Shown: positions 1 to 38,391 of the stretch, piece after piece
Layout: each line of letters begins with the position of its first letter
Position numbering within the stretch: the first letter of the stretch is position 1
Source of the DNA: a virus
Direction: 5' to 3' (one strand)
DNA: 38,391 bases
Virus record (IMG/VR): IMGVR_UViG_3300042331_000081
Location: 1 to 38,391 of that record
Translations under genes and position numbers: made by a program
The notes under the pieces: generated by a model
The model's database searches: none
What the model saw: only the letters and a program-made list of their open reading frames with translations
Told to the model about the DNA's origin: nothing

Positions 1-127
1 CTACCCGAACGCTGGGCTTACATACCGAGCCGCATAACGGATAACCCGCACATCGCACCCGAATATCTAGAGAGCTTAAAGGAATTACCGCCTATTCAGT
101 ACGCCCGTTTCGTCGAGGGCGATTGGG
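1..127. repeat. Terminal direct repeat, left copy (circular closure)
   Basis: Identical to the last 127 bases of the window (38265-38391). The reading frame of the large terminase continues without a break through the join, which shows that the molecule was assembled as a circle. 127 is a k-mer size commonly used by short-read assemblers, so the repeat is probably an assembly overlap and not a biological terminal repeat. The non-redundant genome is 38,264 bp. Confidence 0.95.
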
Positions 128-729
128 ACGTACTCGATGACGTTGCTAACCCTTTCTTATACGCTTGGGACGATGCAAAACATATTGACGATAGCGTAAC
201 ACATAACCCGCACCTACCGACCTTTATTAGTGTGGACTTTAACATTAACCCTTTATGCGCTTTGATAATTCAAAACGTAGGTAGTGCGGCTAGGGTAGTG
301 GACGAAATAAAGATAGAGCGCGGGTCAATAGATGCGTTTTGCGATGCGGTCGAAGCGCTTAACATACCTACGGGCTTATTACGTATTACAGGCGATGCAA
401 TGGGCAAGGGCGGTACTATTCAGGAACGCGACAACTCGAGCGCCTATATTCAAATTAAACGGCGTTTAAAGTTAGCCGATAACCAAATAATAATACCCGC
501 TAACCCGCGCCACGTTAATAGCCGTATTGACTGTAACGCAGCGCTACGTAAGCTAGATATAAAGGTTAATAGCAAAACGTGCAAGGGGTTTGTATTCGAT
601 GCTAAGCAAGTGCAATGTAACGCGGAGGGTCAAATAATAAAAGCAAACCGTAAAAACTTAACCGAGCGCGCCGATTATTTAGATTGTTTTCGTTACTTTG
701 TGAATGCAATTTTAAAGCGTTATATATGA
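1..729 (+). CDS. terL: Terminase large subunit, C-terminal part (nuclease domain)
   Basis: This is the 3' part of the gene that begins at 37716. Joined across the circle the protein is 425 residues. It begins in frame at codon 184 and ends with TGA at 727-729. This half carries the RNase H-like nuclease that cuts concatemers during packaging. A first acidic motif reads SVDFNINP (D262), a second reads RITGDAMG, and a C-terminal motif reads DYLDCFRY, in the order expected for TerL metal-binding aspartates. The stop overlaps the ATG of the next gene (ATGA), suggesting translational coupling. Family assignment is secure; the exact catalytic residues are inferred from motif order. Confidence 0.93.
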   Translation, partial: LPERWAYIPSRITDNPHIAPEYLESLKELPPIQYARFVEGDWDVLDDVANPFLYAWDDAKHIDDSVTHNPHLPTFISVDFNINPLCALIIQNVGSAARVVDEIKIERGSIDAFCDAVEALNIPTGLLRITGDAMGKGGTIQERDNSSAYIQIKRRLKLADNQIIIPANPRHVNSRIDCNAALRKLDIKVNSKTCKGFVFDAKQVQCNAEGQIIKANRKNLTERADYLDCFRYFVNAILKRYI

Positions 730-1073
730 GCGTATGCAGCACTTGTTTCGATAGTGGTATAACCGTAGACGGTTGCGCGGCGGGTATATTTTTCGGATAC
801 GTTACACCTAACACTAACTATACAGTTACGGTTACGCATAACGCTACAAACCGCGTACAAACCTTTGAAACTACTTCGGACGGCGACGGTTTGCTAGGTA
901 TTCAAAACGCAAAGATAGATAACGGGCAAGGCTATACGATACGGCTGCAAGGCTGCGATAACTTTACGATATGCGAAAACGATTACGCCTGTATAACCTT
1001 TGCTGTCATAAACAGCGATGCCGAAGCGGGTGGCACTATCAACCTATTAGACTGTATTCAATGCGGCGGATAA
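726..1073 (+). CDS. Small cysteine-rich protein of unknown function
   Basis: The protein has 115 residues and starts at an ATG that overlaps the terL stop. It is rich in beta-prone stretches and threonine (YTVTVTHNATNRVQTF) and has cysteine pairs at both ends (CSTC near residue 4, CIQC at the C-terminus). The overall look is a small beta-sandwich, possibly a minor virion component. An upstream in-frame ATG at 684 lies inside terL and is less likely. The downstream gene begins 13 bases before its end. I do not recognise a family. Confidence 0.7.
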   Translation: MSVCSTCFDSGITVDGCAAGIFFGYVTPNTNYTVTVTHNATNRVQTFETTSDGDGLLGIQNAKIDNGQGYTIRLQGCDNFTICENDYACITFAVINSDAEAGGTINLLDCIQCGG

Positions 1074-1270
1074 TATCAATATTCAAAGGTTTTTATTTGT
1101 ACCTAACAAGTAACAAAGAGGCAAACGCATTAAGCGAAACACGCTACCCCGTTTGTCAGGTATGCGAGTATAGACATAAAGGGCTAGACACCTGTAAGCT
1201 GTGCGGCTGTTTTCTCCCAGCTAAAACCCGCGTTAAAGACGAAGAATGCCCCAACGGCTATTGGACTTAA
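1061..1270 (+). CDS. Small zinc-ribbon protein (DUF6171-like)
   Basis: The protein has 69 residues. Its C-terminal half carries CQVC, then CKLCGC and finally ECPNGYW. This spacing and the closing C-P-x-G-x-W signature match a small phage zinc-ribbon family (DUF6171-like) often found among morphogenesis genes. The N-terminus (MRRIISIFKGFYLYL) is basic and hydrophobic. I chose the ATG at 1061 because the longer frame from 971 would overlap the preceding gene for about 100 bases without gaining a recognisable domain. Zinc binding follows from the family and is not shown directly. Confidence 0.75.
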   Translation: MRRIISIFKGFYLYLTSNKEANALSETRYPVCQVCEYRHKGLDTCKLCGCFLPAKTRVKDEECPNGYWT

Positions 1271-1275
1271 AGGCT

Positions 1276-1536
1276 ATGTTAGGGTTTATCGTTTGTACGG
1301 CAAAAGCTAAACGCGGTTTAGATACGGACGACGAAACACTACGCGAGATAACCGAAACCGACGCAGGCGAAACCGATATAATAATTAACGTAACGGATAT
1401 AAGTTACATATTCGAAGCTGAAGAAACGACCGTTATGCAAATGATTAGCGGCGCACAAATAGAACTAACAGACACACTAGATGCAATTATTCAAAAGATT
1501 AGGCGGTCGACTGCGATTAATGTTATGGCGCAATAG
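1276..1536 (+). CDS. Hypothetical acidic phage protein
   Basis: The protein has 86 residues and starts five bases after the zinc-ribbon stop. It is acidic (DTDDETLREITETDAG) with a hydrophobic stretch (IIINVTDISYIF) and no cysteine cluster or enzymatic motif. It sits in the short run of genes between terL and the tail assembly genes. An in-frame ATG at 1246 overlaps the upstream gene and is less likely. Function unknown. Confidence 0.65.
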   Translation: MLGFIVCTAKAKRGLDTDDETLREITETDAGETDIIINVTDISYIFEAEETTVMQMISGAQIELTDTLDAIIQKIRRSTAINVMAQ

Positions 1537-2119
1537 AAACCCCGAGCTACCTAAATACAACCTAGTACAATTATTTGAACGTGAAGGGTACACTTATTAC
1601 CGCTTCCCGAAAGAAACGAGCCTACCGTTAGAACGCTTTGCTATGAGCATGGGTTTACTCGAGCGTTTAAGCTCGGGTTTATCGGGTTCGGAAATGGAGC
1701 AGATACTTACGGAAATGGAAAAGGCTTTAGGCGCTGGGTTAAGCAACCCGAAGAACGCGGCTGTTATGGCTACCTACATACACATAATAAGGGAGCGCCA
1801 AAATACGATAGTACACCGCGACCTATTATTAAACATAGCCGCAACTTGGGTAGTACGCTCGGACGAAAACCCGTCTATTATAAACCCCGATATACATAAA
1901 AAGAAACTAGAAGTATTTGAAGCGATGGCAGGGGAGGGGTCGCACGCTTTTTTTACCAAATTGGATATACCAGCACTCAAACCCTTACTAAGTATTTCGC
2001 CGCAAGACTTAACGGTATTATGGGAATACAACCTAACCCAAATACAAAAGCTCAACGAGGCTCTAGCCCTACTGACTACTCACCGGGAAGACGGGCAAAG
2101 AAAGCGCAAGATAGTTTAA
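1520..2119 (+). CDS. Probable tail assembly chaperone
   Basis: The protein has 199 residues, is mostly helical and has no catalytic motif. It lies directly upstream of the tape-measure gene, the usual place for a gpG-type tail assembly chaperone. The minus-one frame is open from 1921 to 2253 and overlaps the last 200 bases, which is the classical arrangement for a G-GT frameshift product. An in-phase T TTT TTT heptamer lies at 1948-1954, and an A-AAG step lies at 2101-2104. An alternative ATG at 1481 would add 13 residues. The assignment rests on position and the overlapping frame, not on sequence similarity. Confidence 0.6.
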   Translation: MLWRNRNPELPKYNLVQLFEREGYTYYRFPKETSLPLERFAMSMGLLERLSSGLSGSEMEQILTEMEKALGAGLSNPKNAAVMATYIHIIRERQNTIVHRDLLLNIAATWVVRSDENPSIINPDIHKKKLEVFEAMAGEGSHAFFTKLDIPALKPLLSISPQDLTVLWEYNLTQIQKLNEALALLTTHREDGQRKRKIV

Positions 2120-2253
2120 GGGAACAAGTCATGCACGTTGCGGGTAACAACGTTTTAGAATTTAAGGAATTAATGGCAAGCGAGGTCGAGCTTTTTTTAC
2201 TTAAATTTGAAATGTTTTATAAGCAAAACCGCGATGGCAGAAATAGTAATTAA
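2020..2253 (+). CDS. Overlapping minus-one frame ORF: possible chaperone frameshift extension
   Basis: This open frame overlaps the end of the putative chaperone gene and runs into the start of the tape-measure gene. The convincing protein-like part is C-terminal: a helical stretch after residue 30 (for example NNVLEFKELMASEVELFLL). It could be made as a minus-one frameshift extension of the upstream protein, as with gpGT of lambda-like phages. It could also be translated separately from the ATG at 2131, 11 bases after the chaperone stop, giving 40 residues. The sequence alone does not decide between these. Confidence 0.5.
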   Translation: MGIQPNPNTKAQRGSSPTDYSPGRRAKKAQDSLREQVMHVAGNNVLEFKELMASEVELFLLKFEMFYKQNRDGRNSN

Positions 2254-5038
2254 GTACCGCGCCGAGGTTGCAGACCTTACCGCCGAAATTAATAAGATTA
2301 ACGAGGCGAATAGCGAAATAGAAAAGGGCGCTATTAAAACGGCTAAGGTTGTAGCTACGACCTTTCAAGGCGCTGCCAAAACTTCGGCGGCTGCGTTTAG
2401 CGGTGGCGAAATAAGCAACGCGTTAAAACAAAATGCAACGGCTATTGAACAAGTAACCAAAAAAGCCGAACCATTAACTCGAACCTTACGCGGTTTAAAA
2501 AATGAAATACTAGCCCTCGAAGAAGCGGGCGACGTAACTAGCGATAGGTTTAGAAATTTAGTAGCTGAAAGCGCGAGGCTCGAAGACCAAATAGGTGATA
2601 CCCGCGCACGTATTAGTAACCTCGCGAGCGATACATTAAAATTCGATGCAGGCTTACAAGCGGTACAAGGTTTAGCCGCTGGGTTCGAGGTTGTGCAAGG
2701 TACGGCGGCGTTGTTTGGAGCTGAAAATGAAGACCTACAAAAGAGCTTGTTAAAGGTTCAGGGCGCTATGGCGGTCGCTAACGGTTTGCAGCAAATAAGT
2801 AATTTATTACTTGAAGAAAGCAAGCTAAAGACCGTAGCGTTAACAATAGCACAAAGGGTTTACGCTGGGGCGGTTGCCTTAACTAGCGGCGCGTTAAAAG
2901 GCTTAAAGGTAGCCCTAGCCGCTACGGGTGTAGGCGCGTTATTGGTAGCGCTCGGGGCGGTCGTTGCTTACTGGGACGATATTAAAGGCTTAATAACGGG
3001 CGTAAGCGCTGAACAGGAAAAGCTAAACGAAACAACTAAAAATAACTTACAACGCCTAGATGACGAACTAAAGCTATTAGAGTTACAGGAAAACGCGTTA
3101 AAGCTACAAGGTAAAACCGAAGAGGATATAATTAAGTTAAAGCAACTTAAAATACAGCAGTCGATACAGCAAACTAAAATTGATATTGAAAACGCTAAGA
3201 CTGTACGAAAGCAGCAAGTCGAAAACTCTAAATTAGCATTTGAAGTATTGCAGGGTATAGGTAGAGTAGGTATTGAATTAATAACAATAGCGTTTAGGGT
3301 TTCGGCTGCGGGTATTGATGCCGCAATTTTAATATATGACCAGTTCGCAGAAAAGCTAGGTTTGGAGAAAATAGGAACGACGTTAAACGAGCAAATAAGT
3401 AAGTTAAACGAGGGCGTTACAACCTTTGCCGCTAACTTTGTTTTTGACCCCGAAGCAACGGCTAAAGAGGGCGACAAAGCCGTAGCCGAAGCCGAACTAC
3501 GGTTAGCCGAATTAGAGTCAACAAACGACGGTTATACCTTAAAGCTAAAAGAAATTGAAAAGGAGCGTACCGATAACGCTAACGCGGCAAATAAAGAGCG
3601 TGCCGACAAAGCATCGGACGCGGCGAAGAAAGCCGAAGAAGACGCGAAGAAAGCCCGCGAGCGTTTAGCGCAAATCGAAAACGAGGCTTTCGTTACCCAG
3701 CTAACCGAACAACAAAAGGTACGTGCCGAAACAAATGAAAAGATTTTAGACCTTGAGAAAACATTTACCGAGGCGCGTTTTAAGGCGGGAACGGTTGAAG
3801 CATTGCGAGCTGAAAAAGAAAAGAACGACGCCATAGACCAACTAATATCCGATAGAGATAAACGCATTAAGGAGCTTGAGAAAAAAGATTTAGAAGCCAG
3901 CGTAGCTAAACAAATCGAAGCTACTAAAGCGGCGGCTAACGCTACAACCGAAGAACAAATATTAGCCCTACAAACCCAGCGCGATATTGAACTAGCAAAC
4001 GCCGAAGCGCTCGGTAAAGACAAAGTAGAAATAACAACGCGCTATAACACGCAAATAGCTGATTTAAATAAACAGTTAGCGCAAAGCGAGTATAACACCC
4101 GCGTAGATAATTTAAAGGCTTTAGAGCTTATAGAGGGCAGCACATTAGACCGCCGTTTGGAGCTTATTAATATCGAAGCGGCGCGGCGTAAAAAAGAGGC
4201 TACCGATACCATTAAAGACAAAGAGGAACTAGACGCTAAGCTAAAGTTAATAGATGCCGAAACGCAAAACGTGATACGTGAGGAAAGAAAGAAAACACGC
4301 GACGAACAAATAGCACAAGTAGAAGAAGTAGCTCAAGCTACCGCAGGGGCGTTTAGTGCTTACGTAAACCTAGTTAACCAAATAAGCGAGCAACGTATAA
4401 ACGCAATTAATCAAAGCTCTGAATTAGAACTAAAGGCTATTAACGATAGCCAAAACAGCGAGATAACTAAAGAACGCCAGCGTGAAACGTTAAAGCTAAA
4501 AACCGAAAGGGCGATAGCAAAAGAGAAAACTAAACAAGCTATGTTAGACAAGCAATTAGCTTTGTTTAACGCGATTATAAGCACGGCGGCGGCTATTGCT
4601 AAAGTATCTAATAACCCTGTTTTAGTAGCCCTTGCAGCCGCTACGGGGGCGTTACAAATTGCTACTATTGCCTCGCAGCCTATACCTAAATACGCACGAG
4701 GCGGTTTAATCGGTGGGCGCTTGCATAGCGGGGGCGGTACGTTAATCGAAGCTGAACGCGACGAGTATATTATTAACCGAGGTCAAAGCATGAAGCACCG
4801 CCGCGAGCTGGACGCTATCAATACAAGTAGCGAGGCGTTTAGGCGGCTTATAGACGAACGTTATGTACGCCCAGCTATTAATTATTACCTTAGTAAAAAA
4901 GAACGCGGCTTAACGCTTAATGCTTCGTTAAATTCTAAAAGTATGGAGCGCGAACTAAAGGGTATGCGTAAAGATTTAAAGCGCCAAAACACCGTTATAA
5001 ATATTAACGCTTCGGATAACCGTTACACATGGCAGTAA
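2234..5038 (+). CDS. Tail tape measure protein
   Basis: The protein has 934 residues, one of the two longest in the genome with the 852-residue fibre. The first 130 residues and the section from about 270 to 770 are strongly helical and coiled-coil-like, rich in Lys, Glu, Ala and Gln. Hydrophobic stretches lie near residues 205-250 (ATGVGALLVALGAVVAYW) and 775-815. The C-terminus has a Gly-rich ARGGLIGGRLHSGGGTLIEA motif followed by ERDEYIINRG, a signature seen at the end of many Bacteroidota tape measures. At about 0.15 nm per residue the tail would be near 140 nm, an inference from the lambda ruler model. The ATG at 2234 is preferred over 2207 because MAEIVIKY begins the regular helical pattern. 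Confidence 0.9.
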   Translation: MAEIVIKYRAEVADLTAEINKINEANSEIEKGAIKTAKVVATTFQGAAKTSAAAFSGGEISNALKQNATAIEQVTKKAEPLTRTLRGLKNEILALEEAGDVTSDRFRNLVAESARLEDQIGDTRARISNLASDTLKFDAGLQAVQGLAAGFEVVQGTAALFGAENEDLQKSLLKVQGAMAVANGLQQISNLLLEESKLKTVALTIAQRVYAGAVALTSGALKGLKVALAATGVGALLVALGAVVAYWDDIKGLITGVSAEQEKLNETTKNNLQRLDDELKLLELQENALKLQGKTEEDIIKLKQLKIQQSIQQTKIDIENAKTVRKQQVENSKLAFEVLQGIGRVGIELITIAFRVSAAGIDAAILIYDQFAEKLGLEKIGTTLNEQISKLNEGVTTFAANFVFDPEATAKEGDKAVAEAELRLAELESTNDGYTLKLKEIEKERTDNANAANKERADKASDAAKKAEEDAKKARERLAQIENEAFVTQLTEQQKVRAETNEKILDLEKTFTEARFKAGTVEALRAEKEKNDAIDQLISDRDKRIKELEKKDLEASVAKQIEATKAAANATTEEQILALQTQRDIELANAEALGKDKVEITTRYNTQIADLNKQLAQSEYNTRVDNLKALELIEGSTLDRRLELINIEAARRKKEATDTIKDKEELDAKLKLIDAETQNVIREERKKTRDEQIAQVEEVAQATAGAFSAYVNLVNQISEQRINAINQSSELELKAINDSQNSEITKERQRETLKLKTERAIAKEKTKQAMLDKQLALFNAIISTAAAIAKVSNNPVLVALAAATGALQIATIASQPIPKYARGGLIGGRLHSGGGTLIEAERDEYIINRGQSMKHRRELDAINTSSEAFRRLIDERYVRPAINYYLSKKERGLTLNASLNSKSMERELKGMRKDLKRQNTVININASDNRYTWQ

Positions 5039-7077
5039 GTTTACAATTTATAATTGACGGTATTGATAGGGGGCAACCTTTAAACCCCGAGGATTTTTCG
5101 ATACAGATAAACGAAGACGATACCATAGGGGCGCGTATAGTTAGCTTTGAAAATGAGCTAACGTTTGGCGGCGATGTTTATAGTTACCTTGTAAATAAAT
5201 TAGCAACCTCTGGCTATTGTGAATTAGTACGTGTAAACGTTCAATACCTATGCAATAGCGGTACATGGCAAAAGCTCGTAGACGGTTATATAATTGTAAC
5301 CGAGTGTACGTTTATGCTCGACCGTTGTCAAGTAAAGACCAAGCTATACGACGAAACATTTAGCACTAAAATAAATAATAATAAGGCTATACCGTTTTCG
5401 CTATCGCTAACACAAAGTAAAAACGGTGTTACTATTACACCGCCTACGCTTCGACGTTTAGAAGTATTTTTACCCAGCACGGGAATATACGAACCGCTAT
5501 GCGCTTACGGCTACCCTGTTTACGATGTGTTTAAACATTTGGTAGCGTGCATGAGCGATGGGCTTATAGATTTTGAAAGTAATTATTTTAAATACGTAAA
5601 CCCCGATAACAACGTACCAGCTTATACATTAGGCAAATGCTTACGCACGCGCACTATTTTAGAAATGACGGCAAACTTCGAGCAGCTTTATAACGCAATG
5701 CGTAGTAAATTACAGCTCGGGTTAGGTTTTGAAAAACAGACTAACGGTAGACCGTTATTACGCATAGAACCTATAAGTTATTTTTATCAAAATTCGCCAT
5801 CAGCTAATTTAAACGACCAGCCCGAAATAGAAATGAAGTTTGATACGGCGCGTTTATATCAGGCTGTTACGTTTGGCAATGAGCAAGTATTAGAGCAGCA
5901 AGATTGTAACGGCGGGGCTACGGCGTGTACCTTTGCACAAACGCCGTTTAGAGGTTTTAGAAATGAAACGTTTGGGTTTACGGGCGAATGTAATACAAGC
6001 AATATTTTAAACCTCGAAACGAATAGCATTATATTCGATGCTAATACTATCGAGGACGTTATAGCGTTTGCAGCCGACGGCTACGATACAAATAACTTTG
6101 TTATACATTGCAACTATTACGACTTTAATTCAAACCCTAATTGTTTAGTAGCTAACGCTGGCGACCCTTACGGTTTAGGACAAACTATTTATAATGCTGA
6201 ATACACAAACGAGCGTATGAGTAGTAATTGGTTAAGCGGATACCCTAATACGTTAAGTAGTTTTTTAGAGGGCTTTAATACGGTACTTACGCCGTTTACT
6301 GTAAACTTTATTTCGGGCGTAGCACCTCAGCAATTAATTAACCAAGTTAGGTGTACCATACCGCCAAAGGTTTCAATATTAGACGATACCTCACACTTTG
6401 CAATATATTTAGCCGAAACGAGCGACCCTAATAACTTATTTAATTTAGATACGTATAATGTACCCTTTGCGGGTGTTTATACATTTGGAGCTGGAATAAT
6501 ATTCGAGGGTATGCGCGACGCGGCTAATAATGCAATAGACCCCGTTAATTGGGGGCGTTTAGGCGAAATAAGGATAGAGCATTATAATAGCGACGATTTA
6601 TTTATTCAATCAGATGTATATAATTTTTCGTCAGCTTCAACAACGGATATTTGGGCGGAAATACCCAGCTATACAATAGTATGTAATCAAGGCGATAAAG
6701 TAAGAGTTAATGCAGCCGTAGCCCGCGCAACGGGTAGCCCGATATATGAAAGCCTACAAAGGTTTTTGCAAACCGCTAATACATTTAATGCAGGGGTAAA
6801 AACAACTTACTTTACAGGTAGCGGTGTGCCGTTTGATGAAAGCGAATTGCAGCCTATTGATATAGATAGCGTTCAAGCCTACCTATATAAGTTTAACCGC
6901 CCTTTAACGATGGCAGAAATAAACGCCATAACTAGCGAAACATCAAAGCCTATTTTACTAGGGCGCGAAGCTGACCCGTTAGCGGTTATACCTACGTACA
7001 TTAAAACAATAAGCATACAGTCGGTTATGCGTAAAAATGCAGACTTTGAATTAAAATCTAATAAGCTGTTACAATGA
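5029..7077 (+). CDS. Distal tail / baseplate-hub-type structural protein
   Basis: The protein has 682 residues and starts 10 bases before the tape-measure stop. Its position directly after the tape measure fits a distal tail protein or hub. The N-terminal 110 residues are beta-rich (LQFIIDGIDRG, FENELTFGGDVYSYL) with scattered cysteines, and the rest is a long beta-rich body without enzymatic motifs. It overlaps the next gene by four bases, so these tail genes form a tightly packed translational unit. The precise role (Dit, hub or tip) is inferred from order alone. Confidence 0.65.
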   Translation: MAVSLQFIIDGIDRGQPLNPEDFSIQINEDDTIGARIVSFENELTFGGDVYSYLVNKLATSGYCELVRVNVQYLCNSGTWQKLVDGYIIVTECTFMLDRCQVKTKLYDETFSTKINNNKAIPFSLSLTQSKNGVTITPPTLRRLEVFLPSTGIYEPLCAYGYPVYDVFKHLVACMSDGLIDFESNYFKYVNPDNNVPAYTLGKCLRTRTILEMTANFEQLYNAMRSKLQLGLGFEKQTNGRPLLRIEPISYFYQNSPSANLNDQPEIEMKFDTARLYQAVTFGNEQVLEQQDCNGGATACTFAQTPFRGFRNETFGFTGECNTSNILNLETNSIIFDANTIEDVIAFAADGYDTNNFVIHCNYYDFNSNPNCLVANAGDPYGLGQTIYNAEYTNERMSSNWLSGYPNTLSSFLEGFNTVLTPFTVNFISGVAPQQLINQVRCTIPPKVSILDDTSHFAIYLAETSDPNNLFNLDTYNVPFAGVYTFGAGIIFEGMRDAANNAIDPVNWGRLGEIRIEHYNSDDLFIQSDVYNFSSASTTDIWAEIPSYTIVCNQGDKVRVNAAVARATGSPIYESLQRFLQTANTFNAGVKTTYFTGSGVPFDESELQPIDIDSVQAYLYKFNRPLTMAEINAITSETSKPILLGREADPLAVIPTYIKTISIQSVMRKNADFELKSNKLLQ

Positions 7078-8708
7078 GCTACACCTCTATACCAAACCAA
7101 CCTATACTATTTAACTCGACGTTACCCGAACCGTGTGAGGGGTGTAATAATGAGTTTACGCAGTTAGCCGATTTTAACGACGAGCTTTTTTGGCAGCTCG
7201 AGGCGGGCGCTTGCGGTTCGTTCGAATACGTTAGCGACTTTATTTCGAGCTGGAATAAAAGCGGTTCTACGATAACCTCGTTAGGTACGAACGGCGCGTA
7301 TAGCCAAGACTATGCACGCTTTGACGTTGTAGGTAATGCGTTGCTTACGGTTAGTGTTTATAATATAACAGGTAAGCTCTACGTAGAATTATTAGGCGGT
7401 AATAGCGTAATAATAACCGCACCGGGTACTCATGAGATTTATTTAAGCACTACCGATTTAACAAGCGCAAATATTACGTTATACTTTTACACCGATACCA
7501 TAAACACCTTTAACGGTTCGTTTGCTATTGATAGTTTACAGCCTATACCTAACGGCGGTTTATTCGCTGGGTTAGTAGACCCCGAAACGTTAGCCGTTGT
7601 TCAAGTATTAGACCCTGTTATTACAACTAGCAATCAATACCTAACCGCTGCCATAGCGTTAAATGATTACGAGCTAAATGCGGGCTGTTACCGTTTGGCA
7701 ATAGCGGACTATTGCGCTAATACGTGCGGTCAATACTTTGTCTATAACCCTTACTTTAACGGGCAACCGTTATGTATAGGTTGCGTACCTATTGGGTGGA
7801 ATAACAATGTAATTAGCGGGGCAGAAACATGGAACGTAGGTAGCGGACAAGCGGATATTACTTTTGTAAACGCTACCGACCAAACCGAGTTAGTAAGCGT
7901 TACCGAGTTTTGCGAGGGCGTAGAATATAGCGTAACGATTAAAGTACAATCAATAAGCAATGCTAGGCTAAGGCTGTTAGTCGATGGCGTAGTATTACAA
8001 ACTATTTCAACGGCGGGTACGCATACCTTTAATGTTACACCTAGCCAAAGCGGGGCGGTAAGTATTTTAGGGTTTAGCTTTAGCGGCGTCGGTGCAATTA
8101 CCTTAACACAACTTAGCGCCCGCGCTTATAAAGAACACGCTATTTACGATAAATACAGCGACGTTATAAACGTAGGCGATTACAGCGACGAATGTAGGTA
8201 CTTTAAAATAGAGGGCTGTAATGCTGAAAACCAATTTGGGTTAGGCTTTAACGGTACTTCGTTTTTACCGGGGATTCGATTAGAGGGGCGTAGGTTTCAA
8301 CCGCAATACGACACCGACACCGATTTATTTAGGTATGCCTCGGGGCGCTGGGTAGCGAGCTACGTAGACCGCCGTAAAAAATTAAACTATTATTTCGGGC
8401 GTTTACCTGAATACGTGCTGGACTTTCTTTCGATAGTATTTTACTTCGATAACTGTTACGTTAACGGCGTGGCGCACATACCGAGCGAAAACGAATTTCC
8501 GAGCATTGAATATAACGACGCCGACGATTTAGGGGCTTTAACTATCGAGCTTTATAAACAGACCGACAAAGTACGTAAAACAATATGTAGCGGAACGGAT
8601 GCAAACTGTTTACCGTCGATATTAGATTTAGGTAGCGAGCCGTTTATATTAGCACAGGACGGCGACCGTTTACTAACTCAAAGTAACGTTAATCTATATC
8701 AACAATAA
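7074..8708 (+). CDS. Tail structural protein with beta-sandwich repeats
   Basis: The protein has 544 residues, with two comparable beta-rich modules that may bind carbohydrate. Near residues 55-150 and 240-345 both contain a W-N-x-G/V-S-G type start, a LxVxVYN or YSVTIKVQ strand and a closing segment of the form PGTHEIYL or AGTHTFNV. Several cysteine pairs occur (CEGC, CIGC). The C-terminal 160 residues form a different, more charged domain. It ends the tail operon that began with the chaperone, so a tail-tip or adhesin role is likely. No enzyme motif is visible. Confidence 0.6.
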   Translation: MSYTSIPNQPILFNSTLPEPCEGCNNEFTQLADFNDELFWQLEAGACGSFEYVSDFISSWNKSGSTITSLGTNGAYSQDYARFDVVGNALLTVSVYNITGKLYVELLGGNSVIITAPGTHEIYLSTTDLTSANITLYFYTDTINTFNGSFAIDSLQPIPNGGLFAGLVDPETLAVVQVLDPVITTSNQYLTAAIALNDYELNAGCYRLAIADYCANTCGQYFVYNPYFNGQPLCIGCVPIGWNNNVISGAETWNVGSGQADITFVNATDQTELVSVTEFCEGVEYSVTIKVQSISNARLRLLVDGVVLQTISTAGTHTFNVTPSQSGAVSILGFSFSGVGAITLTQLSARAYKEHAIYDKYSDVINVGDYSDECRYFKIEGCNAENQFGLGFNGTSFLPGIRLEGRRFQPQYDTDTDLFRYASGRWVASYVDRRKKLNYYFGRLPEYVLDFLSIVFYFDNCYVNGVAHIPSENEFPSIEYNDADDLGALTIELYKQTDKVRKTICSGTDANCLPSILDLGSEPFILAQDGDRLLTQSNVNLYQQ

Positions 8709-8714
8709 TTTATT

Positions 8715-8722
8715 TATATTTG
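8715..8722 (+). promoter_or_regulatory. Promoter -7 box (TATATTTG) before the tail tube candidate
   Basis: TATATTTG matches the Bacteroidota -7 consensus TAnnTTTG. I see no good -33 TTTG at the usual distance. It lies just after the stop at 8708 and 79 bases before the next ATG, giving a leader of about 70 nt that ends in a TTAAAC-type motif (about 8783-8800). Confidence 0.6.
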
Positions 8723-8800
8723 CATAAGTCATTTGAGCATTTTAGGTGTAACGGCTACGACCTATCGAACCGAGCCAAAACATTAAACACCTTTTAAATT

Positions 8801-9340
8801 ATGGGATGCGTAAGCTATTGCGACTCCGAGTTATTAGCTCATAACCTTGTTGACTGTAACGAATATAAATTAGGTGGCGTTTCTGCAATTATTGTAGGGG
8901 CTTGTAATACTACGCTCGCTGACCCTAGCGATGCGACGGAAGTACAAAACCTATTAACTGCGGGTACGGCACGTATAATTGAAGATATTCGTTTTGCTTT
9001 GCCAGCGGGTTCGCCTGTAACTGTGGATAGCCCTATTGGATGCGGTACACCTATCCGCATTAACGAAGACCGCACTGCTACATTATACGACGCGAATGTA
9101 ACCGACGAAAATAACCTATTTTGGAACGACGTAAATAACCGTCGTATCGGTTGGATTTTAGCCTATATGTGCGACAGCGGTAAAGTAATTTTTATCGACC
9201 CGCCCGTGGGTATTACTACTAGCGCTAACTTTATTTTGCCCGAGCAGAATAACGAACTTCAGCGCTACGAAGTAACCTTTTCATGGCGCGATAAAGATAT
9301 TCCAGCTCAATACAATGCACCAGCAGGAATATTCAGCTAA
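8801..9340 (+). CDS. Probable major tail (tube) protein
   Basis: The protein has 179 residues with its own promoter and a long leader, implying stronger expression than the neighbouring tail genes. It begins MGCVSYCDSELL, is beta-rich and ends with YEVTFSWRDKDIPAQYNAPA, a pattern I associate with Bacteroidota phage tail-tube-like proteins. A terminator-like hairpin follows 20 bases after its stop. Size, separate regulation and lack of enzymatic motifs favour a tube subunit, but the gene is on the far side of the tape measure from the usual tube position, so the call is an inference. Confidence 0.5.
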   Translation: MGCVSYCDSELLAHNLVDCNEYKLGGVSAIIVGACNTTLADPSDATEVQNLLTAGTARIIEDIRFALPAGSPVTVDSPIGCGTPIRINEDRTATLYDANVTDENNLFWNDVNNRRIGWILAYMCDSGKVIFIDPPVGITTSANFILPEQNNELQRYEVTFSWRDKDIPAQYNAPAGIFS

Positions 9341-10283
9341 CTCGTTAAACCAACAGAAGCCCGCCCCGATTAATTTCGGGGTGGTGCTTTTTGCGTTTGG
9401 TAAGCACCATTACTACGGCGCGGCGTATAACCTTGCTTATTCAATTAAGAGGTTTAGCCCGTCGGTTAATATTGCTTTGTTCGTTGACGATACGAGCAAG
9501 GCATACGGCTACGCTAACGGGTTAGCCGATTTAGTAGATAGCATAAACACCATTAAGCCCGAGCATTTACAAACGGGCGGTAAGCTAGACCCCGGCAAAC
9601 TAAAGGTAAACCTATACGAGTATTTACCTTTCGAGAATAACGTTTATTTAGACGTGGACGCCGTGGCGCTTAAAGATATTACCCCGATGCTTAACGAGCT
9701 TATAGGGGCTAAAAAAGATTACATAAGCCATACAGTAGGCTATCACAATATAAAGCAAGGGCGGGCAATACCGTCTATGCAATGGGCTTGGGCTGACGAT
9801 ATTTGGCAGCATTTCGAATTGAAAGAAACCGACACGTTACCAGCCATAAACAGCTCTATTCAATTTATTCGTAAGGGTGAAACAGCCGAACGTTTATACG
9901 CAACGGCTAAATACTTTTACGAAAACGAACCGCTACCCGTAAATAAGCTACGTATGAAGTGGGGCGGCGGGCAACCCGACGAACTTTACATGAACGTTGC
10001 GTTAGCTAAATTAGGTTTAGACCCTGCCATAATTGCAGCGGGTCAAACCGATGGGGCTGAAAACGGTTACATACACTTTGCCGTCTCGCGCCGTTTATCG
10101 TTTGCCGAAGTAACCGAGCGTTTTTATTTGCAAAGCTATTACGGTGGGCAGGGCTTTACGCCGTTGTTTTATATCGACTGGCTAGACCGATTATTAAAGC
10201 AATGGCATCGCGAAGAAAACAAAATGCACGCTCATTTCATAAATCGAATAACCTCTAACAAATATGCCGGAAACAAAAAATAA
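9315..10283 (+). CDS. Glycosyltransferase (GT8-like, DxD motif)
   Basis: The protein has 322 residues and begins 26 bases before the end of the tail-tube candidate. The first strand reads INFGVVLFAFGKHHYYGAAY near residues 19-38, and the nucleotide-sugar/metal motif reads VYLDVDAVALKDI near residues 110-122 (D-V-D). Further conserved-looking parts are the WAWADDIW segment and GGGQPDELYMNVAL. This is the order in GT-A fold enzymes of the GT8 type. It would transfer a sugar from a nucleotide donor; the acceptor is unknown. Its place inside the virion genes suggests modification of a virion protein or of the host surface late in infection. Confidence 0.8.
   Translation: MHQQEYSANSLNQQKPAPINFGVVLFAFGKHHYYGAAYNLAYSIKRFSPSVNIALFVDDTSKAYGYANGLADLVDSINTIKPEHLQTGGKLDPGKLKVNLYEYLPFENNVYLDVDAVALKDITPMLNELIGAKKDYISHTVGYHNIKQGRAIPSMQWAWADDIWQHFELKETDTLPAINSSIQFIRKGETAERLYATAKYFYENEPLPVNKLRMKWGGGQPDELYMNVALAKLGLDPAIIAAGQTDGAENGYIHFAVSRRLSFAEVTERFYLQSYYGGQGFTPLFYIDWLDRLLKQWHREENKMHAHFINRITSNKYAGNKK
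9361..9392 (+). terminator. Terminator-like hairpin within the 5' part of the glycosyltransferase gene
   Basis: CCGCCCCGA (9361-9369) and TCGGGGTGG (9376-9384) form a nine-pair stem with one G-U around the loop TTAATT. Five T residues follow at 9388-9392. It lies just after the tail-tube stop but inside the glycosyltransferase reading frame, so it probably attenuates read-through from the strongly transcribed upstream gene. Confidence 0.6.
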
Positions 10284-10914
10284 AAAGGCGGCAAAGCCAA
10301 AAGCCGAAACCCCTAAAGCGACTAAACCGAAAAAAGAAAAGGTAGTAAAAACAGAGTACGTTTACGCGCTCGAACCGCTACCCGAAAAGGAGCTAAAAAC
10401 AACGGCTACCTTTAACGAGCAACCGCGCCACGGCTGGAATAGTGAGCCTGACGTTTGCGAGTTTATCGGGTCATTGGTTAAAATGCTAGGCGCTAAAGCT
10501 GTTTTAGAGGTGGGCGTTTTCGAGGGTGAAACCTCGATTAAAATTATAGAGGCATTACCTAACGGCGGTTACTACGCAGGGATTGATATAAACGACCATA
10601 GGAAGCATGAATTAAAGCGCGACGGTATAGCAGTCGATTTTATTTTAAACGAGAGCCAAAACGCTTTAAAACAATTTCCCGCTAAACACTTCGATTTTAT
10701 TTTTGTAGACGGCGACCATAGCTGGGAGAATGTTTTACCCGAGTTTAAAGAAATTGAAAGGGTAATAACTGACGGCGGCATAATTGCCTATCATGATACG
10801 CTACACATACCCGACGTTAAACGTTTAATTGAATACGCTCAACACTATAAATATAACGCCGTTACTTTAAACACTTCGGAGGGGCGCGGCTTAACACTAC
10901 TTCAAAGATTATGA
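10264..10914 (+). CDS. Class I SAM-dependent methyltransferase (Methyltransf_24-like)
   Basis: The protein has 216 residues. After a 35-residue Lys/Pro/Ala-rich tail there is a Rossmann-type methyltransferase: motif I VLEVGVFEGETS near residues 80-91, a second strand YYAGIDIND, the acidic DFIFVDGDHSW near residues 143-153, and GGIIAYHDT. These are typical of the Methyltransf_24 group. It overlaps the glycosyltransferase by 20 bases, so the pair is co-translated, and methylation of a sugar or of the same acceptor is an attractive inference. The disordered basic N-terminus is unusual and may tether the enzyme to DNA, RNA or a virion partner. Confidence 0.82.
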   Translation: MPETKNKKAAKPKAETPKATKPKKEKVVKTEYVYALEPLPEKELKTTATFNEQPRHGWNSEPDVCEFIGSLVKMLGAKAVLEVGVFEGETSIKIIEALPNGGYYAGIDINDHRKHELKRDGIAVDFILNESQNALKQFPAKHFDFIFVDGDHSWENVLPEFKEIERVITDGGIIAYHDTLHIPDVKRLIEYAQHYKYNAVTLNTSEGRGLTLLQRL

Positions 10915-10988
10915 AACCGACCTTTTGCCGTTCTAAATCGTGCGGCTCGCACGTAATAAATAAACCAACTACTAAAGCCGTCGCATAA
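10911..10988 (+). CDS. 25-residue ORF linking methyltransferase and portal genes
   Basis: The ATG at 10911 overlaps the methyltransferase stop (ATGA) and the stop at 10986-10988 overlaps the portal ATG (TAATG). It encodes a short peptide starting MKPTFCRSKSCGSH, with two cysteines five residues apart and many basic residues. The coupled start and stop on both sides argue for translation, at least to hand ribosomes to the portal gene. Whether the peptide itself has a function is unknown. Confidence 0.5.
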   Translation: MKPTFCRSKSCGSHVINKPTTKAVA

Positions 10989-12901
10989 TGGCACTAACAA
11001 TAGACGAAATTAACAAGGTAGTTAAACGCTTTGCCTATATGTATAAGGGCTGGAATGAGGCGCAACGCAGCGCCCCGTTAAACCCTATTACTAAACAGCG
11101 TGTAGGCGTTTCACAATACCCTGAATATTGGGACGGGTATAACTACGCCGCTAAAATGTATGATAGCATTTTGCCGCATACCCGCCCCGACGTTTACCCC
11201 GAGCATTTGTTAAGCGTTCGCGCCCCGAACCAAACCGACGTACAAGCGCAATACATAAAGGCTAACTATAAGCCTACTACGTTAAGCGTGTTTGAGGATT
11301 TTAAAGCAACGGTAAGCCGTGCGTTTGCCGACCAAAATTGGTCTATTAAATATATGCCTGAAATGGACGAACGTTTTGGGGATGATACCTTTCAAAGGTT
11401 TGTAAACGAAGAAATAGAAAAGTTTGGAAGCGTCGAGGCGTTCGTTAAAACTATGCTGCCGACCTTAAAGCTCGTAGACCCTAACGGTATTATAGCGATT
11501 GAACCCGAAGAAGTAGAAACGGTAGAAACCGAAGAAACCGAAACCGAGGTAATAAGCAACGAGCTATTAAAACCTATGCCTGAATACTATTCATGTAAAT
11601 CGATTGTAGGGCAAAGGTTCGGCGAATATTATTTAGTAATAACCGACGATAAAACCGAAGTAAAAGCGGGTTCTAAAATGGAGCGTAGCGGGTTAGTGTT
11701 GGAGCTATACGATAATGCTAACATTTGGAAAATATACCAAACGGGCAAAAAATCTGAAATGGAATTTAGCGAACCCGTGCTATACTTTAACCATAATTTG
11801 GGATACGTACCGTGCCATAAATTACAGGGTATGCCGCAAATGATAAACGGCGAAATATGTTTCCAATCGCCTTTCATTACCGCCGTACCTTTTCTCGACC
11901 AAGTCGTATTAGACGAAAGCTATTTGCAAATTAGCAAGGCTACAAGCGCGTTCCCGTTTATGGTGGCGCTGGGTGAGGTTTGCGACTTTGTGGATAGAGA
12001 GGGTAATAAATGCGTAGACGGTCAGCTATTCGACCCTATTAACGGCGGCTATCGTACTTGTCCATCGTGTAGCGGTGGCGGTTTGAAGTCAAGGTTTAGC
12101 CCAACGGGTATGCTATTAATCAAACCGAAAACGTCGGTAAGCGAGGGCGACACGGGTATTAGTGGCGAATACTTAAAATTTGTTTCGCCGACGATGGACA
12201 CGTTAAACTTTTTGCGTGTAGAAATTGAAGCGCAAATGAAAAAGGCGCGGGCTATATTACACCTACCGAGCAGCGATAGCACGGCGGGCGTAGGCGAAGC
12301 CGTAACCGCTACGGGTAGCTTAAATAAGATGCGTAGCCTATACGCCTTTTTAAAGCCTATTAGCGACCAGCTATTTAGCTTGTATGAGTTTATATTGGTA
12401 ACTACGGGGCGTATGCGTTACGGCGAATTATTTGGGGGCGTTTCTTTAGTGTACCCTACGACGTTTGATATTAGCACGCCGTCCGATTATTTAGCGGTAA
12501 TAGGTGAGGGTATAACAGCGGGCGTACCTCCGTCGGTAACGTTTAGCAACGTGTATAATTACATTAAAGCGATACATTATACTGACGAAGAAACAAGCGC
12601 TATTTACGATTTAATAATTCATGCAGACGAATTATTGTTAATGAGTAGCGCCGATATAGCTGCAAGGGTGGCGAACGGCACGGTTGAAAAATGGCAGGAC
12701 GTTTTACACTTTAGCGCCCCGCAGTTAATCATGGAGCTTATACGTAACTACATACCGACCGAAGAAGCGCCGCAATTTACTGACCTACCATTACAAGAAC
12801 AAGTAATACAGCTCCGTAATATCGCAGCGGGCAAAGTACGTGAGCAACTAGACCCTATCCAACAAGCGCAACGCGACTTATTAAATGGCATCGCTGGATA
12901 G
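10988..12901 (+). CDS. Portal protein
   Basis: The protein has 637 residues, a usual length for portals. It forms the ring at the capsid vertex through which DNA enters and the tail attaches. The N-terminus (YMYKGWNEAQRS through YWDGYNYAAKMYD) and the helical C-terminal half (MKKARAILHLPSSDSTAGVG, then LYEFILVTTGRMRY) are portal-like. There is a zinc-knuckle-like insert (CDFVDREGNKC about 331-341, CPSC about 358-361) and a Glu/Thr-rich run near residues 175-195. It precedes the MuF gene with a 17-base overlap, the usual portal-MuF order. It is followed by the scaffold and capsid genes. Confidence 0.85.
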   Translation: MALTIDEINKVVKRFAYMYKGWNEAQRSAPLNPITKQRVGVSQYPEYWDGYNYAAKMYDSILPHTRPDVYPEHLLSVRAPNQTDVQAQYIKANYKPTTLSVFEDFKATVSRAFADQNWSIKYMPEMDERFGDDTFQRFVNEEIEKFGSVEAFVKTMLPTLKLVDPNGIIAIEPEEVETVETEETETEVISNELLKPMPEYYSCKSIVGQRFGEYYLVITDDKTEVKAGSKMERSGLVLELYDNANIWKIYQTGKKSEMEFSEPVLYFNHNLGYVPCHKLQGMPQMINGEICFQSPFITAVPFLDQVVLDESYLQISKATSAFPFMVALGEVCDFVDREGNKCVDGQLFDPINGGYRTCPSCSGGGLKSRFSPTGMLLIKPKTSVSEGDTGISGEYLKFVSPTMDTLNFLRVEIEAQMKKARAILHLPSSDSTAGVGEAVTATGSLNKMRSLYAFLKPISDQLFSLYEFILVTTGRMRYGELFGGVSLVYPTTFDISTPSDYLAVIGEGITAGVPPSVTFSNVYNYIKAIHYTDEETSAIYDLIIHADELLLMSSADIAARVANGTVEKWQDVLHFSAPQLIMELIRNYIPTEEAPQFTDLPLQEQVIQLRNIAAGKVREQLDPIQQAQRDLLNGIAG

Positions 12902-13796
12902 TTTAGTAAAAAAGAAAATTAGGTTATTTGAACAAATACCTAAAGATATGGCTACGAGCGCCGAAAAGGCGCAGCTACAAGCGTGGCGTACCGTTGAGCC
13001 GTTACTTCGTGAAATGGACGTAGATAGTAACGGTAACATTACACAAACCGACGCTAACATAAACCGCATAGGCATAATAGCCGAAGAACTAAATAAGGTA
13101 TTAGCAGGCGGCGAATATAAAGAGGCGGTAAGTAAATTTTTAAGTCAGATAGGCGAGGGCGTAAAGCTATCTACCGAAATAGCGCAAACGTTCGAGGCTG
13201 GGTTTGAGCCTACCGAGGCTCAACGTAGGTTAGTGCAAATAAGCCAGCAAAACGCTATTAATAGTTTTTTCGGTAGCGGCTTACGTGAAAGGGTAACGCA
13301 ACCTTTTTTAGAACAGCTAACGGCTAACATAGCAGCACGCGCCCCGCTGCGTGAGGCGGTCAAAGCATTAAGCGCAACTATAATAGGTGACGATAAGCTC
13401 GACGGTAATTTACTCGGGCATATTAAAACAACGGCTTCAACCGCCCAAGCGATAGCCGACCGTAGTTATAGCGCGGCGGTAAACGAGGAAATAGGTATTA
13501 ATTGGTTTGAGTATTTAGGGGGCGAAATACCTACAACGCGGGAATTTTGCGCGCATCGTGAGGGCGAAATATTTCACCGTAAAGAAATAGAGGCGTGGGG
13601 TAACGGTAAAAATAGCGCGGGAATAGACGATATTAAAGGCGGTACGTGGGCGGGGCGTATAGATGGCACAGACCAAAAAACAATATTTACCAACGTAGGC
13701 GGCTGGAATTGCCGTCATGATTTAGTACCGATACCCGCAACTAAAGTACCCGAAAGCGTTAAGGCTCGCGTAAGGGCGCAGGGGTTTATTGATTAA
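12885..13796 (+). CDS. MuF-like minor head protein
   Basis: The protein has 303 residues. The N-terminal two thirds are helical. The C-terminus carries the MuF hallmark order: FCAHREGEIFH near residue 221, IEAWGNG, GGTWAGR and GGWNCRHDLVPI near residues 271-282. These proteins are packaged in small numbers and assist head assembly next to the portal. It overlaps the portal gene and ends the operon; a new promoter follows. Confidence 0.88.
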   Translation: MASLDSLVKKKIRLFEQIPKDMATSAEKAQLQAWRTVEPLLREMDVDSNGNITQTDANINRIGIIAEELNKVLAGGEYKEAVSKFLSQIGEGVKLSTEIAQTFEAGFEPTEAQRRLVQISQQNAINSFFGSGLRERVTQPFLEQLTANIAARAPLREAVKALSATIIGDDKLDGNLLGHIKTTASTAQAIADRSYSAAVNEEIGINWFEYLGGEIPTTREFCAHREGEIFHRKEIEAWGNGKNSAGIDDIKGGTWAGRIDGTDQKTIFTNVGGWNCRHDLVPIPATKVPESVKARVRAQGFID

Positions 13797-13829
13797 GCCA
13801 AAAAAAAATTAAATTATTTTTTGTTTGCG

Positions 13830-13860
13830 TTTGCTATTTCAAAAATAGTTTCTATATTTG
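13830..13860 (+). promoter_or_regulatory. Strong Bacteroidota-type promoter
   Basis: TTTG (13830-13833), 19 bases, then TATATTTG (13853-13860): an exact match to the TTTG-N19-TAnnTTTG consensus. It drives the small gene at 13890 through a leader of about 25 nt. Confidence 0.85.
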
Positions 13861-13864
13861 TGCT

Positions 13865-13889
13865 GTTAAACTTTTAAACACTTACACAA
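13865..13889 (+). repeat. Conserved 5' leader motif, copy 1
   Basis: The sequence TTTTAAACACTTACACAA directly precedes the ATG at 13890. Nearly the same block precedes the starts at 24921, 25204, 25446, 25785 and 31998. Confidence 0.75.
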
Positions 13890-14099
13890 ATGACAACTAT
13901 TGAACTCGGAAACATTGGAAGCAAAGAACAAGCTGAAAAACTTATTTCTAAATTACAGGGTAAAACGTATATGAATTTTATAGTAAATTATGGAGTATAC
14001 GCAGGAAACTACCCTGTTACTGTTTCAACTGAACGAGCTGAAACAACTGAAGAAGAATTAAAAAGTATGGTTTTATTTTATATGGCTTGTGAATTTTAA
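13890..14099 (+). CDS. Small, probably highly expressed protein of unknown function
   Basis: The protein has 69 residues and is a monocistronic unit with its own consensus promoter, leader motif and terminator. The sequence is mixed alpha/beta with an acidic TTEEELKSMVLFY segment. Its codons differ from the surrounding structural genes, with more ACA/ACT, GAA and TCA-type choices, like the small genes at 24921 and 31998. The set may be expressed at high level or at a different time. Function unknown. Confidence 0.75.
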   Translation: MTTIELGNIGSKEQAEKLISKLQGKTYMNFIVNYGVYAGNYPVTVSTERAETTEEELKSMVLFYMACEF

Positions 14100-14124
14100 A
14101 AGATAAAAACAACCTAACCAACAG

Positions 14125-14149
14125 AGCCGCCCTAAAAAGCGGCTTTTTT
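14125..14149 (+). terminator. Rho-independent terminator
   Basis: AGCCGC and GCGGCT form a six-pair stem around the loop CCTAAAAA and are followed by TTTTTT. The end of the T-run also supplies the TTTG of the next promoter. Confidence 0.8.
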
Positions 14150-14177
14150 GTTTTGCAATATCAATTTATTAACTTTG
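14147..14177 (+). promoter_or_regulatory. Promoter giving a leaderless start at 14183
   Basis: TTTG (14147-14150), 19 bases, then TAACTTTG (14170-14177). The ATG of the next gene lies five bases after the box, close to where transcription should begin. The -33 element is built from the tail of the preceding terminator. Confidence 0.75.
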
Positions 14178-14182
14178 TACCG

Positions 14183-14470
14183 ATGCGTTATTTAGTATTA
14201 ACCGACGGGCGAGTTATACAGGCTTCCGATATGGTAGCCGAAACGTTGCTACGTCGGGGCGCACGTGAGTTAAAATTAAAACAAATAGAAACACCTTTAA
14301 TTTATGGCAATGAAACCCGAGGAAGCGCTGGAGCTAGTGAAATTCCTAAACCTAGACGAAGCCGAAAACCTAGAAACGGCGAAAGAGAAATTTCAACAGC
14401 ATTGGATGGCGCAAAAGGAACACGACGCGACGCTGGGAAAACTAAACGGCTCGATAGCCCACGTAGTTAA
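14183..14470 (+). CDS. Small protein whose 3' half overprints the scaffold gene
   Basis: The 95-residue frame begins at the promoter-proximal ATG. The first 40 residues (MRYLVLTDGRVIQASDMVAE and following) look like a real small domain. The last 55 residues, encoded over the scaffold gene in another frame, are low-complexity and basic. The gene could be genuine over its whole length, or the first part could be the functional section. An upstream ATG at 14153 lies in front of the promoter box and is rejected. Confidence 0.55.
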   Translation: MRYLVLTDGRVIQASDMVAETLLRRGARELKLKQIETPLIYGNETRGSAGASEIPKPRRSRKPRNGEREISTALDGAKGTRRDAGKTKRLDSPRS

Positions 14471-15128
14471 AAAAGCATTTGAGCCGTTTGGCGTTAGCTT
14501 AACCGAAGACGATTTTAAAGATGCTAAAAGCCTCGACGTAATACGTAACGCAGCCGAACGCGCAAAGACAGAATACGAAAAACAGCGCGAAGAATGGGAA
14601 AAGAAAGCAACGGGTAACGGCGCTGCGGAGCTTGTGGCAGAATGGGAAAAGAAACATAAGACCCTCGAGCGTAAATATAACGAGGTTGAGCAGGCGCGTC
14701 AGGAAGCGTTAACACAATTCGAAAGCTATAAGACCCAAGCCGCCGAAGAAAAGAAAGCTATTAAAATTACCAGCGTATTTGAGCGCGAATTAGGGGCTTT
14801 GAAGTTAGACCCTACCGTAAATGAATACACCATTAAAGGCTTTAAAAGCGCTATTAATGAAAAGTATTTAATCGATTTAGAAGACGATGGCAGCGCCGTT
14901 GTTAAAGACCGTAAAACGGGCGAACGCCTAAAGTCGAAAGATAAAGCGGGGGCGTTTCTAGGTGTTAATGATGTGCTAATATCTGAAGCAACGGCGGCGG
15001 GTATAATTCAAAAGAACCCGCACGCAGGCAAACCCATTACGCGCCCCGGGCAGGCTGTTATACCTCAACTCGAACCGCAAAACGAAAAGCGCCTACGTGG
15101 TGTTAACCCTCGCTTTTTATCGAAATGA
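14304..15128 (+). CDS. Capsid scaffolding protein
   Basis: The protein has 274 residues, is highly charged and is predicted to be largely coiled coil from about residue 75 to 150 (EYEKQREEWEKKATGN, EWEKKHKTLERKYNEVEQAR). Scaffolds guide capsid assembly and leave before or during packaging. The position after portal and MuF and before the capsid gene, and the charged C-terminus (NEKRLRGVNPRFLSK), fit this role. A second ATG lies two codons in. It overlaps the upstream small gene by 167 bases and the next gene by four. Confidence 0.8.
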   Translation: MAMKPEEALELVKFLNLDEAENLETAKEKFQQHWMAQKEHDATLGKLNGSIAHVVKKAFEPFGVSLTEDDFKDAKSLDVIRNAAERAKTEYEKQREEWEKKATGNGAAELVAEWEKKHKTLERKYNEVEQARQEALTQFESYKTQAAEEKKAIKITSVFERELGALKLDPTVNEYTIKGFKSAINEKYLIDLEDDGSAVVKDRKTGERLKSKDKAGAFLGVNDVLISEATAAGIIQKNPHAGKPITRPGQAVIPQLEPQNEKRLRGVNPRFLSK

Positions 15129-15286
15129 CACTAAAGCAAGCCTACCGTATTTTAAAGCATCACGCCGAATGGCGTAAAGGGGCTGTAAGCGAAAAGGTAA
15201 ACCCTGACGATTTAACAAAGGCTTTAGAGGTTATAATAGTATATTTGGATAACAAGATAAATAATAGCAGCCATGCCATTATATGA
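15125..15286 (+). CDS. Small helical protein
   Basis: The protein has 53 residues and starts with an ATG that overlaps the scaffold stop (ATGA). It reads MTLKQAYRILKHHAEWRKGA and later PDDLTKALEVIIVYL. Similar short proteins, with a helix, a W-R-x-G turn and a second helix, occur in many Bacteroidota phages; their function is unknown. The next gene begins 14 bases before its end. It is short, but the coupling and protein-like sequence make it likely to be real. Confidence 0.65.
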   Translation: MTLKQAYRILKHHAEWRKGAVSEKVNPDDLTKALEVIIVYLDNKINNSSHAII

Positions 15287-15545
15287 GGGTTATAACGTTA
15301 CCGCCTCGGAGCGAGACGGTAAAAAATATAAAGCCGTAGACGATGAGGGTAACGAGGTTCATTTTGGCGCTTCGGGCTATCGGATTAAACCCGGCACAGA
15401 TGCAGGTAATTCTTACTGTGCTCGTAGTGCTGGCATCGCTTCGCCGAAAGGTTCGCCTAATTGGTGGGCGCGTCAGTTATGGAGCTGCGAGGGTAGGCGG
15501 TCGGTTAGTGAAAAACCTTTTTTTGGTAAAATAGATTTGCCTTAA
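15273..15545 (+). CDS. Small conserved-looking phage protein
   Basis: The protein has 90 residues. The first part (KKYKAVDDEGNEVHFGASGY) is a beta-hairpin-like segment that resembles small phage proteins which carry a similar V-H-F-G-A pattern. The second part (GNSYCARSAGI, then SPNWWARQLWSCEG) has paired cysteines and tryptophans. It ends the scaffold operon. Its last 24 bases contain the -33 element of a promoter that points out of the gene. Function unknown. Confidence 0.7.
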   Translation: MPLYEGYNVTASERDGKKYKAVDDEGNEVHFGASGYRIKPGTDAGNSYCARSAGIASPKGSPNWWARQLWSCEGRRSVSEKPFFGKIDLP

Positions 15546-15553
15546 TATATTTG
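15522..15553 (+). promoter_or_regulatory. Promoter at the end of the scaffold operon
   Basis: TTTG (15522-15525), 20 bases, then TATATTTG (15546-15553). No + strand start codon follows before the terminator at 15595, so it would make only a short RNA of about 65-70 nt. Confidence 0.65.
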
Positions 15554-15594
15554 TACTGTTCATACTTTTTTAGTTTGATTTTGGGATAAGTCAA

Positions 15595-15626
15595 AAGCCG
15601 CTCTGTAATCGCTGGGCGGTTTTTTT
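15595..15626 (+). terminator. Terminator, possibly bidirectional
   Basis: AAGCCGCTC (15595-15603) pairs with GGGCGGTTT (15614-15622), nine pairs including two G-U, and a T-run continues to 15626. On the other strand the same hairpin follows directly the stop of the minus-strand ORF at 15625, so it may end transcripts from both sides. Confidence 0.65.
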
Positions 15627-15744
15627 ATTTATCTAGTTTGAGCGATAGCCAATGTTTAACAACCGAGTTTTGTAGCGCTTCAGGTTGTTTCTTTTTTTTG
15701 CGCTGTTTACGTTTAGGCTTTTGTTTAACTTGTTTAGGCTTCAT
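15625..15744 (-). CDS. Small, very basic protein on the minus strand
   Basis: The 39-residue ORF begins MKPKQVKQKPKRKQRKKKKQ and ends with a hydrophobic, helix-like VVKHWLSLKLDK. It is the only convincing minus-strand coding candidate in the genome. A TACTTTG element lies five bases before its ATG, similar to the promoter-start spacing of the leaderless genes, and the terminator at 15595-15626 lies just beyond its stop. The N-terminus could bind nucleic acid. No family is recognised, and an ORF this short can arise by chance. Confidence 0.4.
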   Translation of the reverse strand: MKPKQVKQKPKRKQRKKKKQPEALQNSVVKHWLSLKLDK

Positions 15745-15797
15745 AAATTCAAAGTATCCTTATGAGTTTGCGGGAGCGAAACAGGGGGTAAGTAAAA

Positions 15798-15840
15798 GGT
15801 GTTTCTAACCCCCTACCCCCTAAAGAGAATTAGAAACGCC
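15798..15840. repeat. Imperfect inverted repeat with C-rich tandem loop
   Basis: GGTGTTTCTAA (15798-15808) and TTAGAAACGCC (15830-15840) pair over 11 bases with one wobble. The loop contains ACCCCCT twice in tandem, and AGGGGGT lies 9 bases upstream, so two mutually exclusive folds are possible. Confidence 0.6.
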
Positions 15841-16039
15841 CTACCATTTTAAGCATCCTCATCGAGAATTGGTCGCTTACAGTTTGGCTCATTTCGGGAA
15901 GGTGTTTTGCAGCCCGTGTCAAATGATTTAAAAGTATTTTGTTTTGATGTTATACTTGCTTTGCCTCGCCTCCGCATTTAGCCTAACCTAACCAAAGGTC
16001 TGCGACTAATCCCGTCAATAGCTCGAACGGGCTGGGCAT

Positions 16040-16076
16040 AAAAAAACCCCAAAACTGCGAGCGGGCTGTTCGGGGT
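16040..16076 (-). terminator. Minus-strand terminator
   Basis: Read on the minus strand, ACCCCGAA pairs with TTTTGGGGT (eight pairs, one G-U) and is followed by TTTTTTT. No protein gene ends here, so it points to a small RNA. Confidence 0.6.
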
Positions 16077-16137
16077 ATTTGGAAACCGTAAATGGTTCAA
16101 ATATCTTATGTAACGAAACAACCGCTCGAATGTTTCG
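16040..16137 (-). ncRNA. Candidate structured minus-strand small RNA
   Basis: On the minus strand a 7/8 promoter box (TTACTTTG, 16149 down to 16142) is followed five bases later by the hairpin CGAAACA-N10-TGTTTCG (16137-16114). About 40 bases further on is a terminator-like hairpin (ACCCCGAA with TTTTGGGGT) followed by seven T (16046-16040). The loop of the first hairpin contains CGAGCGG, and the loop of the second contains its exact complement CCGCTCG. The RNA would be about 97 nt, with a possible seven-pair loop-loop contact. No protein-coding frame of note is inside. Promoter, folds and complementarity are seen in the sequence; transcription is inferred. Confidence 0.45.
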
Positions 16138-16158
16138 CCTACAAAGTAAAACTAAATA

Positions 16159-16189
16159 TTTGAATTATAAAAACACTTTTGTAAATTTG
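16159..16189 (+). promoter_or_regulatory. Major capsid gene promoter
   Basis: TTTG (16159-16162), 19 bases, then TAAATTTG (16182-16189): full consensus. Transcription would begin near 16194, leaving a leader of about 80 nt before the capsid ATG at 16275. The element lies back to back with the putative minus-strand promoter at 16142-16149. Confidence 0.85.
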
Positions 16190-16274
16190 TAACGCTCAAA
16201 GACAAATTTTTTTTAGGCTTCAACCTTTGCCGCCTATTAAGTGCAAAAGGTATAATTCAAAACCTTTAAAAAAA

Positions 16275-17321
16275 ATGTCAATTTCTCGCATTTTATCAGA
16301 ATGCCCGAATGTGCAAATGAGCCTTTCGGAGCTTTTCATCGAGGTAGGTCAGCGCGAACAGCTACCTTTTCTCGAATTTCTTAATTCACCTGAAAACGTA
16401 AAATTAATTAAACAGGAAGTAGCGCCCGGTCGCGGTAAGCTAAAGACCGTTGAGGCTCGTTGGATACAGCGCCTACCCGAAACTGAAGTAGTAGAGGGCG
16501 GCGATATTCTAACTTGCACCGCGTCGAATACTTACGGCGATAGCACTACAACCTACACGCTAGAAACAACCGATACCTACCAAGCCGAACAATTAATCGT
16601 TGCTTCGGATATTGCGCGTCATTGTCAGGAAAACAGCCGTTACGTACTAGAAAGCGTAATGCGTTTAATGGACGTACTAGACCGCAAAGTAGCAAGCGCC
16701 GCAGCTACGCAAGCCGTTTCAGCTATCGGTGCATGGGGTACTGAAGTAAGCGGTTATTACACCGTTTCGGGTGATTGCTTACAGATTGCAACGCGTCAAA
16801 CAGGCGGGCAGGCTCTTAACGAATTTGCGTTAGCCGATATTTTACAAGCTACCCGTATGGCTAATTACCCAGCCGCGCCCGTTGCTTTCGGCGGTGCTGA
16901 AATGCAGCGCTACGCAAACGCGGTACAAGCTGGATGCTGCACGCAGTACGGTATAGACTTGTTAGCTATCGCACAGCAAAACGGCTTCGGGTTTTCTTAC
17001 GACGCTCGTTTAGCTTCGGCTTTAGGCTCACAGCTTAAAAACCTAGTAACGACCGCAGGCGCTATGCAATGGCTATCGTTTAACATGGCAGAATGGAACG
17101 CAGGCGTTACGCCCGTAGCTGGCAGCAATTACACTAAAACGATTGCCTTTACGCCAGCGGGATTACCAGTTGACCTAACCATGAAAGACGATTGCGGTTC
17201 TTTGTCTATCGTAATTACTCACACAGGCAAATTAGTTACTTTGCCTACTGATATTTACGAAGCAAGCGACAAATACGCAGGCGTTAACTATGTTAACTGC
17301 GTTTCTATCGTAAACCCGTAA
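16275..17321 (+). CDS. Major capsid protein
   Basis: The protein has 348 residues in a single-gene unit with a consensus promoter, a long leader and its own terminator, as expected for the most abundant virion protein. It begins MSISRILSECPNVQMSLSEL and contains a mix of long helices (RYVLESVMRLMDVLDRKVAS) and beta strands. The HK97-fold assignment is inferred from size, location downstream of the scaffold and the strong expression signals. The ATG at 16275 follows an A-rich stretch (CCTTTAAAAAAA). An in-frame ATG at 16227 would add a basic segment unlike the mature protein and is less likely. Confidence 0.85.
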   Translation: MSISRILSECPNVQMSLSELFIEVGQREQLPFLEFLNSPENVKLIKQEVAPGRGKLKTVEARWIQRLPETEVVEGGDILTCTASNTYGDSTTTYTLETTDTYQAEQLIVASDIARHCQENSRYVLESVMRLMDVLDRKVASAAATQAVSAIGAWGTEVSGYYTVSGDCLQIATRQTGGQALNEFALADILQATRMANYPAAPVAFGGAEMQRYANAVQAGCCTQYGIDLLAIAQQNGFGFSYDARLASALGSQLKNLVTTAGAMQWLSFNMAEWNAGVTPVAGSNYTKTIAFTPAGLPVDLTMKDDCGSLSIVITHTGKLVTLPTDIYEASDKYAGVNYVNCVSIVNP

Positions 17322-17345
17322 GCGTTTGATTTAACGACAAAAAAG

Positions 17346-17370
17346 AGGGGGCGTAATAGCTCCCTTTTTT
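17346..17370 (+). terminator. Terminator after the capsid gene
   Basis: AGGGGGC and GCTCCCT form a seven-pair stem with one G-U around GTAATA, followed by TTTTTT. The next promoter box begins four bases later. Confidence 0.8.
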
Positions 17371-17373
17371 ATT

Positions 17374-17381
17374 TATATTTG
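17374..17381 (+). promoter_or_regulatory. Promoter -7 box, leaderless start at 17387
   Basis: TATATTTG lies five bases before the ATG at 17387. No -33 TTTG is visible at the usual distance because the terminator stem occupies that space. The junction TTTGTACC-N-ATG is nearly identical to the one at 14174-14185. Confidence 0.65.
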
Positions 17382-17386
17382 TACCT

Positions 17387-18415
17387 ATGTGTTACGAAAA
17401 CTTATTAGGCTTACGCGATTGTAACGTACCCGAACCTACGACGGGGCTATACATCGACGAACTCGGTATTAATAACACCTTTTTAGGGCAATTAATAACC
17501 GACCAATATAACAACGGCGTAGAATTATTTGAGGATAAACGCGCCTTTGCATGGAAGAAATTAAGCTCCGATATGCTTACGCGGTTAAGCCCTTTAATGA
17601 AGTCCGATACGATTATAGAAAGCAAGCGAATAGGTCAAGTAGTAACCGACTATAATAATATAGAAACGGCGTTAGGCGCTGGCAAATACGGCGGTATAAG
17701 GGTTAAAATAGACCCTAACACGTTAAGCTATTTAACGCTATTTATAAGTGATATAACATTAGCTATTGATAGCGCTAATACTAACGTACCGATTTTAGTT
17801 TTCGATATGACTACCTTGCAGCTAATAGATACCATTACTTACACGGCTGGGGGTATAGAGTATTATTTTGGTAAGGAGTATTTCGCGAAGCGCCGCAAAT
17901 TAGATTTAGCTTTTGTTTATGAAAGCACTATGAACACTGTTAAATTTATAACAAAGAAAGGCGCGTGTTATGATTGCGGCGGTAAAATACGCGAGGCTCA
18001 TATTTGCCCGTTTGTAAACGCGATAGGCATAAACCTAACGACCGACGGTGTAAGCGTGTTAAGTAGCTCAACAAGTAAATACACTACGGGCATGAGCTTA
18101 AATTATAGCGTAAACTGCGACCGTCAGGGGTGGCTTTGCTCGGTAGGTAATCAAATGTCTTTAGCCCTTGCATACGCTACGGCGGTTGAGATTTACAACT
18201 ACGCCTTAACCGTTAGCCCGAACCAGCGCGTAAATACAAGCGTATATGTTAATAAGGGAGTTAAGAATTACGACGGTATTATAACGGCTCGCGATATTGC
18301 AGCCGAACAATATAACGCCGAACTAACAGCGCTTTTACAGGGTATAAGATTGCCCGATGATAACCATTGCTTCGACTGCCGCAAAAACATTAAATACGTA
18401 ACCGCTTTGCCGTGA
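17387..18415 (+). CDS. Virion structural protein, probable head-tail connector region
   Basis: The protein has 342 residues and follows the capsid gene. The first 200 residues are mixed alpha/beta with a CYDCGGK motif at the end. The second half is rich in Ser/Thr and Asn (GMSLNYSVNCDRQGWLC) and closes with HCFDCRKN. The cysteine pairs may bind zinc. It ends in CCGTGA, whose GTG is the start of the next gene. Position suggests a connector or other head-completion component; no specific family is recognised. Confidence 0.55.
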   Translation: MCYENLLGLRDCNVPEPTTGLYIDELGINNTFLGQLITDQYNNGVELFEDKRAFAWKKLSSDMLTRLSPLMKSDTIIESKRIGQVVTDYNNIETALGAGKYGGIRVKIDPNTLSYLTLFISDITLAIDSANTNVPILVFDMTTLQLIDTITYTAGGIEYYFGKEYFAKRRKLDLAFVYESTMNTVKFITKKGACYDCGGKIREAHICPFVNAIGINLTTDGVSVLSSSTSKYTTGMSLNYSVNCDRQGWLCSVGNQMSLALAYATAVEIYNYALTVSPNQRVNTSVYVNKGVKNYDGIITARDIAAEQYNAELTALLQGIRLPDDNHCFDCRKNIKYVTALP

Positions 18416-18918
18416 GTAGCGACGAGTTTAAACTACGTACTGATGCGCTAATAGCCGAATGGAATAGCGATTTTGCACCGCTTTATTTAGCGGTAACCGA
18501 GCTACGGCGTTTAATGTATAAACGAATATTCGAGAAAAGCGGCGGTAACTTAAACTCGGCTGGTCAACAAATACCTATACCCGCTAGAAAAAGCGCAAGT
18601 TATAATACACCATATTCACCGGGCTACGCTAAAAAGAAAGAACGCCGCCCTATACCATTAGAGCTTACGGGCTATTTACGCCGTAACTTTCTAAACGAAC
18701 CATTGCAGGGCAAAGGGTTAGAATGTGCAATAGTGTTAGACGATAAAGAGGCGGCTAAAGCGCGAGGCTTACAGTTTGGTAATTCAATTAACCCGCGCTA
18801 TAAAACATTTGGCGGTTACGGCTTTATTTTCGTGCCGACCGAAGAAGAGGAAAAGGAATTTTTAGAGCAGCACACGCAGCTATTAATTAACGGAATTAAC
18901 GAATATTTGGGAACATGA
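18412..18918 (+). CDS. Neck / tail-completion protein (HK97 gp10-like)
   Basis: The protein has 168 residues and a GTG start that overlaps the upstream stop (GTGA). The features fit HK97 gp10-like or virion-morphogenesis proteins: N-terminal helices, a central basic loop (PIPARKSASYNTPYSPGY), the ELTGYLRRNF motif and a helical C-terminus (EEKEFLEQHTQLLINGINEY). These link the connector to the tail. It overlaps the following gene by four bases. Confidence 0.65.
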   Translation: MSSDEFKLRTDALIAEWNSDFAPLYLAVTELRRLMYKRIFEKSGGNLNSAGQQIPIPARKSASYNTPYSPGYAKKKERRPIPLELTGYLRRNFLNEPLQGKGLECAIVLDDKEAAKARGLQFGNSINPRYKTFGGYGFIFVPTEEEEKEFLEQHTQLLINGINEYLGT

Positions 18919-21473
18919 TTTTAAAAACCATTATAGACCGCTTAAACCAACGCATAGAGGTTAGTAATATATTCGACCGTCTTTATGGCTTATGCGAGCT
19001 TACAGGCGATAACGGCTGGGTAAATTATATCGGTAACGGCGAAGCTATACCCGTAACAAACTACGATGCAAAGGTAGGTACTTTATTTTGGGCGCGTCGC
19101 GGTAAGGTTAATATTTCGAAAATTGATAGCCTACGCGTTAGCGGGTGTAAGCAAATGTACTCGACTAAATTTAATTTGAGTGCGTTTGCCGTAGTTAAAA
19201 AAAATCATGTACCCTGCGACGGCGAAGACGCCGCCGACTGGATAGCCTCGCGCATTTATAAGCTAGTAAGCGGGCGCGACTATGGTTTTAAAGAGGTTAT
19301 AGACGTTGTTAGTTACGAGGTTATACCCGTAGGCTATACGGTGGGCGATAAGACCCTACCCGAAAATTTACATTATGCGACCGTTGTAATTGAATTGCTT
19401 GTAGAAATTGTAAGCGGTTCGGAAGATACGTGTTACGATATTTGCGACACGGGAGATATACCCCTACCGCCCGACTTTTTACCGTGTAACCCTTGCTTAA
19501 CCGAGGTAGCCGTAGACGGGGTAACGATAGGCGGGAACGGTACTGAAGCAGACCCGCTATACGCGATAGGCGGCGGCGGTGGCGGCTCGTTAATTGTTAA
19601 AGACGAGGGTACGAATGTAAGCACCAATACAACTACATTAAATTTTACAGGCGACGGCGTAACGGCTTCGCTCACTTCGCCGGGTGTCGTAGAAGTAAAC
19701 ATACCAAGCGGGGGCGGTGGCGGTGTAACAGCCGTAACGGGTAGCGCTCCGATAGCGTCGAGCGGTGGGGCAACGCCCGATATAAGTATAACACAGGCTA
19801 CAACGGTAAGCGACGGTTATTTAAGCGCTACCGATTTTAATACCTTTAGCGGCAAACAGGATGCGTTAACGGCGGGCACGGGTATAGACTTAACGGGTAA
19901 CGTAGTAACCAATACCGCGCCCGACCAAACCGTAACTATAACGGGCGGTACTGATATAAGCGTAACGGGTACTTATCCGAGCTTTACAATAGATAGCACC
20001 GCCGCGACGGGTATGCAAGGCGGTCAAGCAACGGGGACTGACACCTACGCCGTAAGTATTCCGGGTGTTACGGGCTACAACCTAAACGACGCCTACGCGA
20101 TAGGATTTACAAACGCCAATACGGGCGCTTCTACCCTTAATATAAACGGGCTAGGGGCGGTTAACATAGCAAAGAATAACACCGTGCCAATTATAGGCGG
20201 CGATATTGCAGCTAATCAACAATTCATTGCAATATACGACGGGACTAACTTTCAGATTTTAGGCGTTGCGCCTAATCAAATGTTCGCCTATGTAACGAAC
20301 GCAGATAGCGTTACCATTAACCGCGGGCAACCCGTTTACGCGTTCGGAGCTACGGGCGACCGCATGACGGTTAAGCTGGCTAATAATACTAGCGAGGCTA
20401 CTTCGTCTAAAACAATAGGGTTAGTATTCAGCACCTCGATAGCTCCAAACCAAAAGGGCTATATAATTACACAGGGAGTTATAGACGGTATAAATACCAA
20501 CGCTTACAGCTCGGGCGACACGCTTTACGTCGGAAACAGCGCGGGGGCGTTAACTAACACCATGCCATTAGCGCCTAACCATTTAACGCGTATCGGTATA
20601 GTCGAAAGGGCTAACGCGGGTAACGGGCAAATCTATGTATTTGTACAAAATGGTTTTCAATTAGACGAACTTTCGGACGTCGATATAACAACGACCCCCC
20701 TAGCTAATAATCAATTTTTAGTTTATACTACGGGCGTAAATAACCTTTGGAAAAACCGAACGCTAGGTAACGTTTTAGGCGGCACGACTTCGCAATATTT
20801 ACGCGGCGACGGTAGTTTAAATACGTTCCCTACTATACCCGCGCAATTCAACCCGAGCGCGGGAACGGGTATAAATATTTCGGGTAGCTACCCAAATCAA
20901 ACATTTACTAATACAGCGCCCGACCAGACTGTTAGCCTAACGGCGGGTAGCGGCATCGCGGTAAGCGGTACGTATCCGAGCTTTACTATTTCGAACACAA
21001 GCGCCGCACCTACGATTTATAAAAGCACTACCGACGGCACTGCAATTACTAATATAGCAACCGAGCAAATTAGCGCAAGCCAATTAATACCTGCTAATAC
21101 ATTTACGGTAGGCGATATAATACGTATAAGCTGGCGAACTCGAAAAACGGGTACGGCGTCAGGTTCTACGTTTAAGCTATATATCAATACTTCGGCTTCA
21201 TTGGTAGGTGCAACGCAATTAGGTTTATTAAGTATTGCAGGCTCTACAAATTTAACTAATCAGATGCAGCGTACTTTAGCCATTAAATCGGCTACTAATA
21301 CCGAGGCATTTTCAAACGTTAATGCAAGTATAGATTTTTCATTTACGACACCCGCCGTAATTACGGCTAACGTAAATTGGGCTGTTGACCAATACATTAT
21401 ATTTATGTGCCAGCTTCAAACCGCTACGGCTGATACTGTACGCACATCATTCTATTTAATCGAGAAAGCATGA
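18915..21473 (+). CDS. Fibre-like protein with an N-terminal tail-completion-type domain
   Basis: The protein has 852 residues and a composite look. Residues 1-190 are globular and mixed alpha/beta (DRLNQRIEVSNIFDRLYGLC, then ISKIDSLRVSGCKQMYST), like a small tail-terminator or completion protein. Two glycine runs follow near residues 218 and 267. The remainder is Thr/Ser/Gly-rich and fibre-like. A repeat of about 30 residues occurs twice (TNTAPDQTV to GTYPSFTI, near 331-361 and 664-694). The C-terminal 150 residues look like a beta-sandwich tip. It may mediate host binding. The N-terminal identity is inferred from its place after the gp10-like gene. Confidence 0.65.
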   Translation: MILKTIIDRLNQRIEVSNIFDRLYGLCELTGDNGWVNYIGNGEAIPVTNYDAKVGTLFWARRGKVNISKIDSLRVSGCKQMYSTKFNLSAFAVVKKNHVPCDGEDAADWIASRIYKLVSGRDYGFKEVIDVVSYEVIPVGYTVGDKTLPENLHYATVVIELLVEIVSGSEDTCYDICDTGDIPLPPDFLPCNPCLTEVAVDGVTIGGNGTEADPLYAIGGGGGGSLIVKDEGTNVSTNTTTLNFTGDGVTASLTSPGVVEVNIPSGGGGGVTAVTGSAPIASSGGATPDISITQATTVSDGYLSATDFNTFSGKQDALTAGTGIDLTGNVVTNTAPDQTVTITGGTDISVTGTYPSFTIDSTAATGMQGGQATGTDTYAVSIPGVTGYNLNDAYAIGFTNANTGASTLNINGLGAVNIAKNNTVPIIGGDIAANQQFIAIYDGTNFQILGVAPNQMFAYVTNADSVTINRGQPVYAFGATGDRMTVKLANNTSEATSSKTIGLVFSTSIAPNQKGYIITQGVIDGINTNAYSSGDTLYVGNSAGALTNTMPLAPNHLTRIGIVERANAGNGQIYVFVQNGFQLDELSDVDITTTPLANNQFLVYTTGVNNLWKNRTLGNVLGGTTSQYLRGDGSLNTFPTIPAQFNPSAGTGINISGSYPNQTFTNTAPDQTVSLTAGSGIAVSGTYPSFTISNTSAAPTIYKSTTDGTAITNIATEQISASQLIPANTFTVGDIIRISWRTRKTGTASGSTFKLYINTSASLVGATQLGLLSIAGSTNLTNQMQRTLAIKSATNTEAFSNVNASIDFSFTTPAVITANVNWAVDQYIIFMCQLQTATADTVRTSFYLIEKA

Positions 21474-21697
21474 CAAATATTAACATAACAGCGCAAGCCG
21501 CTACATTTTACAGCAACGTAAGTCAAGCAGATATTACGGCTAATTTATTCTACCCTAAATGGGAGCGTAACGACGAAAATTCATTTAGCCTATACACCGA
21601 GCAAGGTATATTTAATATAACTGTTTTAGATTATACATTGAACGGTAATAAATATAACACCTCGGACGCTGCTATAAGCTATTTAATTTCTTTGTAA
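21470..21697 (+). CDS. Small protein following the fibre
   Basis: The protein has 75 residues and its ATG overlaps the fibre stop (ATGA). It has mixed, mostly beta-prone sequence (NITVLDYTLNGNKYN) with no cysteine or enzymatic motif. Coupled translation suggests it accompanies the fibre, perhaps as a chaperone or tip component, but this is inferred from position alone. A -7-type box (TAAATTTG, 21695-21702) lies at its end and would serve the next gene. Confidence 0.6.
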   Translation: MTNINITAQAATFYSNVSQADITANLFYPKWERNDENSFSLYTEQGIFNITVLDYTLNGNKYNTSDAAISYLISL

Positions 21698-21716
21698 ATT
21701 TGTAAAAATCAAAATT

Positions 21717-22214
21717 ATGGCAGGCGTTAAAGTAACCGATTTAACTACAACTACGACGGCGGCGGTAGACGATATATTATACATCGTAGATACCAGCTCA
21801 AATACTTCGAAGCAAATAGAGGTACAGAATATTTATTCAGGTATGCCGCAATTCGAAAGCGGTACGTTTACGCCTACCATAACTAATGAAACTTATGGTG
21901 AAGTCGTGACACCTTTAGCTGCATATTACAGCCGCGTTAACGACGTAGTTAATTGTACATTTTTTTTAGATGTAGCTTTAGACACAGGACAAACCGAGGC
22001 TACTTTTGAATTAAGCCTACCCGTTGCTACAAACTTTAGCAATTCAAAAGATTTAGTAGGTATTATATCACATAATGCAGACTATACCGAATTAGTAAGC
22101 TGGGATTTATCGGCTAACGTAGCTAATAATACAGCTTCTATAAATTTAAATTCGGTAACAACTGCATACGGATACCAATATATTTACATCACAGTTCAAT
22201 ATTTAGTATTGTAA
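21717..22214 (+). CDS. Fibre- or tip-type virion protein
   Basis: The protein has 165 residues. Its start (MAGVKVTDLTTTTTAAVDDI, then LYIVDTSSNTSKQI) resembles the conserved N-terminal segment of many phage fibres, where a short beta motif attaches the protein to the tail. The rest is beta-rich (FTPTITNETYGE, FELSLPVATNFS) and ends in an aromatic-rich YIYITVQYLVL. Its own -7 box (TAAATTTG, 21695-21702) lies 14 bases before the ATG. It sits between the main fibre and the lysin. Confidence 0.65.
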   Translation: MAGVKVTDLTTTTTAAVDDILYIVDTSSNTSKQIEVQNIYSGMPQFESGTFTPTITNETYGEVVTPLAAYYSRVNDVVNCTFFLDVALDTGQTEATFELSLPVATNFSNSKDLVGIISHNADYTELVSWDLSANVANNTASINLNSVTTAYGYQYIYITVQYLVL

Positions 22215-22216
22215 TC

Positions 22217-22675
22217 ATGCGCTCTACATCGGCTCAGGGTTTAGCAATTATTAAGAAACATGAGGGTTTACGCCTTGCTGCGTATCTTTGCCCTGCGGGT
22301 GTACCAACGATAGGCTACGGCTCGACGCGTTACCCTAACGGCAAAAAAATAATATTAGGCGAAAAGCTATCGAACGAAAGCGAGGCTACATCGTTGCTTT
22401 TAGCTACGTTAGAACCTTTTGAAGCCGCAATAAATAAACACCTACCGAACCTTAACCAATGCCAATTTGACGCGCTTGTATCATTTATGTATAACGTAGG
22501 TACGGGCGCGTTTATTAAAAGCACCTTGCTAAAAAAGGCAAAGGCAAACCCAGCTGACCCGAGCATATTAGACGAGTTTCAAAAATGGGTACGCGGTGGC
22601 GGTAAGGTATTACCCGGCTTGGTTACGCGGCGTAAAGAGGAAGCAAAGTTATATTTTTCACTTTGTAACATTTAG
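22217..22675 (+). CDS. Endolysin, GH24 lysozyme (T4-type muramidase)
   Basis: The protein has 152 residues and is a complete GH24 domain without a cell-wall-binding module or signal peptide. The catalytic region reads KHEGLRLAAY (Glu16), followed by GVPTIGYGS with the usual G-Y-G. FDALVSFMYNVGTGAF and the C-terminal FQKWVRGGGKVLPGLVTRRK match the family closely. It hydrolyses the glycan of peptidoglycan in the periplasm, so it needs the holin to get across the inner membrane. It starts two bases after the preceding stop and heads the lysis region. Confidence 0.93.
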   Translation: MRSTSAQGLAIIKKHEGLRLAAYLCPAGVPTIGYGSTRYPNGKKIILGEKLSNESEATSLLLATLEPFEAAINKHLPNLNQCQFDALVSFMYNVGTGAFIKSTLLKKAKANPADPSILDEFQKWVRGGGKVLPGLVTRRKEEAKLYFSLCNI

Positions 22676-22722
22676 CCCAAAACTATTTAAACACCGCGCT
22701 GCGGCTTACGTTTAACAAGGGT

Positions 22723-22929
22723 ATGAAGCGTAAACCTACTAAAGTACGAAAGGCGGTCGATATAGTTCTAAAATACTGGCGCGGCACGGTAGGCTCGTTA
22801 GTAGTTTTAGTATCTATATTCCTTTTGATTTTTAAAAAAATAGAAGCCGAAACGTTAGCGGCTATAATCGCGGCGTTAATCGCGGCGGGCTACATACCTA
22901 AAGCTAAAGACGATGGAAATAGCGATTAA
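22723..22929 (+). CDS. Putative holin
   Basis: The protein has 68 residues. After a basic N-terminus (MKRKPTKVRK) comes a membrane segment near residues 23-38 (TVGSLVVLVSIFLLIF) and a second hydrophobic, Ala-rich helix near 43-57 (TLAAIIAALIAAGYI). The tail is charged. Size, topology and position directly after the endolysin fit a small holin that opens the inner membrane. No family-specific motif is visible. Confidence 0.7.
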   Translation: MKRKPTKVRKAVDIVLKYWRGTVGSLVVLVSIFLLIFKKIEAETLAAIIAALIAAGYIPKAKDDGNSD

Positions 22930-23356
22930 AGATACTACGATATGCTTCGCGCCCGGTCATTGCCCTAATCACCCGAATAAGGTTATTAAAACCGCGCCTA
23001 AAACTTTACCTCAAATTATAATAGCGCATGATACAGTAGCGGCTCAACTTGACACGGCTATAATAGCGCAAGTAACCGATACATTACACGTAGAAGCCCC
23101 GCAGCCCGTTAAAATTAAAATGCCTGTTTTTGATACTTTAAAGCCCGTTAGCGTATCTTTGTTAAACCAATCAACGTACACACCCGTTATAACTCAAAGC
23201 GTAAGAAAAGCGCCCGAAATTGAAAAGCCTATGAATATTGATTTACTATGCAATAGCGTTGTTTTTGGCTTTGCCCTTTATTTAACGGCTAATTACGTTT
23301 CAACCTGCGGCGCTGCGTGGCGTGGTATGTTTAAAGAGCTTCGTAATTTGGTTTAA
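22913..23356 (+). CDS. Membrane protein of the lysis region
   Basis: The protein has 147 residues and starts 17 bases before the holin stop. Most of it is Pro/Thr/Val-rich and extended (EAPQPVKIKMPVFDTLKPVS), followed by a single membrane segment near residues 113-130 (NSVVFGFALYLTANYVST) and a short basic tail. An accessory lysis protein such as a spanin-like component is possible. I see no lipobox, so this is a guess from location. Function unknown. Confidence 0.6.
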   Translation: MEIAIKDTTICFAPGHCPNHPNKVIKTAPKTLPQIIIAHDTVAAQLDTAIIAQVTDTLHVEAPQPVKIKMPVFDTLKPVSVSLLNQSTYTPVITQSVRKAPEIEKPMNIDLLCNSVVFGFALYLTANYVSTCGAAWRGMFKELRNLV

Positions 23357-23375
23357 ACTTTTAGTACAATACCCT

Positions 23376-23383
23376 TATATTTG
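23376..23383 (+). promoter_or_regulatory. Promoter -7 box before the PAS-DHp gene
   Basis: TATATTTG lies seven bases before the ATG at 23391, so the mRNA would be leaderless or nearly so. The nearest TTTG (23347-23350) is 25 bases upstream, longer than usual. Confidence 0.55.
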
Positions 23384-23390
23384 TGGGGTA

Positions 23391-23957
23391 ATGTCTACTG
23401 TTTATATTTTAGAAAATTCGTTAGACCTCTTTTACGTCGTTACCGATAGCGACGGCGGCATTATATCGAGCAACGAATTATTTAAGGCTTATAGCAGCCA
23501 TATTAAGCCGAAAAACATTATAGATATAGTAAGTAACGAGGGTGACCGCGAAACGCTCATAAACGCCGTTAAAAAGGCAAAAGAGCGCACGCCCGAACCT
23601 ATGCGGGTATATGCTGCGACGAAGCAGAAAAATAATAGCGAGCGGTTTAACGTTTGGAATATTTATTCTATAATGGGCGCTATTCATTTTATCGGGTTTC
23701 AGCTTATTGACGTAACCAGCATAACGGCTCACGAATACGAGCGGCAAAGGGTATTGTTAGAAGAATTTAGATTTATGCTATCGCACGAATTACGCCAGCC
23801 GCTAACGTCGGTTAGTGGTTTGGTTCGGCTGTTAAATAACAATACTACACCGAGCGACACCGAAAAAAGCGATTTGTTGAAAATGCTAAATGAAAGTGTG
23901 CTAAATTTGGACGAAGCTGTTAAGGCTTTAGTTAAAAAAGCAACGCGGCAATTATGA
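23391..23957 (+). CDS. PAS domain plus histidine-kinase DHp domain, no ATPase domain
   Basis: The protein has 188 residues. Residues 1-115 look like a PAS sensor domain (LFYVVTDSDGGIISSNELF, then GFQLIDVTSITAHE). Residues 116-180 match the histidine kinase dimerisation and phosphoacceptor helices, including the H-box FMLSHELRQPLTSVSGL with the phosphoacceptor at His132. The gene stops where an HATPase domain would begin, so it cannot phosphorylate itself. It could be phosphorylated by, form mixed dimers with, or titrate a host two-component system. The ATG at 23391 is set by the promoter; longer in-frame starts lie before it. It overlaps the next small gene (ATGA). Confidence 0.8.
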   Translation: MSTVYILENSLDLFYVVTDSDGGIISSNELFKAYSSHIKPKNIIDIVSNEGDRETLINAVKKAKERTPEPMRVYAATKQKNNSERFNVWNIYSIMGAIHFIGFQLIDVTSITAHEYERQRVLLEEFRFMLSHELRQPLTSVSGLVRLLNNNTTPSDTEKSDLLKMLNESVLNLDEAVKALVKKATRQL

Positions 23958-24112
23958 GCGACGAACAAATAGACAAGCGCCTAATTAAAGTTATTAGGAT
24001 ATACCTAAACGAGCGCGATATGCCGCCAAAGGTAGCCCGTGAGCTAGTTTATTTAAACGCCAAATGCCGCGACCGTATAACCGAGTACCTAACCGTTTTA
24101 AAAATTGCTTAA
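23954..24112 (+). CDS. Small helical protein coupled to the PAS-DHp gene
   Basis: The protein has 52 residues. Its ATG overlaps the PAS-DHp stop and its end overlaps the next gene by eight bases. It is strongly helical and basic (MSDEQIDKRLIKVIRIYLNE, then REL, then NAKCRDRITEYLTVLK). Close coupling suggests joint function with the upstream protein. No family is recognised. Confidence 0.6.
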   Translation: MSDEQIDKRLIKVIRIYLNERDMPPKVARELVYLNAKCRDRITEYLTVLKIA

Positions 24113-24797
24113 CGTACCGCCTAAATACCAATTCGACGTTAAACACGTAGGGCTTATAGTGGTTATTATGCTTTTGTTACTTACGTTAATTGATAAATGC
24201 CGCGATAATAACGAACTTACTAAAAATTTGGGCGTAGAAATAGGCGTTAATCGCGATTTAAGGCTAAAAACGTTAGCCGATAGCGCTAAAATATATTCGC
24301 AAGCGGCTAAAATTGTAAGCTCCGATGCGTTAGCCCGTGAGTTAGAGCGTCAATTACACGAACTTTCGATTAAAGAGCCTGAAACGGTTACGAAAATCGA
24401 AACAAAAACCGTTTATAAGACCGAAATACAGTTAGCCGAACCCGTTTATATTGATAGTTTCCCTCATTTACGCCTACCTCAACCATTTTTTAAGCGCGAA
24501 AAATGGGTAACGTTCGGCGGTACGATAACAAATAAGGGAAGTTTACAGCTCGATAGCTTAATTTTACCCGCTACTTATACTTTTGCCGTGGGCGATACCA
24601 TGCGGGGCGGCTTATTTAACCGTTTATTGAGGCGTAAGGACACCGTTTTACGGCTTAAAATTGATAACCCTTACGTATTTGTTACGGGTATGGATAACTA
24701 CGTAATACGCCGCCGCTCGAAATGGTACGAAACACCGCTGTTTAACTTCGGCGCTGGGTTAGTTTGCGGTTTGGCGCTTCGCATTGTGCAAAAATAA
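24105..24797 (+). CDS. Membrane-anchored coiled-coil protein, spanin-like
   Basis: The protein has 230 residues starting at TTG 24105, which overlaps the preceding stop. An N-terminal membrane segment lies near residues 15-29 (VGLIVVIMLLLLTLI). It is followed by a polar helical region (RELERQLHELSIKEPETVTK), then a beta-rich globular domain (VTFGGTITNKGSLQLDS, later YVFVTGMDNYVI) and a short C-terminal hydrophobic segment (FGAGLVCGLALRI). This layout recalls membrane proteins common in Bacteroidota phages (DUF6808-like) near lysis genes. An inner-membrane, periplasm-facing spanin role is plausible but unproven. An ATG at 24168 would cut into the membrane segment. Confidence 0.6.
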   Translation: MLNVPPKYQFDVKHVGLIVVIMLLLLTLIDKCRDNNELTKNLGVEIGVNRDLRLKTLADSAKIYSQAAKIVSSDALARELERQLHELSIKEPETVTKIETKTVYKTEIQLAEPVYIDSFPHLRLPQPFFKREKWVTFGGTITNKGSLQLDSLILPATYTFAVGDTMRGGLFNRLLRRKDTVLRLKIDNPYVFVTGMDNYVIRRRSKWYETPLFNFGAGLVCGLALRIVQK

Positions 24798-24861
24798 TAC
24801 GCTGAAAAACAAGCGGTTAAAACACGAAGTAAAAAATAATTAAATTTATTTTCGATTAGGT

Positions 24862-24892
24862 ATTGCACAATTAAAAAAGGGTTGTATATTTG
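24862..24892 (+). promoter_or_regulatory. Promoter at the start of the early/replication module
   Basis: ATTG (24862-24865), 19 bases, then TATATTTG (24885-24892). It differs from consensus by one base in the -33 box. It serves the gene at 24921 and perhaps, by read-through, the following module. Confidence 0.8.
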
Positions 24893-24894
24893 CC

Positions 24895-24920
24895 TCGTTA
24901 AACATTTAAACACTTACACA
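24895..24920 (+). repeat. Conserved 5' leader motif, copy 2
   Basis: CGTTAAACATTTAAACACTT then ACACA directly precede the ATG at 24921. The last 17 bases match those before the ATG at 31998 and, with one base shift, 13890. Confidence 0.75.
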
Positions 24921-25142
24921 ATGGCAACTATTCAACTTCAATCAATCGGCAAAGTACCAGCGGTTACAGCATCAAACATTAAACAAGGTACTGTTTTGAT
25001 GTGGAACTTTGGACAAACAGAAACAGTTTTAGAAATTGTTTCAGAAACGGCAAAAACATTATCAGTAAAAGTACAATGCAATTCTAATTATGTTGGAGTT
25101 AGAAAATTACTAAAAACCCGTTTAGTTTGTATTGTAAAATAA
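24921..25142 (+). CDS. Small beta-rich protein, probably highly expressed
   Basis: The protein has 73 residues: MATIQLQSIGKVPAVTASN, then GTVLMWNFGQTETVLEIV and a basic end. The pattern 'V-P-A-V-T-A-S-x-L/I-K-x-G ... W-N-x-G' is shared with small proteins from other phages whose role is unknown. It has its own promoter, leader and terminator and uses host-like AT-rich codons, pointing to early, strong expression. The frame extends upstream to 24882, but this start lies inside the promoter. Confidence 0.75.
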   Translation: MATIQLQSIGKVPAVTASNIKQGTVLMWNFGQTETVLEIVSETAKTLSVKVQCNSNYVGVRKLLKTRLVCIVK

Positions 25143-25153
25143 CCAACCCTCAC

Positions 25154-25182
25154 GGGCGGCTAATAACCGCCCCTTTCTTTTT
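25154..25182 (+). terminator. Rho-independent terminator
   Basis: GGGCGG and CCGCCC form a perfect six-pair stem around CTAATAA and are followed by TTTCTTTTT. It separates the 24921 gene from the rest of the module, although no clear promoter lies between it and the next start, so partial read-through is likely. Confidence 0.85.
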
Positions 25183-25203
25183 AAACCTTTAAACATTTAC
25201 ACA
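25183..25203 (+). repeat. Conserved 5' leader motif, copy 3
   Basis: AAACCTTTAAACATTTACAC then A directly precede the ATG at 25204. It starts at the end of the terminator T-run. Confidence 0.7.
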
Positions 25204-25425
25204 ATGACACTAGAACAAAAAATTGACACGGCTGTAATACCTAGCCATTATTTGCCAGCGATAGAGGGCGAAGACATTACAATAAGAATACCTAGCTTTG
25301 TAGCTATTAACATTGATAGCATTACAAAAATACAGGATAACGAGGTAACCGTTAGAATTTATACCGAAGCCCTTGTTATATCGCTTTGGAAAAGCATTAA
25401 CAACGTACACATTACCATTTTTTAA
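25204..25425 (+). CDS. Small protein of the early module
   Basis: The protein has 73 residues and is predicted to be mainly beta (ITIRIPSFVAINIDS, then VTVRIYTEALVISLW). It is preceded by the repeated leader and followed by another copy, so this gene and the next two form a series with similar translation signals. No family recognised. Confidence 0.65.
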   Translation: MTLEQKIDTAVIPSHYLPAIEGEDITIRIPSFVAINIDSITKIQDNEVTVRIYTEALVISLWKSINNVHITIF

Positions 25426-25445
25426 ACCCTTAAACATTTATACAC
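25426..25445 (+). repeat. Conserved 5' leader motif, copy 4
   Basis: ACCCTTAAACATTTATACAC directly precedes the ATG at 25446. Confidence 0.7.
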
Positions 25446-25757
25446 ATGGAAGCAACTACAACTTTTCGCAACTACGAAAACACCGAGTTTTATTTATACG
25501 ACCATTTAAGCGGCGTAATGACTATGCTAATAGACGACGGTTGTATGAAAGGGCTATACACCCGCTGCGATAGCAAAAGCGCACATTTAGCCCGTAAGTT
25601 TCACAAAGAACAAATCGAGGGCGTACCATACGAACACCGCCTATTTGAGCCGCTAACACGCGACGAGTTTAGCTCGCGTTTCTGCAAGGTAGTCGATGCC
25701 TTAAACCGCAACCTAGTACAGACGCTAGATTGCACCGATGATACAAACGAACTTTAA
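25446..25757 (+). CDS. Hypothetical protein of the early module
   Basis: The protein has 103 residues, with a mixed alpha/beta N-terminus (YENTEFYLYDHLSGVMTML) and a helical C-terminal half containing FEPLTRDEFSSRFCKVVDAL. No cysteine cluster or catalytic motif is evident. It lies between two leader-motif genes just before the SSB-like gene. Function unknown. Confidence 0.65.
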   Translation: MEATTTFRNYENTEFYLYDHLSGVMTMLIDDGCMKGLYTRCDSKSAHLARKFHKEQIEGVPYEHRLFEPLTRDEFSSRFCKVVDALNRNLVQTLDCTDDTNEL

Positions 25758-25761
25758 TTTT

Positions 25762-25784
25762 AAACCCTTAAATACTTTTACACT
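25762..25784 (+). repeat. Conserved 5' leader motif, copy 5
   Basis: AACCCTTAAATACTTTTACA then CT directly precede the ATG at 25785. It is the most divergent of the clear copies. Confidence 0.6.
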
Positions 25785-26435
25785 ATGCCCAGCTTAACAG
25801 CCCCCGTAGGCGGTAACACTAACCGCCAAATCGCGCCCGAGGGCGCACATGTAGGAATTTGTTACCAAATAATCGACCTCGGTACGTCCGAGCAAGGCGG
25901 TAACTATCCCGGTAAAAAACGTAAAATTCAGTTTCTTTTTGAGCTGCCAAACGAAAAGGCGGTATTCAGCGAAGACAAAGGCGAACAGCCGTATTATGTT
26001 CGCAGCGTTTACACCCTATCAATGAATGACAAAGCATTACTACGCCGCGACGTTTCAGCGTGGATAGGCAAAAAATTAAGCGATAGCGAGGCGTCACAAT
26101 TCGACGTCTTTAAACTACTCGGTAAAGCGTGTATGCTAAATATTGTACACGTTACGAAAGGCGAAAACAGCTACGCTAACATTATGAGTATTTCGCCGCT
26201 ACCTAAAGGCATCGAAGCGCCTAAACCGTATAACGACTTATTAGCCTATACACCAACGCAACCCGACGCGGCTGTATTTGCGAAGCTACCCGAGTTCGTG
26301 CAAGACAAAATACGCGAGAGCGACGAATATAAGGTAATGAGTAAGCCAGCGCCGAAAATTGACCTACCGCCGCACGTAAAGCCCGAAGACGATTTTTTTG
26401 GTATTAATGCAGCTAACGACCTGCCGTGGGATTAA
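25785..26435 (+). CDS. Putative single-stranded DNA-binding protein
   Basis: The protein has 216 residues. The core (GAHVGICYQIIDLGTSEQGG, then KKRKIQFLFELP and SVYTLSMNDKALLRRDVSAW) looks like an OB-fold with basic strands. The C-terminus is a flexible linker that ends in the acidic, aromatic tip NDLPWD, like the D-x-(I/L)-P-(F/W) tips of SSB proteins that recruit partner enzymes. The next genes include two nucleases and a helicase, which supports a replication or recombination role. An ordinary phage DUF protein with this position remains possible. Confidence 0.6.
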   Translation: MPSLTAPVGGNTNRQIAPEGAHVGICYQIIDLGTSEQGGNYPGKKRKIQFLFELPNEKAVFSEDKGEQPYYVRSVYTLSMNDKALLRRDVSAWIGKKLSDSEASQFDVFKLLGKACMLNIVHVTKGENSYANIMSISPLPKGIEAPKPYNDLLAYTPTQPDAAVFAKLPEFVQDKIRESDEYKVMSKPAPKIDLPPHVKPEDDFFGINAANDLPWD

Positions 26436-26444
26436 CAAATAAAA

Positions 26445-26470
26445 AGGGCGGTTTTAACGCCGCCCTCTTT
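26445..26470 (+). terminator. Hairpin after the SSB-like gene (weak terminator)
   Basis: AGGGCGG and CCGCCCT form a perfect seven-pair stem around TTTTAACG and are followed by CTTT. The T-tract is short, so this may only reduce transcription of the downstream genes. Confidence 0.65.
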
Positions 26471-26491
26471 AGTAACACAAACATATAAAGG

Positions 26492-27172
26492 ATGAAAAAC
26501 ACAACGATAAAGGTAAGTATTCCTGTTCAGATAAACAACTTATACGAACAGATAAACGCCCCCGAAACATTAAACGCGCAAGCGATAGCGCAACGGTTAA
26601 GCGGAGGCGGTGAAGCCCTGACCATACGCAGCAAAGCGGAATACGACGAAATGAGCGAGGCAGTGCGTTTAGTATCTAACGCCGTTAAGTTAATCGAAGC
26701 AACGCGTAAAGAGGTAACATACCCAGCCGACGCGTTTAAAAAGCAATGTATCGCGCTTGAGAAAGCCGCTACAACCGAGCTAATAGATTTTATTTCCGAC
26801 GCTAAAATTAAAATGCTCGACTATCATAACGAGCTGGAATTTAAAAAGCGCGAAGCCGAACAACGGTTAAGAGCTGAAGCCGAAGCCGCGTTAAAGCAAG
26901 CGCAAAGCGTAAACGATATAATGGCAGCGTTTACCGATAAACTGTTTACCAACGCCGTAGAAACGAACCAAACGAAGAACGTTCGAACTACGATTAAGGC
27001 GCGTATAAGCGGCGAGGTGGATTGGCTAAAGGTTTTAAGCGTGCTATTTGGCGCGGGTGAATTAGAGCCTGAACGGTTAATTGAGCGCCTACCTAAAGCA
27101 ATGGAGTTTATGCACGTTGAGAATATTGACGGCATCGAGTTATACGAACACAAAACGCAAGTAATACGATGA
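26492..27172 (+). CDS. Coiled-coil protein of the recombination module
   Basis: The protein has 226 residues. The middle (LEKAATTELIDFISDAKIKM through FKKREAEQRLRAEAEAALKQ) is a long helix with heptad character. The C-terminus is smaller and mixed. Such proteins often sit beside phage nucleases and SSBs in recombination modules, but I recognise no specific family. AAAGG ends directly before the ATG and is one of the few Shine-Dalgarno-like sites in the genome. The end overlaps the next gene by four bases. Confidence 0.65.
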   Translation: MKNTTIKVSIPVQINNLYEQINAPETLNAQAIAQRLSGGGEALTIRSKAEYDEMSEAVRLVSNAVKLIEATRKEVTYPADAFKKQCIALEKAATTELIDFISDAKIKMLDYHNELEFKKREAEQRLRAEAEAALKQAQSVNDIMAAFTDKLFTNAVETNQTKNVRTTIKARISGEVDWLKVLSVLFGAGELEPERLIERLPKAMEFMHVENIDGIELYEHKTQVIR

Positions 27173-27582
27173 ACATAGATAGAAACACCGCACGTTTTCC
27201 CGACGAAAACGGTAACAGCCTAATCGTTAAACGTTCGGGCGCTACGCTAGAGCTTATATTGGTTTTGGTAAACCAGCACGGCGAACGGCATTTAGGAACG
27301 ATTAATACCAACACCCGAACGCTAAACGTTAAGCGTAACCGCTCTAAACATTTAATGCAAGTAGTAAACGGTTACGGCTTTAACTATATGCTGTTAGATA
27401 CGGCAAAAAGTTTTGACCGGGTTAGGCTAGTAGACGAATACGCAGCTTATAGCATACCGCGAACGTTTATTTTAGAAAACGGCAAAATACTAAACTTTAA
27501 ACAGCAAGGGTTCGAGGTTCAGATATTCGTAAGCCTCGAGCAAATAGAACCCTATAAACTAAACACGTTATCAAATAACTAA
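27169..27582 (+). CDS. Conserved-looking hypothetical protein
   Basis: The protein has 137 residues with a regular alpha/beta pattern: LGTINTNTRTLNVKRNRSKH, then GYGFNYMLLDTA, then VDEYAAYSIPRTFILENGKI and NFKQQGFEVQIFVSLEQI. This succession of strands resembles a family of unknown function in Bacteroidota phages and mobile elements. It is coupled on both sides (ATGA with the upstream gene; the stop shares a base with the next ATG), and so belongs to the nuclease operon. Confidence 0.65.
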   Translation: MNIDRNTARFPDENGNSLIVKRSGATLELILVLVNQHGERHLGTINTNTRTLNVKRNRSKHLMQVVNGYGFNYMLLDTAKSFDRVRLVDEYAAYSIPRTFILENGKILNFKQQGFEVQIFVSLEQIEPYKLNTLSNN

Positions 27583-28154
27583 TGACACGCGAACAATTCA
27601 TTACACACCCAGCTATAAGCGCAAGCCGTATTAAACGGTATTACACGGGCGATATTAGCTACGCCCAAAAGGCGCTAAACGAGGGTAAAGCCTTTCACTA
27701 CGATTTACTCGAGCGCCCGTTTGACGATATGCCAAAAGCCTCTCAAAACGTTTATAATGCTATTCACGAGGTACGGCTATTAGCTGACTTTTTCGATAAC
27801 GCCGAAAAGGAATACATAAAGGTAGGTAACGTTACGATAGGCGGCTTTACGGTCGAAGCTAAAGCAGCTATGGACTTATGCAACTTAAAAGAGGGTAGCA
27901 TAGCCGATGTTAAAACAACCAGCGCCAAAAACTTACGCGACTTCGGTAACGATATGGTTGAGCATTGCAACCACGTACAAGCGGTTTGGTATTCGCTCGT
28001 TATGGGCTTCGACCCTGCGAACTTCTACTATATCGGTGTACCGCCAAAAGTCAAAAAAACGGGTAAGTTTACCGACCTGTATTTATACCGCCATAACGCC
28101 GAAGAAATTGAGAGCGCAAAGGAATTAATAATTAACTACTTGAAGCAACTTTAA
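27582..28154 (+). CDS. PD-(D/E)XK-type nuclease (exonuclease-like)
   Basis: The protein has 190 residues. The core nuclease signature is present: VEAKAAMDLC with an acidic residue (D98), SIADVKTTSAKN with the D-x-K pair (D109, K111), and HVQAVWYSLVMGF with Gln133 and Tyr137. These correspond to the motifs of PDDEXK exonucleases of the RecE/DUF3799-type. It may process DNA ends for recombination together with the SSB-like protein. The length is at the small end for the family and the N-terminus is short. The assignment of fold is good; the polarity and substrate are unknown. Confidence 0.75.
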   Translation: MTREQFITHPAISASRIKRYYTGDISYAQKALNEGKAFHYDLLERPFDDMPKASQNVYNAIHEVRLLADFFDNAEKEYIKVGNVTIGGFTVEAKAAMDLCNLKEGSIADVKTTSAKNLRDFGNDMVEHCNHVQAVWYSLVMGFDPANFYYIGVPPKVKKTGKFTDLYLYRHNAEEIESAKELIINYLKQL

Positions 28155-28156
28155 AA

Positions 28157-28420
28157 ATGAGAAACACTACTAAAACAGCCGTAACGTTTGACCCTGAGTT
28201 GGGCGATTTAAACGAGTTTATCGGACACGAATTAAAGAACGTTGAGCCGTACTTTACCGCTCAAGGGTTTAAAGAGCTACCCTGTGCTTTTAAATACAAG
28301 CGCGTTTATAATGACTATGCTAAAAACCGCTGCATACTCGTAGACCTTTACGATAGTAACGGTAGCCTAGAGGGTAGGGTACAATATGTATTATTATGTA
28401 ATACGTTGTATAAGAGATGA
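28157..28420 (+). CDS. Small hypothetical protein between two nuclease genes
   Basis: The protein has 87 residues, with an acidic N-terminus (FDPELGDLNEFIGHELKNVE) and a beta-rich basic second half (CAFKYKRVYNDYAKNRCILV). It starts two bases after the exonuclease stop and overlaps the VRR nuclease gene by four bases. No domain recognised. Confidence 0.65.
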   Translation: MRNTTKTAVTFDPELGDLNEFIGHELKNVEPYFTAQGFKELPCAFKYKRVYNDYAKNRCILVDLYDSNGSLEGRVQYVLLCNTLYKR

Positions 28421-28809
28421 AACAACGCCAAGCCCGCGAAAGCGATATTTACACCGCGTTAGCCCGTTATCTAACGCTAAAGCACCCCGACGTACTATTT
28501 AGGTTTGACTTTAGCGCGGGTACTAAAATGACGATGGGGCAAGCGCGAGTACATAAGAGCATGAACCCGCACAGGGGTTACCCCGACTTTTTTTTAGCAG
28601 CGCCACGCGGCGGTTACTGCGGTTTGTTTATCGAAATAAAAAAAAGCGATTTTAAGCCATTTAAACGCGACGGTAACATAAAACAAGACGAACACCTATC
28701 CGAGCAATTTCAAATGATTATACGGCTTAAAAATGCAGGTTTCGAGGCGTTGTTTTGTTCGGGGTTAGATGAATGTATAAAAACGATTGAAGACTATTTG
28801 AAACAATAA
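28417..28809 (+). CDS. VRR-NUC domain nuclease
   Basis: The protein has 130 residues and is a stand-alone VRR-NUC domain. Near the middle are RGYPDFFLAAPRGG (D57) and GLFIEIKKSDFK (E73, K75), the active-site D and E-x-K of the PD-(D/E)XK superfamily, then LSEQFQMIIRLKNAGFEALF with Gln97. Such small phage nucleases act on branched DNA and occur before helicase genes. It directly precedes the SNF2-type helicase with a six-base gap. Confidence 0.87.
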   Translation: MKQRQARESDIYTALARYLTLKHPDVLFRFDFSAGTKMTMGQARVHKSMNPHRGYPDFFLAAPRGGYCGLFIEIKKSDFKPFKRDGNIKQDEHLSEQFQMIIRLKNAGFEALFCSGLDECIKTIEDYLKQ

Positions 28810-28815
28810 AAACAC

Positions 28816-30189
28816 ATGAACGCAAACTATTTAAATTTTTTGGAGTCGAAAAAACACACTTCGACCGATTACGGGATAAGTCCGAAGTATTTACCTGACC
28901 AATTATTTGACTATCAAAAACACGTAGCCGAATACGCAATTAAAAAAGGGCGTTGCGCTGTTTTTTTAGATACGGGTTTAGGTAAAACTATTATACAGCT
29001 TACAATAGCTGTAAACTACGCAAGGCATACGAATAAGCCTGTATTAATTATTACGCCTTTAGCGGTCGCCTTTCAGTTTATTAAAGAAGCTGAAAAATTC
29101 GGTATTGACGATATAAGCTATTCTAAAGATGGTAGTATAAAAAGTAAAATAACGGTTTGTAATTATGAGCGTATTGATAAATTTGATAGCTCTAAATTTG
29201 ACTGCGTTTTACTTGACGAAAGCAGCATATTAAAGAATTTTGACGGAGCTATTAAAAGCCAAATAACAGCCTTTTTAAAAAAGGTTAAATATCGGTTTTT
29301 ATTTACCGCGACACCATCGCCAAACGATTACATAGAATTAGGTACAAGCTCCGAAGCGTTAGGGTATTTGGGCTATATGGATATGCTCGCTAAATTTTTT
29401 AAGAATAATAACAATAGCATAGACCCTAAACACCGAGGCGAAGAATGGTATTTAAAGGCACACGCCGAAGCCGATTTCTGGGCATGGGTTAAGAGCTGGA
29501 GCATATCATGTAAAAAGCCGTCCGACCTCGGTTATTCAGATAGCCTGCACGTACTGCCAGCATTAAACGAAATAGAAACGGTAATACGAAACGTAAACCC
29601 TTTAGCTATAAACGGTCAAATGAGTATGTTTGCCTTACCCGCTACGGGCTTTAGTGAAATAAAAGCCGAAGTACGCGCAACTATTAAAGAGCGTTGCGAA
29701 ATGGCTTATAATAAAGCGTTAAATAATGAATGTAGCGTTTACTGGGTAAACCTAAACGACGAAGCCGCGCTAATATCGCAATTAGATAAAAGCGCCGTTG
29801 AGGTTAAGGGTAATATGAATATTGATAAAAAAGAGGAAATATTATTAGCCTTTTCAGCGGGTGAAATAAAAAAGCTAATTACCAAAACCTCTATAACGGC
29901 TTTCGGTCTTAATTGGCAGCATTGCAACCATACTACATATTTCCCTACGTATAGTTACGAGCAATACTATCAAGCTATAAGACGGTTTTGGAGGTTCGGA
30001 CAAAAGAAACCCGTGTACGTAGATTTAATTCTTTCAGACGGTCAAGTTAAAATAATGGAAACATTATTAGCCAAAAAAGATAAAGCTAACCAAATGTTTG
30101 AAAAGCTAATAAAGCAAACTAACACCAATTTCGAAATAACTAAAAAACAATTTGACAAAGCAATAATTTTTCCAAACTTCATAAACTAA
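28816..30189 (+). CDS. SNF2-type superfamily 2 DNA helicase/translocase
   Basis: The protein has 457 residues. Motif I reads FLDTGLGKTIIQLT near residues 50-63, motif II is the variant LLDESSILKNF near 133-143, motif III reads FTATPSPNDY near 164-173, and the late motifs are SITAFGLNWQHC and YYQAIRRFWRFGQKK near 380-394. It would translocate on DNA using ATP. The helicase is short for the family and lacks extra domains. It is paired with the methyltransferase five bases downstream, a common phage arrangement. Function may be in replication, recombination or repair. Confidence 0.85.
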   Translation: MNANYLNFLESKKHTSTDYGISPKYLPDQLFDYQKHVAEYAIKKGRCAVFLDTGLGKTIIQLTIAVNYARHTNKPVLIITPLAVAFQFIKEAEKFGIDDISYSKDGSIKSKITVCNYERIDKFDSSKFDCVLLDESSILKNFDGAIKSQITAFLKKVKYRFLFTATPSPNDYIELGTSSEALGYLGYMDMLAKFFKNNNNSIDPKHRGEEWYLKAHAEADFWAWVKSWSISCKKPSDLGYSDSLHVLPALNEIETVIRNVNPLAINGQMSMFALPATGFSEIKAEVRATIKERCEMAYNKALNNECSVYWVNLNDEAALISQLDKSAVEVKGNMNIDKKEEILLAFSAGEIKKLITKTSITAFGLNWQHCNHTTYFPTYSYEQYYQAIRRFWRFGQKKPVYVDLILSDGQVKIMETLLAKKDKANQMFEKLIKQTNTNFEITKKQFDKAIIFPNFIN

Positions 30190-30194
30190 ACACA

Positions 30195-31181
30195 ATGGTA
30201 AAACAGCAACAAGTAACCGAGAATTACGCTATTTATAATAGCGATTGTATGTATGTTATTTCTCAAATGCCCGAGAATAGCATAGACCTTTCTATATATT
30301 CGCCGCCGTTCGCTGGGCTTTATAATTATAGCTCACACGAAAACGACTTTAGTAACTGCGAAACGAAAGAGCAATTTTTGCAGCAATACGAATTTTTAAT
30401 AGAGCAACTTGCACGGGTAACTAAAAAAGGTAGGATAAACGCCGTACACGTTACCGACGTACATACAAATACGGGTAGGCTTTGGGATTTTCCCGGTGAA
30501 GTAATACGCCTACATGAAAAATACGGCTTCGAATATCATAACCGTATAACGGTATGGAAAGAGCCTTTAAAGGTTCGTATGCGTACAATGGTTCAGAGCT
30601 TAATGCACAAATTTATAGTAGAGGATGCTACCCGCTGTTTTACTGCGATGCCTGACTATGTTTTAATATTTAAAAAACGTGGCGAAATTGAAACACCCGT
30701 AACACACCCAAACGGCTTATGCGATTTTCCTTATTTTGGTGAAAACCCTTTTTTAGAAGCTCATAAAGAAACATACGGTAGTTATGGAGATTTTAGAAAA
30801 AAATGGATAAACTTCGACGGCGACCAGCGCGAAAATAAATTATCGCATTTAACATGGCAGCGATACGCATCGAGCGTTTGGGACGATGTACGGATAGATA
30901 ACGTATTACCTTTTAAAGATAGCCGCGAGGATGACGATGAAAAGCACGTACACCCGTTACAATTAGATGTTATAGACCGTTTAGTTTACCTTTATAGCAA
31001 CCCTAACGAAACTATATTAACGCCGTTTATGGGTGTAGGTAGTGAGGTTTATAGCCCTGTTTCGATGGGTAGAAAAGCGATAGGTATAGAGTTAAAAGAT
31101 AGTTATTATAAACAGGCTATATTGAATTTAAAAGAGGCTAAAAATAGGTTTAAAGATATTGAACAACCGAGTTTATTTTAG
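30195..31181 (+). CDS. DNA methyltransferase (orphan N4/N6-type)
   Basis: The protein has 328 residues in the order catalytic motif then SAM motif. The catalytic motif reads IYSPPFAGLYNY near residues 34-45 (SPPF variant of D/N/S-PP-Y/F), and the SAM pocket motif reads TPFMGVGSEVYSPVSMGRK near 276-294. SPPF is typical of N4-cytosine enzymes but is also seen in phage adenine methylases, so the base is not decided. No restriction endonuclease is adjacent, so its probable job is to protect phage DNA from host restriction. It is directly downstream of the helicase. Confidence 0.85.
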   Translation: MVKQQQVTENYAIYNSDCMYVISQMPENSIDLSIYSPPFAGLYNYSSHENDFSNCETKEQFLQQYEFLIEQLARVTKKGRINAVHVTDVHTNTGRLWDFPGEVIRLHEKYGFEYHNRITVWKEPLKVRMRTMVQSLMHKFIVEDATRCFTAMPDYVLIFKKRGEIETPVTHPNGLCDFPYFGENPFLEAHKETYGSYGDFRKKWINFDGDQRENKLSHLTWQRYASSVWDDVRIDNVLPFKDSREDDDEKHVHPLQLDVIDRLVYLYSNPNETILTPFMGVGSEVYSPVSMGRKAIGIELKDSYYKQAILNLKEAKNRFKDIEQPSLF

Positions 31182-31189
31182 TATCTTTA
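31158..31189 (+). promoter_or_regulatory. Candidate promoter at the end of the methyltransferase gene
   Basis: ATTG (31158-31161), 20 bases, then TATCTTTA (31182-31189). Each box has one mismatch to TTTG and TAnnTTTG. A start near 31194 would place the structured leader (31200-31277) at the 5' end of the mRNA. Confidence 0.4.
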
Positions 31190-31199
31190 AGCGTTCAGA

Positions 31200-31277
31200 G
31201 GTAGTAGCCTGAATGAAACGAATTAATTTACCGCCCTTTGGGTTTACGAGGTTTGATATATGCAAACCGCTACTACC
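31200..31277 (+). promoter_or_regulatory. Structured 5' leader element (three-stem RNA)
   Basis: A nine-pair stem GGTAGTAGC (31200-31208) with GCTACTACC (31269-31277) closes 78 nt. Directly inside its 3' strand lies GGTTTG-ATATATG-CAAACC (31250-31268), and between them a smaller GCCC-TTT-GGGT hairpin. A 22-codon ORF starts within it. It may regulate the downstream initiator-like gene or be a separate RNA. No known riboswitch class is recognised. Confidence 0.5.
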
Positions 31278-31281
31278 GTAA
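31213..31281 (+). CDS. 22-residue upstream ORF (possible leader peptide)
   Basis: The ORF begins MKRINLPPFGFTRFDICK and ends PLLP, 22 bases before the ATG at 31304. Almost all of it lies within the structured leader, including the 3' strand of both stems, so ribosome movement along it would change the fold. It resembles an attenuation arrangement. An ORF this short could also be chance. Confidence 0.35.
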   Translation: MKRINLPPFGFTRFDICKPLLP

Positions 31282-31303
31282 ATTTCAAGGGGCTTTCTTT
31301 TTT

Positions 31304-31906
31304 ATGACTAAACGCGATACTTGTATATTTTACCGCTCGATGTACGAGGGTATAAAAGACCTACCAAAAGAAACGCAGGCAGAAATTTACGACGCTATTT
31401 TTAGCTATTCGCTGGACTTCGAGCAAAAGGAATTAACGGGTATAGCTAAAACTATTTGGACTTTTATAGAACCTGTATTAACTAAAGGAAATACGAATTA
31501 CATAAACGGAAGTAAACCGAAAGCGAAGCGAATAGAAATCGAAACCGAAGCGAAACCGAAGCGAATTAAAAGCCAAACCGAAGCCTATAAAGATAAGGAT
31601 AAGGATAAGGATAAGGATAAAGAGAAAAATAAAGATAACGCTAACGCGAATTTTAAAAAGTGGGGTAAAGCTGAATTAGTCGAAGCTATGCGACCGTATG
31701 CGGATAAATACCCTAAAACGCTTTTAAACGACTTTTTTAATTATTGGAGCGAGCCGTTAGCAAACGGTAAAATACGGGTAACGGCTCAAGACGCTTGGGA
31801 CACAGGTCGGCGTTTAGCAACGTGGCAAAAACGCGATTTAAACACATCGAAACCTTTAGAAACTAAAACCTTTACCCGCGCCTCTCAGGGGGTCAAAATG
31901 GAGTAG
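31304..31906 (+). CDS. DUF6291-type, replication-initiator-like protein
   Basis: The protein has 200 residues. The N-terminal domain (MTKRDTCIFYRSMYEGIKDL, then ETQAEIYDAIFSYSLDFE and FIEPVLTKGNTNYINGSKP) matches the DUF6291 pattern found in Bacteroidota phages. A charged linker includes (Lys-Asp)5 encoded by a tandem GATAAG array (31592-31621). The C-terminal part (FFNYWSEPLANGKIRVTAQD then WDTGRRLATWQKRD) is like the tail of DnaD-type replication initiators. Location upstream of the DnaB gene supports a helicase-loading or initiation role. The start at 31304 follows the structured leader; an in-frame start at 31238 lies inside it. Confidence 0.65.
   Translation: MTKRDTCIFYRSMYEGIKDLPKETQAEIYDAIFSYSLDFEQKELTGIAKTIWTFIEPVLTKGNTNYINGSKPKAKRIEIETEAKPKRIKSQTEAYKDKDKDKDKDKEKNKDNANANFKKWGKAELVEAMRPYADKYPKTLLNDFFNYWSEPLANGKIRVTAQDAWDTGRRLATWQKRDLNTSKPLETKTFTRASQGVKME
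31592..31621 (+). repeat. Hexanucleotide tandem repeat (GATAAG)4-GATAAA
   Basis: Five six-base units encode an alternating Lys-Asp linker in the initiator-like protein. Slippage would change linker length without breaking the frame. Confidence 0.85.
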
Positions 31907-31938
31907 GCAAAAAAAACTTTAATTATTTTTAGAAAAAG

Positions 31939-31969
31939 TTTGCAAAAACAAAATAAGGTTATATATTTG
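31939..31969 (+). promoter_or_regulatory. Strong Bacteroidota-type promoter
   Basis: TTTG (31939-31942), 19 bases, then TATATTTG (31962-31969): full consensus with the same spacing as those at 13830 and 16159. Confidence 0.85.
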
Positions 31970-31975
31970 CTGCAT

Positions 31976-31997
31976 CAAACTCTTAAACACTTACACA
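31976..31997 (+). repeat. Conserved 5' leader motif, copy 6
   Basis: CAAACTCTTAAACACTTACA then CA precede the ATG at 31998. TTAAACACTTACACA is shared exactly with the copy before 24921 and with 13890. Confidence 0.75.
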
Positions 31998-32258
31998 ATG
32001 GCAACTTTAACTAACACAATCAAAAAAGCGAACAAAGTAACAGGGCAAGAGCCTAAAATGGATGGTATGTTTTATACATACCTTTACAAAGGTTACGTGG
32101 TTAGCTTCGCAAAAAATGGCAGTTCAGATTACGCTACTAACTTTTACACAAAACGCGCTAACCTTAAAGACGATATCTATAGCGATTATTTCGCTGGTAC
32201 GTTTCACGACAATATTTCACAGGCGTTTAAATTCGTTGATTATATAACACGCGACTAA
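31998..32258 (+). CDS. Small, probably highly expressed protein
   Basis: The protein has 86 residues: a basic N-terminus (NTIKKANKVTGQEPK) followed by an aromatic, beta-rich body (GMFYTYLYKGYVVSFAKN) and helical end. It has a full-consensus promoter and leader motif like 13890 and 24921, and similar AT-rich codon use, so the three seem to belong to one expression class. Starts MAT like the 24921 protein. No family recognised. Confidence 0.75.
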   Translation: MATLTNTIKKANKVTGQEPKMDGMFYTYLYKGYVVSFAKNGSSDYATNFYTKRANLKDDIYSDYFAGTFHDNISQAFKFVDYITRD

Positions 32259-32297
32259 TAACAAAACGGGGCGCAGCATCCGAACAACTGCAAAAAA

Positions 32298-33665
32298 ATG
32301 AACTCACTACCTAAAGTAGAACAAGCACTTATAAACCTTTGCCTGTCGCCCGACGAGCATTACAAGGAGATAATACCACAGCTTACCGAGGTATTGTTTA
32401 CCGACGATTTAGCCCTACGCGCCTATAAGCTCATTAAGGCAATTATGAGCGATAACATTAAACCGAACCCAGTTACCCTTAATCAATACGGGCGTGCCGA
32501 TAAAACGATTACAGCCGCCGAAGTAGCCAAAATTAGCGCGTGGGGTTCTGACCTATGGTATAACGAACCTATAAACGATTACATAGCGCTACTTAAAGAC
32601 GAGCATATTAAACGCTCTATAACCTCTATAATGGCTCAAAACGCTTTAGGGCTATCCGAGCCGCGGGGCGGCGCTACAACCGCAACCGAAATAATTAAAA
32701 AACTAAACAGCCTGCTCGAAGACGGCAGCCCAAAAGATAGCATAATCGAAGCTATGGCGCTTGCATCGGATGAACGCGACGCCTATTACCGCCGTAGCGC
32801 CTTACACCTTTCGGGCAAAACAAGCGGCTTAAACACGGGCTTAAAGGCATTAAACAAGTTTACAGGCGGCTTTCACCCCGAGCTTATAATTTTAGCGGGT
32901 CGCCCGTCGATGGGTAAAACAGCGTTAGCGCTTTATCACGCCGTCGAGTTTGGCGAACCCGGTATTTACTTTAATCTCGAAATGAATAAGTCGCAGCTTT
33001 GCCAGCGCTTAATATTGCAGCACGCAAACGACAAAATTAGCAGCGCACGTTTACGCGACGGTAACCTAACGCAACCCGAGCTATACGAGTTTGAGCGTAG
33101 CATAGGGGCGGTTGAACAATTACCGATTTTGATTTACGACAAAGCACGTTGCGGCGTTCACGAGGCGGTAAGGGTAATGCGGCGCGAGGTACGTAAAAAC
33201 CGCTGTAAGTGGGCTATAATAGATTATTTACAGCTAATGACTATCGAGGGCTTTAAAGGCGGCTCGCGCGAATTAGAAGTAGCGGAAATAAGCCGCACCC
33301 TAAAAGCCGCGCAAAAGGAACTAAACATACCTATTATAGCCCTAGCACAATTAAGCCGACAAGTCGAGCAACGCGCAGATAAAAAGCCTATATTATCCGA
33401 CTTACGCGAAAGCGGCTCTATTGAGCAAGACGCCGACACGGTAATATTTATTTGGCGACCCGCTTATTATGGGTTAAGCGAAAACGGGATAGAATACACT
33501 AACGACGTTTTTTACCTATTCGAGAAACACCGACAAGGCGCGACGGGTGAGGTACGGTTTAAACATAACGAAACGCTTACAATATTTACCGACGCAGCAA
33601 GCGAGCAAGGTAGTACGTTTTTGCCTTTAGCCCCTAATTATGAATTTAACGGTAGCCCTTTTTAA
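32298..33665 (+). CDS. dnaB: DnaB-like replicative helicase
   Basis: The protein has 455 residues, with an N-terminal helical domain (NSLPKVEQALINLCLSPDEH) and a RecA-fold ATPase domain: Walker A ILAGRPSMGKTAL near residues 196-208, LEMNKSQLCQRL, the Walker B region WAIIDYLQLM, and the family signature LSDLRESGSIEQDADTVIF. It unwinds DNA at the fork as a hexamer. There is no primase domain or separate primase gene in the genome, so priming probably depends on the host. It follows a small highly expressed gene; the foreign cassette begins six bases after its stop. Confidence 0.93.
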   Translation: MNSLPKVEQALINLCLSPDEHYKEIIPQLTEVLFTDDLALRAYKLIKAIMSDNIKPNPVTLNQYGRADKTITAAEVAKISAWGSDLWYNEPINDYIALLKDEHIKRSITSIMAQNALGLSEPRGGATTATEIIKKLNSLLEDGSPKDSIIEAMALASDERDAYYRRSALHLSGKTSGLNTGLKALNKFTGGFHPELIILAGRPSMGKTALALYHAVEFGEPGIYFNLEMNKSQLCQRLILQHANDKISSARLRDGNLTQPELYEFERSIGAVEQLPILIYDKARCGVHEAVRVMRREVRKNRCKWAIIDYLQLMTIEGFKGGSRELEVAEISRTLKAAQKELNIPIIALAQLSRQVEQRADKKPILSDLRESGSIEQDADTVIFIWRPAYYGLSENGIEYTNDVFYLFEKHRQGATGEVRFKHNETLTIFTDAASEQGSTFLPLAPNYEFNGSPF

Positions 33666-33670
33666 ATTGC

Positions 33671-33796
33671 CGCTAACGGTATCGGGCTTGGCGAAGAAGC
33701 CGAAACGAAAAGTTAAATCGAAGTACAAAACTTAAAAATTAGAACAATATGTCAAATGAAGAACAAAACGGCTTTTTTGCCAAACCCGTGTTAGCA
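33671..33796. repeat. attC-like imperfect palindrome 1 (left edge of foreign segment)
   Basis: GCTAACGG near the left end and GTTAGC near the right end enclose a 20-base inverted repeat (CGGGCTTGGCGAAGAAGCCG at 33683-33702 with 33769-33788; 17 of 20 complementary). The central 66 bases are AT-rich. Boundary sequences like Y-AAC and GTTR and an imperfect stem with spaced mismatches are typical of integron cassette recombination sites. Length, 126 bases, is in their range. The consensus RYYYAAC/GTTRRRY is met only partly. Confidence 0.5.
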
Positions 33797-33860
33797 GTAG
33801 TGCCATTTCTCGAATTAAAACAAAACTTCTGGGAGGAGTTATAAAACCCGATAAAATCAA

Positions 33861-34616
33861 ATGAAAAATTGCAAAGTAGAACCAATGGTGAAGCACAGTA
33901 ACCAAGTTCACACAACAACCGATTACTTTCTATTTAAACCAATAGAAGGCAACAGAAACTTAAACCTTTTGCACCTTAACCGACTGCGAAAGTCAATGTC
34001 TGAAAAGTATTTATTTACCACAATTTTGGTAAATGAAAACTATGAAATCATTGATGGACAGCACCGCTTTGAAGTTATCAGAGTACTTGGACTGCCATTG
34101 CATTACATTATTTGTGAAAACTACGGATTGCCGGAAGTACAAATTTTAAATCAAAATTCAAAAACTTGGAATTCAGATGACTATCTTGAAGGCTATTGCA
34201 AACTTGGTTACAATGAATATTTAAAATATAGGCAATTTAAAGAAACTTATGATTTCGGTCATAGTGAATGCCAAATGTTATTAACCGGAGTACAGCAAGG
34301 TAGTGGTAAAAGAGCAAGTAATGCATCAACATTTTTTTCAGGTGAATTTAAAATATTGGATTATGATAATGCGTGTTCTATTGCAGATAAAATTCTTCTT
34401 ATATCACCATATTATGAAGGCATCAAAAGAAAAACTTTTATTGTTGCAATGGTTCAATTATTAAAAAATCCAAATTTTGAATTTACTGAATTTTTACAAA
34501 GATTGAAACTACAACCTACTGCTTTAATTGATTGTGTAAATAATTATCAATATATTTCATTAATTGAGGAAATATACAACTATCGCAGGCGTGAAAAGGT
34601 TAATCTTAGGTACTAA
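33861..34616 (+). CDS. ParB/Srx-like domain protein
   Basis: The protein has 251 residues. The ParB-type core is clear: FLFKPIEGNRNLNLLHLNRL, then ILVNENYEIIDGQHRFEVIR (the G-Q-H-R motif of the ParB/sulfiredoxin superfamily near residues 65-70), VQILNQNSKTWNSDDYLEGY, and the closing IEEIYNYRRREKVNLRY. Similar stand-alone proteins occur in Bacteroidota phages and conjugative elements; some ParB-fold proteins bind CTP or cleave DNA, but the role is open. The gene is visibly AT-richer than its neighbours. It lies between two attC-like palindromes and so looks acquired. Confidence 0.75.
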   Translation: MKNCKVEPMVKHSNQVHTTTDYFLFKPIEGNRNLNLLHLNRLRKSMSEKYLFTTILVNENYEIIDGQHRFEVIRVLGLPLHYIICENYGLPEVQILNQNSKTWNSDDYLEGYCKLGYNEYLKYRQFKETYDFGHSECQMLLTGVQQGSGKRASNASTFFSGEFKILDYDNACSIADKILLISPYYEGIKRKTFIVAMVQLLKNPNFEFTEFLQRLKLQPTALIDCVNNYQYISLIEEIYNYRRREKVNLRY

Positions 34617-34660
34617 AATTATGGTGGTTTGTCAGTCGGCTTCCGGGTCGGCTGGCATTA

Positions 34661-34720
34661 CTGCTAACGGAATGCAGCTATGCGCTCGTTTTAATGGCGC
34701 ATAGGTGCTGTTATAAGCTG
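34661..34720. repeat. attC-like imperfect palindrome 2
   Basis: TGCTAACGGAAT at the left and CTGTTATAAGC at the right enclose the stem GCAGCTATGCGC (34674-34685) with GCGCATA (34697-34703) and GCTG (34707-34710), the 3' side carrying a GGT bulge. The left edge is almost the same as that of palindrome 1 (CTAACGGTAT versus CTAACGGAAT). The two together frame the ParB-like gene as a cassette of about 1 kb. GTTATAAGC-N2-GCTGC at 34710-34725 recurs inverted at 35593-35608. Confidence 0.55.
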
Positions 34721-34784
34721 GCTGCGTATTATCAACCGAGAAACTTAATTTTGAAAACGAAACAGAAAAATAAAAAATAAAGCG

Positions 34785-34973
34785 ATGGCAAAAAAAAATA
34801 GAAACAACATAGAAAATGAAATAGACCATAAATTAAGTGATTTGTATAGAAGATATTTCTTCAATAGGGATATGGGGGATATGTCAAGAGCAAATTATTG
34901 GTTAAGCAGAATTAAAGAATACGAACAATTAAACAACATAAAAAATGGAAACAACATTGCAGAAACTAATTAA
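34785..34973 (+). CDS. Small protein of the foreign segment (1)
   Basis: The protein has 62 residues, rich in Asn and charged residues, and helical (IENEIDHKLSDLYRRYFFNR). It is the first of three overlapping or closely spaced small genes between palindromes 2 and 3. Codon use is AT-rich (AGA, AAT, ATA) unlike the phage core. No family recognised. Confidence 0.6.
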   Translation: MAKKNRNNIENEIDHKLSDLYRRYFFNRDMGDMSRANYWLSRIKEYEQLNNIKNGNNIAETN

Positions 34974-35202
34974 ACAAATAGACGATTTAATTAGAGATGA
35001 ACAAACAAACGGTGGGGATTGGGTCATCCCCTTTCAAAATGTAAAACATAAAGCCGAATTGTTACTTAAAGATGAAAAGATAGAGCATCAAGACACTTGG
35101 GATGCTGCAATTAAAGCACACGACAACAGGGCTTATGTTCACGTAAGGTCTTGGTCTGATTTTGATGATTACTTTGAAGAAAGATTTAATAAGCATTCGT
35201 AA
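34945..35202 (+). CDS. Small protein of the foreign segment (2)
   Basis: The protein has 85 residues and overlaps the end of the previous gene by 29 bases. It is acidic and helical at both ends (LQKLIKQIDDLIRDEQ and SWSDFDDYFEERFN). One base separates its stop from the ATG of the third gene, so all three were probably acquired as a unit. No family recognised. Confidence 0.6.
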   Translation: METTLQKLIKQIDDLIRDEQTNGGDWVIPFQNVKHKAELLLKDEKIEHQDTWDAAIKAHDNRAYVHVRSWSDFDDYFEERFNKHS

Positions 35203-35203
35203 T

Positions 35204-35515
35204 ATGAAAACAGAATTAGAAAAGTTTATTGATTGGCTCGAAAATTATAATGAGTTTTGCTACAATAATAGCAAAGATTTAGTTTGGGATAATTTCGGGG
35301 AACAAAAAGTTCTTTCAGAAAGTGCCAAAAAATTCTATTCACAAGGATTAGCTATTGAAAGAATTTTAACTCGGATTATTGAAAAGAAGTTGATAGAAAA
35401 GCAAAAAGAAGAAATCAAAAAAGCGGCTATTGATTTTGCTATTTGGTGTGATGATAATGATTTATCTGACAATAATAAAACTTGGGATGATTGGTATAGA
35501 ATATCAAAAACCTAA
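35204..35515 (+). CDS. Small protein of the foreign segment (3)
   Basis: The protein has 103 residues, mostly helical and rich in Asn, Asp and Trp (WLENYNEFCYNNSKDLVWDN, then NKTWDDWYRISKT). It begins one base after the previous stop. Similar Trp-Asp-Asp-Trp-Tyr endings appear in hypothetical proteins of flavobacterial mobile elements as far as I recall; function unknown. Confidence 0.6.
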   Translation: MKTELEKFIDWLENYNEFCYNNSKDLVWDNFGEQKVLSESAKKFYSQGLAIERILTRIIEKKLIEKQKEEIKKAAIDFAIWCDDNDLSDNNKTWDDWYRISKT

Positions 35516-35533
35516 TTGCTTTGAAAAAGCAAA

Positions 35534-35623
35534 AGCGGGCTGGCTATTTTTTATTTTTTCAATCACGAAACTGTCTTTGAAAAACGAATGTAGCAGCTTG
35601 CTTATAACTCTCTTATAGCCGCT
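35534..35623. repeat. Imperfect palindrome 3 (right edge of foreign segment)
   Basis: AGCGG(GCTG)GCTA (35534-35546) pairs with TAGCCGCT (35616-35623) around an AT-rich loop. GCAGCTTGCTTATAAC (35593-35608) is an inverted 14/16 match to GTTATAAGCTGGCTGC (34710-34725). Codon use returns to the phage type in the next gene. Confidence 0.45.
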
Positions 35624-35638
35624 ATAAACTTTCGCATA

Positions 35639-35875
35639 ATGACAAACGAACAACGCATACTAGATTACATGGTTAATTACGAACCCGAACAAACAGAGTT
35701 TAAAGAGGGCGTAACGTACTATACTGATACTTTAAAAACGCATCGCAGCTATTCAGCGCAATTAACGACCGCACCTAAAGGCTCGATAGCTTACAGAATG
35801 TATTTAAGCCGTGCGTTTGAGTGGTTAAAGCTGTTAAAAAAACACGGGGTAAAATTGCAAAACAAAATCAATTAA
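35639..35875 (+). CDS. Small helical protein
   Basis: The protein has 78 residues: MTNEQRILDYMVNYEPEQTE then YTDTLKTHRSYSAQ and FEWLKLLKKHGVKL. Largely helical with a basic C-terminus. It is the first gene with normal phage codon use after the foreign segment. No family recognised. Confidence 0.6.
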   Translation: MTNEQRILDYMVNYEPEQTEFKEGVTYYTDTLKTHRSYSAQLTTAPKGSIAYRMYLSRAFEWLKLLKKHGVKLQNKIN

Positions 35876-35885
35876 CGTATATTTG
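35854..35885 (+). promoter_or_regulatory. Promoter giving a leaderless GTG start at 35891
   Basis: ATTG (35854-35857), 20 bases, then TATATTTG (35878-35885). The GTG start lies five bases after the box. It is placed to drive the packaging genes through terL. Confidence 0.7.
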
Positions 35886-35890
35886 CACCC

Positions 35891-36094
35891 GTGGAAACAA
35901 TAAAAAAAGAAAACAGGGGCGGCAAACGCCCAAACGCAGGGGCGAAAAAAAAGTACGGCTCAACTACTTCGACCGTATGCTTTCGCGTACCCGACACGCA
36001 CCGCGAGCAAATAGTAGGTATAGTACGCGCCTACCTCGATAAACTGAAACACGACTATAAACAGAAACAACACGAACCTAATTATGGATGCTAA
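35891..36094 (+). CDS. Small ribbon-helix-helix-like DNA-binding protein
   Basis: The protein has 67 residues starting at GTG. A basic N-terminus (METIKKENRGGKRPNAGAKK) is followed by one strand and two helices (TSTVCFRVPDTHREQIVGIV then AYLDKLKHD). This is the pattern of small CopG/Arc-type regulators and of a common G-G-K-R-P-x-A-G phage protein. First gene of the packaging operon, possibly its regulator. It overlaps the next gene by 11 bases. The GTG start is supported by the promoter spacing. Confidence 0.65.
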   Translation: METIKKENRGGKRPNAGAKKKYGSTTSTVCFRVPDTHREQIVGIVRAYLDKLKHDYKQKQHEPNYGC

Positions 36095-36314
36095 CAACTT
36101 ACACCCCGTTACAAACTACCTTTACGACCAAATAGTAAACAAGCGCCAGCCGTTTACATACGACCTATATTTAGCAGCCGTTAAAATTGAACGCAGCCTA
36201 ATAATAGACACCTTTAACGAGGGAGCTACATACGAGGCGTTAGGATTTAACCCAGCAAGCCCACACACTAGCGCGGGCGAAGAATACTACACCGAAACCG
36301 AGGCGGCGTTATGA
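36084..36314 (+). CDS. Hypothetical protein
   Basis: The protein has 76 residues: NLHPVTNYLYDQIVNKRQPF, then YLAAVKIERSLIIDTFNEG, ending acidic (EEYYTETEAAL). It is helical. Coupled to the next gene by a four-base overlap. No family recognised. Confidence 0.6.
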   Translation: MDANNLHPVTNYLYDQIVNKRQPFTYDLYLAAVKIERSLIIDTFNEGATYEALGFNPASPHTSAGEEYYTETEAAL

Positions 36315-36691
36315 GCAACCTATTAACCATACCGTGCGCGATTGAAAGCGTAGCAACCCGCCGCGATAAGACCATTAAAGTAATAATCGGTACGCAGGAG
36401 CTAACGCCCTCACAAATGAGCGAGCTGTTAAACCTATGGGCTAACGGCATAGGCGTTATGGCGTTTAAGGGCGAACAGTTTAACTATAACGACGAAGCGC
36501 TATTAAATAACCTAAAGCTCGATGCCGCAGAGCTTGGAAGCAAGACACCAAGCCAGCGCCTACGCGCCGCCCTATACGTTTTATTCGAGCAAAGCCCCGA
36601 AGGGTATAAGGAGTTTAACCTATACTACGCCGCTATGATTGAACGGTTTATAGATATGGTAAAAAAACGCATTGATAGTTATAAACTATAA
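36311..36691 (+). CDS. Hypothetical protein
   Basis: The protein has 126 residues. A small beta unit at the start (SVATRRDKTIKVIIGTQEL) is followed by helices (PSQMSELLNLWANGIGVMAF and PSQRLRAALYVLFEQSPEGY). It resembles phage proteins of unknown function placed before terminase genes in Bacteroidota phages. A -7 box follows its stop. Confidence 0.6.
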   Translation: MSNLLTIPCAIESVATRRDKTIKVIIGTQELTPSQMSELLNLWANGIGVMAFKGEQFNYNDEALLNNLKLDAAELGSKTPSQRLRAALYVLFEQSPEGYKEFNLYYAAMIERFIDMVKKRIDSYKL

Positions 36692-36696
36692 TTTTG

Positions 36697-36704
36697 TAAA
36701 TTTG
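36697..36704 (+). promoter_or_regulatory. Promoter -7 box, leaderless start at 36710
   Basis: TAAATTTG lies five bases before the ATG at 36710, the same spacing as at 14183, 17387 and 35891. No clear TTTG lies at N19. Confidence 0.55.
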
Positions 36705-36709
36705 TAATT

Positions 36710-36853
36710 ATGCCACTATTTCAGGGCGATAGCGACGCCGTTATACAAATGAATATCCGTAAGCTAATCGAAGAGGGTTACAGCCCGTCGCAAGCGGCGG
36801 CGATAGCATACGCCGAAGCTGAAAAGTGGCGCAAAGCACGAAACAAAAAATGA
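36710..36853 (+). CDS. Small phage protein of the 'MPLxxGxS... QAxAIA' type
   Basis: The protein has 47 residues: MPLFQGDSDAVIQMNIRKLI then EEGYSPSQAAAIAYAEAEKW. It resembles very small proteins in many phages, which have an M-P-L start, an N-I-R helix and a final P-x-Q-A-x-A-I-A helix. Role unknown. Its ATG is positioned by the -7 box, and its stop overlaps the ATG of the HAD gene (ATGA). Confidence 0.75.
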   Translation: MPLFQGDSDAVIQMNIRKLIEEGYSPSQAAAIAYAEAEKWRKARNKK

Positions 36854-37152
36854 GGGTATCGTTTGACGTTGACGGCGTACTCGATACGCCAAAGGGTTTT
36901 GAAGCCGCCAAACGCGCAATAAATCGCGGCGACGATGTTTATATTATAACCGCCCGGAACGAACGATTTAGCCGTGAGGTTTACGAACTGGCAAAGGAGT
37001 TAGGCGTACCGCGTTTGCGCGTATATTTCACGAATGGAGCTGACAAATGGCAAACCGTTAAACGCCTAAGTATAGAACGCCACTACGATAACAATACCGA
37101 GCAACTCGATAAGATACGCGAAAACACTAACGCACAAACTGAAAAGGTATGA
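36850..37152 (+). CDS. HAD-like phosphatase / nucleotidase
   Basis: The protein has 100 residues. Motif I is SFDVDGVLD (D6, D8), motif II is IITARN (T34), and the acidic end motif is RHYDNN (D80). It is therefore a minimal HAD fold without a cap domain, similar to phage HAD proteins thought to act on nucleotide or nucleic acid 5'-phosphates. Substrate unknown. The ATG overlaps the previous stop; an in-frame start at 36826 lies inside the upstream gene. It sits just ahead of terS. Confidence 0.85.
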   Translation: MRVSFDVDGVLDTPKGFEAAKRAINRGDDVYIITARNERFSREVYELAKELGVPRLRVYFTNGADKWQTVKRLSIERHYDNNTEQLDKIRENTNAQTEKV

Positions 37153-37616
37153 ACGCGAAAGGTAATAAGATAAAGAAACGCATACCGTTACCCGGCGGCG
37201 CTCCCGAAAAGTATAAGCCCGAGTTTGCCGAAAAGGTGTACGATATGGCATTGCTAGGTTTAAAGGACGAAAGCATAGCTAAATTATTCGGGATTGCTGA
37301 AAGCACTTTAAATTTGTGGAAGCACGAACACCCCGAGTTATTAGAGGCATTAACGCGGGGGCGTGAGGTTGCAGACGCTGAAGTAACTAAAGCAATGTAT
37401 AAACGTGCGCTCGGTGTAACGATAGTCGAAGAAGCATTAACAAAGGACGGTGAAGTAGTAAAGCTCCGAAAAGAGTTACCGCCCGACACGCCAGCGGCTA
37501 AACATTGGTTAGCGAATAGGCAGCGCGGTTTATGGTCGAATAACGGAGAGAGCCAAATAACAACGACCGAGCCGCTCGTTATTGTGCGAACCGAAACAAA
37601 AGATAAAGATGCTTAA
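37149..37616 (+). CDS. terS: Terminase small subunit
   Basis: The protein has 155 residues. After a basic start (NKIKKRIPLPGGAPEKYKPE) comes a helix-turn-helix (FAEKVYDMALLGLKDESIAK then FGIAESTLNLWKHEHPELLE) that would recognise the packaging site. The next helices (VADAEVTKAMYKRAL and AAKHWLANRQRGLW) are typical for terminase small subunits that form rings. The unstructured end is acidic. It overlaps the HAD gene by four bases and is followed by the membrane peptide and terL. Confidence 0.87.
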   Translation: MNAKGNKIKKRIPLPGGAPEKYKPEFAEKVYDMALLGLKDESIAKLFGIAESTLNLWKHEHPELLEALTRGREVADAEVTKAMYKRALGVTIVEEALTKDGEVVKLRKELPPDTPAAKHWLANRQRGLWSNNGESQITTTEPLVIVRTETKDKDA

Positions 37617-37716
37617 AACAATGGGAGTAGCGTTATTAATGGCAGCGATACTATTAGGGTTTGCCTTTGCTATTTACGTAACGACTAAAGGCTTTACCGA
37701 CGACGAAAACGATTAA
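37609..37716 (+). CDS. 35-residue single-pass membrane peptide between terS and terL
   Basis: The ATG at 37609 overlaps the terS end and the stop TAA at 37714-37716 overlaps the terL ATG (TAATG). After MLKT comes a membrane helix (GVALLMAAILLGFAFAIYV) and the acidic tail FTDDEND. The coupling on both sides and the clear hydrophobic-then-acidic design argue for a real product. A role in lysis, or only in passing ribosomes to terL, is possible. Unknown family. Confidence 0.6.
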   Translation: MLKTMGVALLMAAILLGFAFAIYVTTKGFTDDEND

Positions 37717-38391
37717 TGAAGTTTACCCTAACCGAAACACAAACGACCGCGTACGATTACGCCGTAGACGGTAGTAAACGCGTTATAGTTTTCGGCGGGG
37801 CAATACGTGGCGGTAAGACGTATTGGCTATTATTAACCCTAACATCGCTTTGTTTAACTTACCCGCGCTCGAGGTGGGCAGTTATTCGTAAAAGCCTACC
37901 CGATTTAAAACGCACCACGTTCCCGAGCTTTGCCTCTATAATGATGGACGGCGTAAGTAACTACGTTAAAAATTGGAATAGAGAAACAAACGTTATAACT
38001 TTTACCAACGGCTCGGAGCTTATCTTTATGGCTGAAAGTTTCGACGAAGATAAAGACCTAAACCGCTTTAGGGGTTTGGAAATAAACGGCGCTGGCTTGG
38101 ACGAAGTAAACGAACTGCAAGAGGTAACGTTTTACAAAGTACAAGAGCGTATAGGTAGCTGGAATAAAGCACACGGTAAGCCGCCTATCGTTTGCCTTGC
38201 TACGTGTAACCCAGCGCAAAATTGGGTTAAGTCGATTATATACAATCGTTACCGGGAAAACACCCTACCCGAACGCTGGGCTTACATACCGAGCCGCATA
38301 ACGGATAACCCGCACATCGCACCCGAATATCTAGAGAGCTTAAAGGAATTACCGCCTATTCAGTACGCCCGTTTCGTCGAGGGCGATTGGG
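37716..38391 (+). CDS. terL: Terminase large subunit, N-terminal part (ATPase domain)
   Basis: This is the 5' part of the gene that continues at position 1 (see there; 425 residues in all). Walker A reads GGAIRGGKT at residues 27-35. The Walker B region is INGAGLDEVNEL, with the acidic pair D-E, and the coupling motif reads CLATCNP. These make the packaging ATPase that pumps DNA into the head through the portal. The start ATG overlaps the stop of the membrane peptide by one base. In this window the last 127 bases repeat positions 1-127. Confidence 0.95.
   Translation, partial: MKFTLTETQTTAYDYAVDGSKRVIVFGGAIRGGKTYWLLLTLTSLCLTYPRSRWAVIRKSLPDLKRTTFPSFASIMMDGVSNYVKNWNRETNVITFTNGSELIFMAESFDEDKDLNRFRGLEINGAGLDEVNELQEVTFYKVQERIGSWNKAHGKPPIVCLATCNPAQNWVKSIIYNRYRENTLPERWAYIPSRITDNPHIAPEYLESLKELPPIQYARFVEGDW
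38265..38391. repeat. Terminal direct repeat, right copy (circular closure)
   Basis: Exact copy of positions 1-127; see the left copy. It should be removed when the circle is closed. Confidence 0.95.

Follow-up and report, generated by a model that had tools for sequence, protein, structure and literature searches.

Gene content of the PAS-DHp locus

The window examined here is a stretch of 38,391 nucleotides of viral DNA, corresponding to positions 1 to 38,391 of the IMG/VR record IMGVR_UViG_3300042331_000081. An open reading frame at positions 23391-23957 encodes a protein of 188 residues, hereafter PAS-DHp, which lies in a block of genes that shows a fixed order in the phage group: endolysin, holin-like, X, PAS-DHp, S and Y. 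All of these genes are on the plus strand. The endolysin (22217-22675) was recognised by the Pfam family Phage_lysozyme (E-value 5.9e-39) and is followed by a gene for a small holin-like membrane protein of 68 residues (22723-22929). X (22913-23356; 147 residues) exhibits a hydrophobic segment at its C-terminus and is located directly upstream of PAS-DHp. Downstream, the conserved partner gene S (23954-24112) encodes 52 residues and overlaps the stop codon of PAS-DHp by 4 nt (ATGA), which agrees with the coupled 52-residue partner of the original prediction. Y (24105-24797; 230 residues) comprises a membrane anchor, a coiled coil, a beta domain and a C-terminal hydrophobic helix; its structural model is of low confidence and gives an outline only, and no Pfam family matched it above the cut-off. 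With its N-terminal anchor and long coiled coil, Y could be a spanin-like or other envelope-spanning protein. A terminator-like hairpin, a pattern match only, follows the next small ORF (25154-25172, plus strand).

The same short gene was found next to the lysis genes of related phages, in a conserved place beside the endolysin and holin-like genes. The length of S ranges from 52 to 69 residues in the family, and its 4-nt overlap with PAS-DHp is present in 100 of the 112 loci in which S was called. PAS-DHp precedes Y in 68 of the 69 loci newly fetched through Y; the one apparent case of Y without PAS-DHp in this set is a locus cut by a contig end. This identifies PAS-DHp as a core gene and not as cargo. 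In the distant locus L215, an extra tail-like gene is inserted between X and PAS-DHp, with PAS-DHp still in the block. In another distant locus, L230 (776-4422), X and PAS-DHp are separated by a M15/VanY-type peptidase (1958-2440), which is likely an endolysin; the lysis enzyme of the module thus seems exchangeable. In L050 (5573-5968), a clade-A-like X adjoins a clade-B PAS-DHp, a sign of recombination within the block.

Structural model of PAS-DHp

In the window protein, Pfam detected HisKA (PF00512) at residues 129-178 (E-value 3.1e-8; 34 bits against a cut-off of 26.9), with a match that covers only profile positions 8-55 of 66, and nothing else convincing; no Pfam PAS model matched at E-values up to 1. 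The AlphaFold2 model, built on 40 family members (mean pLDDT 75.5), nevertheless predicts a PAS fold for residues 9-106 (23415-23708), where the pLDDT is mostly 80-90. After a poorly modelled hinge (residues 108-114), two long helices make up a predicted DHp hairpin. The first, consisting of the linker and helix alpha-1 (residues 113-150; 23727-23840), is also supported by the HisKA match and carries His132 (codon CAC, 23784-23786) within the H-box SHELRQPL. The second, helix alpha-2 (residues 156-187; 23856-23951), takes the chain to its end at residue 188, the point at which a sensor kinase would continue into its ATPase domain. The top PDB match over the full length of the model in Foldseek was YF1, a LOV-FixL sensor kinase (4gcz; E-value 7.7e-7), and the PAS part alone aligned to PAS domains with a Z of about 13 and an rmsd of about 2 over 94 residues (VIA-align). 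The fold is the defining feature of PAS domains, and by its modelled fold the N-terminal part belongs to them despite the missing Pfam match. PAS-DHp is a HisKA-domain protein with a PAS fold, not a complete sensor histidine kinase.

His132 is followed by an acidic residue at H+1, Glu133. The residue at H+4 is Gln136, and not Thr or Asn. A Thr or Asn at H+4 is the phosphatase residue, which is common in HisKA domains but not universal. The window protein contains no cysteine at all, and hence no flavin-binding cysteine, the mark of LOV domains; a LOV sensor was rejected on this ground.

Distribution and conservation

Two scans of IMG/VR yielded 320 and 394 related stretches. At the main-family loci read, PAS-DHp is always 188 residues long, apart from copies at contig ends and a frameshifted copy in L196 (about 4097-4680), which is split near residue 100 and reflects a sequencing error or a broken copy. 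The gene is single-copy, and the pairwise identity of its product falls to 55% in the nonredundant set. On this sequence evidence, the short form is neither a fragment or truncation artefact nor the result of a frameshift. His132, Glu133 and Gln136 are invariant at the main-family loci read, and position 134, which is Leu or Ile, is the only one to vary in the H-box core. L215 (190 residues, in a record of 54.7 kb) and L230 (189 residues) are distant members that score below the Pfam HisKA cut-off; both keep HEL(R/G)QPL, with changes at flanking positions such as S131 and T139. A loss of the histidine in homologues had been named as evidence against the original prediction, and His132 is present in every homologue read.

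The median dN/dS of PAS-DHp is about 0.06 overall; taken separately, the PAS part reaches 0.04 and helix alpha-2 0.13, and residues 122-145 around the H-box are at 0. These values indicate strong purifying selection. In the main family, residues 122-145 form one invariant block, so conservation in this region does not single out catalysis.

No full-length relatives of PAS-DHp were found in 50,697 phage records (tblastn, INPHARED), where weak partial matches occurred in Listeria phage records. Y and the portal-like protein of the window had no relatives among sequenced phages. The entries retrieved by a structure search of a viral library were full-length or unnamed kinases and PAS proteins of viruses, and none of them was shown to be of the same family. 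Judging from the collected sequences, a large group of uncultured bacterial viruses carries PAS-DHp as a short, strictly conserved gene.

Promoter and likely host

The sequence TATATTTG (23376-23383, plus strand), located 7 nt upstream of the start codon, corresponds to a Bacteroidota-type -7 promoter element. TAnnTTTG is the -7 element of Bacteroidota. In all 41 distinct upstream regions in which the gene does not overlap X, PAS-DHp starts 4-7 nt after the end of a TAnnTTTG box, whereas the expectation is about 0.9%. The flanking sequence varies from one subclade to another, an indication that the box as such is under selection. The box is present in two of the three clades; in the third, PAS-DHp overlaps X, and none of the 47 distinct upstream regions with this overlap has a box. 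The near-leaderless promoter assigned to the gene by the original prediction is thus confirmed and conserved in two clades, but it does not extend to the third. As judged from their upstream regions, PAS-DHp, S and Y can be expressed as a transcript independent of the lysis genes in the two clades, while the third probably relies on read-through. Further intergenic TAnnTTTG boxes precede start codons on the plus strand of the window at 2202, 8715, 15240, 16182, 17374, 21695, 24885 and 31962, which suggests that this phage is transcribed in many short units.

The helicase of the window is most similar to its counterparts in Flavobacterium phages (57% identical). Together with the promoter type, this makes a Bacteroidota host likely. 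A N4/N6 DNA methylase (30195-31181; PF01555, 2.8e-19) lies directly downstream of the helicase gene. The region 9315-10914, between the tail genes and the portal-like gene, contains an ORF that looks like a glycosyltransferase by eye, with no Pfam match, and a SAM-dependent methyltransferase (Methyltransf_24, 1.9e-16). Models of defence systems gave no match. Phage_integrase was absent from 27 records of the phage group, which fits a lytic life and led us to reject a prophage.

Kinase and receiver domains in the phage group

HATPase_c was absent from the PAS-DHp chain and, in six frames, from 22 phage-length records (the window and 21 related records). Six-frame searches likewise found no receiver domain (Response_reg) in the 22 phage-length records and no HATPase_c_2 in 27 records of the phage group. 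HisKA was recovered above the cut-off in 26 of the 27 records by the same six-frame search, and the searches for all four families were positive in control genomes. The partners of PAS-DHp must therefore be host-derived, as the dependence on host partners in the original prediction implied. An ATPase domain hidden by a frameshift, which had been named as grounds for refutation, appeared in no frame of the 22 records, and a hidden HATPase downstream of the gene or elsewhere in the phage was excluded by this search. A two-component system borne by the phage itself was also discarded, given the missing receiver partner. The PAS domain followed by an H-box around His132 without an ATPase domain is borne out by Pfam HisKA, AlphaFold2 and the six-frame searches, and the original observation holds and is stronger than first stated.

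Possible modes of action

Autophosphorylation is impossible for a DHp domain that lacks an ATPase domain, and established facts leave a CA-less DHp three possible routes: phosphorylation in trans, binding or dephosphorylation of a response regulator, and dimerisation with a host kinase. The readings of PAS-DHp are ranked as follows: a trans-phosphorylated acceptor, then a decoy or phosphatase, a mixed dimer and a purely structural sensor. PAS-DHp probably connects to host signalling pathways during infection, and we give about an even chance to a role as a PAS-gated phosphoacceptor, with phosphate exchanged in trans between the protein and two-component proteins of the host. PAS-DHp would stand alone as a sensor-kinase module, probably homodimeric, without an ATP-binding domain and with a phosphoacceptor site that still works. 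His132 would be phosphorylated by the kinase domain of a host protein or by back-transfer from a host response regulator, which would dock on the alpha-1 face. The PAS domain would gate this exchange at His132, and PAS-DHp would rewire one host signalling pathway during infection. The dimerisation, the phosphorylation, the host partner, the gating and the benefit to the phage are all inferred.

The residues next to His132 are informative in this respect. In HisKA domains, the acidic residue beside the histidine is required for phosphorylation and kinase activity and not for phosphatase activity, whereas the Thr or Asn at H+4 is required for phosphatase activity only (PMC3510030). The retention of Glu133 points to phosphorylation of His132 rather than mere binding and, taken alone, the combination of Glu133 with a Gln at H+4 predicts an acceptor without phosphatase activity. 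However, the FixL part of 4gcz, an accepted HisKA kinase, also has a Gln at H+4 (HELNQPL), and under light YF1, which is built on FixL, behaves as a strong net phosphatase (PMC13322254). This weakens a kinase-plus, phosphatase-minus reading of Gln136.

YF1 thereby also lends support to a different role, in which the DHp dimer would keep one host response regulator unphosphorylated, by titration or dephosphorylation, and would never be phosphorylated itself. For response-regulator phosphatase activity, the DHp of EnvZ or NtrB alone is enough, and in vivo it causes a constitutive phosphatase phenotype (PMC3510030), so the earlier claim that such a protein cannot act alone was too strong. Nevertheless, Glu133 is invariant although phosphatase activity does not need it, and all members have a Gln instead of the Thr or Asn at H+4; in CrdS, the N375Q substitution left no measurable phosphatase activity and reduced kinase activity by about 40% (PMC3510030). 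We regard this role as doubtful, at roughly one chance in a few.

Pairing with a host PAS histidine kinase would make PAS-DHp a dominant modifier of that kinase, either because it serves the ATPase domain of the partner as a substrate or because it acts as a poison subunit. DHp is the dimerisation domain, PAS-DHp corresponds to the part of a kinase that would dimerise, and its YF1-like anatomy fits a half-kinase subunit. Such heterodimers usually require close sequence similarity at the DHp interface, however, and a scan of 84,980 species genomes with two peptide patterns revealed no close host homologue. The only bacterial candidate was L082 (31% identity over 60 residues), which was rejected as a homologue and is probably an ordinary kinase. 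We therefore find a mixed dimer unlikely.

Finally, PAS-DHp might not be phosphorylated at all: a PAS dimer sensing a ligand or redox state could act through S, X or Y on lysis or the envelope, with a structural H-box. The strict linkage with X, S and Y and the 4-nt overlap with S are consistent with this, as is a PAS part that is as constrained as the H-box helix. PAS-DHp is 59-69% identical between clades, and X, S and Y are 25-53% identical. PAS-DHp is thus more constrained than the genes packed with it, and the much faster evolution of X, S and Y argues against a tightly fitted complex. Moreover, HE.QPL survives in the distant members although the surrounding helix positions change. Of the four readings, this one appears the least probable to us. 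The endolysin and the holin-like protein are about as conserved between clades as PAS-DHp.

The preferred reading, phosphate exchange in trans, can be extended to lysis. In a clade of lytic phages, probably of Bacteroidota, a core PAS-gated phosphoacceptor might read or reset the host phosphorelay to decide the time of lysis; we consider this extension tentative and would not bet on it. The role in lysis timing put forward in the original prediction is suggested by gene position only, and proximity to lysis genes is also expected because one phage group shares its gene order. In addition, the separate promoter in two clades weakens the idea of a simply shared late lysis timing.

Comparison with known systems

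PAS-DHp has the PAS fold, the helical linker and the H-box DHp in common with PAS-containing HisKA sensor kinases (PhoR/PnpS models; T. maritima 3a0r; YF1/FixL 4gcz), and its match to the PhoR/PnpS model profiles spans both PAS and DHp. In contrast to these kinases, it has no HATPase_c and is 188 residues long. Spo0B and ChpT perform DHp-type phosphotransfer without a working kinase and keep a degenerate CA-like domain, whereas the PAS-DHp chain stops at the end of DHp; a phosphotransferase of the Spo0B/ChpT type was rejected because there is no CA-like domain after DHp. Engineered DHp fragments of EnvZ, NtrB and HK853 demonstrate that HisKA DHp domains do not need a CA domain to act on a response regulator (PMC3510030, PMC5727384). 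These laboratory fragments have Thr or Asn at H+4 (T264 in HK853, Asn in NtrB), while PAS-DHp, a natural viral gene with a PAS domain, has an invariant Gln.

Only a few phage proteins with an effect on two-component signalling are known. Among phage sensors, VqmA-Phage is a PAS receptor. In vibriophage VP882, it senses a host-made signal and drives lysis (PMC7790227), as a DNA-binding transcription factor and not as a phosphoacceptor. The orphan AgrC of phage phiCDHM1 is likewise a two-component sensor without its response regulator (PMC7790227); unlike PAS-DHp, it travels with AgrB and AgrD as a quorum-sensing set. Several histidine kinases of the host are bound at their kinase domains by PIT4 of Pseudomonas phage LSL4, which is described as a kinase-domain interactor and not as a DHp protein (PMC10714779); it indicates that phages target the histidine-kinase layer of the host.

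The open-access literature contained nothing relevant on a phage PAS-DHp or truncated kinase, and we found no description there of phages that keep a natural CA-less PAS-DHp as a core gene. The HisKA and PAS parts are already known, and the new element is this natural CA-less module as a core gene, which a large phage group keeps under its own promoter in two clades. Should host proteins phosphorylate PAS-DHp, a viral component would be running on a host phosphorelay, and a natural minimal PAS-DHp would be available for signalling studies.

For phage-borne PhoR genes, an action on the PhoB of the host has been proposed (PMC10987575). The best NCBIfam scores of PAS-DHp, 31 and 30 bits, fell short of the respective cut-offs (334 and 400), and a PhoR equivalog was rejected (31.3 bits against 334.2). 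Profile-based annotation may label such genes as PhoR or histidine kinase, although their products are incapable of autophosphorylation.
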